This document shows, piece by piece, positions 1-59,097 of a DNA stretch of 59,097 bases (the first letter of the stretch is position 1; each line of letters starts with the position of its first letter). The position numbers and the translations under genes were made by a program. The stretch comes from an uncultured Pelagibacteraceae bacterium (GTDB taxonomy: Bacteria > Pseudomonadota > Alphaproteobacteria > Pelagibacterales > Pelagibacteraceae), in assembly GCA_902518395.1 (NCBI GenBank), contig CABYFX010000002.1:1-59097 (forward strand). The letters run 5' to 3'. Below the pieces are notes generated by a model, which did no database searches, was not told the origin of the DNA, and worked only from the letters and a program-made list of their open reading frames with translations.

Positions 1-195
1 ATATCAAAGTGGAAGATGAAAGTGGAAAAGATTATGGATATAGAGCCCAATAGTTTTAAACCATCTCCAAAAATAAGAAGTTCATTATTAAAATTTACAC
101 CTCAAAAAAATTTTTACAATTTCAGAGATCCTAAAAACCTAGAACACATTACTAATATTTTTTTTAGCCAAAGACGTAAAATGATAAAAAAGATC
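1..195 (+). pseudogene. ksgA: 3' part of 16S rRNA dimethyladenosine transferase KsgA/RsmA, truncated on both sides (window edge and junction near 181-200)
   Basis: Translation has the KsgA C-terminal signature ...MDIEPNSFKPSPKIRSSLLKF...FFSQRRKMIKK, then ends abruptly after an unrelated tail RTGRKRLN. Confidence 0.75.
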
Positions 196-479
196 AGGAC
201 AGGAAGAAAGAGGCTAAATTAATTCACGACAAAATTAAAAATAAACAATATGAAATTAAAAAACTAAGTACTGAGAATAATGAACTTTATGGATCTGTTA
301 AACCTACAGAAATATCTAAAGTTTTGGAGGAAATAGATCAAGTTAAAATTAATCCTTCTTTAATACAACCCTCTAAAGAAATTAAATCTATCGGTGATTT
401 TGATGTTTATATAAACTTACATTCAGAAGTTCAAACTCAGATTGTAATTAAAACTATTTCACAAGAAGAAATAAAATAA
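180..479 (+). pseudogene. rplI: 3' part of 50S ribosomal protein L9; no start codon, preceded by an in-frame TAA at 177-179
   Basis: My translation: NDKKDQDRKKEAKLIHDKIKNKQYEIKKLSTENNELYGSVKPTEISKVLEEIDQVKINPSLIQPSKEIKSIGDFDVYINLHSEVQTQIVIKTISQEEIK*. LYGSV and IG.(F)DVYINLHSEV are L9 C-domain motifs; directly upstream of dnaB, the usual rplI-dnaB order. Confidence 0.75.
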
Positions 480-546
480 TTATACATATTTTTCCACATT
501 AATAATTAAGATTTATTTTTTTCTTACTATATTATAAATATTAAAT

Positions 547-1962
547 GTGTCTCAATCTTTAAATATAGTTAAAAATAAACTAAATGAACTTCCTAATAAT
601 ATAGAGGCTGAACAATCAGTCATTGGGTCTATATTGTTGTCTAATGAAATATTTGATGAAATTAGTCTATTAATTTCGAGTAAAAATTTTCACGATCCAA
701 TGCATCAAAAAATTTTTGGTGCGATTGAAAGTTTAATTTACAAGGGTATGTTAGCAAATCCAATAACTCTTAAAAATCACTTCGAAAATGAAAAAGATGA
801 GCTAAATATTCCTGAATACTTAGTTAAGATTACAAAATTTTCTACTTCATCAAGACAAAGCATAGAATATTCAAAACTGATTTATGATTTGTATGTTAAG
901 AGAGAACTTATAAAAATTTCTGATAACATAATTGATACAGCAAAACTAAATGATTTGAATAATGATGGGCAGCAAATTATAGAAAGTTTTGAAAAATCCC
1001 TGTTTGATTTAGCTGAAAAAGGTTCTTTTAGTTCATCTATCGTAAAATTTGATGAAGCAATGAAACAAACCATAGAAATGGCGTCAAATGCTTATCGAAA
1101 TGAAGAAGGAATTGTAGGAGTTCCTTCAGGCTTGAGAGATCTCGATGATAGGTTAGGTGGTATGCATAAATCAGATTTAATAATTATTGCGGGTAGACCT
1201 TCTATGGGTAAAACTGCATTAGCTACAAATATAGCTTTTCACGCTGCGAAAGATATTCAAAATAAAGGAGAAAAATCTTGTATAGCTTTTTTTTCTTTAG
1301 AAATGTCCTCAGAGCAATTATCAACAAGAATTCTTGCAGAACAATCAAGAATTAAATCTAATGATATAAGACGTGGAAAAATATCAGAGGAACAATTTGA
1401 TAAATTTATAGAAACCTCAAAAAATATAGCTGAGCTTCCTTTATATATTGATGAAACTCCAGCGATTTCCATTGCAGCACTTAGTAATAGAGCGAGACGA
1501 ATAAAAAGAATTCATGGACTAGATATGATTGTTATCGACTATATTCAGTTAATGAGAGGAACGAACTTTAAAGACGGAAGAGTTCAAGAAATTTCTGAGA
1601 TAACACAAGGACTGAAAGCTCTTGCTAAAGAATTATCAGTTCCTGTATTGGCACTCTCCCAGTTGTCAAGGGCAGTTGAACAAAGAGATGACAAAAAGCC
1701 TTTATTATCAGATCTAAGAGAATCAGGATCAATTGAACAAGATGCAGATGTCGTGATGTTTGTTTTCAGAGAGGCGTATTATTTAAAAAATAAAGAGCCA
1801 AGACCTGCAACTGTTGAACATGCAGAATGGCAGGCAAAAATGAATGAAATTTCTCATTTAGCTGAACTTCTTATACTAAAGCAAAGACATGGTCCAACTG
1901 GTACTATAATGCTTGAATTTGAGGAAATGTTTACCAAATTTAAAGATATTCAAAATAATTAA
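547..1962 (+). CDS. dnaB: Replicative DNA helicase DnaB
   Basis: GRPSMGKTALATNIA Walker A, FFSLEMSSEQL, DYIQLM, LRESGSIEQDAD motifs; GTG start. Confidence 0.97.
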   Translation: MSQSLNIVKNKLNELPNNIEAEQSVIGSILLSNEIFDEISLLISSKNFHDPMHQKIFGAIESLIYKGMLANPITLKNHFENEKDELNIPEYLVKITKFSTSSRQSIEYSKLIYDLYVKRELIKISDNIIDTAKLNDLNNDGQQIIESFEKSLFDLAEKGSFSSSIVKFDEAMKQTIEMASNAYRNEEGIVGVPSGLRDLDDRLGGMHKSDLIIIAGRPSMGKTALATNIAFHAAKDIQNKGEKSCIAFFSLEMSSEQLSTRILAEQSRIKSNDIRRGKISEEQFDKFIETSKNIAELPLYIDETPAISIAALSNRARRIKRIHGLDMIVIDYIQLMRGTNFKDGRVQEISEITQGLKALAKELSVPVLALSQLSRAVEQRDDKKPLLSDLRESGSIEQDADVVMFVFREAYYLKNKEPRPATVEHAEWQAKMNEISHLAELLILKQRHGPTGTIMLEFEEMFTKFKDIQNN

Positions 1963-1987
1963 TATAAATTATAAAAGCTAATACTAA

Positions 1988-4360
1988 ATGTTAGCTAATT
2001 TTTATCAAAAAAATATTATTGAAAAACCAAAACCAATTATTTCAATATTGTTGATTATATTGATTACTGCATTTTACTTTTCTAAAGACTTTAGGTTAGA
2101 TGCTAGTTCAGAAACACTATTATTAGAAAATGATCCCGATCTAAAATATCTTAATGAAATAAATAAGAGATATGGTGCTAAGGAATTTTTAGTACTCACC
2201 TACTCTCCGAATAGTAAAATGAATTCGGAGAAATCAATTAAAAGTCTTTCTAAATTAAAAAATGAGCTAAAATCATTAAACTGGGTTCATAATGTAGTTA
2301 CACTTTTAGATGTTCCCTTATTAGAGGCAACAGATGATAGTTTAATTGAACGTATTCAAAATTTTAAAACGTTAACAAGTAAGAATATAGATAAAGACCG
2401 TGGATTTAATGAAATCTTAAATAGTCCAGTATTTAGGAACTTTGTAATTAGCGAGGACGGAAAAACAAGTGGTATCATTGTATATATAAAACCAAATAAA
2501 ACAGATAAAGAGATCAAGACTGAAAGAGAATTAGAGGTTTATAAAGATAAAATTAAAAAAGAGCGACATCAAAATATTTTAGAAATTAGAGAGGTTATAA
2601 AAAATCATAATCAAAATACGCAGATTTTTCTCGGCGGTATTCCGATGATAGCTGATGATATGATGACTTTTATAAAAAATGATATTGTAACTTTTGGTAT
2701 TGGTGTATTAGTTTTTATAATTTTAACACTTTGGTATGTATTCAGAAAAATTATTTGGATAGTAATTCCAATATGTAGCTGTTTTTTTTCTGTTGTATTT
2801 ATGACAGGTTTTCTGGGTTTTGTTGGATGGAAAGTTACAGTAATTTCATCAAACTTCATTGCTTTAATGCTAATTCTAACAATGGCAATGAATATTCACA
2901 TGAGTACCAGGTTTTTACAATTAAACAAACAGTTTCCAAGAAAGAAAAAAATTCAAATTTTAATTTTGACAACAAGAAAAATGATTTGGCCAATATTTTA
3001 TACTGTCTTAACAACAATATGTGCTTTTATGTCATTAATCTTTAGTGAAATAAAACCAATAATCGATTTCGGATGGATGATGACTTTTGGATTAATAACC
3101 TCGTTAATAATTACATTCACACTTCTCCCTACACTGTTAAGTTTTGTTCAGAACTCAAATGTTGCATTAACTGAGGAAAAAGACTCTAAAATAACTGGCT
3201 ATTTAGGAATATTAGCAGTTAAAAATAAAAATTACATATTTTATTTAACTGGGATAATTATATTTTTAAGCATATTTGGTATCTCAAAATTAGAAGTTGA
3301 AAATAGTTTCATTAATTACTTTGATAAAAATACTGAGATTTATAAAGGTATGAAGTTAATAGACGAAAAACTGGGTGGAACAACTCCGCTAGAAGTTATT
3401 TTAAAATTTCCAAAAGATGGAGATGAAGAAACTGATAGTGAGAATGATTGGGGTGATGAGGATGAAAATGATAATAAATATTGGTTTACAAAAGATAAAA
3501 TTAATAAAATAACTCGGGTTCACAATTATTTAAATGATATTGATGCTGTTGGTAAAGTTTTATCCTTTTCATCAATAATCGAAGTTGCAACAAAATTAAA
3601 TAATAATAAGCCACTTGGAACTTTGGAAATGGGAGTTCTGTATACTAAAATTCCAGATAATATTAAAAAAGAAATAGTAGACCCATATATATCTATAAAA
3701 AATTCTGAAGCTAGAATAAGTTTAAGAATAAAAGATTCTTTGGATGGATTAAGAAGAAATGATCTGATTAATAAAATTAAATTCGATCTAGAGAATAAGT
3801 TAAATATCAAGAAAGATGAGTTTAAATTAGGAGGTGTCCTTATATTATTTAATAACTTACTTCAAAGCTTATTTAAATCTCAAATTTTAACTCTTGGTTT
3901 TGTGATGGTTGGAATATTTGCAATGTTTCTAATTCTTTTTAGAAATATTAAAATTTCACTTATTGGAGTGATACCAAATTTTATTGCAGCTTTTTTTATT
4001 TTGGGAATTATTGGTTTGGCAGGTATCCCCTTGGATATGATGACAATTACAATCGCTGCTATCACGATTGGTATAGCTGTAGATAATAGCATACATTATA
4101 TTTATAGATTTAGGGAGGAGCTTACTAAAATAAAAGATTATAATAAAACACTTAAATATTGTCATTCAACAGTAGGAGTAGCGATACTAAATACATCTAT
4201 TACAATTGTATTTGGATTTTCTATTTTGGTTTTATCTAATTTTATTCCAACTATATATTTTGGAGTCTTTACTGGGATAGCAATGTTATTGGCTATGATA
4301 TCAGTTTTAACATTATTACCATCTTTACTTTTAGTGCTCAAACCTTTTAAGATTAAATAA
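1988..4360 (+). CDS. RND superfamily (MMPL-type) exporter
   Basis: 790 aa, two sets of transmembrane segments, large periplasmic loops, GIAVDNSIHYIYRFREE motif; acidic insert DGDEETDSENDWGDEDENDN. Confidence 0.85.
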   Translation: MLANFYQKNIIEKPKPIISILLIILITAFYFSKDFRLDASSETLLLENDPDLKYLNEINKRYGAKEFLVLTYSPNSKMNSEKSIKSLSKLKNELKSLNWVHNVVTLLDVPLLEATDDSLIERIQNFKTLTSKNIDKDRGFNEILNSPVFRNFVISEDGKTSGIIVYIKPNKTDKEIKTERELEVYKDKIKKERHQNILEIREVIKNHNQNTQIFLGGIPMIADDMMTFIKNDIVTFGIGVLVFIILTLWYVFRKIIWIVIPICSCFFSVVFMTGFLGFVGWKVTVISSNFIALMLILTMAMNIHMSTRFLQLNKQFPRKKKIQILILTTRKMIWPIFYTVLTTICAFMSLIFSEIKPIIDFGWMMTFGLITSLIITFTLLPTLLSFVQNSNVALTEEKDSKITGYLGILAVKNKNYIFYLTGIIIFLSIFGISKLEVENSFINYFDKNTEIYKGMKLIDEKLGGTTPLEVILKFPKDGDEETDSENDWGDEDENDNKYWFTKDKINKITRVHNYLNDIDAVGKVLSFSSIIEVATKLNNNKPLGTLEMGVLYTKIPDNIKKEIVDPYISIKNSEARISLRIKDSLDGLRRNDLINKIKFDLENKLNIKKDEFKLGGVLILFNNLLQSLFKSQILTLGFVMVGIFAMFLILFRNIKISLIGVIPNFIAAFFILGIIGLAGIPLDMMTITIAAITIGIAVDNSIHYIYRFREELTKIKDYNKTLKYCHSTVGVAILNTSITIVFGFSILVLSNFIPTIYFGVFTGIAMLLAMISVLTLLPSLLLVLKPFKIK

Positions 4361-4363
4361 TTA

Positions 4364-4906
4364 ATGGAAGTTGTAAAAGATTTTTTTACTGATCTGTATG
4401 CCTTTGATATTATTTATTTGGTTTTCACAGTACTATCCTTGATTACATGCACAAAAAAGGGCTTTTTGTTGAGTATTTTGTCAGCCTCTAAATGGCTTTT
4501 AGCTTATGTAGTTACTCTATTTCTATTTCCAAAAGTAAAACCATTCTTCGAAGATATAATAGATAGTGAATATGTGCTTGATCTAGCAGTTGGTCTAGGA
4601 TTATTTATAATAATTATTTTTTTAATTTTATTAATAAATAAAGGAATTAATAGAGCAGTCACATACTCTGGATTAGGGAACTTGGATAGAATCTTTGGTT
4701 TCTTTTTTGGATTTGTGAGGTCTTACGTTATTGTTGTGTGTATCTATACAACTATAAATATCGTCTATAACCACAAAAAATGGCCAATTAATTTAGAGGA
4801 AGCTTTTACATATGGATGGGTTGAAAAAGGTAGTAACTACCTTATAAAAGAATTTCCTGATAAAAAAGATTATGAAGAAACCAAAGAAAAAGTTCAAGAT
4901 ATATAA
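4364..4906 (+). CDS. cvpA: CvpA family membrane protein
   Basis: Four hydrophobic segments, DRIFGFFFGFVRSYV motif; directly upstream of purF as in the classical cvpA-purF pair. Confidence 0.88.
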   Translation: MEVVKDFFTDLYAFDIIYLVFTVLSLITCTKKGFLLSILSASKWLLAYVVTLFLFPKVKPFFEDIIDSEYVLDLAVGLGLFIIIIFLILLINKGINRAVTYSGLGNLDRIFGFFFGFVRSYVIVVCIYTTINIVYNHKKWPINLEEAFTYGWVEKGSNYLIKEFPDKKDYEETKEKVQDI

Positions 4907-6341
4907 TCCTAAGATTAAGGAAGAGTGTGCAGTATTTGGAATAAGCAATTCCAATGATGCCTCAACCCTTACAGCTTTAGGTCTTCATGCACTTCAACAT
5001 AGGGGTCAAGAGGGTTGTGGTATTGTTTCATATGATGGGGAAAAATATCACTCAGAAAAAAGATTTGGGTTAGTTGGTGATAATTTTAATGATGAAAAAG
5101 TTTTTAAAAAACTTCCTGGAAGATATGCAATCGGTCATAATCGATATTCAACAACAGGAGGAACCGCTTTAAGAAATGTACAACCTTTTTTTGCTGATAC
5201 TAACGCAGGTGGTATTGGTGTTGCGCATAATGGTAATCTTACTAACGCTATAACACTAAGAAACAAGCTAGTACAGGATGGAGCGATATTCTATACAACA
5301 TCGGATACTGAAACAATTGTTCAATTAATTGCTAAATCAAAAAGAGGAAAAACGATAGATAAAATCATAGATGCTATATTCCAAATTCAAGGTGGTTATG
5401 CACTTGTGATGATGACACAAAATACACTAATAGGTGTAAGAGATCCTTACGGAATTAGACCATTAGTAATAGGTAAATTAAAAAACTCATATGTATTTGC
5501 CTCTGAAACTTGTGCGTTTGATATTATTGGAGCAAAATTTGTAAGAGAGGTTGAAAATGGAGAAATTGTTTACATTGAAAATGATGAGTTAAAAAGTATT
5601 AAACCATTTCCACCAAAAAAGATTAGACCTTGTGTATTTGAATACATTTATTTCTCTAGACCAGACAGTATCTTAAACGGTAAAACTGCATACGAATACA
5701 GAAAGAATTTTGGACAACAATTGGCAAAAGAGGATAAAATAGAAGCTGACTTAGTCGTGCCTGTCCCAGACTCAGGGAACGCTGCAGCACTTGGATATGC
5801 TGAAGAAAAAGGTCTAAAATTCGACCTAGGTTTAATTCGAAACCATTATGTTGGTAGGACTTTTATTGAGCCCTCTCAACAAATTAGAAGTTTGGGAGTT
5901 AAGCTAAAATTGAATCCAAATATCTCAGTAATAAAAAATAAGAGGATTATTTTAGTTGATGACTCACTAGTAAGAGGTACTACATCGTCAAAAATAGTAA
6001 AAATGTTATACGATTCTGGAGCAAAAGAAGTTCACGTGAGAATAGCAAGTCCTGAAATTAAGTTTCCTGATTTTTACGGAGTTGATACACCAACAAAAAA
6101 AGAACTTTTAGCAGCAAACAAATCTACAGCTCAAATATGTGAATTCATTAAGGCAAAATCATTAAAATTCCTAAGTTTGAATGGTTTATATTTAGGAATG
6201 GGATTTGAAAAAAGAAATGAAAATTATCCACAATTAACAGATCATCACTTTACTGGCGAATACCCTATAAAAATAATAGATGAGCTTGGCGAAGATAAAG
6301 TAACCCAACTTTCTTTATTGAGCACCGCATCAAATAATTAA
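4872..6341 (+). CDS. purF: Amidophosphoribosyltransferase
   Basis: Propeptide then ECAVFGI, ALQHRGQEGCGI, GHNRYSTTG, VPVPDSGNAAALGYAE, ILVDDSLVRGTT; overlaps cvpA by 35 bp. Confidence 0.97.
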   Translation: MKKPKKKFKIYNPKIKEECAVFGISNSNDASTLTALGLHALQHRGQEGCGIVSYDGEKYHSEKRFGLVGDNFNDEKVFKKLPGRYAIGHNRYSTTGGTALRNVQPFFADTNAGGIGVAHNGNLTNAITLRNKLVQDGAIFYTTSDTETIVQLIAKSKRGKTIDKIIDAIFQIQGGYALVMMTQNTLIGVRDPYGIRPLVIGKLKNSYVFASETCAFDIIGAKFVREVENGEIVYIENDELKSIKPFPPKKIRPCVFEYIYFSRPDSILNGKTAYEYRKNFGQQLAKEDKIEADLVVPVPDSGNAAALGYAEEKGLKFDLGLIRNHYVGRTFIEPSQQIRSLGVKLKLNPNISVIKNKRIILVDDSLVRGTTSSKIVKMLYDSGAKEVHVRIASPEIKFPDFYGVDTPTKKELLAANKSTAQICEFIKAKSLKFLSLNGLYLGMGFEKRNENYPQLTDHHFTGEYPIKIIDELGEDKVTQLSLLSTASNN

Positions 6342-6342
6342 A

Positions 6343-6900
6343 ATGAAAAAAGTAAGTTTTACAGAAATGAAGAATGGTACTAAAGAAGACTATCAACTTT
6401 TAGAAAAATTAGAAAGTCAGTATGAAAGAAAAACTGCAGATAGAATTTTAGATTATTTAGCTTCACAAACTACTACCCTTGAAGGTTATCAAATAACAAG
6501 ACTAGAACACTCTTTGCAAGCAGCTACAAGAGCATATAAGAATGGAGAAAATGAAGAAATGGTTGTAGCAACATTATTACATGATCTTGGAGATGTGTTA
6601 GCTCCAATGAACCATTCTCAATACGCGGCATCATTAATTAAACCTTATGTTTCAGAAAAAACTTATTGGATTATTTTACATCATGGTCTATTTCAAACTT
6701 ATTATTCTGCAGAACATTTAGGTGGAGATAAAAATGCAAGAGAAAAATATAAGGATGCAGAACATTATCAAGCAACAATAGATTTTTGCGAAAAGTATGA
6801 TCAATCTTCATTTGATCCAAATTATAAGTCAATGACTTTAAAAGATTTTGAGCCAATGGTTAGGAATATTTTTTCAAGAAAACCTTACTACCATCATTAA
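6343..6900 (+). CDS. HD-domain protein, candidate PhnZ/TmpB-like diiron oxygenase
   Basis: Ordered ligand candidates: [26 protein letters not shown]. Confidence 0.7.
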
Positions 6901-6901
6901 A

Positions 6902-8842
6902 TTGTCTAATATTTTAAAAAACGAAAAAAGTCCTTATCTCCAACAACATAAAGATAACCCAGTTGATTGGTTTCCTTGGAATAAAGAAAGCTTAGATAAA
7001 GCAAAAAAAGAAAAAAAACCTATATTTTTAAGTGTAGGGTATGCAAGTTGTCATTGGTGTCATGTTATGGCTCATGAGAGTTTTGAAAATGAAGAAACTG
7101 CCAAACTAATGAACGAAAAGTTTATTAATATTAAAGTTGATAGGGAGGAAAGACCTGATTTGGATTATGTATTTCAAAAAAGCTTATCAATACTAACTGG
7201 AGCTCAAGGTGGATGGCCATTATCAATGTTCTTAGACGAAAATGGTGTACCATTTACAGGTGGAACGTATTTCCCTCCCAAAGAAATTCAAGGAAGACCT
7301 GACTTTAAAAAAGTCCTAAATAATGTGCATAAAGTGTACAACGAAAATAGAGGGAAAATTTTAGCTCAAGCACCTCAAGTTAAAGAAATATTCTCAAAAA
7401 TTAATCAAAGATCTGCAGTTTTAAATCAACCTTTGGAGCCATTTGTTGAAAAAATTATTAATTATTTAGATGAAAAAAATGGAAGTTTCAAAGGAGCCCC
7501 AAAGTTCCCTCAATTTTATCTATTTGATGCAATGTTTTACTTTTATTTGAAGACCAAAAAGAAAAACTATTTTAAACCTGTTGAAATTTTGCTCAATAAT
7601 CTTTGTTCCAAAGGTATTTATGATCATTTAGAAGGAGGAATTTCAAGATATGCTGTTGATGAAAAATGGATAATTCCTCACTTTGAAAAAATGCTTTATG
7701 ACAATATCCAATTTATTGATCTCTTAACTAAATTTTATCAAAATACAAAAAATGGTTATTTTAAAAATAAACTTTTACAAACAATTCAATATTTTAATAA
7801 TGAATTTAAAAACAAAGAACAATTATATGGTTCAGCATATGATGCTGATAGCGAAGGTGTTGAAGGAAAATATTATGTTTGGTCGTATGAAGAATTAAAA
7901 AATCTTTTAAAAGAAGACATTAAATTACTAGAAAATAATTACGAAATTTCGGAGAGCGGTAATTTTGAAGGTAATAACATTTTGGTGGAAAAAAATTTAA
8001 TACCTGATGAGGATAAAAATAAGCTGGACCAAATAAAAAATAAATTACTTAATATTAGAAGAAAAAGAATAAAACCATTTTTTGATGATAAATCGCAAAC
8101 TGATTTAAATGCATATATGCTCCAAGTTCTTCTCAAAACTTCAGTAAATTTAGATGATGAAAATTTAAAAAGTAAGACGATAGAAACAATTGAAATATTA
8201 AATAAAAAATTGCATCAAAAAATTATTCATTGTTATGAAAATAAAGAAATAGAAACTTTTCTTGAGGACTATGTATATTATGCTTTACTCATGATAACGC
8301 TATATGAAGTTAATGCTGATAAAAAAGCTTTAGAAAAATCAATAGAAATAATGAATGATACTTGGGAATTATTCTTTAATAAAGAAACGCAGCTGTTCCA
8401 GAAAAATATTATTAAAGATAATGATTTGTTTACAAGTCCACTAGACTTAAATGATAGCAATATACCAAATGGTAATAGTGTTTATCTACTAATTTCAAAT
8501 AAATTATATTCAATTACAAATGATAAAATATGGTCTGAAAGAAATAATGTTCTTAAAAAATCATTTCATCAGGTCTTAAACTCTTATTATTCACAAATGT
8601 TTAGTTTTATAAAAACACTAGATATTTGCGATAATAGCTTATCATTCACATTCCATGGAACATCTCAATCTATAAAAGAAATGCAGCTTTATTTACAAAA
8701 AGAATATTTAGGGGTTGCAACATTTGTTTACCAATTAAATAATGATACAAAACCTAGTGTTATTATATGTAAAAACCAAACTTGTTCTAACAAATTAACT
8801 AACATAAGCGAAGCTGTTGAATATCTAAGTAAGAGTGATTAA
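6902..8842 (+). CDS. Thioredoxin domain-containing protein, YyaL/DUF255 (spermatogenesis-associated protein 20) family
   Basis: [62 protein letters not shown]. Track ORF begins at 6848, but a TTG at 6902 right after the HD stop gives [16 protein letters not shown], a better start. Confidence 0.92.
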
Positions 8843-8851
8843 ATCATTAAT

Positions 8852-10141
8852 ATGAATAAAGATAACATAATAGATCATTTTAATTCGGGAATTAAGGAGC
8901 CTATAAATTCCAAAATAGGCGTTGAGCACGAAAAATTTCTTTTCTACAAGAAGAATAATAAAAGAATTAATTATTCTACAATTAAAGAGATTTTCAAAAT
9001 TTTATATGAATTCGGTTGGAAACCATCTTATGAAGGTGAGAATGTAATAGCATTAAACAAAGATAACAAAAGTATAACTTTAGAACCAGGTAATCAAATT
9101 GAGCTTGCTGGTGCTCAATTAACTAATATTCATGAAGTTTGCTCTGAAGCTAATAATTATTTGTTTGAACTTAAACAAGTTGTTGAAAAATTAGATTTAA
9201 AAATAGTAAGTGCTGGATTTGATCCAATATCTAAGTTGTCTGAAATTCCAAACAATCCTAAAAAAAGATATGAAGTAATGACAAAGGATATGCCTAAAGG
9301 TGGGTCACTAAGTTTAGATATGATGTATAGAACATCTGGGACACAGTTAAATCTAGACTATACTTCTGAAAATGATTTTTTAAAAAAGTTTAAATTAGCA
9401 AATAGCTTAGTGCCATTAAGCATTGCACTTTTTGCAAACTCATCAATTGTTGAGAAAAAAGATAGTAAATATTTATCATATCGATCAAAAGTATGGCAAG
9501 AAACATCAAGGGGTGGCCTTCCAGAAATTTTTTTAGAAAATGTTGATTTTGAAAAATATGCTGATTTTGTAATAGATTACCCAATACTATTTATAAAAAG
9601 TGGTGATAAATATTTACCAGGTAAAAATTATAAATTTTCTGATTATATGAATGGTAATATTCACGAAATAAATAAATCTTTACCAAGTATTGACGATCTT
9701 GGATTGCATTTAAGTACTATATTTACAGAGAATAGATTAAAACAATATATTGAATTAAGATCTATGGATACTTGTGGTTGGGACTGTATCTGCGCTGGAC
9801 CTGCTTTTTTTACTGGACTTTTATATGGTAATTTAGACGAAGCATTAGAATTTATTTCAAAATGGGAAAAGAAAGATTTATTGAATGCCTATAAAGATGC
9901 ACCTATGAAAGGACTTGATACAAATTTGATGGGTAAAGATATGATTTATTGGATCTCTAACTTGTTAAAAATTGCTAAAAAAGGCTTAGAAAAGAGAGAA
10001 TTTATTGGAAAAAGCGGTACAAACGAAACTAAATACTTGGAACATCTAAATAAGATTATCAATAATAAAGAAACAGTCGCCAGTCATGTTATAAATAAAT
10101 TCTCTAGATTTCAAAATTTAGAAGATTTATATGACAAATAA
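8852..10141 (+). CDS. gshA: Glutamate--cysteine ligase
   Basis: GVEHEKFLFY, EPGNQIELAGA, MYRTSGTQLNLDY, ELRSMDTCGWDCI; followed by gshB. Confidence 0.88.
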   Translation: MNKDNIIDHFNSGIKEPINSKIGVEHEKFLFYKKNNKRINYSTIKEIFKILYEFGWKPSYEGENVIALNKDNKSITLEPGNQIELAGAQLTNIHEVCSEANNYLFELKQVVEKLDLKIVSAGFDPISKLSEIPNNPKKRYEVMTKDMPKGGSLSLDMMYRTSGTQLNLDYTSENDFLKKFKLANSLVPLSIALFANSSIVEKKDSKYLSYRSKVWQETSRGGLPEIFLENVDFEKYADFVIDYPILFIKSGDKYLPGKNYKFSDYMNGNIHEINKSLPSIDDLGLHLSTIFTENRLKQYIELRSMDTCGWDCICAGPAFFTGLLYGNLDEALEFISKWEKKDLLNAYKDAPMKGLDTNLMGKDMIYWISNLLKIAKKGLEKREFIGKSGTNETKYLEHLNKIINNKETVASHVINKFSRFQNLEDLYDK

Positions 10142-11057
10142 AATAATAGGCATACAAGGTGATAAATTAGATAAAATAAATATATCTTCTGATACATCAA
10201 TATTTTTAGCGCATGAAGCTCAGAAATTAGGATATAAAATATTTTATTATACTCCTTCAAACTTATCCATCATCAAAAATAAAACATATGCAAATGGGGT
10301 ATTTGTAAAATTTAATTATGAGAAAAAAAAATTTTATAAAATTTATAAAAAACAAAAAATTTTCGTTGAAAATCTTAAATTTATTTTAATTAGACAAGAC
10401 CCTCCATTTAATTCTGAATATTTAATAACAACTCTTATTTTAGATGGCTTAAAAAAAGTAAAAGTAATAAATAATCCAACTGCTATCAGAAATGTATCGG
10501 AAAAACTGTACTCAAAATATTTTGTTAAATTTATGCCAAATACTTTATTTTCAAATAATATTGATGAAATAAAGAAGTTTTATAAACAAAATAAAAGTAT
10601 GATTATGAAACCTATTAATGGGTATGGAGGTAACCAAATTCACCTCATTAAAAATAAGTTTAATAGAAAACTTATTATAAATTTTTTAAATAAAAATGGT
10701 CATTCTATGTTTCAAAAATTTTTAAAAAATATATCAAAAGGAGATAAAAGAGTTTTTATTATTAATGGTAGAGTGTGTGGTGCAATTTCAAGAGTTCCTA
10801 AAAAAGGTTCATATTTGAGTAATATGAGTAAGGGGGCTGTGCCTAAGCTGACCGAACTTACAAAAAAAGAAATAAAAATTTCAAAACTTGTTGGAAAAAA
10901 ATTAAAGAAAGATAATATTTATTTTGCTGGAATTGACTTCATAGATCAGAAACTAAATGGGGATATTAATGTTACTTCTCCTACTGGATTAAAAACGTAC
11001 TATGACCTTTCTAAAATTAATCTTGCTAAGATATTTTGGAAGGGTTTAAGAGCTTGA
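10131..11057 (+). CDS. gshB: Glutathione synthase (ATP-grasp)
   Basis: IRQDPPFNSEYL, NNPTAIRNVSEKLYSKYF, MKPINGYGGNQI, GIDFID...NVTSPTGL; overlaps gshA by 11 bp. Confidence 0.93.
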   Translation: MTNKIIGIQGDKLDKINISSDTSIFLAHEAQKLGYKIFYYTPSNLSIIKNKTYANGVFVKFNYEKKKFYKIYKKQKIFVENLKFILIRQDPPFNSEYLITTLILDGLKKVKVINNPTAIRNVSEKLYSKYFVKFMPNTLFSNNIDEIKKFYKQNKSMIMKPINGYGGNQIHLIKNKFNRKLIINFLNKNGHSMFQKFLKNISKGDKRVFIINGRVCGAISRVPKKGSYLSNMSKGAVPKLTELTKKEIKISKLVGKKLKKDNIYFAGIDFIDQKLNGDINVTSPTGLKTYYDLSKINLAKIFWKGLRA

Positions 11058-11929
11058 ATAAATTATCAGATCAAAAAAAAGGTTCGCTACTAGCCTTTGT
11101 TGCTGTGATGTTCATTACACCTGATTCATTACTTATCAGGCTTTCAAATATCGAAACATGGGGAATGCTTTTTTATAGAGGAGCCATACCTTTCTTTATA
11201 GTCTTAATTGGACTACTATTATTTTATAGGAAAAATTTTATTAATGCTTTTTTTAAAGTTGGTACAGTTGGTATATTTTACGCAATTAGCTTTTCTATTT
11301 GCAACATCACTTTCATTGTCTCTATTCAAAATACTAACGTAGCCAATACTTTAATTATGATTGCTTTAGCCCCAATGCTTTCAGCAATACTTGGGGCAAT
11401 ATTCTTAAAAGAAATGCCTAGTAAAGGGACTTGGATCGCCATTTTCATTACATTTCTAGCGGCTTTATTTATTTTTTATGACTCGCTGCAAGTTGGTAAT
11501 CTTTTTGGGAATATAATGGGATTTGTTACAGCTGCTGGATTAGCTGTAAATGCAGTCCTTATTAGATATGCCAAGGACAGAGATCTTTTGCCTTCTGCTG
11601 TAATGGGTAAATTAGGAGTTGCAGTATTTGCTTTCTTTTTTGTTGAAAACTTTAATTTAATTGGAACTGATCAAATTTACATACCAATAATGTGTATTAT
11701 TTGTGTTGCCCTACCTTTTGTTTTGGTAACAATTGCACCAAGATTTATACCAGCAGAAGAAGTAAATCTATTTTTCTTATTAGAAACAATAATAGGTCCA
11801 ATTTGGGTTTGGTTAGTTGTTAAAGAGCAGCCTACTTTGGAGACGATCATTGGAGGTGCCGTGATCATAATCACTTTAGGCATCCACTCATTTATTAAAC
11901 TAAGAGAGCCTGAAAAAATTATTAATTAA
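11036..11929 (+). CDS. EamA/DMT-family transporter
   Basis: About 10 hydrophobic segments, EamA repeat with E(L)LETIIGPIWVWL; start possibly TTG at 11054. Confidence 0.85.
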   Translation: MEGFKSLNKLSDQKKGSLLAFVAVMFITPDSLLIRLSNIETWGMLFYRGAIPFFIVLIGLLLFYRKNFINAFFKVGTVGIFYAISFSICNITFIVSIQNTNVANTLIMIALAPMLSAILGAIFLKEMPSKGTWIAIFITFLAALFIFYDSLQVGNLFGNIMGFVTAAGLAVNAVLIRYAKDRDLLPSAVMGKLGVAVFAFFFVENFNLIGTDQIYIPIMCIICVALPFVLVTIAPRFIPAEEVNLFFLLETIIGPIWVWLVVKEQPTLETIIGGAVIIITLGIHSFIKLREPEKIIN

Positions 11930-11970
11930 TTTCTTGATTTAATATCAAATCATCCATAGATAGCAAAATT

Positions 11971-13290
11971 ATGGAAAAGATACTTAAAAATTCCTGGGCA
12001 TTATTCACAGGCATGGGTCTAATTATGATAGCTCATGGCTTTCAAGTTTCTTTACTTGGAGTAAGAGCAGTTCATGAAAGTTTTAGCTTGACAGCAACTG
12101 GTTTTATGCTGTCTGGTTATTTTGTAGGCTATTTTATAGGAGCAAAAACAGTTCCAATTTTAGTTTCAAGAGTTGGACATATTAGAGTATTTGCTGCTTT
12201 TGCATCAATTGCTTCTATCGTTGTTTTAGTCCACTCTATAATCGTCAATCCATTTACATGGTTTCTATTAAGGATTGCCTCAGGTTTTTCAATGGTATGT
12301 TTATATACAATTGCTGAAAGCTGGTTAAACGACCGAGCAAGCAATAAAAATAGAGGAAGTGTTTTATCAATTTATATGATCGTTCTTTATGGATCTATGG
12401 CGATTGGAATGTTTTTTTTAAACTTCAGTAAGCCAGAAAATTTTCAGCCATTTATACTTGTTTCTTTATTCATGTCCTTATCACTTGTTCCGATATTATT
12501 AACTAAGAAAAAACCACCAAAATTTAAAAAAATTATTGGAATGAAAATTAAAGAACTTTATGAAGCCTCTCCCTTTGGAATGGTAAGTGCTCTTTTATGT
12601 GGAATTTGTCATTCTGCAATGTTTGCTTTAATTGCTGTTTATGCAGCATCAATGAATTTTAGTATTTTTGAAATTTCTTTTGTAACTTTTCTAATTGCTA
12701 TTTCTGGAGCTATTTCCCAATGGCCTATTGGTAAACTATCAGACATTTATGACAGAAGAACAGTTACAGTATATTCTACTTTTGCTTCGGCTTTCTTTGC
12801 GCTATGTGCAATTTTTTCAGTTGGTACAATGCATTTACCTGATGGTTTAGCTAGCTCAAAGTTTTGGTTTTATATTTTTACAGGTCTTTATGCTTTCTTT
12901 AGTCTTCCTATGTTCGCATTAATTTTTGCTCACACTAATGATTTTATAGCTAAAGAAAAATTTGTCGCTGCAGGCGCAGGTTTACAATTCACCTTTGGAA
13001 TGGGTGCAATTAGTGGACCTTTTTTATGTTCTATGTTTATGGATTTTATAGGAGAGAATGGTTATTTTATATTTCTAATTATATTTCACTGTCTAATAGG
13101 AGCATATGGAGTTTACAGGATGAAAGTTAGAGAGGTTGTTGAAAACCCTGACTCTCAATTCACACCTCTTCCTACAACAATAACACCTATTGGCTTAGAA
13201 CTTAATCCAGCGACAGAGCCTATCGAAGACCCGATAAAACCAGTAGGAACCGAAGAAACGGTTATTGTAGAAAATAACCCTTCCCAATAA
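11971..13290 (+). CDS. MFS transporter with proline-rich C-terminal tail
   Basis: 12-TM-like pattern, SQWPIGKLSDIYDRR motif; tail ...PLPTTITPIGLELNPATEPIEDPIKPVG. Confidence 0.85.
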   Translation: MEKILKNSWALFTGMGLIMIAHGFQVSLLGVRAVHESFSLTATGFMLSGYFVGYFIGAKTVPILVSRVGHIRVFAAFASIASIVVLVHSIIVNPFTWFLLRIASGFSMVCLYTIAESWLNDRASNKNRGSVLSIYMIVLYGSMAIGMFFLNFSKPENFQPFILVSLFMSLSLVPILLTKKKPPKFKKIIGMKIKELYEASPFGMVSALLCGICHSAMFALIAVYAASMNFSIFEISFVTFLIAISGAISQWPIGKLSDIYDRRTVTVYSTFASAFFALCAIFSVGTMHLPDGLASSKFWFYIFTGLYAFFSLPMFALIFAHTNDFIAKEKFVAAGAGLQFTFGMGAISGPFLCSMFMDFIGENGYFIFLIIFHCLIGAYGVYRMKVREVVENPDSQFTPLPTTITPIGLELNPATEPIEDPIKPVGTEETVIVENNPSQ

Positions 13291-13331
13291 TTAAAATCTT
13301 ATTTAAAACTTTTATTCTGCTAAAATAGTTT

Positions 13332-14342
13332 ATGACTAAAACTATAAATCTTGGAGTATTGGGTATAGATCATGGTCATATCTTTGACATGCTTGATGAG
13401 ATGCTTAAAGAGAGATGTAGTTGTAATTATTTTTGGACCGAAGGATCTCCTTTAACATTAGAAGAATTTAGCAAAAAATATCCTCAAATTAAAAGAGTAG
13501 ATAATAAAAGTGATATTTTAAATGATGACACTATTGATATGATTTTAATTTCATCCATTCCAAAAGATAGGGCAAATCTATCTATAGACGCAATGAAAGC
13601 TGGAAAAGATGTTATGGTTGATAAGCCAGGATGTACAACTCTTGAGCAACTTAATAATCTAAAACAAACAGTTAAGGACACAGGAAAAATTTGGTCAATT
13701 AATTTTTCAGAAAGATTTCATCTAGCCGCTGTTACAAGAGCTGAAGAGCTAGTTGCTGAAGGTAAAATTGGTAAAGTTAAACAAACAATTGGTACTGGTC
13801 CGCATAGGCAAGGTAATTATGAAAGACCAGATTGGTTTTATGATCGTGATAGTTATGGTGGAATAATAACAGATATAGGCTCACATCAAATTCATCAATT
13901 TTTAGTATTTACAAATTCAAATGAAGCTAAAATAAATCATGCGTTAGTTGAAAATACAACTAAGAAAGAATTTGCTGGTTTTCAAGATTTTGGTGAAGTT
14001 AATCTTACTGGAAATGGTGGTCATGGATATGTTCGTTTAGATTGGTTTACTCCTGATGCACTTCCCACTTGGGGAGATGGAAGGTTATTTGTCCTGGGTG
14101 ATAAAGGTTTTATTGAAATTAGAAAATACACAGATTTAGCAAAATCTGAGAAAGGAAATCAACTATTTTTGGCAAATAACGATGAAGTTAAACATATTGA
14201 CTGTTCAAATATAAAACTCCCCTACTTTGCAAATTTAATTAAAGATGTTTTAAATAGAACTGATACTGCTTGTTCGCAAGAACTTACTTACTTATCAATG
14301 GAACTAGCAATTAAAGCTCAAGAATTAGCTGAAAAAAAATGA
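13332..14342 (+). CDS. Gfo/Idh/MocA family oxidoreductase
   Basis: N-terminal Rossmann-like segment, AGKDVMVDKPGCTT, DIGSHQIHQF. Confidence 0.85.
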   Translation: MTKTINLGVLGIDHGHIFDMLDEMLKERCSCNYFWTEGSPLTLEEFSKKYPQIKRVDNKSDILNDDTIDMILISSIPKDRANLSIDAMKAGKDVMVDKPGCTTLEQLNNLKQTVKDTGKIWSINFSERFHLAAVTRAEELVAEGKIGKVKQTIGTGPHRQGNYERPDWFYDRDSYGGIITDIGSHQIHQFLVFTNSNEAKINHALVENTTKKEFAGFQDFGEVNLTGNGGHGYVRLDWFTPDALPTWGDGRLFVLGDKGFIEIRKYTDLAKSEKGNQLFLANNDEVKHIDCSNIKLPYFANLIKDVLNRTDTACSQELTYLSMELAIKAQELAEKK

Positions 14343-15412
14343 AAAAATATCAGGTAGCAATAATAGGAACTAATATAGGAGCTAAACATTTTGAAGATTT
14401 TCAAAAAGTATCAGACCGATTTAGTGTTCATACATTGTGTGGTTTAACTAGAGATGCAATAGATAAAATATTGGCGTCAAATAATGATACTAAAATGTCA
14501 TTAAACTTTGATGATGTATTAAAAGTAAAGGAAATAGATATAATTGATATTTGTCTTCCGCCCCATTTACATTTTTCTGCGTGCAAAAAATCTCTTGAAG
14601 CTGGAAAGCATGTAATTTGCGAAAAACCATTGGTTTCAAGTCTTAAAGAAATTGATGAGCTAGAAAATATTAGTAAAGAAACAGGAAAGATAATCTTCCC
14701 TGTATTCCAATATAGATATGGATTAGGATTTTCTAAATTTAAGGCACTAATAAAGTCAGGACTTGCTGGAAAACCTTTAATCGCCTCATTAGAAACTCAT
14801 TGGAATAGAGGAAAAGATTATTACTCAAAACCTTGGCGAGGTACTTGGGATGGTGAACAAGGAGGAGCAATTTTAAGTCATTCAATACATATTCATGACT
14901 TGGTGAGTATGATACTAGGACCAGTTTCAAATGTATTTGCAAAATTAACAACAAGAGTAAATAATATAGAAGTCGAAGACTGTGCATCTTTATCAATTGA
15001 AATGGAAGATGGAACACTGGTCACTAGCTCAATCACCCTTGGTGCAGCAAATGATACCAGTAGACTAAAATTCTGTTTTGATGGACTGACAGTAGAATCG
15101 GGAGCATCTCCAGATAAACCTTATAATCCAGCTGATGATGAATGGATATTTTTACCAAGAGCTCCTATTTCACAAAGTCAAATTGATGAAGTATTGTCAA
15201 AAGTCGAAAAACCTAAATCATGGTATGCAGGAATGTTTGATGAAATAGCCAACAAACTTGATGGAAAAGTTAGTGATGAAGTAACTTTATTGGATGCTAG
15301 AAAATCTTTAGAATTTGTAACCGCTGTTTACAGTTCATCAAGACAAAATAAAAGTATCAAACTTCCAATTACTAATGACAATCCTTTGTACAGTTCCTGG
15401 TTACCAAAATAA
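14339..15412 (+). CDS. Gfo/Idh/MocA family oxidoreductase
   Basis: VAIIGTNIGAKHFEDF, EAGKHVICEKPLVSS, GGAILSHSIHIHDLV; ATGA overlap with preceding gene. Confidence 0.87.
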   Translation: MKKYQVAIIGTNIGAKHFEDFQKVSDRFSVHTLCGLTRDAIDKILASNNDTKMSLNFDDVLKVKEIDIIDICLPPHLHFSACKKSLEAGKHVICEKPLVSSLKEIDELENISKETGKIIFPVFQYRYGLGFSKFKALIKSGLAGKPLIASLETHWNRGKDYYSKPWRGTWDGEQGGAILSHSIHIHDLVSMILGPVSNVFAKLTTRVNNIEVEDCASLSIEMEDGTLVTSSITLGAANDTSRLKFCFDGLTVESGASPDKPYNPADDEWIFLPRAPISQSQIDEVLSKVEKPKSWYAGMFDEIANKLDGKVSDEVTLLDARKSLEFVTAVYSSSRQNKSIKLPITNDNPLYSSWLPK

Positions 15413-16438
15413 TCAATAACCTAATTTAGGATCGACTTGATTATGTAAATCTTTTTTATCAATAAATAGTATTAAATTCTTGAAGAACTTTTCTAAAACC
15501 ATTTCAATATAATTTCCTTTGCTATCTGAAGATATATGAGGTGTAATTACTAAATTTGGAGTATCCCAAAATTTAGAATCTCTGTTTATGGGTTCTTCTG
15601 AAAAAACATCTAAAATAGCTCCAGCAATTTCATTTTTTTTTAATTTTTTTCTTAGATGCTCATAATCCATAACAGATTGGCGACCAATATTAACAATTCC
15701 ACACGTAGTTTTAAGCACATCTAATCTTTTCTTATTTATTAATTCTTTTGTTTCGTTTGTTTCTGGAACAGCTAAATAAAGAAAATCAGCCTCAGGTAAG
15801 ACTTCATCAATCCTATCAAATGTTATAACTTTTGAACAACCTTCAACTGCTTTACCCCTTCTATTAACTCCAATAACTTTTGCTCCTAATGAGCTGATAT
15901 GTTTAATCATTGACCCACCTAATGATCCAGTGCCTACCACTACAACTTTTTTACTATCAATTGGGTTACTTAATAAAGTTATAAATTCTTTTTTTTTTTG
16001 ATTAGTAATTATTCTTGTCATATGGTTTTGAAGCATCAAAATACTCATTAATCCAAATTCACCTGCCTTTTTAGAATGTATTCCACTACTATTTGTTAAA
16101 ATTAAATCTTTTTTAAGCCAATTAAATGGATAAAGATGATTAACACCCGCTGACACAATATGTATCCATTTTAAATTTGGTGCAATTTTAATTAGATTTT
16201 TTGTTGGAAAATTCCATGTAATCAAAATATCTGCATCTTTCATTGAAGATTTCCAATTATCATCATCCCAATCAACTATGTATGAAATCTTATGTTTTAT
16301 TTTTGGGTGTTTATTTAGAAAATTCTCAAATAATTCTTTTGGAACACTACTATTTTTTTCACCTTCTAAATCACAGGGTAAAGAACCTTTTTTCCAGTGA
16401 TTATTTCTTATATGAATTTTAATTTTACCTTTGGGCAT
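15413..16438 (-). CDS. D-2-hydroxyacid dehydrogenase family protein
   Basis: VVVVGTGSLGGSMIKHISSLGAKVIGVNRR, IVNIGRQSVMDYEHL, GAILDVFSEEPI, ITPHIS. Confidence 0.88.
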   Translation of the reverse strand: MPKGKIKIHIRNNHWKKGSLPCDLEGEKNSSVPKELFENFLNKHPKIKHKISYIVDWDDDNWKSSMKDADILITWNFPTKNLIKIAPNLKWIHIVSAGVNHLYPFNWLKKDLILTNSSGIHSKKAGEFGLMSILMLQNHMTRIITNQKKKEFITLLSNPIDSKKVVVVGTGSLGGSMIKHISSLGAKVIGVNRRGKAVEGCSKVITFDRIDEVLPEADFLYLAVPETNETKELINKKRLDVLKTTCGIVNIGRQSVMDYEHLRKKLKKNEIAGAILDVFSEEPINRDSKFWDTPNLVITPHISSDSKGNYIEMVLEKFFKNLILFIDKKDLHNQVDPKLGY

Positions 16439-16535
16439 TTAAAATTAAAATATACTAAAATTTTAAAAATTATAACAATGATTAAAGAAGGTTGTTCTCA
16501 TAAAAAAATGTAATATTGTATAGAATATTAAAATT

Positions 16536-17021
16536 ATGCCTTCATTTGATGTAATAAGTAAAATAAATTATCAAGAATTTGACAATGCTCTTGCAAATTG
16601 TTTAAGAGAAATTGCTAACCGATATGATTTTAAGGGACTTAATATTTCAATTGAGAGAAAAGATAAAATAATAACTACCCTAGCACCAGATGAATTAAAA
16701 TTAAAACAAGTAATTGAATTGCTACAAGTTCATCTTATAAGAAGAAAAGTAGATCCAAGGGTAATAAAGGTTAAAGATACTGAAGGTGCGGCAGGTGGAA
16801 CTATCAGACAAGTTAGTGAATTAGCAGAGGGTATAAGCCAAGAAAATGCTAAGAAGATTATTGCAGATGTAAAAAAACTTAAACTTAAAATCCAAATTAA
16901 AATTCAAGGAGAAGAATTAAGAGCTCAAGGAAAAAAAAGAGATGATCTTCAAGAAGCAATATCTGCAATAAAAGATATTGATATAGGACTCCCAATTGAA
17001 TTTATAAACTTTAGAGATTAA
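16536..17021 (+). CDS. YajQ family (UPF0234) nucleotide-binding protein
   Basis: MPSFDVISKINYQEFDNALANCLREIANRYDFKG, QIQGEELRAQGKKRDDLQEAI. Confidence 0.96.
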   Translation: MPSFDVISKINYQEFDNALANCLREIANRYDFKGLNISIERKDKIITTLAPDELKLKQVIELLQVHLIRRKVDPRVIKVKDTEGAAGGTIRQVSELAEGISQENAKKIIADVKKLKLKIQIKIQGEELRAQGKKRDDLQEAISAIKDIDIGLPIEFINFRD

Positions 17022-17027
17022 TCAAAC

Positions 17028-17150
17028 ATGATTGAAATCATTTTAGGTATATTCGTTATTGTTGTCGTAGGCTTTTATTTATTTAGACCTACTTCAAAAC
17101 AAGAAGAGAAAGATTTGAAATCTAAAAATAATTGGCGTGGTGGATTTTAA
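17028..17150 (+). CDS. Small single-TM protein, 40 aa (not in supplied ORF track)
   Basis: ATG ORF: MIEIILGIFVIVVVGFYLFRPTSKQEEKDLKSKNNWRGGF*; one hydrophobic segment then charged tail. Confidence 0.5.
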   Translation: MIEIILGIFVIVVVGFYLFRPTSKQEEKDLKSKNNWRGGF

Positions 17151-17195
17151 AGTTTAAACTCGAAACAAAAGAGATAAAACAAGGATTGAGGTAGT

Positions 17196-17423
17196 TTGAA
17201 CAAAGAAAACGCAAGTAAACTCTGGAAAATTATTCAGGAAGCTGGCGATTATTTACAGGGACAACTTCCAGATCATCCTAATCATCCTAAAGGCAGAAAT
17301 CCTTATGCTCATGTTGCAATTTGCGTAAAGAATAAATTCAATGCAAGTTACAAAGATATTGAGGATGAAAAATTTGATGAAATAGTAAATTATATTAACT
17401 TCCTAAAAGAAAATCCTAGCTAA
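17196..17423 (+). CDS. Conserved-looking hypothetical protein, 75 aa
   Basis: TTG start preceded by GAGG; no familiar domain; fills the gap to the convergent gene. Confidence 0.6.
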   Translation: MNKENASKLWKIIQEAGDYLQGQLPDHPNHPKGRNPYAHVAICVKNKFNASYKDIEDEKFDEIVNYINFLKENPS

Positions 17424-17424
17424 A

Positions 17425-18471
17425 TTAAAATTTAATTATATTTAAAAACGATTCTACATCATCTGGATGAGTATTCCAGGCAGCAACTAATCTGACAGCT
17501 TTATCTTCCCACTCATCATCGTTAATTTTGTATCCATTTGAATTAAATTGATCAATTATATTTTTTGGTATTTTAACAAAAACCTCATTAGCATCTGTTG
17601 GATAAGCTAATTCAATATTTTTGTGTTTCAGTAAACCTTGGCTTAGTTTTTTTCCCATAGCATTTGCATGCTTTGCATTTTTTAACCAAACCTCATTTGA
17701 GATATATGCATCTAATTGAGCTGATACAAAGCGCATCTTTGATAGTAAATGGCCTGCTCTTTTCATTAAAAAAGCTAAATTTCCAACTAATTCTGGTTTA
17801 AAAAAAATAATGGCTTCTGCCGCTAGGCATCCATTTTTAGTTGCTCCAAATGAAAGTACATCAATTCCTGACTTCCATGTCATTTCTGCTGGAGTACAGT
17901 TTAATGAAACTAATGCATTTGCAAATCTTGCACCATCCATATGAATATTTAGATCATGTTTATGAGTAATCTCTGATATTTTTTTTATTTCATCCAAATT
18001 GTAAGTAACACCTGTTTCACATAATTGAGTAATACTTACTGATGAGGGTTGAGTATGATGTACCACACCTTTTCCAGAGATATTATCATCTAGTTCTTCT
18101 GCTATTATTTTTCCATTATTACCGTCCAGATTTACTAACTTTGCACCTCCAGTATAAAATTCGGGAGCCCCACATTCATCTACATTTATATGGGAAAGTC
18201 TGTGGCAATAGATATTACCAAAAGAAGGGGTCATAGTTGATAAGGCTAAAGCATTAGCTGCTGTTCCTGATACTGTTGGAAATACTATAACTTCTTTTTC
18301 AAATATTTCTGAAAATTTGTTTTGTAAATTTTTCGACAGCTCATCATTACCATATGGGGTTTTGTCATCTTCGTTAGCTTTAAGAAGTGAATTTAAGACT
18401 TCTGGACATGCACCTGTAACGTTATCTGAAGCAAATTTTACTCTTTCTCTTTTTGTTTTTATCTGAGTCAC
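17425..18471 (-). CDS. Low-specificity L-threonine aldolase (PLP beta-eliminating lyase)
   Basis: FASDNVTGACPEVL, FPTVSGTAANALALS, HMDGARFANALV, VLSFGATKNGCLAAEAIIFF. Confidence 0.9.
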   Translation of the reverse strand: MTQIKTKRERVKFASDNVTGACPEVLNSLLKANEDDKTPYGNDELSKNLQNKFSEIFEKEVIVFPTVSGTAANALALSTMTPSFGNIYCHRLSHINVDECGAPEFYTGGAKLVNLDGNNGKIIAEELDDNISGKGVVHHTQPSSVSITQLCETGVTYNLDEIKKISEITHKHDLNIHMDGARFANALVSLNCTPAEMTWKSGIDVLSFGATKNGCLAAEAIIFFKPELVGNLAFLMKRAGHLLSKMRFVSAQLDAYISNEVWLKNAKHANAMGKKLSQGLLKHKNIELAYPTDANEVFVKIPKNIIDQFNSNGYKINDDEWEDKAVRLVAAWNTHPDDVESFLNIIKF

Positions 18472-18473
18472 AA

Positions 18474-19589
18474 TTATTGCTTTGGAAAATAATCTTTTAA
18501 TTCACCTTCTCTATAAACATCTGCTGTACAACAATGTAATCCACCTCCAAATGCATAAGCGTCTCTAAGCTCAACAGAAACAACCTCCATGCCTAATTTA
18601 TCTAGTTGTTCTGCTTGGTATACTTCACTTTTTTCTACACATACGGTTTTAGGATCTAAAACTAAAACATTCATTGATAGCCATGTTGAAGAGTAACATA
18701 ATGGCGGAGGTTCATTGTGTGCAGGTTGAGCACTATCAATAATTTCCCATCCGTTATTTTCAAACAATTTTCTTTGCTCTTTAGGAAGTCTTCTTTGAGG
18801 ATTGTTAATTATTAAACCCTCCTTGATAGGTGTAAAAGTAGCATCTATATGAATTGGATAAGGATCACCTGGAAAATTAACAGCATGAACCCTGTGATCT
18901 TTATAATGTCTCTTTAACCAATCAATTCCTTTTAAATTTGTCGTAAAACCATGTTGTACTACTAAATCTTTACCAAATCTTAGAACGTCAGCAGCATCAA
19001 ATAATGGCTCCTCTTCAGTGGTTACAAAATATTTATTTTCTGTCCATTCCAGTCTTTTTTGAATTCCTATTTTATCTGATAAGTAATCTTCTCTGTAATC
19101 CTCATCTGTCAATCTTGGTTTAGGAGCAGATTCGTGTCTCATATTTGGATCTGAATTATAATATTGTTTTAAAAGTGGTCGGTAACATAGATATTCAAAC
19201 CATCGGCAACGATAACTCATCGTAGCCTCTAAAATTTCATTACCGACAGTTAACAAAACATCTCTTGGTGGCATGCATCCAAACATCGTCTCCGCTTGCC
19301 AATCAGGTGTAGATGTTTTTTGATTGAAATCAATTGGATCTGGTCTATCAACTTTAATCCCTCTTTTTTTTAATATATTTGAAAAATTATCTAAAAGCTG
19401 ATTTGCTTTATCTACAGTATCTTTAGTTCTTGGACCAAATTTTCCTCTCATATCGCTGTCTTCTGGAACTTTGGCATCTAATGCTGGCTCAGGGGCAGGT
19501 ATACAAGTGCCATCTGCTTTACCTACTATTACATGTTTCAATGGATCCCATTCATTCCAACTATTAACAATTACTTTTTCATTATTCAT
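18474..19589 (-). CDS. Glycine amidinotransferase-like protein
   Basis: WNEWDPLKHVIVG, FDAADVLRFGKDLVVQHG, HIDATFTPI, AFGGGLHCCTADVYREG (D/H/C-type amidinotransferase pattern). Confidence 0.82.
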   Translation of the reverse strand: MNNEKVIVNSWNEWDPLKHVIVGKADGTCIPAPEPALDAKVPEDSDMRGKFGPRTKDTVDKANQLLDNFSNILKKRGIKVDRPDPIDFNQKTSTPDWQAETMFGCMPPRDVLLTVGNEILEATMSYRCRWFEYLCYRPLLKQYYNSDPNMRHESAPKPRLTDEDYREDYLSDKIGIQKRLEWTENKYFVTTEEEPLFDAADVLRFGKDLVVQHGFTTNLKGIDWLKRHYKDHRVHAVNFPGDPYPIHIDATFTPIKEGLIINNPQRRLPKEQRKLFENNGWEIIDSAQPAHNEPPPLCYSSTWLSMNVLVLDPKTVCVEKSEVYQAEQLDKLGMEVVSVELRDAYAFGGGLHCCTADVYREGELKDYFPKQ

Positions 19590-19590
19590 T

Positions 19591-20496
19591 TTAATTTAAA
19601 CCTATAAATCTTCTATTAGACTGCATAATGAGGCTGTAGTAAAAAATTGACATAAAAATAAAAAATCCACCAATAATAGTATTCGTAGATGGGACTTCAT
19701 TAATTCCCATCCATGGTAACCACACCCAGAATATTCCACCGATTACCTCAGTAAGTGAGAGTAAAGTTAGATCAGCTGCTGGAATATTTTTTGATCCAAT
19801 TGAATACAAAATCAAACCCATACATACTAGAGTTCCATGAGTAGCAAATAAGGCTTCATTTTTTCCAGTAGATAAAAAATTAGCATCGTTCGACATCAGC
19901 ATTACAGCAGAAAATATGAAACAGAAAAACCCCGCAAAGGCTACAGTAGTAAATTTTGGCGTTTCTTTTCTCCATCTAAGTGAAACAGAAAAAATTGAAA
20001 AACCTAATGCAGAAATAAGTCCAAACACTAGCCCTGGCAATGAATTTTTACCAGAATTGTCAAAAGCCATTATACATATACCCGCTGCTGCAACTACAAT
20101 CGCAATCCATACTGTTAATGAAATTTTTTCTTTTAAAAATAAAAATCCTAATAAGGCTGTTATAAATGGCATTGCCGCAAGACAAAGTAAAGTGATAGCT
20201 GCTGTCGTATTAGTAATTGACCATATAAATGTTATCATTGCGGTACCAAGACCAATACCTCCAATTAGACCCGATATACCCACTTTAAAATAATTTTTAT
20301 AAAACTCTTTTCCTTCCTCAAGGAACAAATACATATTTAGCAAAAGAAAAATAACTATTCCTCTAGTAAATAAATATTGCCAAGGAACTGTTTCCGGCTG
20401 ATCGATGTGTCTTACAACATATGGTCCAAATGACCAAAAAATACCTGCTATTAATACAATTGGAATGGCTACTTTAGGGTTTTTTAAGTTAAGCAT
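19591..20496 (-). CDS. EamA/DMT-family transporter
   Basis: About 10 hydrophobic segments, LTEVIGGIFWVWLPW, FLFLKEKISL. Confidence 0.86.
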   Translation of the reverse strand: MLNLKNPKVAIPIVLIAGIFWSFGPYVVRHIDQPETVPWQYLFTRGIVIFLLLNMYLFLEEGKEFYKNYFKVGISGLIGGIGLGTAMITFIWSITNTTAAITLLCLAAMPFITALLGFLFLKEKISLTVWIAIVVAAAGICIMAFDNSGKNSLPGLVFGLISALGFSIFSVSLRWRKETPKFTTVAFAGFFCFIFSAVMLMSNDANFLSTGKNEALFATHGTLVCMGLILYSIGSKNIPAADLTLLSLTEVIGGIFWVWLPWMGINEVPSTNTIIGGFFIFMSIFYYSLIMQSNRRFIGLN

Positions 20497-20574
20497 GTGC
20501 TATTTTTTTATTTAAGAAGTATGAAAATATAAATATAAATTTGTATAATAACAATCAAATAAATACTCAAATTA

Positions 20575-20970
20575 ATGGATATTAATATTTTAAAAATAGC
20601 TTCTGATACCAAAAACAATAAACATATTCATAACTGCACTCATACGATGAAATATAAAAGTCAAATTTGTGGTGATGAGATTGAAATTTTTTTAATTATT
20701 AAAGACAATGTTATAAAAGATTTCTCTTATCAATCTCAATCTTGCATATATTGCAATGCATCTGCAAATTTAGCTACAAAAAATTTTAAGAAAAAAAGTA
20801 AAGATAAAATTAAAAATTTTTTAAAATTATTGGACAAGTTTAATGATAAAGAAAATATTTCATTTCCAAGTGAATGGAAAGAGTTTAAAAAAATCTTTGA
20901 TAAAAAAAATTATGCAAGAAAAGAATGTTTAACGCTTCCAATAAAAGCTTTAAAAAAAGTAATACAATAA
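20575..20970 (+). CDS. SufU/NifU-like iron-sulfur scaffold-type protein
   Basis: CGDEIEIFLIIKDNVIKDFSYQSQSCIYCNASANLATK and C-terminal RKECLTLPIKAL. Confidence 0.75.
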   Translation: MDINILKIASDTKNNKHIHNCTHTMKYKSQICGDEIEIFLIIKDNVIKDFSYQSQSCIYCNASANLATKNFKKKSKDKIKNFLKLLDKFNDKENISFPSEWKEFKKIFDKKNYARKECLTLPIKALKKVIQ

Positions 20971-21432
20971 ATGAACAAAGATAAAATTATAAGATCCCTT
21001 TTAGCGTTGATTTTCACAACTATAACAATTGGTGTTCTCACTTTATTAACTTATAAAACTAATTTTGGACTTTTTTTAATTGCATCATTTGGATCCTCAA
21101 TGGTTCTTTTATATGGTTACCCAGAAAGTCCATTTGCGAAACCTAAAAATATATTATTTGGTCATCTAGTAACTTCAACAATTGGAATTCTATTTTATAA
21201 CTTTATCCCATTGCCAATTTATATATCAATACCTTTAGCGGTAGGTCTTGGTGTTGGATTGATGATTTTACTAGATGTAACCCACCCCCCAGCTGGAGGA
21301 AATCCTATTATAGTCATATTGGGCTCAGTATCGTTTGACTATTTGTTCTCTCCAATATTAACTGGATGTTTGATTATAATAGCCTTTGGAATTATTCTGA
21401 ATAAATTCGTTGCTAAAAAGAAATACCCCTAA
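20971..21432 (+). CDS. HPP family membrane protein
   Basis: FGSSMVLLYGYPESPFAKPKNILFGH, DVTHPPAGGNPI. Confidence 0.9.
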   Translation: MNKDKIIRSLLALIFTTITIGVLTLLTYKTNFGLFLIASFGSSMVLLYGYPESPFAKPKNILFGHLVTSTIGILFYNFIPLPIYISIPLAVGLGVGLMILLDVTHPPAGGNPIIVILGSVSFDYLFSPILTGCLIIIAFGIILNKFVAKKKYP

Positions 21433-21531
21433 TCAACTACTATTCGTTTGATTGATGTTCTAATTTTATGCTACACTTTCTTAAGAAAATATCTATAGAG
21501 AGATTTTAAAACATAAATATTAGGAGAAAAA

Positions 21532-22731
21532 ATGAAAGTACTTTGCGTATTATATGATGATCCAAAAGGTGGGATGCCTAAAAGCTACCCATTGTCAGAT
21601 CTTCCAAAACTAGAAAAATATCCAGATGGGATGACACTACCAAGTCCAAAAGGTAGAGATTTTACGCCTGGAGAACTATTAGGATGTGTATCTGGTGAAT
21701 TAGGATTAAGAAAATTTTTAGAGAGTAACGGTCATGAGTTAGTTGTAACAAATAGTAAAGATGGAGATGGATGTGAAGCTGACAAACATATCGTTGATGC
21801 TGATATAGTTATTTCTCAACCATTCTTTCCATATTATTTAACAAAAGAAAGAATTGAAAAAGCAAAAAATTTAAAAATTGCGATCACAGCAGGAATTGGT
21901 TCAGACCATGTAGATTTACAGGCAGCAATGGATCATAAAATCGATGTTGTAGAAGTAACATTTTGTAATTCAAGATCAGTTGCTGAGCACATAGTAATGA
22001 TGATTGTTTCAATGGTAAGAGATTATCACAACCAACACCGAATTGTTAATGAAGGTGGATGGAATATTGCTGATGCAGTTCAAAGGTCTTACGATGTTGA
22101 AGGAATGCACATTGGAACAGTTGCTGCTGGAAGAATTGGTTTAGATGCATTAAGAAAAATGAAACCATTTGATGTACATCTTCATTATTTTGATAGACAT
22201 AGATTACCTGAATCAGTTGAAAAAGAGTTAAATCTTACTTTTCATGAAACTGTAGAGTCTATGGTTAAAGTATGTGATGTTGTTACAATTAACTGTCCTC
22301 TTCATCCTGAAACAGAAAATTTATTTGATGATGAAATGATATCTAAGATGAAAAAAGGTGCATATATTGTAAATACAGCAAGAGGTAAAATTTGTAATAG
22401 AGATGCAATTGCTAAAGCTTTAGAAAGCGGTCAACTAAGTGGATATGCAGGAGACGTGTGGTTTCCTCAGCCAGCGCCAAACGATCATGTATGGAGAACA
22501 ATGCCAAACCATGGAATGACACCTCATACTTCTGGAACTTCACTATCTGCTCAAGCTAGATATGCTGATGGTGTTAGAGAAATACTTGAGTGCTTTTTTG
22601 ATGGTACTGAAATGAGAGATCAATATTTAATTGTCAAAGATGGACAGTTAGCAGGAATGGGTGCTCACTCTTACAGTAAAGGAAGCGCTACAGGCGGTTC
22701 TGAAGAAGCGGCAAAATATCAAAAAAAATAG
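21532..22731 (+). CDS. NAD-dependent formate dehydrogenase
   Basis: ITAGIGSDHVDLQAA, EVTFCNSRSVAEHIVMMI, NYxNQHR-like region, TPHTSGTSLSAQARYADG, ends in a C-terminal extension as in NAD-FDHs; AGGAG SD. Confidence 0.93.
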   Translation: MKVLCVLYDDPKGGMPKSYPLSDLPKLEKYPDGMTLPSPKGRDFTPGELLGCVSGELGLRKFLESNGHELVVTNSKDGDGCEADKHIVDADIVISQPFFPYYLTKERIEKAKNLKIAITAGIGSDHVDLQAAMDHKIDVVEVTFCNSRSVAEHIVMMIVSMVRDYHNQHRIVNEGGWNIADAVQRSYDVEGMHIGTVAAGRIGLDALRKMKPFDVHLHYFDRHRLPESVEKELNLTFHETVESMVKVCDVVTINCPLHPETENLFDDEMISKMKKGAYIVNTARGKICNRDAIAKALESGQLSGYAGDVWFPQPAPNDHVWRTMPNHGMTPHTSGTSLSAQARYADGVREILECFFDGTEMRDQYLIVKDGQLAGMGAHSYSKGSATGGSEEAAKYQKK

Positions 22732-22751
22732 AGTTTTAAATACAAAACATT

Positions 22752-22787
22752 AAAGGTAAGCTATCATTAATCTAGATAGCTACCTTT
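22752..22787 (+). promoter_or_regulatory. RNA hairpin between fdh and msrA, right arm ending 1 nt before the msrA ATG
   Basis: AAAGGTA(a)GCTATC - loop - GATAGCTACCTTT; 13 pairs with one bulge, directly visible. Confidence 0.7.
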
Positions 22788-22788
22788 A

Positions 22789-23367
22789 ATGAAAAAACTT
22801 TTATCAATAATTTTCTTTCTTATTTCTTCAACCAGCTTTGCTAATTCACCAAATTTTGAAAAAGCCTATTTTGCTGGAGGATGCTTTTGGTGTATGGAAG
22901 AATCTTTTGAAAATATTCTTGGTGTCTCAAAAGTTATCTCTGGCTATTCAGGTGGCACTACAGAAAATCCAACTTATAAAGAAGTTACATATGGAAACAC
23001 AGGCCATTTTGAGGTTATTGAAGTCATATATATTCCAGAAGTAGTTAGCTATGAAAAACTCTTAGAAGAATTCTGGGTAAACATTGATCCATTTGATGCT
23101 GTAGGACAATTTTGTGACAAGGGATATAGTTATAGATCAGTGGCATTTTATCAAAATGATAAGCAAAAAAACTTAATAGAAAATAGCATTAAGGAAATAG
23201 AAAAAAAATTCAAAAAAAAAGTAGTAACTTATGTAAGAAAATTTGATAAATTTTATATTGCTGAGGCTGTTCATCAAGATTATTACCAAATAAATTTTCT
23301 TAATTATTTAAGATATAAAAAAGGATGTAGACGCGAAGCAATATTAAATAGTATTTGGGGGTCTTAA
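22789..23367 (+). CDS. msrA: Peptide-methionine (S)-S-oxide reductase with signal peptide
   Basis: AYFAGGCFWCMEESFENILGV, GYSGGTTENPTYKEVTYGNTGHFEVIEV; N-terminal MKKLLSIIFFLISSTSFA. Confidence 0.96.
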   Translation: MKKLLSIIFFLISSTSFANSPNFEKAYFAGGCFWCMEESFENILGVSKVISGYSGGTTENPTYKEVTYGNTGHFEVIEVIYIPEVVSYEKLLEEFWVNIDPFDAVGQFCDKGYSYRSVAFYQNDKQKNLIENSIKEIEKKFKKKVVTYVRKFDKFYIAEAVHQDYYQINFLNYLRYKKGCRREAILNSIWGS

Positions 23368-23368
23368 A

Positions 23369-24376
23369 ATGTCTGTGGTTAGTAAATACGTATCTTTAAA
23401 AAATTATATTCCAACCGGCTTACCAAAAGAGACAGATTTTGAAATAAAATCAAAAGAAATATCAATTAATGATGAAAAAAATATTTTAGTGTCAAATTCA
23501 TGGATATCAGTTGATCCATACATGCGTGCAAGAATGACCGAGAGAAAAAATTATAAACCACCATTTAAAATTGGTGAGGAAATGGAAGGGTATGCAATTG
23601 GTAAAGTAGAACTCTCAAATGATAAAGATTTTAGTGTTGGAGATTTAGTATTTAGCAGTCTTGGTATGAGAGATAAGTTTGTTTGTAGTTCTGATGAACT
23701 AAAGAAAATAAAACCAATTGATATGCCAATACAGTCGTACTTGGGTCCACTTGGAATGACAGGGCATACAGCTTACATTGGACTTTTCAAACATGGAGAA
23801 TTGAAATCTGGGCAAACTATATTAGTCTCTTCTGCTGGAGGTAGTGTTGGATCTACAGTTTGCCAAATTGCAAAAAATCTTGGTTGTAAAGTTATTGCAA
23901 GCACAGGGTCTGATGAAAAAGTTGATTGGTTAAAAAATGAATTAAAAGTTGATCATGCTTTTAATTATAAGAAAGTAGAAAACCTTGTATTACATTTCAA
24001 GGAAATTTGTCCTGATGGTTTTGATCTTTATTTTGATAATGTTGGTGGAGACTTTTTAGAGTCTGCTATTTTCCAAATGAAAACTTATGGTCGTATTGTG
24101 ATTTGTGGAAGAATTTCACAGATGAATGCAACAAATCCTGGATCTGGTTTGAAAAATATGGCTTATGTTTTAGTAAAAAGACTCACAATTAAAGGATTTC
24201 TTATTTTTGATCACGATAATGAAAGAGAGCCATTTGAAACTGAAATGTCAAAATGGTTGGCGGATGGTAAAATAAAATTTAAAGAAACTATCTACGAAGG
24301 AATAGAGAATGCTCCAAAGTCATTTATTGATTTATTAAACGGTAAAAATATTGGCAAAATGCTTGTCAAAATTTAG
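23369..24376 (+). CDS. NADP-dependent medium-chain oxidoreductase (CurA-like)
   Basis: VDPYMRARM, LGMTGHTAYIGL, VSSAGGSVGSTVCQIAK, YFDNVGGDFLESAI, ICGRISQMNA. Confidence 0.88.
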   Translation: MSVVSKYVSLKNYIPTGLPKETDFEIKSKEISINDEKNILVSNSWISVDPYMRARMTERKNYKPPFKIGEEMEGYAIGKVELSNDKDFSVGDLVFSSLGMRDKFVCSSDELKKIKPIDMPIQSYLGPLGMTGHTAYIGLFKHGELKSGQTILVSSAGGSVGSTVCQIAKNLGCKVIASTGSDEKVDWLKNELKVDHAFNYKKVENLVLHFKEICPDGFDLYFDNVGGDFLESAIFQMKTYGRIVICGRISQMNATNPGSGLKNMAYVLVKRLTIKGFLIFDHDNEREPFETEMSKWLADGKIKFKETIYEGIENAPKSFIDLLNGKNIGKMLVKI

Positions 24377-24409
24377 TTTAGAAATTTTGTGACTTAAAAT
24401 CCTCAATAA

Positions 24410-25258
24410 ATGATTAAAACATTTCCTTTACTATTTATATTGCTATGGTCATCTGCATTCATCTCAGGTGATATTATAGTTCAGAATGCATCACCTTTTG
24501 CAGCACTTGCTTTTAGATTTGGAATTGTGACTATAGGTTTCTTCTTATTCTCATTACTTAAAAAAGAGATAATTTTTACAAAATTTAGATATATATTAGA
24601 AAGTATAACTACCGGTGTATTGTTTCATGGATTATATCTTGGTGGTTGTTGGTACGCTTTTCATGTAGGAGTTCCTGCAAGTGTTGTAGCATTAATTGTT
24701 ACTCTTCAACCAATCTTAACTAATTTATTATCAGGACCAATCTATAAAGAGGTAATAGGATGGAGGCAGTGGGTTGGTATTGTGTTTGGCTTTGTAGGCT
24801 CTTTGCTAGTGCTTGGAGTAGATTTTGGAGAAGAGTTTCCTAAAGATGGATTAGTAACTTGTTTTATTGCCCTTGCTGCAATCACTACAGGAACCTTGTG
24901 GCAAAAAAAACTAAGTGGCAACGTACCTTTATCAGTTAATAATGGATTTCAAGCTTTTGGGGGCTGTTCTTTTAATTTAATTTTAATATCAATATTTGAA
25001 ACTCCTTATATAAATTTTACAACAGGATTTTTATTAGGAATGACACATCAGATTATTCTAGTGTCGTTTGGAGCCTTTACAATTTTAATGTTTTTAATAA
25101 AAGCAGGTTCAGTAAGTAAAACTTCAACATTATTTTTTCTTGTCCCTCCTACAACAGCTGTAATGGCTTTTTTCTTTTTAGGAGAAAAATTATCCAATAT
25201 TGATATAGCAGGTTTTATACTTGCAACAATTGGTGTTTATATTGCTACTAGAAAGTAA
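24410..25258 (+). CDS. EamA/DMT-family transporter
   Basis: Repeated hydrophobic segments; FLVPPTTAVMAFFFLGEKLS. Confidence 0.86.
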   Translation: MIKTFPLLFILLWSSAFISGDIIVQNASPFAALAFRFGIVTIGFFLFSLLKKEIIFTKFRYILESITTGVLFHGLYLGGCWYAFHVGVPASVVALIVTLQPILTNLLSGPIYKEVIGWRQWVGIVFGFVGSLLVLGVDFGEEFPKDGLVTCFIALAAITTGTLWQKKLSGNVPLSVNNGFQAFGGCSFNLILISIFETPYINFTTGFLLGMTHQIILVSFGAFTILMFLIKAGSVSKTSTLFFLVPPTTAVMAFFFLGEKLSNIDIAGFILATIGVYIATRK

Positions 25259-25438
25259 GTGAGAATTTTAAATTTTATAAAAAAATTTTATCGGCCTTTT
25301 GTGATAACTTATCTTTTTTTTTCGATTGGCATAAGTTTTTATCCATCCTTTGAATTTTATTCGTTTAAAGGACAATTATTGATATTAGCTGTATCTATAT
25401 TTAACGGAATACTAGGAGTTTATATTAAAAAATTATAA
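25259..25438 (+). CDS. Small membrane protein, 59 aa (not in supplied ORF track)
   Basis: GTG immediately after the preceding stop: VRILNFIKKFYRPFVITYLFFSIGISFYPSFEFYSFKGQLLILAVSIFNGILGVYIKKL*; two hydrophobic segments; overlaps the convergent gene by 6 bp. Confidence 0.5.
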   Translation: MRILNFIKKFYRPFVITYLFFSIGISFYPSFEFYSFKGQLLILAVSIFNGILGVYIKKL

Positions 25439-26545
25439 AACGTAAGGTTCTGGTCTAGCATTACTTTTTAAAACCCTTTCTACATCAAAAACACTGATAT
25501 CTATTGATTGATAGCTACCTGTTGTAATCAATTCAGTTAAGGCTCTTCCAATACCTGGTGCCTGCATCAAGCCTCTTCCAGTAAAACCAGAAGCTAAATA
25601 AACATTTTCATATTTTGGATGTTTGCCAACAACTGCGTTGTTATCAAGTTTATTACAATCATAAAATCCTGCCCAACCACCAGTTAATTTAAGTTCTTCA
25701 AAAGCTGGAACTCTTTTTGCCAGAGCAGGCCAAACTAATTCCTCAAAATCATTCCATGCTGGTTCTAAATCTTTCGCATCAAATACAGATATAGGTGAAC
25801 CTGCTAAGAATTCTTTACCCTCTGGTCTCCAATATACGCCTGTTGTTAAATCTCCAGTTAATGGCATATCAGGAAAATGCTTTGGACATTTTACTCTGAA
25901 TACAGTGTGCTTTTGTGGTTCTACTGGAATATCTGACAACAATTCTTTAGTCCAGCAACCTGCTGCTGAAATAATAGTTTTTGCATTTATCTCAGACAAA
26001 TTTTTAATGTGACCTTTTAAAAATTCTGCACCTAACTCAATTGCTTTACTTTTTAAAGCACTATGGAACATAAAAGGATCAATCCAACCTTCACTTTTAT
26101 TATCAGTATATGTTGCTGTTTCTATACCTTCGTAATTAATGTATGGAAATATTTTATTTAATTCTGAACCTTTAATATTTTTTGTGCCTGCATTGCATTC
26201 TCTATGATTTTCTAATGCTCGGTATTGTTCTTCTGCATGTTCTGGTCCAAAAATTAAAAGGTATCCATTAGGAACCATGCTTGCTGTTGGATTTGGATTT
26301 TTTTTTGTTTTTAATAATTCTGGTATTTTAAAAATGAATTCTCTAGCAAATTTACCTAAAAGTATGTTCTCTTTTTGAAAAAATTGTCTTCTAAATCCAC
26401 CTAAAGATAAAGGAAATGAGGCAGTTTTATATGTGGGGTCTCTCTCTATTACTTTAACTTTTCTACCTTCCATTGATAAAAAGTAGGCAGTTGCAGCACC
26501 TATTATACCTCCACCAACTATGACAACATCATCCATAAACTTCAA
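25433..26545 (-). CDS. FAD-dependent oxidoreductase (DAO family)
   Basis: DVVIVGGGIIGAATAYFLS, ISAAGCWTKEL, NAVVGKHPKYENVYLASGFTGRGLMQAPGIGRALTELI. Confidence 0.9.
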   Translation of the reverse strand: MKFMDDVVIVGGGIIGAATAYFLSMEGRKVKVIERDPTYKTASFPLSLGGFRRQFFQKENILLGKFAREFIFKIPELLKTKKNPNPTASMVPNGYLLIFGPEHAEEQYRALENHRECNAGTKNIKGSELNKIFPYINYEGIETATYTDNKSEGWIDPFMFHSALKSKAIELGAEFLKGHIKNLSEINAKTIISAAGCWTKELLSDIPVEPQKHTVFRVKCPKHFPDMPLTGDLTTGVYWRPEGKEFLAGSPISVFDAKDLEPAWNDFEELVWPALAKRVPAFEELKLTGGWAGFYDCNKLDNNAVVGKHPKYENVYLASGFTGRGLMQAPGIGRALTELITTGSYQSIDISVFDVERVLKSNARPEPYVL

Positions 26546-26551
26546 TATATA

Positions 26552-27616
26552 CTATTTTCTTTGCATTAACCATAAAGCATCTTGGCTTAAAAAATAAATT
26601 TTTCCATTCGTCGGATGAACCTGAATATCTCTTATTCTTCCAATTTTATTTTTAAAAATAACCTCTTCTTTTACATTTGATAAGTCATCAAATATCAATT
26701 TTCTTAAGGATTTGTCTTTTAGCGAAGTGATCAAGGCATGACTATTCCACTCATAAAATTCTTTACCTTTATAAATAGTTATCGCGCTAGTTGCTATTGA
26801 GGGCACCCAATATTGAATAGCTTTTGTAAATCCAGGTTTCCATTTTGGGCCAATTGGAATTCCAGAATAATTGGTTCCTCCCCATCCTAAAATTTTCCAT
26901 CCATAATTTTCACCTTTTTTGACTTCTCCAAACCAATCACCACCTTTTGCACCGTGGTTACTCATGTAAACTTTTCCATCAAATTCAGATAGCGCCATCC
27001 CTTGAGGATTTCTAATTCCAATTTGATAAATTTCTGGCAACCAATCTACCATTCCCTCAAACTTTGGATTGTCTTTTGGTATACTTCCGTCTAAATGAAT
27101 TCTTATAATACTACCTGGATGCTTTGAGGCGTCTTGAGCAATCATACCTTGTCCTCTCTCACCCGCAGAAGCAAATATAAAATTATCTTTGATAACTAAT
27201 CTTGATCCAAAATGATAACCAGAATCTATCGGGGGATTTGCTTGAAAAATATTTTTAAAGTTTAATTTTTTCTTATTAAATTCTGCTCTTGCAATAGAGG
27301 TGCTAGTTTTATATCTACCTCTATCTTCAGTATATGAAATCCAAATATAATTGTCTTTATGAATAATATCTAATAAGCCTCCTTGACCATGGACAACAAA
27401 GTTAAGTTTATGACTAATTTCTTGAACCTCTCTAGATAAAATATTTACAATTTTTATTTTGCCACTTTTTTCTGTAACTATTATTTCATTACTATTAATA
27501 AAAGAGGATCCCCAAGGTGAATCTAGTTTAGCTAATTTTTCTAATTTAAAGTTTTGAGAGTATAAATTTGAGTTAAATATGAATAAAAAAAGTATAATGA
27601 ATATTATTTTTTTCAC
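26552..27616 (-). CDS. PQQ-dependent (soluble aldose) sugar dehydrogenase family protein, secreted
   Basis: LDSPWGSSF, GQGGLLDI, FGSRLVIKDN, IYQIGIRNPQGMAL, NHGAKGGDWFGEVKKGENYGWK. GTG at 27616 gives a clean signal peptide (VKKIIFIILFLFIFNSNLYSQ); the track start at 27646 is less likely. Confidence 0.87.
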   Translation of the reverse strand: MKKIIFIILFLFIFNSNLYSQNFKLEKLAKLDSPWGSSFINSNEIIVTEKSGKIKIVNILSREVQEISHKLNFVVHGQGGLLDIIHKDNYIWISYTEDRGRYKTSTSIARAEFNKKKLNFKNIFQANPPIDSGYHFGSRLVIKDNFIFASAGERGQGMIAQDASKHPGSIIRIHLDGSIPKDNPKFEGMVDWLPEIYQIGIRNPQGMALSEFDGKVYMSNHGAKGGDWFGEVKKGENYGWKILGWGGTNYSGIPIGPKWKPGFTKAIQYWVPSIATSAITIYKGKEFYEWNSHALITSLKDKSLRKLIFDDLSNVKEEVIFKNKIGRIRDIQVHPTNGKIYFLSQDALWLMQRK

Positions 27617-27617
27617 T

Positions 27618-28328
27618 TTATGAAAGTTTTGATCTTCCACCGTCAACAGCTATTATTTGACCTGTTACCCAAGAACTCTCTTCAGTAAGTAAAAATTTTG
27701 CTAAAGCTGCTCCATCTTTGCCCTCTCCTAATCTTTTGAGTGGGTGGGCTTTAGCTATACCTTCTGCAATGGCTGTATTTTTTAACATTGGTTGAGCTAT
27801 CTTAGAATTAGTTAAACTTAGAGCAACACTGTTAACTCTTATGTTTGGGGCAAATTCTGCCGCCAATGAAACTGTTAATCCCTCAATCGCCGCTTTGGTA
27901 GATGCAATTATTGAATGGTTTGTAAAACCTCTTTGTGCTGCAACAGTTGAAAATAAAACAATTGAGCCTTTATTTTGTTTCAGGTTTTCCTGAAACCCCT
28001 TGATTAAGTCTACTGCAGAATAAAAATTAAGCTTCATACATTTATGAAAATCTGACTCATTTGCCATTTTTAAGGGCTTCAGATCTATAGATCCTACGCA
28101 ATAAGCTACACCTTTAATTTCTGATATGTCTGATTTAATTGTATCCACAAATCCATCATTCAATACATCTGCCACAGTATAAGAAGAGTTCAATTTCTCA
28201 GCTAAATTTTTAAGTTGGCTTTCGTCTCTCCCAACTAAATGAATTTCTTTACCAGAAGAATACATTTGTTCCGCTAAATTGGATCCGATAGAACCTGTCG
28301 CACCGACAATTAGATATTTTTCTGACAT
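27618..28328 (-). CDS. Short-chain dehydrogenase/reductase
   Basis: LIVGATGSIGSNLAEQM, STKAAIEGLTVSLAAEFAPNIRVN, WVTGQIIAVDGG. Confidence 0.9.
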   Translation of the reverse strand: MSEKYLIVGATGSIGSNLAEQMYSSGKEIHLVGRDESQLKNLAEKLNSSYTVADVLNDGFVDTIKSDISEIKGVAYCVGSIDLKPLKMANESDFHKCMKLNFYSAVDLIKGFQENLKQNKGSIVLFSTVAAQRGFTNHSIIASTKAAIEGLTVSLAAEFAPNIRVNSVALSLTNSKIAQPMLKNTAIAEGIAKAHPLKRLGEGKDGAALAKFLLTEESSWVTGQIIAVDGGRSKLS

Positions 28329-28338
28329 AAAATAATTA

Positions 28339-29835
28339 ATGAAATTATTTTTTATACTCGGAAATCAATTATTTCCATTAAAAAACCTAGACCGCTTCAA
28401 AAAAGACCACCTGTTTTTTATGTCAGAAGACTACGAATTATGTACATATGAAAGACATCATAAATTAAAAATACTGCTATTTTTGTCTTCAATGAGATCC
28501 TATGCGGATAAATTGAAGGAAAATAAATTTAAGCTAAATTATTCAAAAATTGATTCTACTGATTTTAAAAAAGATTATACGAAAAAATTAGAAAAAATAT
28601 TAAAGGTAAACAAAGTAAAAGAAATAACTAGTTTTGAAATAGAAGATAAATTTTTTGAAACAAAAATAAATAATTTTTTAAAAAAACAAAATATTAAATG
28701 GAATATAATTCAATCTCCAATGTTTTTAGATAGTCGAGAAGATTTTAAAAAATATTTAACTAAAATAAAAAAACCCTTTATGGCTAAGTATTATAAAGAA
28801 AAGCGTGAAAGATTAAATATTTTGTTAAATAAAGATGGCACACCAGAGGGAGGAAAATGGAGTTTTGATGAAGATAATAGAAAAAAACTACCAAAAAATA
28901 TCTTAATACCTAAGTTTCCAGAAATTAAAGATACTAAACATACAAAAAGTTTAAAACCAATTATTGAAAAATTATTTAGTAAACATCCGGGAGATACCAA
29001 AAAATTTTGGTTTGCAACTGAATATAAAGATATAATAAAATTATTAGATTTTTTTATTAAAGATAAGTTAAATTTATTTGGTGATTATGAGGATGCAGTT
29101 GATCAAAACAATAATATTTTATTTCACAGTGCTCTTAGTCCATATTTAAATCTAGGTTTAATAACGCCAGATATAATCATTCAAAAAATAATGACTTATC
29201 ACGACAGTAAGGGTGTGAGACTAAATTCTTTAGAGGGCTATATAAGACAAATAATTGGTTGGAGAGAGTTTATGAGAGGAATATATCAAAATTTTAGTAA
29301 AGAAATGGAAAGTGGAAATTTCTTTAAACATAATAGAAAAATGAAAAATACATTTTATGATGGTAGCACTGGTCTGGATCCTTTGGATCATGCAATTAAA
29401 AATGCTGACAAATTTGGTTGGTCACATCACATTGAAAGATTAATGATATTGTCAAATATTATGAATTTATGCGAAGTTGAACCAAAATCAGTTTATAAAT
29501 GGTTCATGGAGATGTTTGTAGACTCATCTGATTGGGTTATGGTCCCAAATGTTTATGGCATGGGTTTATTTAGTGATGGTGGAATTTTTGCAACTAAACC
29601 TTATATCTGTGGATCAAGTTATTTTATGAAGATGATGGATTTTAAGAGAGGTGATTGGTGTAATGTTATGGATGGTCTTTACTGGCGTTTCATAGATAGA
29701 AATAGAAAGTTTTTTTTAAAAAATCCAAGGTTATCTATGATGGTAAAAATTTTTGATAAAATGAAAGAAGATAGAAAAAAATTAATATTATCAGAGGCTA
29801 ACAAATTTATTAAATATAATACTTATGGGAATTAA
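28339..29835 (+). CDS. Cryptochrome/photolyase family protein (bacterial (6-4)/FeS-BCP-type)
   Basis: N-terminal FFILGNQLF, C-terminal GYIRQIIGWREFMRGIY, HHIERLMILSNIMNL, VPNVYGMGLFSDGGIFATKPYICGSSYFMKMM. Confidence 0.92.
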   Translation: MKLFFILGNQLFPLKNLDRFKKDHLFFMSEDYELCTYERHHKLKILLFLSSMRSYADKLKENKFKLNYSKIDSTDFKKDYTKKLEKILKVNKVKEITSFEIEDKFFETKINNFLKKQNIKWNIIQSPMFLDSREDFKKYLTKIKKPFMAKYYKEKRERLNILLNKDGTPEGGKWSFDEDNRKKLPKNILIPKFPEIKDTKHTKSLKPIIEKLFSKHPGDTKKFWFATEYKDIIKLLDFFIKDKLNLFGDYEDAVDQNNNILFHSALSPYLNLGLITPDIIIQKIMTYHDSKGVRLNSLEGYIRQIIGWREFMRGIYQNFSKEMESGNFFKHNRKMKNTFYDGSTGLDPLDHAIKNADKFGWSHHIERLMILSNIMNLCEVEPKSVYKWFMEMFVDSSDWVMVPNVYGMGLFSDGGIFATKPYICGSSYFMKMMDFKRGDWCNVMDGLYWRFIDRNRKFFLKNPRLSMMVKIFDKMKEDRKKLILSEANKFIKYNTYGN

Positions 29836-30196
29836 AGTTTATTTTAACGATTCTTGCAATATTTGTAAAATGGAAATTAATCACTATAAAAAAATTGCAA
29901 ATAGTGATTTGGAGTGGATAGATATTACAAATAATGATGAGGCTATAAAAATAACATCTAAGTCACAAAAAGAGTTACTAAGAAGATTGCATGTAATAAA
30001 TGATGGTGAAGTTATTGGAGGAGCCAAAGCGTTTATTATAATTTGGTCAAAAATTCCAAAATATAAAATCCTATCTAAAATTTTTTCAATTAAACCATTA
30101 TTCATTATTTTTCATTATTTATACGAGATTGCTGCATTTTTCTTATTTTTAAAAAACAGAAAACAATTAAATGAAAAAACAAAACTTACCAACTAA
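29825..30196 (+). CDS. DCC/DUF393 thiol-disulfide oxidoreductase family protein
   Basis: [19 protein letters not shown]; overlaps photolyase by 11 bp. Confidence 0.85.
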
Positions 30197-30299
30197 GGTA
30201 TGCAAAGTATGTAATAAGCCTTTTGCATGGAGAAAAAAGTGGAAGCTTAACTGGGAAAAAGTTAAATATTGTTCAAAAAGGTGTGCTTCGAGTAATTAA
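30171..30299 (+). CDS. DUF2256 zinc-ribbon-like protein, 42 aa (not in supplied ORF track)
   Basis: [42 protein letters not shown]; CxxC...CxxxC and PFxWRKKW pattern. Confidence 0.85.
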
Positions 30300-30593
30300 T
30301 TACTGCGTCTTGCTTTTTCTGGGATCCTTAAGAGATTTTAAAATTTTTGATAGTCCAGTAATCTTTAAACTATAGTAGATTACATAAATTAAAGTTAATC
30401 CTAAAGCCATTGTAGATAGAAACACAAAGATGGCAGTTAAAATTTTTTCTTGGAACCAATTCTCTATTCCTGAGTTAGAATAATAAAGAACATTCCAAAA
30501 AGCGACAAAAATTAGCTCGTATACGATTATAATTTTGAACATATTGTTGATATAGTTCTCAATATAATTAATACTATTCAATTCTTGTCGCAT
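30300..30593 (-). CDS. Hypothetical membrane protein, two TM segments
   Basis: 97-aa ORF filling the interval; hydrophobic segments at IIIVYELIFVAFWNVLYY and ILTAIFVFLSTMALGLTLIYVIYY. Confidence 0.6.
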   Translation of the reverse strand: MRQELNSINYIENYINNMFKIIIVYELIFVAFWNVLYYSNSGIENWFQEKILTAIFVFLSTMALGLTLIYVIYYSLKITGLSKILKSLKDPRKSKTQ

Positions 30594-30631
30594 GTCGATA
30601 GAAATTTATGTAATAAAACAATGAAAAATTG

Positions 30632-31387
30632 ATGAAAAAAGTAATTTGGATAACCGGAGGTGGAACTGGTATAGGGAAAGCAGTTGCAATTGAGTTTGCA
30701 AATCAAGGTTGGAATGTAGCCATATCTGGAAGAAGAGAAAATATTCTAAAAGAGGTAGAAGATAACTATTCAAATATTAAAGCTTATACTTTAGATGTAA
30801 ATGATAAAGAAAAATGTTTTGATGTCACTAAATCTATAAAAAAAGACTTTGGAGATTTAGATATTTGTTTTTTTTCTACTGGTACTTGGGATCCTAAAAA
30901 GGAACGAGAGATTGATGTAGAACAAATTGAGAAAGTTTTTAAAGTTAATTTTTTTGGAACTCTAAATTGTATCAAATCAGTTGAAGATCATTTTAGAAAT
31001 AAAAAAGATGGCATAATTACAATAGTTTCCTCTATTGCTGGATATAAAGGTCTACCAAATTCCACTGGTTACGGTCCTTCAAAAGCAGCTTTAAACAATC
31101 TTGCAGAGAGTCTTTATTTTGATTTTGGAAGATATGGAGTAAGAGTTTGCCTTGTTTCACCTGGATTTATTAAAACTCCAATGACAGATAAGAATAATTT
31201 TAAAATGCCTTTTCTTAAAACACCTGAATATTCTGCTAATCAAATTTATAATGGATTAATTAATAAAAAGAGTTTTGAAATTCACTTTCCAAAACAATTA
31301 ACTTTAATATTAAAGTTTTTGAAAATAATTCCTGATAGACTTTATTTTTATCTTGTTGGTAAGCTAACTAAACTCCAAAAAAAGTAA
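30632..31387 (+). CDS. Short-chain dehydrogenase/reductase
   Basis: VIWITGGGTGIGKAVAIEFA, STGYGPSKAALNNLAESL; start M at 30629 or 30632. Confidence 0.9.
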   Translation: MKKVIWITGGGTGIGKAVAIEFANQGWNVAISGRRENILKEVEDNYSNIKAYTLDVNDKEKCFDVTKSIKKDFGDLDICFFSTGTWDPKKEREIDVEQIEKVFKVNFFGTLNCIKSVEDHFRNKKDGIITIVSSIAGYKGLPNSTGYGPSKAALNNLAESLYFDFGRYGVRVCLVSPGFIKTPMTDKNNFKMPFLKTPEYSANQIYNGLINKKSFEIHFPKQLTLILKFLKIIPDRLYFYLVGKLTKLQKK

Positions 31388-31389
31388 AT

Positions 31390-31926
31390 TTAATCTTTTA
31401 CAAACATCACAGTCAATTCGGCAACTTTTATACCAAACTTAGTCATTGTTGCTCTATTAATTGCTACTCTTTCATCTTGCATAAAGATCCAATCATCAAA
31501 AGTTATTTTCATTTCTCTTCCTTTGACAGGAACTAACAGTACATATTCAAACTTAAATGCAGGACCATAAGAAAAACCTTTCGCAGTTCCAACTACATCT
31601 CCAGCAGTACCTTCATAGTTATGTTCATCGATTTTATTGATTGTCCATTGCCTATTTTGAATTTCTCCATCGTTCCAAACAAATTTTTCGTCAAGTATCA
31701 ATTGTTTTCCATCCCACTTTCCATCTAGGTCTGCAGAAAATTGTCTTGTCACTTTACCCGATCTATTTTGTAAAATTCCCCATGCTTTTACATTTCCAGA
31801 TAAATACTCTTCTATTATTAATCTAGGTTTTTGGTTTTTGAAATCTTCTGGTTTCATTGCTTGGTTTGATGAACAACTTGTAATCAATACTGAGATTATT
31901 ATCAATAATAAATATTTTATTTTCAT
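31390..31926 (-). CDS. DUF3833-type lipoprotein
   Basis: Lipobox LLLIIISVLITSCSS; FSADLDGKWDGKQLILDEKFVWNDGEIQNRQWTI. Confidence 0.82.
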   Translation of the reverse strand: MKIKYLLLIIISVLITSCSSNQAMKPEDFKNQKPRLIIEEYLSGNVKAWGILQNRSGKVTRQFSADLDGKWDGKQLILDEKFVWNDGEIQNRQWTINKIDEHNYEGTAGDVVGTAKGFSYGPAFKFEYVLLVPVKGREMKITFDDWIFMQDERVAINRATMTKFGIKVAELTVMFVKD

Positions 31927-31934
31927 AGTATTAT

Positions 31935-33107
31935 TTATTTTTGAAGAGCAAATTGGATTAAGTCTATATTTTTAGATTTAAAACCTGCTTCACAGTACGA
32001 TAAATAAAAATTCCACATTCTTTTAAAAGTATTGTCAAAGCCTTGTGATGAAATTTGTTCCCATTTTTCTAAGAACTCTTCTCTCCAAATATTTAGTGTA
32101 TTTGAGTAATGATCGCCATAAGAAGTGCAATTCTCAAATTTAAGTCCAGATTGGTTTGCTAGATTTACTAACTCATTTTTACTAGGTAAAAAACCACCAG
32201 GAAAAATATATTTTTGGATAAAATCAGTTTTACTTTTATATCTATCATATATGGAGTCATCTATAGTAATTGATTGTATAGCAGCTGTTCCTCCATCAAT
32301 TAAGTTTTCTTTAATAGTATTAAAATAGTTTTTTAAATAACTCTGCCCTACTGCTTCTATCATTTCTATAGAAGCTATTGAATTATAATTATTTTTTACA
32401 TCTCTAAAATCTAACATTTGTATATTTATTTTTTCATTCAAACCCTCTTTGTGAATTCTTTTTTTTGAATATTCGTATTGTTTTTTGGAGATTGTTATAC
32501 AATCTAACTTTACGTTGTAATTTTTTCCAATATATTCTGCAAATCCTCCCCATCCACAACCAATCTCAAGCATCTTATCACCTGATTTAGGCTTAACAAG
32601 ATTTGATAGTTTTTTATATTTATTTATCTGGGCTTTTTCCAAATCATTACCATTGTCAAAAATTGCACTTGAATAAGTTAGGGTTTTATCAAGCCATAAT
32701 GAGAAAAATTCATTTCCTAAATCGTAGTGCTTTCTAATGTTTTCTTTGCTCCTAGATTTATTATTCTTAATAAACAAACCTTTGATTTTATTAAATATTG
32801 AAAGATCGAAAGAGCCAGAAAATTTATGAACTATTTTTATATTTTTTGCCGCTAGCTCTATAAGATTAGTTAAATTATTTGTTTCAAAATAATTATCCAT
32901 ATACGCTTCCGCTAGACCTACACTTCCGTTTTTAATAATTTTAAAAGTTAACCCTGGTTTATTTATTTTGAGATCAGCATTTAATCTTTCATTACTATTT
33001 CCGAAAATATATTCTTTTCCATCATGGTTTGTTATTTTTAAATTTCCGTGTTTAATAAATTTTAGTGAGTTAAAGACAATTTTGTCTGATAATTTATTCA
33101 AATTCAC
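31935..33107 (-). CDS. Cyclopropane-fatty-acyl-phospholipid synthase family methyltransferase
   Basis: HYDLGNEFFSLWLDKTLTYSSAIF, MLEIGCGWGGFAEYI, SIEMIEAVG, KYIFPGGFLPS. Confidence 0.93.
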   Translation of the reverse strand: MNLNKLSDKIVFNSLKFIKHGNLKITNHDGKEYIFGNSNERLNADLKINKPGLTFKIIKNGSVGLAEAYMDNYFETNNLTNLIELAAKNIKIVHKFSGSFDLSIFNKIKGLFIKNNKSRSKENIRKHYDLGNEFFSLWLDKTLTYSSAIFDNGNDLEKAQINKYKKLSNLVKPKSGDKMLEIGCGWGGFAEYIGKNYNVKLDCITISKKQYEYSKKRIHKEGLNEKINIQMLDFRDVKNNYNSIASIEMIEAVGQSYLKNYFNTIKENLIDGGTAAIQSITIDDSIYDRYKSKTDFIQKYIFPGGFLPSKNELVNLANQSGLKFENCTSYGDHYSNTLNIWREEFLEKWEQISSQGFDNTFKRMWNFYLSYCEAGFKSKNIDLIQFALQK

Positions 33108-33870
33108 TTTTTTCTACCGAACTATTATTTTTAATATTTATTTTTTTTTTAATAAACTTTATTCCTTTTAACCATAATTTAAATGCCTCATAGTGGATTG
33201 CGACAATAACTTTAAATGTCATCAAGGGGTGAAAAATATAGGAAACGAATAGATTTTTATTACTAAATTCTTTTGCAGTACCGTCTTGAGATGCGAATAA
33301 AAGTTTACCATCATTATCAGATTGGTCAATTATAACTGATATTTTGTCTGAGGGCTTATTTACTCTAAATTTGTAATTACACTCCATATCTATGAAGGGT
33401 GATACATGAAATTTTTTTACACAACTATTTCTTAAAGTTTTATTATCTTCAGCTTTGAAAATGTATGTGTGTTGTTCGCCAAAAGTATTTTTAACCTCAT
33501 AAAATATAGAGATTATTTTATCGTACTTATCATATATAAAAAAAACACTTAGAGGATTAAATACGTAACCTAATATTCTTGGATAGCAGAATAATTTGAT
33601 TTTAACCTCTCTATTGTCGATACCAATATTTTCTAGTTTTTTTTTTACCCAGTTTTTTAACGATGTGCCATCTCTATCCCCATGGTCTTTGTCAAAAAAA
33701 CTAATGATATTGAATTTATTGTATGAAAATAACTTAATTTTATTATCAATTTCTTTTAGATCATCTAAGTCTATCAATAATGAAAAAACCCTATATTTAA
33801 AATAATGATTTTTAGGTTTAAATCGTCTGTGTATTACTTTTCCTACGTATATCTTAGAGCTTTTAAGCAT
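33094..33870 (-). CDS. DUF1365 family protein
   Basis: VIHRRFKPKNHYFKYRVFSLLIDLDDL, YPRILGYVFNPLSVFFIYD, KKFHVSPFIDME. Confidence 0.9.
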   Translation of the reverse strand: MLKSSKIYVGKVIHRRFKPKNHYFKYRVFSLLIDLDDLKEIDNKIKLFSYNKFNIISFFDKDHGDRDGTSLKNWVKKKLENIGIDNREVKIKLFCYPRILGYVFNPLSVFFIYDKYDKIISIFYEVKNTFGEQHTYIFKAEDNKTLRNSCVKKFHVSPFIDMECNYKFRVNKPSDKISVIIDQSDNDGKLLFASQDGTAKEFSNKNLFVSYIFHPLMTFKVIVAIHYEAFKLWLKGIKFIKKKINIKNNSSVEKSEFE

Positions 33871-35101
33871 TTATATACTTAATCATATCTATTGATGATT
33901 TTATACCATCTTCATGAAATCCATATCCAAAATAACTACCACAAAATAAAATATTATTTTTATTTTGAATTAGGTGAAGATCTTTCTGGCTATTGATTGC
34001 ATTTTGATCAAAGTAAGGGTGTGTAAATATAACTTTTCGGATTATTTTATCTTCGGGTATCTCTAAATAAGGATTTAATGTTAAAAAAATATTTTTATTT
34101 ATATTCAAATTTTGTAATAGGTTTAACCAATAAGTAATTGAATTTTTTTCACTATTCTCAGACTCGATCGAGGAATTCCATGAACACCAAGCACTTTTAT
34201 TATTTGGCATATAACTTATATCCTCATGGACTATAGCCTCATTTGTTTTATATTTAAAATTACTTAAGATCTTATTTTCTATTTCTTCAGGATTTTCAAT
34301 TAAAGAGAGAGCTTGATCAGCATGAGTGGCCAATACGACTTTATCGTAAGTAAAATATTCATTTTTATCTCCATAATAAACCTGAACTCCCGATCCAATT
34401 CTTTTAATTTTATTAATATTGTAATTTTTATAATATTCACCACTGATTTTACTTAGAATTTTATCTACATAGGTTCTACTTCTTTTAGAAACTGTGAACC
34501 ATTGCGGTCGATCTTTTAATTTGAATAATCCATGATTTTGAAAAAATTTAAAAAAAAATTTTAATGGCATCTGTTTTGCCTCGTAAGGGGGCATTGACCA
34601 TATAGCTGATACCATAGGAATAATATGGAATTTGATAAAATAATCTGACAATTTTAAATTGTTTAAATAACTGCCTAAAGTAATATTTTTTTTAAGTGGA
34701 TCTTGGTTTTCACTTTGTTTATAAAAACTAATTATAGTAAAAAACATCTTCAAAAATTTTATATTTAACAAGTTTGATTTATTGCTAAAAATTCCAGAAA
34801 GACCTTTTCCACAATATTCTATATTTGAGTCTCTAACAGATACCGAGAATGACATATTGCTTTTTTCGATAGCAATATCATTTTCTTGAAAAAAATTTAT
34901 TAAATTTGGATAGGTTTTTTTATTAAATACAATAAAGCCTATATCAACAGGGACCATATTATCTCCAACATTAACATCAATAGTATGAGAATGACCTCCA
35001 AAATGGTCTTCTTTCTCAAATAGATCTACTTTATATTTTTTTGATAAACTATACGCTGCACTTAGACCTGATATACCAGAGCCTATAATAGCTAATTTCA
35101 T
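33863..35101 (-). CDS. NAD/FAD-binding protein (amine-oxidoreductase-like)
   Basis: LAIIGSGISGLSAAYSLSKKYKVDLFEKEDHFGGHSHTID, VDIGFIVFN, VVLATHADQAL, FCGSYFGYGFHEDGI. Confidence 0.9.
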   Translation of the reverse strand: MKLAIIGSGISGLSAAYSLSKKYKVDLFEKEDHFGGHSHTIDVNVGDNMVPVDIGFIVFNKKTYPNLINFFQENDIAIEKSNMSFSVSVRDSNIEYCGKGLSGIFSNKSNLLNIKFLKMFFTIISFYKQSENQDPLKKNITLGSYLNNLKLSDYFIKFHIIPMVSAIWSMPPYEAKQMPLKFFFKFFQNHGLFKLKDRPQWFTVSKRSRTYVDKILSKISGEYYKNYNINKIKRIGSGVQVYYGDKNEYFTYDKVVLATHADQALSLIENPEEIENKILSNFKYKTNEAIVHEDISYMPNNKSAWCSWNSSIESENSEKNSITYWLNLLQNLNINKNIFLTLNPYLEIPEDKIIRKVIFTHPYFDQNAINSQKDLHLIQNKNNILFCGSYFGYGFHEDGIKSSIDMIKYINA

Positions 35102-35979
35102 TATTGAGGATTATATTTATTTTCTTTTGTAAAGGATGAGACAAATTGTAGAAAAACTGCAAAAATTATAATGCTTCCTCCTATTAATACATAGAATGAA
35201 GGGTTTTCACTTACAAATAGCCAAGCCCAAAGAGGACCAAGTATTGCCTCTGTAAGCATTATTATGCCAACCATAGCTGATAGAGTTTTTCTCGCACCAA
35301 TTGTTATTAAAATAAAGCCAAGTCCTATTTGAAATGTCCCAGACAAAAATGCCAAAAACATATCATTTATAGACATAGAAATTTTTGTTGAAGCTAAAAA
35401 GCCTATTATCATTGCTACTATTCCTGCAACTAATTGTAGAGGTATCATATCCACATGAGGATATTTTCTTACAATTAAAATTAGAGTTGCAAACGTAATT
35501 GGCATAACAAAGGCAACAATATTTCCAGACATTTGTCCACTTGATAGAGTATTTCCTAGCATTAAAATTAATCCGGAAATTGCTAAAATAATAGAAGCTA
35601 AAGTAATTTTTGAAATTTTTTCTTTTAAAAAAAAATATCCAAATATCGCTAAGAAAATTGTTTGTGTTTGTATTATGAAATTTGTATTTGCAACAGTAGT
35701 ATTGTACATAGCATAAACATAACTGCTAAATCCAATACCCAATATAATTCCACCAATTAAGCCAGGAATTCCCGATACATAAATTTTTTTAAATACCTCT
35801 CCTTTGTAAGTTACAATTAAAAAAATAGTTACAACAATTATAAAAAAAACCTGTCTCCAAAATAAGATTTGCCATAAAGTTGATCCTTCAAATGATTTGA
35901 CAATCAACCCACCAAAACTAAGACAAAATGCACCAAAAAAGATTAACAATGGACCTGGTATCTTTGAAATAAAATTCAT
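35101..35979 (-). CDS. EamA/DMT-family transporter
   Basis: Hydrophobic repeats; MLTEAILGPLWAWLFV. Confidence 0.86.
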   Translation of the reverse strand: MNFISKIPGPLLIFFGAFCLSFGGLIVKSFEGSTLWQILFWRQVFFIIVVTIFLIVTYKGEVFKKIYVSGIPGLIGGIILGIGFSSYVYAMYNTTVANTNFIIQTQTIFLAIFGYFFLKEKISKITLASIILAISGLILMLGNTLSSGQMSGNIVAFVMPITFATLILIVRKYPHVDMIPLQLVAGIVAMIIGFLASTKISMSINDMFLAFLSGTFQIGLGFILITIGARKTLSAMVGIIMLTEAILGPLWAWLFVSENPSFYVLIGGSIIIFAVFLQFVSSFTKENKYNPQ

Positions 35980-36935
35980 TTAATATTGGAAATCAAATTT
36001 CGAGTTTCCATCTCATACAACTTAAAAATAGTTTCTGCATCTTTTAAATTAATTTCTTTAAATTTAATTTTTGATCCTGGAGGTATTTGTACTAGTTTGT
36101 CATAATCAGCACTTATAACAACTCCAATTTTAGGGTAACCCCCTATAGTCCCATGATCAGATAGCATAATTATTGGATCCCCATCAGCAGTGATTTGGAT
36201 AACACCCTTCACTAATCCTTCTGACTTTATATTTGTATTTTTAATGTTATTAATCTTAGGTCCTTTAAGTCTTATTCCCATACGGTCACTTAATTTGGTT
36301 ACATTAAATTCATTGCTAAAAAATGAGTCTATTGCATCCTTTGAAAAATAATCAAAATGGGGTCCTTTTATTATTCTAATATTTTCAATTTTCGAATTTA
36401 GGTATTCTATTTTATTTTTTGGCAGGATTTTTTTTAAATTTTTTAATTGAATTATTTGTCCTGTCTCAAGTTTTTCCCCACTATTTGCTCCAATTTTAGC
36501 CTTAGTATTTGTAGAACAACTATTTAAATAATAATCTACCTCAAATGTGCCTCCAATAGATAAATAACCATATACTGATCGATTGGTAGACAGTATATCT
36601 AAACAATCATTATTTTCTAAAATAATATTTTCGTAACAACTAAACTCTAAATTTTTGTTATTTCTTATAATTTTAAAATTAACATCTCCAGTAACATTGA
36701 TGGAGATATTTTTTCCTATATATTTCAATTTTGGACCTTGATATGCAAATTCTAGGACCGGATTATTTATTCCATTATTTGAAATGGTATTTGCTAATAA
36801 AAAATTCCTATTATCCATTGCTCCACTAAAAGGTATGCCTATGTGATAAAAATTATTTCTACCATTGTCTTGAAATGTAGAATTGATACCTGGTCGTAAT
36901 ACCTCAAAATAGTTTTTATTCATATTTTTTTTCAT
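35976..36935 (-). CDS. pxpC: 5-oxoprolinase subunit C-like (biotin-dependent carboxyltransferase family)
   Basis: FEVLRPGINSTFQDNGR, GIPFSGAMDNRNF, GVIQITADGDPIIMLSDHGTIGGYPKIGVVISAD. Confidence 0.9.
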   Translation of the reverse strand: MKKNMNKNYFEVLRPGINSTFQDNGRNNFYHIGIPFSGAMDNRNFLLANTISNNGINNPVLEFAYQGPKLKYIGKNISINVTGDVNFKIIRNNKNLEFSCYENIILENNDCLDILSTNRSVYGYLSIGGTFEVDYYLNSCSTNTKAKIGANSGEKLETGQIIQLKNLKKILPKNKIEYLNSKIENIRIIKGPHFDYFSKDAIDSFFSNEFNVTKLSDRMGIRLKGPKINNIKNTNIKSEGLVKGVIQITADGDPIIMLSDHGTIGGYPKIGVVISADYDKLVQIPPGSKIKFKEINLKDAETIFKLYEMETRNLISNIK

Positions 36936-37590
36936 ACTCTAGTTTAGAAATTGGGTAAAATGATATTGTATCACCTGGATTGATTAGATTTGGTTCAGTA
37001 TTTTTTTTATTATCAAAAATATCAACTGATGTTTTGCCAATTATATTCCAACCACCTGGACTTTCAAAAGTATAAATATTACAAAATTGCTCTGTTATAC
37101 CTATAGAATTTTTTGGGACTTTAACTCTTGGTGTTTCTAAACGCTTTGCAAAAAGAGATTTATCCATATCTCCTAAGAATGGCATCCCTGCAATAAAACC
37201 TGTCATATAACAATAATAATTTTTTGAAAAGAATGTTTCATAAATTTTTGCTTCACTTATTTTTAATAATTTTTGTAAACGTTTTATGTCTAGTGCGAAT
37301 TCCTCTGCACAACAAACTGGGATTTTAATTAGATTTTTTTTTGAATTATTATTTTTTTTTAAGTTTAGATTTTCAACTTGTTTTTTTAATTTAGCATAAC
37401 TCGTAAGTTTTAAATCAAAACTAATTACTAGTTTATTATAACTTGGTGTAATATTTGTAATACCTAAAAAATTACTATCTCTTAAATTATTAAAATAATT
37501 TATAACATTTCTGTTTATTTCTTTATTTACCTCGGTGCCAAAGTCACAGTACAATGCTGCGTCACCAAGATTTGATATATTTTTAATCAT
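36916..37590 (-). CDS. pxpB: 5-oxoprolinase subunit B-like (KipI family)
   Basis: NLGDAALYCDFG, GFIAGMPFLGDMD, ETPRVKVPKNSIGI, ESPGGWNIIGKT. Confidence 0.92.
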   Translation of the reverse strand: MIKNISNLGDAALYCDFGTEVNKEINRNVINYFNNLRDSNFLGITNITPSYNKLVISFDLKLTSYAKLKKQVENLNLKKNNNSKKNLIKIPVCCAEEFALDIKRLQKLLKISEAKIYETFFSKNYYCYMTGFIAGMPFLGDMDKSLFAKRLETPRVKVPKNSIGITEQFCNIYTFESPGGWNIIGKTSVDIFDNKKNTEPNLINPGDTISFYPISKLEYEKKYE

Positions 37591-37617
37591 GTCATGTTAT
37601 ACTTTAAGCTTTATAGT

Positions 37618-38391
37618 ATGGAAATTAATTTAAATTGTGATTTAGGTGAAAAATCAAAGCATCATTCAAATAAGAATGATCCCGATTTACTCAAAATAGT
37701 AAACTCTGCAAATGTGGCTTGTGGGTACCACGCTGGAGATGAAGAAACTATGAGAGAAGTTGTAGAGATTTCAAAGCAAAATGATGTAAGTATTGGTGCA
37801 CATCCATCTTTCAATGATCCAGAGAACTTCGGAAGAAAACGGATTAATCTTGGTGCTAATGAGATTTCTCAACTTTTAATAGATCAATATGAAATTTTGC
37901 AAAATATTGCCATTAAATTAGATGAAAAGGTTTCTCATATTAAACCACATGGAGCCTTGAATAATATGGCTTGTGAGGACCTTGAACTAGCAACAATTTT
38001 GGCAAAAACTATTTATAGTATTGATAAAGATATAATTTATTTAGTACCAACAGGTTCGAAAATGGAAATTGCAGCTAAAAAATTAAATATGAAAATTGCA
38101 TGTGAAATTTTTGCAGATAGGAATTATGAAGACGATGGAACGCTTGTATCAAGAAGTAAGGATCATGCCCTAATAACCGATCCTGAGCGAGCTAAAGAGC
38201 ATGTGTTAAATATGGTAAAAAACCAAACCCTTAATTGTCACAGTGGAAAACAAATACCTTGTGAAATTGATTCAATTTGCATACATGGAGATAACGTAAG
38301 TTCTCTTTCGACTGCAAAACAGGTAAGAGAAAACTTGATAAATAATAATTTAGAATTAAAGCCTCTAAATAAAATGAAAAAGTTTATATAA
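37618..38391 (+). CDS. pxpA: 5-oxoprolinase subunit A (LamB/YcsF family)
   Basis: MEINLNCDLGEKSKHHSNKNDPDLLKIVNSANVACGYHAGDEETM, SIGAHPSFNDPENFGR, VKPHGALNN-like. ATG 37618 fits the family N-terminus better than track start 37594. Confidence 0.95.
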   Translation: MEINLNCDLGEKSKHHSNKNDPDLLKIVNSANVACGYHAGDEETMREVVEISKQNDVSIGAHPSFNDPENFGRKRINLGANEISQLLIDQYEILQNIAIKLDEKVSHIKPHGALNNMACEDLELATILAKTIYSIDKDIIYLVPTGSKMEIAAKKLNMKIACEIFADRNYEDDGTLVSRSKDHALITDPERAKEHVLNMVKNQTLNCHSGKQIPCEIDSICIHGDNVSSLSTAKQVRENLINNNLELKPLNKMKKFI

Positions 38392-38393
38392 TT

Positions 38394-38873
38394 ATGATTA
38401 AAAAACTATTTACTCTTCTCATATTCTTTTTTTTAACTGTTGAAACTTTTGCTGCTGGAACAAGTTCATCAGGTAAAAAACCGAGCTATAAAAATGCTGT
38501 AAAAATAATTGAAGCTGCTAAGAAATATGAATCCAAAAATAAAATGGATAAAGCATTAAAAAGATATGAAAAAGCTCAAAAAATTTTATTAAAACTTGAC
38601 AAAGAAAAGCCCTTACAAGCTGATACACTGAACTACCTAGGTTTTACAACTAGAAAACTTGGGGACTTTGAAGCTGGTGAAAAATATTATTTGTTGGGTT
38701 TGCAAGTCGATCCAAAGCATGTGGGTATAAATGAGTACTTGGGTGAATTATATGTTGTAACCAACAGAATTGATTTAGCAAAAGAAAGATTGGAAATTTT
38801 AAAAAGCTGTAATTGTGAAGAGTATCAAGAGTTAAAAGAAATTATTGAAGGAACGAAAAAATCAAAATACTAA
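38394..38873 (+). CDS. Secreted TPR-repeat protein
   Basis: Signal peptide MIKKLFTLLIFFFLTVETFA; TPR-like repeats. Confidence 0.75.
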   Translation: MIKKLFTLLIFFFLTVETFAAGTSSSGKKPSYKNAVKIIEAAKKYESKNKMDKALKRYEKAQKILLKLDKEKPLQADTLNYLGFTTRKLGDFEAGEKYYLLGLQVDPKHVGINEYLGELYVVTNRIDLAKERLEILKSCNCEEYQELKEIIEGTKKSKY

Positions 38874-40180
38874 TTGATATTTTGAATCATTTGCTCGGGC
38901 ATCCATAAAGCGATTTGTGGGAACAGTACAATCAATAGAACTGCAAAAATCATTAATAAAAATAATGGAAAGGCACTCTTTGCTATAAACCCCATGTCTT
39001 TGTTTGCCATTCCTTGTAATACAAAAAGATTAAAACCAACAGGTGGTGTAATTTGAGCCATTTCTACAACAATGACTAAAAATATTCCAAACCAAATCAT
39101 ATCAAAGCCTGCCTGCCTTATCATTGGTTCAATTATTGCCATTGTAAGGACAACTGCTGAAATTCCATCAAGAAACATCCCAAGAATTATGTAAAAAATC
39201 ATTAATACAAATATTAATACATATGGTGATAACTCCATGTTCTGTATCCACAAAGCTAGATTTCTGGGTAAACCTGTAAATCCCATCGCAAGTGACAAGA
39301 AAGTTGCTCCAGCTAAAATAAATGCAATCATACACGAAGTTTTAGTTGCTCCTAACAAGGAGTCTTTAAATGTTTTTAAAGTTAAGCTCTTTTGAAAGTA
39401 AGAGAGAATTAAAGCCCCAACAACACCTAAAGACGCGGCCTCGGTTGCTGTTGCTATACCAGTATAAATAGAGCCTATTACTCCAAGTATTAATAAAATA
39501 ACTGGAATTAATTGTTTGGATTTACCTAGTTTATTTAAAAATGAAAAATTTTCATAATTAGTTGGCATTTTATTTTTATTTAATAAAGACCAAACAATTA
39601 CATAACCCATAAAGATTAGAGCAATCATTATCCCTGGAATTATTCCGGCTATAAAAAGTTTTGCAATTGATTCTTGAACAGTTACACCATAAATAATTAA
39701 AATTATTGATGGTGGAATTAAAAGACCTAATGTTCCTGAACCTGCCAAACTTCCAAGCAAAATTTTTTCAGGATATTTTCTTTTTCTTAGTTCTGGAATT
39801 GACATTTTTCCAACTGTAGCAACTGTTGCGGCAGATGATCCAGAAATAGCGGCAAACAAAGCACAACCAACAACATTAACGTGTATCAAACCTCCTGGTA
39901 ACTTCTGAAGCCATGGTGCCAATCCCTCAAATAAATTTTCTGATAATTTAGTTCTAAAAAGAATTTCACCCATCCACACAAATAACGGTAATGCTGTTAG
40001 TGTCCACGACGACGAAGCTCCCCATATAGTTGTGGCCATCGCATCACCCACAGGTCTAGAGGTAAACAAAATCATACCTATTGAAGATACTCCTACCATG
40101 CTGATAGCTACCCATATCCCAGATCCTAAAAAAAATAGCAAAACACTAATAAAAAAAAATGCTAATAAAATTTCAATCAT
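38870..40180 (-). CDS. dctM: TRAP transporter large permease (DctM-like)
   Basis: LPLFVWMGEILFRT, AISGSSAATVATVGKMSIPELRKRKYP, GTLGLLIPPSIILIIYG. Confidence 0.95.
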   Translation of the reverse strand: MIEILLAFFFISVLLFFLGSGIWVAISMVGVSSIGMILFTSRPVGDAMATTIWGASSSWTLTALPLFVWMGEILFRTKLSENLFEGLAPWLQKLPGGLIHVNVVGCALFAAISGSSAATVATVGKMSIPELRKRKYPEKILLGSLAGSGTLGLLIPPSIILIIYGVTVQESIAKLFIAGIIPGIMIALIFMGYVIVWSLLNKNKMPTNYENFSFLNKLGKSKQLIPVILLILGVIGSIYTGIATATEAASLGVVGALILSYFQKSLTLKTFKDSLLGATKTSCMIAFILAGATFLSLAMGFTGLPRNLALWIQNMELSPYVLIFVLMIFYIILGMFLDGISAVVLTMAIIEPMIRQAGFDMIWFGIFLVIVVEMAQITPPVGFNLFVLQGMANKDMGFIAKSAFPLFLLMIFAVLLIVLFPQIALWMPEQMIQNIN

Positions 40181-40661
40181 ACTTATTAACTATCCTCAAA
40201 ATTAATTGATGAAACACACATATAAAAAATAACAATGAACCAATTGCTACACTCGATTGAGGTATCCAAATTAAAATTTCGTCTGCACCTTCACTTCTTT
40301 CTTGAAACTCATAAGATATCTTTAACATTTTAAGAAAATAAAATGCCATATATCCCGAAAAAATAGATGCAATACTTAAACTCCAAATTTCTAGAAACTT
40401 TTTTCTTAGATCAGTAGCTTTTTCTAAAAATAGTGTGATCCTAATGTGGCCTCCATTCACAAATGTGTATGAAAGAGCAAAAAATGAAGAGGCTGCCATG
40501 CAGTAACCAGAATATTCAGCCAAACCTCTTATATAAAAACCAAACATTCTTGAGGCAATTCCAGTTAAAATAAAAACTGCTATCAAAAATAAAAAAAACG
40601 CAGCGATATATCCTGAGAAATTATATAAATTATTTAAAGATTTATTAATTTTCTGTAACAT
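40173..40661 (-). CDS. dctQ: TRAP transporter small permease (DctQ-like)
   Basis: Four hydrophobic segments, between DctM and DctP genes; GHIRITLFLEK. Confidence 0.9.
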   Translation of the reverse strand: MLQKINKSLNNLYNFSGYIAAFFLFLIAVFILTGIASRMFGFYIRGLAEYSGYCMAASSFFALSYTFVNGGHIRITLFLEKATDLRKKFLEIWSLSIASIFSGYMAFYFLKMLKISYEFQERSEGADEILIWIPQSSVAIGSLLFFICVFHQLILRIVNKYD

Positions 40662-40664
40662 AAA

Positions 40665-40690
40665 AAAGGCCGTTTTTTTAAACGGCCTTT
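40665..40690 (-). terminator. Perfect hairpin plus U-tract between dctP and dctQ (attenuator-like)
   Basis: Minus strand AAAGGCCGTTT-AAAA-AAACGGCCTTTTTTATG: 11-bp perfect stem, T-run, then dctQ ATG. Confidence 0.8.
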
Positions 40691-40705
40691 CTCATTATAT
40701 TAATT

Positions 40706-41677
40706 TTATTTGTAAGCAGCAAGCACGCTAGCACCTGTTTTGCCAGCCTTTTTCTTCCATTCCTTTGCCATTTTTTTTCCAACTTTTTGGAAATGTTTTT
40801 CTAAATCAGCGTTTACTTTGCCTACTGTCATTCCTGCAGCAGCTAAAGCTTTTTTATCCTCAATATTTCCAACTCTAGAAAGCATCCAACCTTTTTCTTC
40901 TGCAGCAGTTGCTTCTTTCATTATTAGTTTTTGAGTATCTGCATCTAGTTTGTTCCAAGATCCTCTATGAGCAACTACCATATTTTTTGGGAACCAAGCA
41001 GCTATATCATAGAAATATTTTACTCCGTTCTCCCAAATTTTACTATTTTTTCCAGTAGTTGGTGAAGTAATCATACTCTCAACCGCACCAGTTGAAAATG
41101 CTTGGCTTATTTCTGCAGCTTCAATTTTTGTTGGAGCCATACCAGTAAGTTCAGCAATTCTAATAGTTGCTGAATTATAAGCTCTAAATTTTAAACCTTG
41201 TAAATCTGAAACACTGTTAATCTCGTTTTTGCTATACAAACCTTGTGCAGGCCATGGCACAGCATACAAAAATACCAATCCTTTTTGACTCAAGCTTTCT
41301 ATAATTGCTGGTTTCGATGCTTGGTAAAGTTTCATAGCATCGTCATAAGATGTTGCTAAGAATGGTTGTGAGTCAATCTCAAGAATAGGATCTACTTTTC
41401 CAAGAGCCGACATAAATCTCTCTCCCATTTGAGCTTGACCAGTTCTAACAGCTCTAAAGATTTCTCCACCTTTAAATAATGATCCACCAGGATGAGTTAC
41501 AATTGTTAATTTACCTCCACTTTTTTCTGAAACGTTTTTAGCAAATTCTGCAGCATTAGCTGAATGAAAATTGCTTGCACCATAAGCTAAAGCCATATCC
41601 CACTTCTCAGCAGCATTTACGTTAGCGGTTAACAAAACAGAAAATAAAATAGAAATTAAAGTTTTTAAATTTTTCAT
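40706..41677 (-). CDS. dctP: TRAP transporter substrate-binding protein (DctP-like)
   Basis: Signal peptide; VRTGQAQMGERFMSALG, GLKFRAYNSATIRIAELTGMAPTKIEAAEISQAFSTGAVE; SD TAAGGAGG. Confidence 0.94.
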   Translation of the reverse strand: MKNLKTLISILFSVLLTANVNAAEKWDMALAYGASNFHSANAAEFAKNVSEKSGGKLTIVTHPGGSLFKGGEIFRAVRTGQAQMGERFMSALGKVDPILEIDSQPFLATSYDDAMKLYQASKPAIIESLSQKGLVFLYAVPWPAQGLYSKNEINSVSDLQGLKFRAYNSATIRIAELTGMAPTKIEAAEISQAFSTGAVESMITSPTTGKNSKIWENGVKYFYDIAAWFPKNMVVAHRGSWNKLDADTQKLIMKEATAAEEKGWMLSRVGNIEDKKALAAAGMTVGKVNADLEKHFQKVGKKMAKEWKKKAGKTGASVLAAYK

Positions 41678-41734
41678 TAATCCTCCTTATTTTTAAAAAA
41701 ATACATCTGATTATGTATTATTTATTAAATCAAT

Positions 41735-41764
41735 AAAAATTTCATGTGTTTTATTGAAATTTTT
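41735..41764. promoter_or_regulatory. 10-bp perfect inverted repeat in the divergent dctP/TerC intergenic region
   Basis: AAAAATTTCA-tgtgttttat-TGAAATTTTT. Confidence 0.45.
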
Positions 41765-41790
41765 TAAATAATTACTATTATATATTCATC

Positions 41791-42405
41791 TTGATAGAAG
41801 AATCCCTTATTTTATTACAAATTATCTTCATAGATATAATCTTAGCTGCTGATAATGCTATTATAATTGGTTTAATTGCAGCTAATTTTGTACCAAAAAA
41901 CAGAAAAAAGATAATTTTTTGGGGAGTAGTTGGTGCTCTAGTTTTTAAAGTTCTATTTGCAGTATTTGCAACATATTTATTCAAATTCTACTTTATAAAA
42001 ATTTTGGGAGGGTTACTTTTAATTTGGATAGTCAATGATTTGAGAAAAGATCTTTTTCAAATTCAGAAAAAATCAAAATCACCCACAAAAAAATCATTAG
42101 AACCTTCATTTGCAAAAGGTATGTATAAAGTGCTTTTTGCAGATATCACAATTAGTTTCGACAATGTTATAGGTGTTGTTGGAGCTTCTAAGGGCAACTT
42201 TGGGTTTATGATTTTTGGTTTATTGTTATCAGTAGTCCTTACTGGAGCAATGGCAACTTATTTAGCTAATTATATGCAGAAACATTTATGGGTTGTGTAT
42301 ATTGGTCTAGCATTTATCCTCTTAGTCGCAATACAACTAATTATTGGAGGACTTGTAGACTTAGAAATTTTAAATATTAACGAGCAGTTTAAAAAATATT
42401 TTTAA
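41791..42405 (+). CDS. TerC/YjbE-family integral membrane protein
   Basis: DIILAADNAIIIGL and ADITISFDNVIGVVGAS repeated acidic TM motifs; TTG start. Confidence 0.85.
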   Translation: MIEESLILLQIIFIDIILAADNAIIIGLIAANFVPKNRKKIIFWGVVGALVFKVLFAVFATYLFKFYFIKILGGLLLIWIVNDLRKDLFQIQKKSKSPTKKSLEPSFAKGMYKVLFADITISFDNVIGVVGASKGNFGFMIFGLLLSVVLTGAMATYLANYMQKHLWVVYIGLAFILLVAIQLIIGGLVDLEILNINEQFKKYF

Positions 42406-43181
42406 TAAGAATATTTATTTGATGGGTAGGACCCACTTTTAACATCTGATTTAAATTTTTTAACTGCATTTCTGACATTTCTTTTCAAATAAGTATATTT
42501 TTTAACAAATTTGACTTTAGTATCTGTTAAACCCAATAAATCATCTGTGACTAAAATTTGACCATCACAAAAATTTGATGAACCTATCCCTATTGTTGGA
42601 ACGTTAATTGACTCTGTAATTTCTTTTGAAACTTTTTTTTCAATACATTCTAAAACAATTGCAAAAACTCCAGCATCTTCTAATGACTTAGAATCTTTTA
42701 ACAAATTTTTTTTTTCTAAATCTGTTTTACCTTTATATCTGAATTTACCTCTTACAGTTTGTGGCGTTATACCTATATGACCCATCACAGGAATTTTAAA
42801 TTTAGTTAAATATTTTACAATTTCTATAATTTTTCTGCCTCCTTCTAATTTTATTCCATCACATTTTGTTTCTTTCATTACTTTTTTACAATTTTTGAGT
42901 GCTTGAGATTTATTATTGTATGTATTGAAAGGCATGTCTACAATCATTAAACTTTTTTTAACTCCTTTTCTTACACTCTTGGAGTGCTCAATCATCATTG
43001 ATAAATTTACATTTCTTGTGGTTTCAAAATTATATAAAACTGAACCCAATGAATCACCCACAAGTATTAAATCTGCGTTGCTATCAATCTCTTCTGCTAT
43101 ATTTTTTGAATAAGCAGTTAAACAAACAATTTTTGACTTATTTTTTTTTTTAAGAACAAGCCTACTTATTTTTGTAAGCAT
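42402..43181 (-). CDS. panB: 3-methyl-2-oxobutanoate hydroxymethyltransferase
   Basis: CLTAYSKNIAEEID, LVGDSLGSVLY, MPFNTY, KLEGG, PVMGHIGITPQTV, GIGSSNFCDGQILVTDDLLGL. Confidence 0.95.
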   Translation of the reverse strand: MLTKISRLVLKKKNKSKIVCLTAYSKNIAEEIDSNADLILVGDSLGSVLYNFETTRNVNLSMMIEHSKSVRKGVKKSLMIVDMPFNTYNNKSQALKNCKKVMKETKCDGIKLEGGRKIIEIVKYLTKFKIPVMGHIGITPQTVRGKFRYKGKTDLEKKNLLKDSKSLEDAGVFAIVLECIEKKVSKEITESINVPTIGIGSSNFCDGQILVTDDLLGLTDTKVKFVKKYTYLKRNVRNAVKKFKSDVKSGSYPSNKYSY

Positions 43182-43191
43182 AAATATTTGC

Positions 43192-43620
43192 TTACCAAGT
43201 GCCCGTATTTTCCATAGATTTCCAAGGTTCTAAAGGTTCTAAATAACCATCTTGAAGAATTTCAACCGATATCTTGTCTGGAGATCTAACAAATGCCATA
43301 TGACCATCTCTAGGTGGTCTATTAATTGTGTATCCCATATTCTTTAATCTCTGACATGTCTCATATATATTTTCAACTCTGTATGCTAAATGTCCAAAAT
43401 TTCTAGATCCATCACCTAAACTGTCTCCATCCCAATTATAAGTCAATTCTATTTCAGCACCTTTATCATTTGGGGCAGCCAAAAATACCAATGTATATCT
43501 TCCCTTCTCACTTTCTTTTCTTCTTGTTTCTTTAAGACCTAATCCATCACAGAAAAATCTTAACGACTCATCGATATTTGAAACTCTGATCATTGTGTGT
43601 AAATATTTCATATAATTCAC
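43192..43620 (-). CDS. gloA: Lactoylglutathione lyase (VOC family)
   Basis: LHTMIRVSNIDESLRFFCDGLGLKETRRKE, ELTYNWD, GHLAYRVENIYETC, MAFVRSPDKISVEIL. Confidence 0.93.
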   Translation of the reverse strand: MNYMKYLHTMIRVSNIDESLRFFCDGLGLKETRRKESEKGRYTLVFLAAPNDKGAEIELTYNWDGDSLGDGSRNFGHLAYRVENIYETCQRLKNMGYTINRPPRDGHMAFVRSPDKISVEILQDGYLEPLEPWKSMENTGTW

Positions 43621-43633
43621 TTATATAGTCTTA

Positions 43634-45208
43634 TTATTCCAATTCAATAGTGCTTGGTGGCTTTGAAGTAATATCATAAACAACTCTATTAATACCTCTG
43701 ATATTATTTACAATTTGATTAGATATTGACTGCATGAAAGGTTTTTTAAATTGAAAGAAATCTGCTGTCATTCCATCTTCTGAGGTAATTGCCCTCAATA
43801 AACAAAGATATTCATAAGTTCTATTATCTCCCATAACGCCAACAGTCTTAACTGGAAGTAAGGCAGCATAGGCCTGCCAAATCTTATCATATAGATTATT
43901 ATCTTTCAAAGATTTGATAAAGTAATTATCTGCCTCTTTTAAAATTTTTATTTTTTCTTTAGTGATTATGCCAGGCATTCTAATTGCAAGACCTGGTCCA
44001 GGAAATGGGTGTCTAGATATAATCTCATGACTTAATCCAAGTTCTAATCCTAGTTTTCTAACCTCATCTTTAAAAAGATATTTCAATGGCTCAACTAATT
44101 TAAGTTTCATTTTTTTTGGCAAACCACCTACATTATGATGTGATTTAATTTTTGATGTTTGGCTTCCTGTAACAGATTTACTTTCAATTAAATCAGGATA
44201 CAAAGTTCCTTGGGCTAAGAATTTTACATTTTTAATTTTATTTGAATATTTTTCAAAAATTTTAATAAAAAGATTTCCTATTATTTTTCTTTTTTTTTCT
44301 GGATCAGAAATATTTTTTAATTTAGATAAAAATAAATTTTCTGCATTTACATAAATTAGATTAATTTTAAATCTCTTCTTAAATGTATTTACAACTTGCT
44401 TTTCTTCATCTTTCCTAAGTAAACCAGTATTAACAAATATACATGTTAATTTTTTCCCTATAGCATTTGACAGTAATTTAGCAACTACACTACTATCAAC
44501 ACCTCCAGATAGTGCACAAATAACCTTTGAATTTCCTACGCTATTTCTTACTTCATCTATTAATTTTTTTTTCTGGTCTTTTGAAGACCAATTTTTAGTT
44601 AATTTACATATAGAAAATATAAAATTTTTAAGTATTAACTTTCCTTTGACTGTATGACTTACCTCTGGGTGAAATTGAATACCAAACATTTTTTTTTCTA
44701 CATTTTCAATAATACACATTTTCGAGTTTATACTTTGTGCAATTATATTAAAATTTTTTGGTAATTTTGTTACTTGATCAGCATGGCTCATCCATACATT
44801 ATTTTTTCCCTTAGAAAAAAAATCTTTAGTTAACTTACTTTTTCTAGTTTCTTTTACTTCAGCAAGTCCAAATTCTCTATGTTTAGAGCTTCTTACACTT
44901 CCTCCCATTGCTTTTGAAATAATTTGATGACCAAAACATATACCTAGTACAGGCACTCCTAGTTTAAGAATTTTATCATTAAATTTTACTTTTTTACTCT
45001 CATAGACATTTAAAGGACCACCAGATAAAATTATTCCTTTAATATTTTTTTCAAACTTTGTGAATTTTTCTATTTTTTTGTGACTTACTATCTCACAATA
45101 AATACCCAGTTCTCTGATTTTTCTTGCAATTAACTGTGTAAATTGGGAACCAAAGTCTACAATTAGTATTTTATTGAGAGTGTTCTCAAGACGCATCTTT
45201 TCTTTCAA
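43634..45208 (-). CDS. guaA: GMP synthase (glutamine-hydrolysing)
   Basis: [76 protein letters not shown]. Confidence 0.97.
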
Positions 45209-45614
45209 AGTCTTTTAAACGACTTTCAATTGAAGCAATTTTTTCACACATATCTACACAAATTTTCTTAAAATTTTTACTCAATTCATCTGCTTTTGAA
45301 AAATTTGATCTTTCTAATTCCATATCAATTAAAAGGAACATTGCCTCTTCATTCTTAGGATCTAAAAGTAAAGTAGTTTTTATATTCTTTTCTTCTTGTC
45401 TTTTATCTTCTTCAATTTTAAAAATTTTAGCTAAATAAAGATAAGATGCTGAGTCTTTTGGGTTATAAACTATATTTCTATGAAATAAAAACTTTGAATC
45501 TTCATATTTTTCCTTATCGAATAAATCCTTTGCCTCTTTAAAAAAATTATTTTCATTCGCCTTAGCAAAAAAGCTAAATAAAATAAATGTAAAAATTAAA
45601 ATTAAGTATTTCAT
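45186..45614 (-). CDS. Secreted TPR-like hypothetical protein
   Basis: Signal peptide [22 protein letters not shown]-like helices; between guaB and guaA. Confidence 0.7.
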
Positions 45615-45616
45615 AG

Positions 45617-46681
45617 TTATTTTTTAACAACATCTATATTATGTACCATACTTTCATAAAAACCTGCTTTAGTAATTTTTACAAATTTTGGATTTTTTCT
45701 TAATTCAATTACTTTCTTAGCTCCCATATAGCCCATTGAAGATTTTAAACCTCCAACTAGGTTGTAGATTATTTTATCAACTTTACCTTTATATTTAATA
45801 TATCCCTCTACACCTTCCGCTACATATTTTGATGTATCTTTCTGTTTCGTTTGAAAGTATCTATCTGCCGAACCTTTGTTCATTGCGCCTATTGAACCCA
45901 TACCCCTAAAATATTTATATAATTTACCGTTTTTCTTTATCTTTTTTCCAGGTGCTTCATCTGAACCTGCAAATAATGAACCTATCATAACTGCATCTGC
46001 ACCAGCTGCTAATGCTTTAGCAATATCACCAGAAAATTTTATTCCCCCATCAGCAATTAGTCTTGTTTTGCTTTTACCAATTCCTTTTTTAACATTTAGT
46101 ATTGCGCTTAGTTGTGGAACTCCTATTCCTGCTACAAGTCTTGTTGTACAAATAGATCCCGGGCCTATTCCTACTTTTATAATATCAACACCTAACCCAA
46201 CCAAAAATTTTGCAGCTTGTGCTGTGGCTATATTTCCAGCACAAATTGCTGTTTTCTTAGGACGTATTTTTTTTATTTTTTTAATTATATCTCCTACTTT
46301 TTTGGTATGTCCGTGTGCCGTATCAATTACTATTATATCCAAGTTTTCTTTTAATATTTTTTCTGCTCTCTTTAATTCTTTTTCGCTTGCACCAACTGCT
46401 GCACCTACTAATATTTTTTTGGATTTTACTTTTCTAATTTCTTTAATCTGTTCTTCAATATTTAAGTTTCTGTGAATTATCCCTAATCCACCAGCTCTCC
46501 CCATTGCAATTCCCATTGAAGACTCTGTTACAGTATCCATTGCAGATGATAAAAGTGGTATTTTTATATTTAGACTTTCTGTCAAATTTATAGAGGTATT
46601 TACTTCACTAGGCAGAATAGCTGAGTAATTAGGCGCTAAAGTAACATCATCAAATGTTAAAGCTTCTTTAATAGTTTCCAT
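45617..46681 (-). CDS. guaB: Inosine-5'-monophosphate dehydrogenase lacking the CBS (Bateman) domain, 354 aa
   Basis: ALTFDDVTLAPNYS, SAMDTVTESSMGIAMGRAGGLGIIHRN, KVGIGPGSICTTRLVAGIGVPQ, IADGGIKFSGD, RYFQTKQ; sequence passes directly from EQIKEIRKVKSKK to ILVGAAVGAS. Confidence 0.95.
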   Translation of the reverse strand: METIKEALTFDDVTLAPNYSAILPSEVNTSINLTESLNIKIPLLSSAMDTVTESSMGIAMGRAGGLGIIHRNLNIEEQIKEIRKVKSKKILVGAAVGASEKELKRAEKILKENLDIIVIDTAHGHTKKVGDIIKKIKKIRPKKTAICAGNIATAQAAKFLVGLGVDIIKVGIGPGSICTTRLVAGIGVPQLSAILNVKKGIGKSKTRLIADGGIKFSGDIAKALAAGADAVMIGSLFAGSDEAPGKKIKKNGKLYKYFRGMGSIGAMNKGSADRYFQTKQKDTSKYVAEGVEGYIKYKGKVDKIIYNLVGGLKSSMGYMGAKKVIELRKNPKFVKITKAGFYESMVHNIDVVKK

Positions 46682-46720
46682 GTCCTTATATAAATGATTC
46701 TTTAAAAAATAAAAGGATAA

Positions 46721-47332
46721 CTATCTCAAATTTCTACAAATTATAAAATTTTCTTTAGAGTCTTTTCTGCTTGATGGAGGCTTGAAAATATCAACATCTT
46801 TAAAAGACTTTTTGCCTAATGCGACAATCTCGTTAAAAGATGATCCCATAAAAAGTTTAGATATAAAATTTCCCTTTTTATTAAGTAATTCAATAGCAAA
46901 ATTCATTGCCTCAATACATAATTCTCCTGTAACTAATGAATCTACACTTTTATTTCCTGTAGTGTTAACTGCCATGTCAGAGACTATAAGATCTACTTTC
47001 TTACCATAATAATTTTTGATATTTTTTTTTTGCTGTTCCTCAGTAAAATCGCCTTTTATATGTACTAAATTCTTAATTGGCTCAATATCCTTTAAATCAA
47101 TTGAAATTATTTTAGAGTTACTGAAATTTCTTGATATATACTGAGACCAGCTACCTGGAGCTGCACCAAGATCTATAACTAAAATATTATTTTTTATTAT
47201 TTTGAATTTGTCGTTTATTTCTTGTAATTTATATACGGCTCTGGACCTATAACCTTCTAATTTTGATTTTTTGACGTAAATATCTCTTTTTTGCTTAATA
47301 ACCCAATTCTTCGAAAATTTATTTTTTTTCAA
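46721..47332 (-). CDS. rlmE: 23S rRNA 2'-O-ribose U2552 methyltransferase (RlmE/FtsJ)
   Basis: YRSRAVYKLQEINDKF, VIDLGAAPGSWSQYIS, DLIVSDMAVNTTG, SRKDSKENFIICRN; TTG start abutting preceding TAG. Confidence 0.93.
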   Translation of the reverse strand: MKKNKFSKNWVIKQKRDIYVKKSKLEGYRSRAVYKLQEINDKFKIIKNNILVIDLGAAPGSWSQYISRNFSNSKIISIDLKDIEPIKNLVHIKGDFTEEQQKKNIKNYYGKKVDLIVSDMAVNTTGNKSVDSLVTGELCIEAMNFAIELLNKKGNFISKLFMGSSFNEIVALGKKSFKDVDIFKPPSSRKDSKENFIICRNLR

Positions 47333-48232
47333 CTAGTTCTCAAATCTTAAAGATTTTTTAATTATATCACCATCTAATGTTTTAATTTTGGAAATATAAT
47401 TTTTATCATTTCTTATATTGTCATTATTTTTTCCTGCTAAATGAATAATTCCAATTTCATGATTTGGTAAGTATGGCTCAACAAATGTTTCAAGCTTTTT
47501 ATCAAATTTGATTGCTTCTATGTGTGTCCAATTACAATACGCTGGTAATATTTCTACATCTAAATTATCTGAGTAAATTGTAATATTCATAGCAATTTGC
47601 TCAGAACCCCAAATCTTTCCTGAAGATAATGCTTTTCTTAAATTTTTTTGCCAAACTTCCCAGTGAGGAGCTTTTTCCTCTAGACAAAAAAGTCCTATAT
47701 TTAAGTGAGGCTTTAGAGCAACGTCTCTTGAAATTTTTTCAGAAAATCCTGAAGACTTTGCATGCTTGTAATTTTGTGATTTTATTCTGGCAAAACTTCC
47801 AAATATCCATTCTGCTCTTAAGACCCTTCCATATGATCTGTCTGCCGATGTTGCTATAGCTAATTTTTTATTTTCGCATCCTTTAAAATACAGCTCTATT
47901 GAGTTCCATGAATTAACCCAAGCATCAGCATCTATCCATAAATATTTTTTATAACCAGGAAAGTAATTTGGTATGAAAGCTCTAGATACCTGACTTTTTA
48001 ACCATTCTCTTCCTTTAATTTTAGAATTTGGTACTTCAATATCCCACTCTGCTTTTTTTATTTGAAAAACTTTTTTTTCTAAAGTTTTAATTTGATCTTC
48101 AGTTAATCCAGCATCCATAATGCAAATATCAAGCTCTTTACTTTGCTCAAATCTAACAATCGAATCTATTAATTCATTAAGAAGATTAAAATATTTTGCG
48201 TCTGCTAATGAAATTATAGTATTTTCTCTCAT
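47333..48232 (-). CDS. Putative GT-A-fold (GT8-like) glycosyltransferase
   Basis: KKYLWIDADAWV (DxD-like), LNIGLFCLEEKAPHWEVW, IGIIHLAGKNK. Confidence 0.6.
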   Translation of the reverse strand: MRENTIISLADAKYFNLLNELIDSIVRFEQSKELDICIMDAGLTEDQIKTLEKKVFQIKKAEWDIEVPNSKIKGREWLKSQVSRAFIPNYFPGYKKYLWIDADAWVNSWNSIELYFKGCENKKLAIATSADRSYGRVLRAEWIFGSFARIKSQNYKHAKSSGFSEKISRDVALKPHLNIGLFCLEEKAPHWEVWQKNLRKALSSGKIWGSEQIAMNITIYSDNLDVEILPAYCNWTHIEAIKFDKKLETFVEPYLPNHEIGIIHLAGKNNDNIRNDKNYISKIKTLDGDIIKKSLRFEN

Positions 48233-49048
48233 TTACAACACATCTTCATGGTGCTCTGTATCTTCTACTACTTTCTTTGCATTTTTCTTTATCATAAAAT
48301 AATGCATTGTACTTATTGGTACCATAAACAAATAAATTACTCCTGAAATAATTATTGCATTAAATGTATAAACGAGAATTAAACCAAAATATAAAATTAT
48401 CCCAAACAATAAAAATATTGATGTACTTCTAGGAACTGCAATTCTTTTAAAGGAATAAGTGGGTATCTTGCTTATTAAGAGTATTGATACTGTAATAAAC
48501 ATAATAGGCACAACAATCTCATAATTTAAGTTTAAAAACTTAAATTCACTAACACTTAGTATTAATGGCATTAAAACTAGAACTCCACCTGCTGGTGAGG
48601 GTATACCTTCAAAAAAATTATCTTTCCAAGAACTCTCCTCATTTGATGAAACATTAAACCTTGCTAGTCTAAGTGCTACACAAACAACATAAATTAAGGA
48701 AATTAGCCAACCTATTCTTCCAGTTTCAGATAAAGCCCAAAAATACATTATAAAAGCTGGCGCTACACCAAAGCTTATAACATCAGTGAGTGAGTCTAGT
48801 TCTTTGCCAACTTTAGAAGTTCCTTTAATTAACCTTGCTATTCTTCCATCTAACCCATCAATGATAGCTGCTACAATAACTGCAATTATAGATAATTCAA
48901 ATTTACCATCGAATGCAAACTTAATCGATGTCAAACCAATACAAACCCCAATGAGTGTTAAAATATTTGGCAGAATAACTCTTGTCTTTTTACTGGAAAC
49001 TAATTTAATATTTTTATTTTGTTGCTCCATCATGTTACTTTTTTGCAA
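48233..49048 (-). CDS. pssA: CDP-diacylglycerol--serine O-phosphatidyltransferase
   Basis: DGLDGRIARLIKGTSKVGKELDSLTDVISFGVAPA (CDP-alcohol phosphotransferase motif). Confidence 0.95.
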   Translation of the reverse strand: MQKSNMMEQQNKNIKLVSSKKTRVILPNILTLIGVCIGLTSIKFAFDGKFELSIIAVIVAAIIDGLDGRIARLIKGTSKVGKELDSLTDVISFGVAPAFIMYFWALSETGRIGWLISLIYVVCVALRLARFNVSSNEESSWKDNFFEGIPSPAGGVLVLMPLILSVSEFKFLNLNYEIVVPIMFITVSILLISKIPTYSFKRIAVPRSTSIFLLFGIILYFGLILVYTFNAIIISGVIYLFMVPISTMHYFMIKKNAKKVVEDTEHHEDVL

Positions 49049-49679
49049 TTAAAGTTTCACCAGCTATAGTTTTTTGGTCGACTTTTACTAAAGGTGTATA
49101 GTTTTCAAAATACATATCAGCTCTACTTCCAAATCTTATCATTCCTATTCTTGAACCTTGTTCTACAAGTTCATCTTTTGAAACTTCTGTTACAATCCTT
49201 CTTGCAACAAGTCCTGCAATTTGAACAACGATAATATCTTGTCCATCAGAACTCTTAATTTTATAATAATTTCTTTCGTTATCTTCACTTGCCTTATCTA
49301 AGGATGCATTTAAAAATTTTCCCGGTTTGTAAAGTATTTCAGATATTGCTCCAGAACATGGAGATCTATTTACATGGCAATCAAACACATCCATGAAAAT
49401 ACTAATTTTTTTCATTTTTTTATTTTCTAAACCTAACTCTTTTGGACCATTTGTATCCATCACTTGCAGAACTACTCCATCTGCTGGACTTGTTAGGTAA
49501 TTATCATCTCCTAAGGATGTTCTTTCAGGATCTCTAAAAAAATAGTAACACCAAATAGTTAATACTAATCCGATAAATCCAAGAAAACCATTAATGAAAT
49601 AGAGAATTAAAGTTGCGATTGCAAAAATAATAATAAATTTGTACCCTTCATTGTGTATTTTTGGAAATATTTTACTCAT
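49035..49679 (-). CDS. psd: Phosphatidylserine decarboxylase
   Basis: WCYYFFRDPERTSLGDDNYLTSPADGVV, IFMDVFDCHVNRSPCSG, RFGSRADMYF; overlaps pssA. Confidence 0.94.
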   Translation of the reverse strand: MSKIFPKIHNEGYKFIIIFAIATLILYFINGFLGFIGLVLTIWCYYFFRDPERTSLGDDNYLTSPADGVVLQVMDTNGPKELGLENKKMKKISIFMDVFDCHVNRSPCSGAISEILYKPGKFLNASLDKASEDNERNYYKIKSSDGQDIIVVQIAGLVARRIVTEVSKDELVEQGSRIGMIRFGSRADMYFENYTPLVKVDQKTIAGETLIAKK

Positions 49680-49757
49680 GACAATCCTATAATTGATAAT
49701 TTTCGATTAATATGTATACAAAAAGAATAAATTCAACTATTAAGATATATCGAAAAA

Positions 49758-50972
49758 ATGAGTAAAATAAAGGTTAAAAACCCCATTGTGGAATTAGATG
49801 GTGATGAAATGACCAGAGTTATATGGGACTTTATAAAAAATAAGCTCGTTTTAACATATCTAGATCTCAAAATAGAGTACTATGATTTGGGTATGGAGAG
49901 CAGGGATAAAACCGAAGACAAAATCACTATAGAATGTGCAAAAGCAATTAAAAAGAATGGTGTCGGTATTAAATGTGCAACCATTACACCTGATGAAGCA
50001 AGAGTAAGAGAATTTAATCTTAAAAAAATGTGGAGATCTCCAAATGGCACTATTAGAAATATTATTGGAGGAACTGTTTTTAGAGAACCTATAATTTGTA
50101 AAAATATTCCTAAACTTGTACCTTCATGGACAGATCCATTAATCATAGGTAGACATGCATTTGGTGATCAATACAGGGCTACAGATTTTACAGTTCCGGG
50201 TAAAGGAAAATTAGAAATTAAATGGACTGCTGAAGATGGATCTGATGAGAGAAAATATGAAGTCTTTAATTTTCCAGGTCCTGGAATTGCATTGTCGATG
50301 TATAATTTAGATAAATCAATAGAAGACTTTGCAAGGTCCTGCTTTAATTATGGGCTAATTAAAAAATGGCCAGTTTATCTGTCTACAAAAAATACAATTT
50401 TAAAGAGATATGATGGAAGATTCAAAGATATTTTTGAAGAAGTATTTGAGAAAGAATTTAAAGACCAATTTGATCAAAATAAAATCACTTATGAACATAG
50501 ATTAATTGATGACATGGTGGCTTGTGCAATGAAATGGCACGGCAAATATATTTGGGCATGTAAAAATTATGATGGGGATGTACAATCTGATACTGTTGCT
50601 CAAGGATATGGTTCTTTAGGTTTGATGACAAGTGTACTACTTGCTCCAGATGGTAAAACAATGGAAGCTGAAGCTGCACATGGAACAGTAACTAGACACT
50701 TTAGAATGCATCAACAAGGTAAAGAAACATCAACAAATCCTATTGCATCTATTTTTGCATGGACAAGAGGGTTGGCCCATAGAGGAAAATTAGATGGAAA
50801 TGAGGAATTAATAAACTTTGCAGAAACACTTGAAAAAGTATGTGTTGATTGTGTTGAAGAAGGCTCAATGACTAAAGACTTGGCTATTTTGATAGGACCT
50901 TCGTCAAAGTATTTAACAACTAATCAATTTTTAGATACTTTAGATGGAAAGTTGAGACAAAAACTAAATTAA
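49758..50972 (+). CDS. icd: NADP-dependent isocitrate dehydrogenase
   Basis: [68 protein letters not shown]. Confidence 0.97.
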
Positions 50973-53627
50973 AGTCTTAATTTTTTCAAAAGCTTCATCA
51001 ATTTTATCTTTTAATTGGCCTCCAGCTTGTGCAAAATCTTTTCTACCTCCCCCACCTTTTCCACCAATAATTTCAGATCCTGTTTTAGCAAATGTGACTG
51101 CATCATACTTATAAATAAGCTCATTTGTTATCCCAACTGCAAGACCTACTTTGTCTTCTAAACTAGCAAAAACTACAACAATTCCTGTTTTTAGCTCCTT
51201 TTTTCCAGCATCAACCAATTTTCTTAGCTCCTTAGGCGGAAGATCATCAACTTTTTGAAATCTTACACTTACATTATTGATTTTAACATCTTGAATTATA
51301 TTTTTTGAATTATTTTCCAAAATTGAACTAAATTTTAATTGCTCTAGTTGTTTTGATAATTCTTTGATTAAAATCTTATTATCTTCATTATCTAGATTTG
51401 GTTTGCCACCTAATTTAATTATCTGTTTTGATAAGTCATTAATCATTTCTTCATCTTTCTGTGCAGATAAGTCCGATAATTTTTCTTTATTTTGTAAAAA
51501 ACTATTTAATTGATTTTCTCTAAGAGCTTCTACTCTTCTCACGCCTGCTGCAATTGAGGATTGGCTAATAATTTTGAATTTTCCAATGTCACCAGTGTTT
51601 CGTACATGCGTACCTCCGCATAATTCAGTGGAAAAATACTTATCTTTTTCATCCCCCATAGATAATACTCTAACTTCTTCTCCGTATTTTTCTCCAAATA
51701 GTGCCAGAGCTCCATTATTTACTGCCTCTTTAGGAGTCATGATCCTTGTTTTAACTTCTGATTTTTTTTGTACCATAGAATTAACGTGATTTTCTATTTT
51801 TTCTATTTCCTGGTCTGAAATTGGCTTCATATGACTAAAATCAAATCTTAGTCTATCTGGTGCTACTAATGATCCTTTTTGTGTGACATGAGTACCTAAT
51901 ACCCTTCTTAAAGATTCATGCAAAAGGTGTGTTGCTGAGTGATAAGCTCTTATATTGTTACGTCTATCAATGTCAATTTTCAACTCAACATTGTCTTTGA
52001 TCTTTATACTTCCTGATTTAACTTTGCCGTAATGTACAAATAGATCGCCTAATTTTTTTTGGACATCTGTTATCTCAAACTTAAAGGCTCCAGATATTAT
52101 TTCACCAGTATCTCCTACCTGTCCCCCAGACTCTCCATAAAAAGGAGTTTGATTTAAAATAATAATTCCTTCATCATTTTCATTCAGCTCATTTACTTCT
52201 TTGTTGTCTTTTAATAATGATAATATTATTCCTTCTGCTTGATCTGTCTCATAACCTAGAAATTCTGATGGACCTAATCTATCTTTTATTGAAAACCAGA
52301 CATCATCTACCGCACTATCACCTGAGCCTTTCCAATTTTTCTTAGCAAGTTCTTTACTTTCTTTCATTAAACTCTGAAATTTATCGTCATCTATTGTAAA
52401 TGACTTATTTTTTAAGATATCTTGCGTTAGATCTAATGGAAATCCATAAGTATCATAAAGTTTAAAGGCTACTTCTCCTGGTAATATCTTGTCTATTTTA
52501 GTTATTTCCTCATTTAATATTTTAATACCTCTATCTAAAAGAATTAAAAACTTTTCTTCCTCCATTCTTAATGTTTCTTTTATTAAAGACTCTGCTCTTT
52601 CAATTTCAAAATAATTACCTTTCATCTCATCTTTTAAAGTTTTGAAAATATTATAAAAAATTGGTTCTTTAGAACCAAGTAGATGTGAATGCCTCATTCC
52701 TCTTCTCATAATTCTTCTAAGGACATAACCTCTTCCCTCGTTTGATGGTAAAACTCCCTCGGCGATTAAAAATGAACTAGCCCTCAAGTGATCTGCTATT
52801 ACTCTAAAACTTGCTAAATTATCGATATTAGGCTCAACTTTTAAAATTTCTGCAGCAGAGTTTATAATTTTCTTAAAATGATCCGTTTCATAGTTGTCGT
52901 GCGTTCCCTGAAGTAATGCAGCAATTCTCTCTAAACCCATTCCAGTATCAACTGATGGTTTTGGTAGATTAATTCGTTTATCTTTTGAAATTTGCTCATA
53001 CTGCATAAAGACTAAATTCCAAATTTCTATAAATCTGTCTCCATCTTCATTTTTTGTTCCTGGTAATCCACCTTCCAAGTGGTCTCCATGATCATAGAAT
53101 ATCTCTGAACAAGGACCACAAGGTCCTGTTTCACCCATTGACCAAAAATTATCAGATGTTGCTATCCTAATGATTTTATCTTCACTCAACCCAGCAATTT
53201 TTTTCCAATAATTGAAAGCTTCATCATCGTCATGGTAGACAGTTACATAAAGCCTATTTTTATCTAAACCAAATTCTTTGGTTATTAAATTCCACGCAAG
53301 TTCAATAGCTCTTTCTTTAAAATAATCGCCAAAAGAAAAGTTTCCCAACATTTCAAAAAACGTATGGTGTCTTGGAGTATAGCCAACATTTTCAAGATCG
53401 TTATGTTTGCCCCCTGCTCTTACACATTTTTGAGATGTTGTGGCTCTTTGATAGTCTCGCTTTTCAAGTCCAGTAAACACATTTTTAAATTGGACCATTC
53501 CAGAATTTGCAAACATCAATGTTGGGTCGTTATTTGGGACTAAATTGCTAGACTCAACTATTTTATGATCATTTTTTTCAAAATAATCCAAAAATGCTGA
53601 CCTAATTTCATTTAATGTTTTAGCCAT
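50964..53627 (-). CDS. alaS: Alanyl-tRNA synthetase
   Basis: [68 protein letters not shown]. Confidence 0.98.
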
Positions 53628-53676
53628 ATTTAAACAAAATACAGCATTTTTATATGATGTCTACACTTCAGAAGGG

Positions 53677-53707
53677 AAAAAAGGCACCCAATAGAGCGCC
53701 TTTTTTT
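53677..53707 (-). terminator. Rho-independent terminator downstream of recA
   Basis: Minus strand: AAAAAAAGGC-gctctattgggt-GCCTTTTTTC; symmetric A/T flanks. Confidence 0.8.
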
Positions 53708-53726
53708 AATAACTAAAAGTTATCTG

Positions 53727-54872
53727 CTAATTCTTTTTAGTAGGAATTTCTTCCTCTTTCTTTTGAGCTTCAAGCTTTTCTTCACTTAAGGGATTACCCT
53801 CAATCTTCTTTGAAATAACGCCAGCTTTCTCTCTGATAGCCATTTCAATTTCAGCAGCAGCTTTTGGATTTTGTTCAAGGTAAAGTTTAGCATTCTCTCT
53901 ACCTTGACCAATTTTTTCACCTTTATAGGCGTACCAAGCTCCAGATTTCTCTACAATCTCAGCTTTAGCACCAAGGTCGATTAGTTCCCCTACTTTACTA
54001 ATTCCTTTTCCATACATTAAGTCAAACTCAACAACTTTAAATGGTGGTGCAACTTTGTTTTTAACAACTTTTACTCTTGTTGTATTTCCAACAATTTGCT
54101 CTTTATCTTTTATTGCTCCAATTCTTCTAATATCCATTCTTACAGAAGAATAGAATTTTAAAGAATTACCTCCAGATGTTGTCTCAGGACTTCCAAACAT
54201 TACTCCAATCTTCATTCTAATTTGGTTTATAAATATAACCATTGTATTAGTTCTTGAAATTGATCCTGTTAATTTTCTAAGAGCTTGTGACATTAGTCTT
54301 GCTTGAAGACCAACATGGTGATCTCCCATATCTCCTTCAATTTCTGCTCTTGGAGTTAATGCTGCAACTGAGTCTACTACTAAAACTGACATTGAGCCAG
54401 ATTTGATTAAAGTATCAGTTATTTCTAATGCCTGTTCACCAGTATCTGGCTGTGAAATAAGCAACTCCTCAGTATTAACACCTAACTTCTTGGCATAGAC
54501 TGGGTCCAATGCATGTTCTGCATCCACAAATCCACAAATCCCACCTGCTTTTTGTGCTTCAGCAACAACTTGTAAAGCTAATGTAGTCTTACCAGATGAC
54601 TCTGGTCCGTAAATTTCAACAATTCTACCTTTTGGTAATCCGCCTATTCCAAGTGCTAAATCCAAACTTAAAGATCCAGTAGAAATGGACTCTATATCCA
54701 TCGCTTTTTGCTCTCCTAGCTTCATCACAGAGCCTTTTCCAAAGCTATCTGTTATCTGGCTGATTGCAGCATCTAGTGCTTTATTTTTTTCTTTATCTTC
54801 CAATTCTTTATCTTTTGTGGTTTTCACCACTTTTAGGTTATTTTTAGTCATTTTTTGCCTCGTTTTTTTCAT
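53727..54872 (-). CDS. recA: Recombinase RecA
   Basis: [63 protein letters not shown]. Confidence 0.98.
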
Positions 54873-54901
54873 TTATTAACATTCGAATCATGAAATTAAA
54901 T

Positions 54902-54916
54902 GTACACATTTTGTTC
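54902..54916. promoter_or_regulatory. Candidate LexA box upstream of recA (GTAC-N7-GTTC)
   Basis: GTACACATTTTGTTC; 12/15 identical to reverse complement of the umuD box (GTTCTTATTTTGTTC). Confidence 0.65.
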
Positions 54917-54959
54917 TCATTGGCAATATTTTTTTAAAATTAGGGCTAGAAGTCCCTAT

Positions 54960-56258
54960 TTATCTGAGTTTTAGGTATTCGCTATTTAATAAACCTGCAG
55001 ACTTCAACAGTCTATATTGCGCTAATAAGTAATTTCTTTCAACTTCGGCAAGATTTATTTTAGCATTTATTAGATTTGATCTTGATTGAAGAACATCAAA
55101 TGTAGATCTATTCAAACCACTCTCATACTCAAAGGTAATTCCCTCATTTGCAATCTCTGCAGCCTTAACTTGTGATTGCACAGCCCTTAAAAGACTTTTT
55201 GAAGACTCTAAAGTAGACCAAGCTGCGGTAACTCCTTGTGTAATATTTCTAAAAGCATTCTCAAGTAATAATTTTTTCATTCCTTTTACTTGAAGGTTTT
55301 TATTTATATTAGATTTATTCTTTCCTCCAAATTGAAATGGCCAACTTACTGTTGCTTGTAGTACATCTTTTTCCCTTTCATCATAAGTTGCGCTTAAATC
55401 ATCTGTATATGATCTTTCAAGTGAAAGTTTTGCTGTTGGAGATAAATCTGATCTTGCAATTTGCACATCTAATTCAGACTGTCCATATTCTATTTCAGCA
55501 ATAATAAGATCAGGACTTTTTTGTTCAGATATTTTTTTTGCATCAACTAAACTTGAGGGTAGTGGAACTTCAGAGTTATAAATTTTTTTTAATTTTTCAT
55601 TGCTGTTGATTGGTCCAATTATATTTTCATAAGCTAATTTACTCGTGATAATACTATTTTGGGCTCCAATATAACCTGCTTGTGCCCCTGATAAAGAAGA
55701 TTGAGATTGTGCTAAGTCAGTTGCAGTTATTTGAGCTCTAGATAGTCTTGCATTATCTATCTCGAATTGTCTTTGAAGTAGGTTAACATTTTCTTCATTA
55801 ATATTTAGTTTTTCGTAAGCAAGAATTAAACCTGTATAAGCCTCAATTGCTTTCATAAAAACATCTTGTTCTTTTTTAATAAGTTGTGCTTCTGATAAAT
55901 TTAATCCTAATTTACTTTTTTCATATTTTGTGCCACGTTCACTACCATCTAAAAGTGTTTGTTCTAACTTTACAGAAGATGTCATTGTATTTGTATTAGT
56001 TATTGAAGCATCAGTACCATCTTGATTTGTAAGTTTATTTGTATCTTCAAAACTTTTAGTACCCGAGAGAGTTAAAGTTGGAAAAAAATCACTTTTAGAA
56101 ATATTTAAGACTTCTTTTTGAACTTCTAAGTTTTTTCGCTCAGCTTGTAGTTCTAAATTATTTTGAAAAGTAGTTTTTAATGCCTCACTTAAGGTTGCTG
56201 CTGCTACTGACGTTACAGAAAGTAATAAAAGCGAGGTAATGAGAAAAATATTTTTCAT
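54960..56258 (-). CDS. tolC: TolC-family outer membrane efflux protein
   Basis: Signal peptide; coiled-coil OEP repeats; NAKINLAEVERNYLLAQYRLLKSAGLL. Confidence 0.92.
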   Translation of the reverse strand: MKNIFLITSLLLLSVTSVAAATLSEALKTTFQNNLELQAERKNLEVQKEVLNISKSDFFPTLTLSGTKSFEDTNKLTNQDGTDASITNTNTMTSSVKLEQTLLDGSERGTKYEKSKLGLNLSEAQLIKKEQDVFMKAIEAYTGLILAYEKLNINEENVNLLQRQFEIDNARLSRAQITATDLAQSQSSLSGAQAGYIGAQNSIITSKLAYENIIGPINSNEKLKKIYNSEVPLPSSLVDAKKISEQKSPDLIIAEIEYGQSELDVQIARSDLSPTAKLSLERSYTDDLSATYDEREKDVLQATVSWPFQFGGKNKSNINKNLQVKGMKKLLLENAFRNITQGVTAAWSTLESSKSLLRAVQSQVKAAEIANEGITFEYESGLNRSTFDVLQSRSNLINAKINLAEVERNYLLAQYRLLKSAGLLNSEYLKLR

Positions 56259-57181
56259 TTATTATATTTTATGGATTTAATTTGATGATTACTATTTAAA
56301 TTTAATACTATTGATGAATATTTTGGAGCAAATTTAAACATATTTTGTGTGACCCTTTGGTAAGTCTGCATAAATGTTAATACCTCATTTTTACTCATTA
56401 CCTTACTATTTGCTTTGTTTTTGGAGTTTAATTTTAATAACGCCTCCTGTTTAAGCCTCCAGCTCTGCAATAATTTAAAATTACCTGCTTTTAAAAATAA
56501 CAAACAGTCTAATTTAGAAAATAATTTTTTGTATTTAGTTTGCAACTGAACATTTACATATTTTCTCCATCTTATATTTTTATCCTCTGTTCTTTCCAGA
56601 GAATTAATTGGTTTTTTTAAGGTTATATTTTTTTCTGCTCTAGCCCCCACACACCATCCTTCAAAGATTATGACATCTGGTACCTCTTTAACTAGATACC
56701 AAGACTTTCTTTTTAATCTATCATCTATTGCCTTATTAAACTTAGGAAGTCTCTGTTGATTGAATTGTTTTCCCTTTGTTTTTTTTAGAAGATCAAAGAT
56801 AAAATTTATGTCGTGGGTGCCTGGAACACCTCTAGTCATTAATAAAGGATGAATTTTTTTAGACAATTTTATTCTATCTTTTCGGGTTTTGTATAAATCA
56901 TCAATTGAGATTTTAAAAACATTTAGCTTAAAATATTTTGTTAGAATGATTTTTAAAATAGAGCTAATCGTTGTTTTTCCAGTACCTTGGCCTCCTGCTA
57001 AGCCTATTAAGTAAGGTTTAGATTTATTTGTTCTATTATTGATCCAGAAACTAATTGGAATTAGAAAAGATTTAATCATCTTTTCTTTATTTTCAAATTT
57101 TTCTTTATAAGTTTCCTGAGATCTAATAAATTTAAAGCAATCTTTACTAACTTTTCTGTAACACTCAGTAATTGATTGCAT
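56255..57181 (-). CDS. D-glycerate 3-kinase-like P-loop kinase
   Basis: LIGLAGGQGTGKTTISSIL, ISIDDLYKTRKDR, HPLLMTRGVPGTHD, VIIFEGWCVGA. Confidence 0.85.
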   Translation of the reverse strand: MQSITECYRKVSKDCFKFIRSQETYKEKFENKEKMIKSFLIPISFWINNRTNKSKPYLIGLAGGQGTGKTTISSILKIILTKYFKLNVFKISIDDLYKTRKDRIKLSKKIHPLLMTRGVPGTHDINFIFDLLKKTKGKQFNQQRLPKFNKAIDDRLKRKSWYLVKEVPDVIIFEGWCVGARAEKNITLKKPINSLERTEDKNIRWRKYVNVQLQTKYKKLFSKLDCLLFLKAGNFKLLQSWRLKQEALLKLNSKNKANSKVMSKNEVLTFMQTYQRVTQNMFKFAPKYSSIVLNLNSNHQIKSIKYNK

Positions 57182-57189
57182 AAAAAAAT

Positions 57190-57558
57190 TTATTGTTTTT
57201 GATCTAAGGGATGGTTTTTGCCATCATTTACTGGTACATCTTCAATTTCAAATGGTTCCACACCTTCAATACAAGCAATATTTACACCAAATATTTTTGG
57301 ATTGCTTCTAGGTCTATTATGAGTGTGAATTCCACAAATTGAGCAAAAGTAATGTTTGGCAGTATTAGTATAAAACTGATAAAGTGATAACTTATCTTCC
57401 CCTTTAGTAAGTTTAAAATCATCAGGACCAAGTACTCCAATAATGTAACCTTTTTTTTTGCATATTGAACAATTACAACGCATAATCTTTTCAATACCAC
57501 CCAATGGTATCTTAACCTCTGCTTCTATTGCACCACAATGACATGATAATTTTTTCAT
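57190..57558 (-). CDS. GFA family protein (glutathione-dependent formaldehyde-activating-like)
   Basis: CHCGAIEAEV, RCNCSICKKKG, HYFCSICGIHTHNRPRSNP. Confidence 0.88.
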   Translation of the reverse strand: MKKLSCHCGAIEAEVKIPLGGIEKIMRCNCSICKKKGYIIGVLGPDDFKLTKGEDKLSLYQFYTNTAKHYFCSICGIHTHNRPRSNPKIFGVNIACIEGVEPFEIEDVPVNDGKNHPLDQKQ

Positions 57559-57577
57559 ATTTTAATCTCCTAAAAAT

Positions 57578-58060
57578 TTATCTTTTATTATCTTTTAAAT
57601 AATTTTTATATCTTTCGTAACTTTCTTTTGGCCAAGTATTTTTTAAATCATACATTTTATCAAAACAATTTGCATCATCAGTAAGTTTTAGCCATGGATC
57701 TTTATCTTTGATAAATATATGCGCTTCAGGAGGAAAGTTTTCTGAATTATCTAAAGTTTTAGTTCTAACTGTTGATCTACCAACTGCCGTAGCATAATCT
57801 GTGTAAATATAAGTACCACATTTGCTACAAAAATAAGCTCTCGATGTAGCCCCACTGCCTGTTTTAAGTTCAGTTGACGAAATATTGCCCTCTATAATCA
57901 AAGTATTGTCTAGAACGCTTGTATTAATTACATATGAAGACCCAGTTATAATTTTACAATCTTTACAATGACAAGCTTGGGTGAATAAAGGTTTTTCTGT
58001 AATTGTATATTTAACTTGCCCGCATATACATCCGCCGGTTAAGTTTTTATTTTTTTCCAT
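57578..58060 (-). CDS. GFA family protein
   Basis: GGCICGQVKYTI, ACHCKDCKIITGS, RAYFCSKCGTYIYTD. Confidence 0.9.
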   Translation of the reverse strand: MEKNKNLTGGCICGQVKYTITEKPLFTQACHCKDCKIITGSSYVINTSVLDNTLIIEGNISSTELKTGSGATSRAYFCSKCGTYIYTDYATAVGRSTVRTKTLDNSENFPPEAHIFIKDKDPWLKLTDDANCFDKMYDLKNTWPKESYERYKNYLKDNKR

Positions 58061-58089
58061 TTATTATTTTAAACTATTTATGGTTAAAG

Positions 58090-58150
58090 TTATCCACATG
58101 TATACAACATGTGGTTTTGATGTTCACGTTTTGATTCACTTTTGATTCGG
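58090..58150. promoter_or_regulatory. Compound cis element: DnaA-box match, 8-bp palindrome, three TTTTGAT(T)C-type direct repeats
   Basis: TTATCCACA at 58090-58098; CCACATGT-ataca-ACATGTGG at 58094-58114; repeats beginning 58115, 58129, 58140. Confidence 0.5.
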
Positions 58151-58174
58151 TTACAGACTCAAAATACAACCTGA

Positions 58175-58203
58175 TTGACACTATTGAATAACTTAGATAT
58201 TAA
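58175..58203 (+). promoter_or_regulatory. Candidate sigma-70-type promoter of umuDC
   Basis: TTGACA (58175-58180) - 17 bp - TATTAA (58198-58203). Confidence 0.55.
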
Positions 58204-58206
58204 TTA

Positions 58207-58221
58207 GAACAAAATAAGAAC
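58207..58221. promoter_or_regulatory. LexA box, alphaproteobacterial type (GAAC-N7-GAAC = GTTC-N7-GTTC on the other strand)
   Basis: GAACAAAATAAGAAC immediately upstream of the umuD ATG at 58226. Confidence 0.8.
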
Positions 58222-58225
58222 ATTT

Positions 58226-58621
58226 ATGAAGCTAACTATACCTTACTATTTACATAAAGCTGGTGCGGGTTTTCCATCCCCTGCTACGGATTATATTGAG
58301 GAAGACATCGATTTAAATGTTCATTTAATCAAAAATGTTCCAGCAACCTTCATTATAAGAGTTCAAGGGAAATCAATGGTGGATGTTGGAATTAATGATG
58401 GGGATCTATTAGTTGTTGATAAAAGTTTAACACCAAAAAACTTCTCAACAGTTATTGCAAATGTTCATGACGAACTAGTTGTTAAAAGTTTGGTTCAAGA
58501 AAGAGATAAAAAATTTTTAACATCAGGTTCTAAAGAATTTACAGATCGAATTTTAATTAACGAAGATGAAGATGTATTTATTTGGGGGGTTGTAACTTAT
58601 GTCATCCATTCAGTATACTAA
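58226..58621 (+). CDS. umuD: UmuD-like S24 peptidase, error-prone polymerase V accessory subunit
   Basis: [40 protein letters not shown] (catalytic Ser), VVKSL (catalytic Lys), followed by umuC. Confidence 0.94.
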
Positions 58622-59097
58622 AAAAATAGCACTTATTGATTGTAACTCTTTTTATGTTTCTTGTGAAAGATTATTCAATCCTAAAATAAGAAAAAAACCT
58701 GTTGTAGTTTTATCTAACAATGATGGTTGTATAATTTCAAGATCAACCGAAGCAAAAGCTTTAGGTATTAAAATGGGAGAACCTTACTTTAAAGCAAAAG
58801 ATATTATTGTTAAAAATAAAGTTGAAGTTTTTTCATCTAATTATTCTTTATATGGAGATTTATCTAGAAGAGTGATGCGAACGCTAAAAAGATTTAATTC
58901 TGCCATTGAAGTTTATTCTATCGATGAAGCATTTTTAGATTTATCGAATTTTCCAGATAACGAAGTTGAAAAAGTTGGAAAAGAAATTAGAGAAACAGTT
59001 TTAAAGTGGACAGGTATTCCAACTAGTATTGGTATTGCTAAAACAAAAACTTTGAGTAAAGTTGCGAATCATATTGCAAAGAAAAAAAAATCAGGTG
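58599..59097 (+). CDS. umuC: UmuC, Y-family DNA polymerase subunit (5' part; truncated by window end)
   Basis: ATG at 58599 overlaps umuD by 23 bp: [64 protein letters not shown]...[11 protein letters not shown]. Confidence 0.94.

Follow-up and report, generated by a model that had tools for sequence, protein, structure and literature searches.

The 59,097-nt stretch of DNA analysed here (the window; contig C2 of assembly G000, which is 1.0 Mb in size and 74% complete) carries recA and the beginning of umuDC. The recA gene lies on the minus strand at 53727..54872 (TIGR02012, 558 bits; Pfam RecA), with a start that may instead be at 54850, while umuD (58226..58621, plus strand) encodes a 131-aa protein with an S24 peptidase domain that matches NF007621 (141.5 bits, cut-off 110) and has a conserved AG/F cleavage-site region when aligned to E. 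coli UmuD (8gmt_B). The end of umuD is overlapped by umuC (58599..59097, plus strand; Pfam IMS, 144.6 bits; best NCBIfam model UmuC PRK03609), a gene that the contig end interrupts. An earlier note on this DNA, made from the letters and translations, had named recA, umuD and the start of umuC, and the Pfam and NCBIfam profile matches confirm all three names. Divergent from umuD lies a SAR11_0636 RNA (Rfam RF01827; 58082..58171, minus strand), found with a covariance model score of 107.1 bits against a gathering threshold of 67. The contig breaks inside umuC at 59097, and recA, umuD and the SAR11_0636 RNA are jointly absent or truncated in near-complete relatives, including G064, G080, G107 and G110; together, these observations suggest that the region beside umuC is assembly-hostile or variable.

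Predicted operators before recA and umuDC

The pattern GTWCN7GTTC was searched as a strict match, both in the window and genome-wide, so that weaker operators could escape. Only two matches occur in the window, GTACACATTTTGTTC (54902-54916) and GTTCTTATTTTGTTC (58207-58221, minus strand), at the coordinates and on the strands of the LexA-type boxes proposed in the earlier note; the two are identical at 12 of 15 bases, as it had counted. The predicted recA operator (54902..54916, minus strand), identified by pattern match and conservation, reads GAACAAAATGTGTAC towards the gene. It fills the 16-bp spacer between a predicted -35 TTGCCA (54921..54926, minus strand) and a predicted -10 TACATT (54899..54904, minus strand), both assigned from sequence and conservation. 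The TTG of the -35 is nearly invariant across the order and lies 10 bp before the box. One half-site of the recA box is GTAC instead of a GTTC-type half, and TACATT starts inside it; this overlap with the -10 would apparently explain why GTAC, and not GAAC, is kept at recA.

The predicted umuD operator (58207..58221, plus strand) reads GAACAAAATAAGAAC towards umuD. A putative -35 TTGACA (58175..58180, plus strand) is followed after 17 bp by a putative -10 TATTAA (58198..58203, plus strand), and the box begins 4 bp past the latter. The earlier placement of the box over the expected transcription start of a TTGACA-N17-TATTAA promoter thus agrees with the positions found.

Two further features were seen near the recA operator. 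A GANTC site (GATTCG/GAGTCG) at 54880-54895, ~17-20 bp past the operator, is conserved in family f1 and is not evident in most of family f2. In the second family (L240-L248), an extra GAAC-N7-GAAC box, for example GAACATTAATTGAAC, lies ~66 bp upstream of the recA operator, and possibly serves a divergent gene or forms a double operator.

The number of matches is uninformative. Two in the window compare with 1.09 expected, a count of at least two was reached in 27 of 100 shuffles, and the motif was not enriched over the reversed control in any genome tested, counts being equal to or below those of the control. Raw enrichment was therefore dropped as evidence, and the argument rests only on position and conservation. 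As to position, given two matches, the chance that one falls in each 150-bp promoter (recA and umuD) is ~1e-5. The genome-wide scan that the earlier note had proposed returned 11 matches in G000: one at recA, one at umuD, two at lexA and seven within genes, so that all four matches outside genes are at the recA, umuD and lexA promoters. With the background rate taken from the seven intragenic matches, the probability of finding the pattern at the three named promoters is ~1e-13 (a rough Poisson figure).

Conservation was measured as majority-base frequency in 50 recA and 50 umuD loci, 30 from the same genus and 20 from outside it, the second family included, for a span of ten genera and two families. 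Rows were anchored with regular expressions that already fix part of the box, and this cost no locus. Both boxes were present in every locus fetched (50/50 each), the recA box being 99% conserved (flanks, 60-68%) and the umuD box 98% (flanks, ~59%). Of the 117 genomes of the order, 88 carry a single exact copy of the 15-mer GAACAAAATGTGTAC, against 0.56 occurrences expected over all 117 together and none in the reversed control; wherever recA was also mapped, the copy stands just upstream of it. The unremarkable counts in the window and in whole genomes are what would be expected if A+T-rich DNA had simply produced this loose 15-bp pattern by chance. Nevertheless, the confinement of all matches outside genes in G000 to SOS promoters, the invariance of the boxes in ten genera despite diverged flanks and the recurrence of the single-copy recA 15-mer leave this explanation with a negligible probability, and on these comparisons we regard it as already refuted by the conservation data.

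LexA and its predicted autoregulation

The earlier note had made its reading depend on a lexA gene in the genome. A full LexA with a winged-helix domain is encoded in G000 on another contig (G000:C28:11594-12274; TIGR00498, 169.5 bits, cut-off 110.95; Pfam LexA_DNA_bind above cut-off), with two boxes directly upstream of the gene. The protein can be aligned to solved LexA proteins and appears to retain the features that go with self-cleavage, namely the GKIAAGTPVEA segment with the Ala-Gly site, the GDSM serine and the lysine region. Its closest relatives among named genomes are in Candidatus Pelagibacter ubique and in Pelagibacteraceae genomes assembled from single cells and metagenomes, which places G000 in SAR11. 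A search of the order (117 genomes) gave, by hand count, a full-length LexA in 71 of the 75 genomes that are at least 90% complete, the remainder being fragmented assemblies; the automatic count of 75/75 includes cross-hits to UmuD.

The predicted operators of the lexA promoter are GTTCTATAAAAGTTC and GTACTTAATTTGTTC. Upstream of the gene, GAACTTTTATAGAAC is found at -37 and GTACTTAATTTGTTC at -16, the first box sitting in the promoter spacer and the second over the gene start, where it ends one base before the ATG. As at recA, one half-site of the second box is GTAC. The two-box promoter is present in 107 of 109 loci of the genus, the other two (L113 and L114) ending at a contig edge, and many relatives (e.g. 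L037) have a ladder-like series of four half-sites, one every 11 bp. In the second family, the first box alone remains.

The direct repeat GTTC-N7-GTTC is the motif reported for alphaproteobacterial LexA (PMC8565304). The system described here shares with the alphaproteobacterial regulon (PMC8565304; Caulobacter, PMC12700426) the tetramer direct repeat with 7-bp spacing, the targets recA, lexA and an error-prone polymerase, and the LexA family TIGR00498. It differs in having very few strict-motif targets (recA, lexA, umuDC and nrdA), and in the GTAC half-site of the recA box and of the second lexA box. A different dimeric regulator might bind the same boxes, for instance UmuD itself, which shares the S24 fold and has a relative that acts as a repressor in Acinetobacter, which lacks LexA (UmuDAb; PMC11332147 and PMC3978071). 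We consider this very improbable: at only 131 aa, UmuD has no room for a DNA-binding domain, whereas a full winged-helix LexA is present, its own promoter carries the box in duplicate, as autoregulation demands, and the motif is the one reported for LexA. The boxes at recA and umuDC are thus almost certainly operators, of the direct-repeat type found in alphaproteobacteria, for the LexA that this genome encodes, and comparison between genomes makes predicted LexA operators at recA, umuDC and lexA well supported.

The positions of the operators relative to the predicted -35 and -10 elements are compatible with blocking of RNA polymerase at recA, umuD and lexA. In the undamaged cell, a LexA dimer would occupy the boxes and prevent access of the polymerase, between the -35 and -10 at recA and over the -10 and start at umuDC; at lexA, the two boxes would cover both spacer and start, giving autoregulation. 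Upon damage or phage infection, single-stranded DNA would load RecA and provoke self-cleavage of LexA, with derepression of recA, lexA and umuDC, which encodes DNA polymerase V; in those species that allow it to be examined, nrdA (ribonucleotide reductase) would presumably be derepressed as well. The data support an ordinary LexA-type SOS circuit, which the earlier note had correctly spotted. Its claim that the boxes define a candidate SOS regulon holds, although the site count alone proves nothing, and its membership of recA and umuD is right but incomplete, since lexA and very probably nrdA also belong.

The divergent SAR11_0636 RNA

SAR11_0636 was described in 2009 by Meyer et al. as a candidate separately transcribed RNA (PMC2704228). 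The element at 58082-58171 belongs to that family and lies between umuD (SAR11_0635 in PMC2704228) and another gene; the 2009 paper makes no mention of a LexA box in the promoter region that umuD and the RNA share. Of the 117 genomes of the order, 59 contain a match to RF01827, and every one of these belongs to family f1. Relative to the 5' end of the RNA, the umuD box occupies positions of about -50 to -36, and TTGTTC, in the distal half of the box, is a possible -35 of the RNA. The umuD box might accordingly serve mainly the divergent transcript, making SAR11_0636 an SOS-controlled small RNA. In line with this, the RNA 5' end in genera g1, g2 and g4 is found 29-50 bp downstream of the box, and in many g1 species TTGTTC as a -35 would stand 18 bp from a TACAAT-like -10. 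However, in g3, g5 and g6 the RNA is found elsewhere and without a box, and umuD in g3, g5 and all of the second family has the box but no adjoining RNA. The box therefore follows umuD and not the RNA, and a primary role for the RNA is unlikely. The notion of SAR11_0636 as an inherently SOS-controlled RNA is weakened by these boxless copies away from umuD. The link between box and RNA looks positional, and shared control within this genus is possible.

The RNA sequence itself is conserved over 50 variants, including three GANTC sites, GTGAACA and TGTGGATAA. The GANTC sites are ~11-12 bp apart and their N varies between relatives. Practically no common fold was obtained for the 50 distinct copies (-0.5 kcal/mol; RNAalifold on a sequence-based alignment), and rather than a structured RNA SAR11_0636 may be an element that acts as DNA, or an RNA under cell-cycle control. 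A candidate GANTC-type (N6_N4) methyltransferase is encoded at G000:C15:17684-18340. We also considered a replication origin, given the three GANTC sites and the DnaA-box-like TGTGGATAA, and rejected it for G001 by cumulative GC skew: in sampled positions the minimum lies at ~120-180 kb, the maximum at ~740-780 kb and the element itself at 984 kb. In genus g5 (L282-L293, g5/g6), there are two SAR11_0636 copies, one of them on the recA strand and ~2.7 kb upstream of that gene; as umuD has moved away and one copy is still near recA, the element has kept its place near recA.

nrdA and the probable extent of the regulon

In the complete relatives G003 and G015, essentially all matches outside genes fall at recA, umuD, lexA or nrdA. 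No further strict-motif members emerged: the matches examined in G003 and G015, and all but four in the complete relative G026, were either intragenic or at these four promoters, the exceptions being one match within a short N-terminal frame in G015 (L322) and one within a 136-aa frame in G026 (L336). The additional site, orthologous in G003, G015 and G026, is flanked by nrdA (ribonucleoside-diphosphate reductase alpha) and a phosphomannomutase gene. GTTC-N7-GTTC precedes nrdA in 50 of 50 genomes from six genera, with half-sites 100% conserved and a spacer that differs between genera; in the genus, the box is ~105 bp before nrdA, just upstream of a TTGATT/TATTAA-like promoter. Its complement, GAACATTTATAGAAC, is identical to the first lexA box at 14 of 15 positions. 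The nrdA gene is absent from the incomplete G000 assembly; in the very close relative G056 (LexA 99% identical), both nrdA and the box are present (L399). In the second family, the B12-dependent nrdJ replaces nrdA and no box was found at nrdJ in nine loci, so that LexA control of nrdJ was rejected (0/9).

The main reason for caution comes from Vibrio cholerae, where a LexA-like box at nrdA failed to bind LexA (PMC5963079). That box, unlike the SAR11 nrdA box, was not a match conserved across genera. Both in V. cholerae and in E. coli, nrdAB is induced by damage but lies outside the LexA regulon (PMC5963079), and this LexA-independent induction, together with NrdR-like palindromes (ACAACATATAGTTGT) in the same SAR11 promoter, lends some plausibility to the view that the nrdA site belongs to an nrd control element, of NrdR or another regulator, and resembles a LexA box by coincidence. 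We hold this to be a real but rather doubtful alternative, since the box is separate from the palindromes, its half-sites are exact in all 50 genomes while the spacer varies by genus, it nearly duplicates the first lexA box and it is missing from nrdJ, the replacement of nrdA in the other family. On these sequence comparisons, nrdA very probably belongs to the LexA regulon. The broader proposal, that SOS in Pelagibacteraceae comprises four operons (recA, lexA, umuDC and nrdA) by which LexA ties both polymerase V and the supply of dNTPs directly to damage, is one that we favour with some reserve. A search of the open-access literature found neither nrdA as a LexA target in alphaproteobacteria nor a paper describing SAR11 LexA operators or the nrdA link.

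The retention of SOS in a minimal genome, as put forward in the earlier note, is supported but not new; an inducible SAR11 SOS gene set is already known from two studies (PMC12753301, PMC2864753). In the cultured relative Candidatus Pelagibacter HTCC1062, recA, lexA, umuD and umuC rise together during infection by phage HTVC027P (PMC12753301), and lexA, recA and mucA co-cluster in late iron stress (PMC2864753). The genes are the same as here (recA, lexA, umuD/mucA and umuC), the triggers there being phage or iron limitation and not a DNA-damaging agent; the available parts of both papers report expression and do not mention operators. In the phage experiment, nrdA rose 3.1-8.9 fold and nrdB 2.5-5.8 fold, which that paper explains as supply for phage replication and not as SOS control (PMC12753301). 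The SOS operators described here would account for the joint induction that has been reported under phage infection and iron stress.

The regulon outlined by these boxes would rank among the smallest LexA regulons for which the motif is clear, in a group, SAR11, that is among the ocean's most abundant cells and has few regulators. It leads to the direct prediction that ribonucleotide reductase is under LexA control. If this is true, a phage that triggers the SOS response would raise the ribonucleotide reductase of its host for its own replication.
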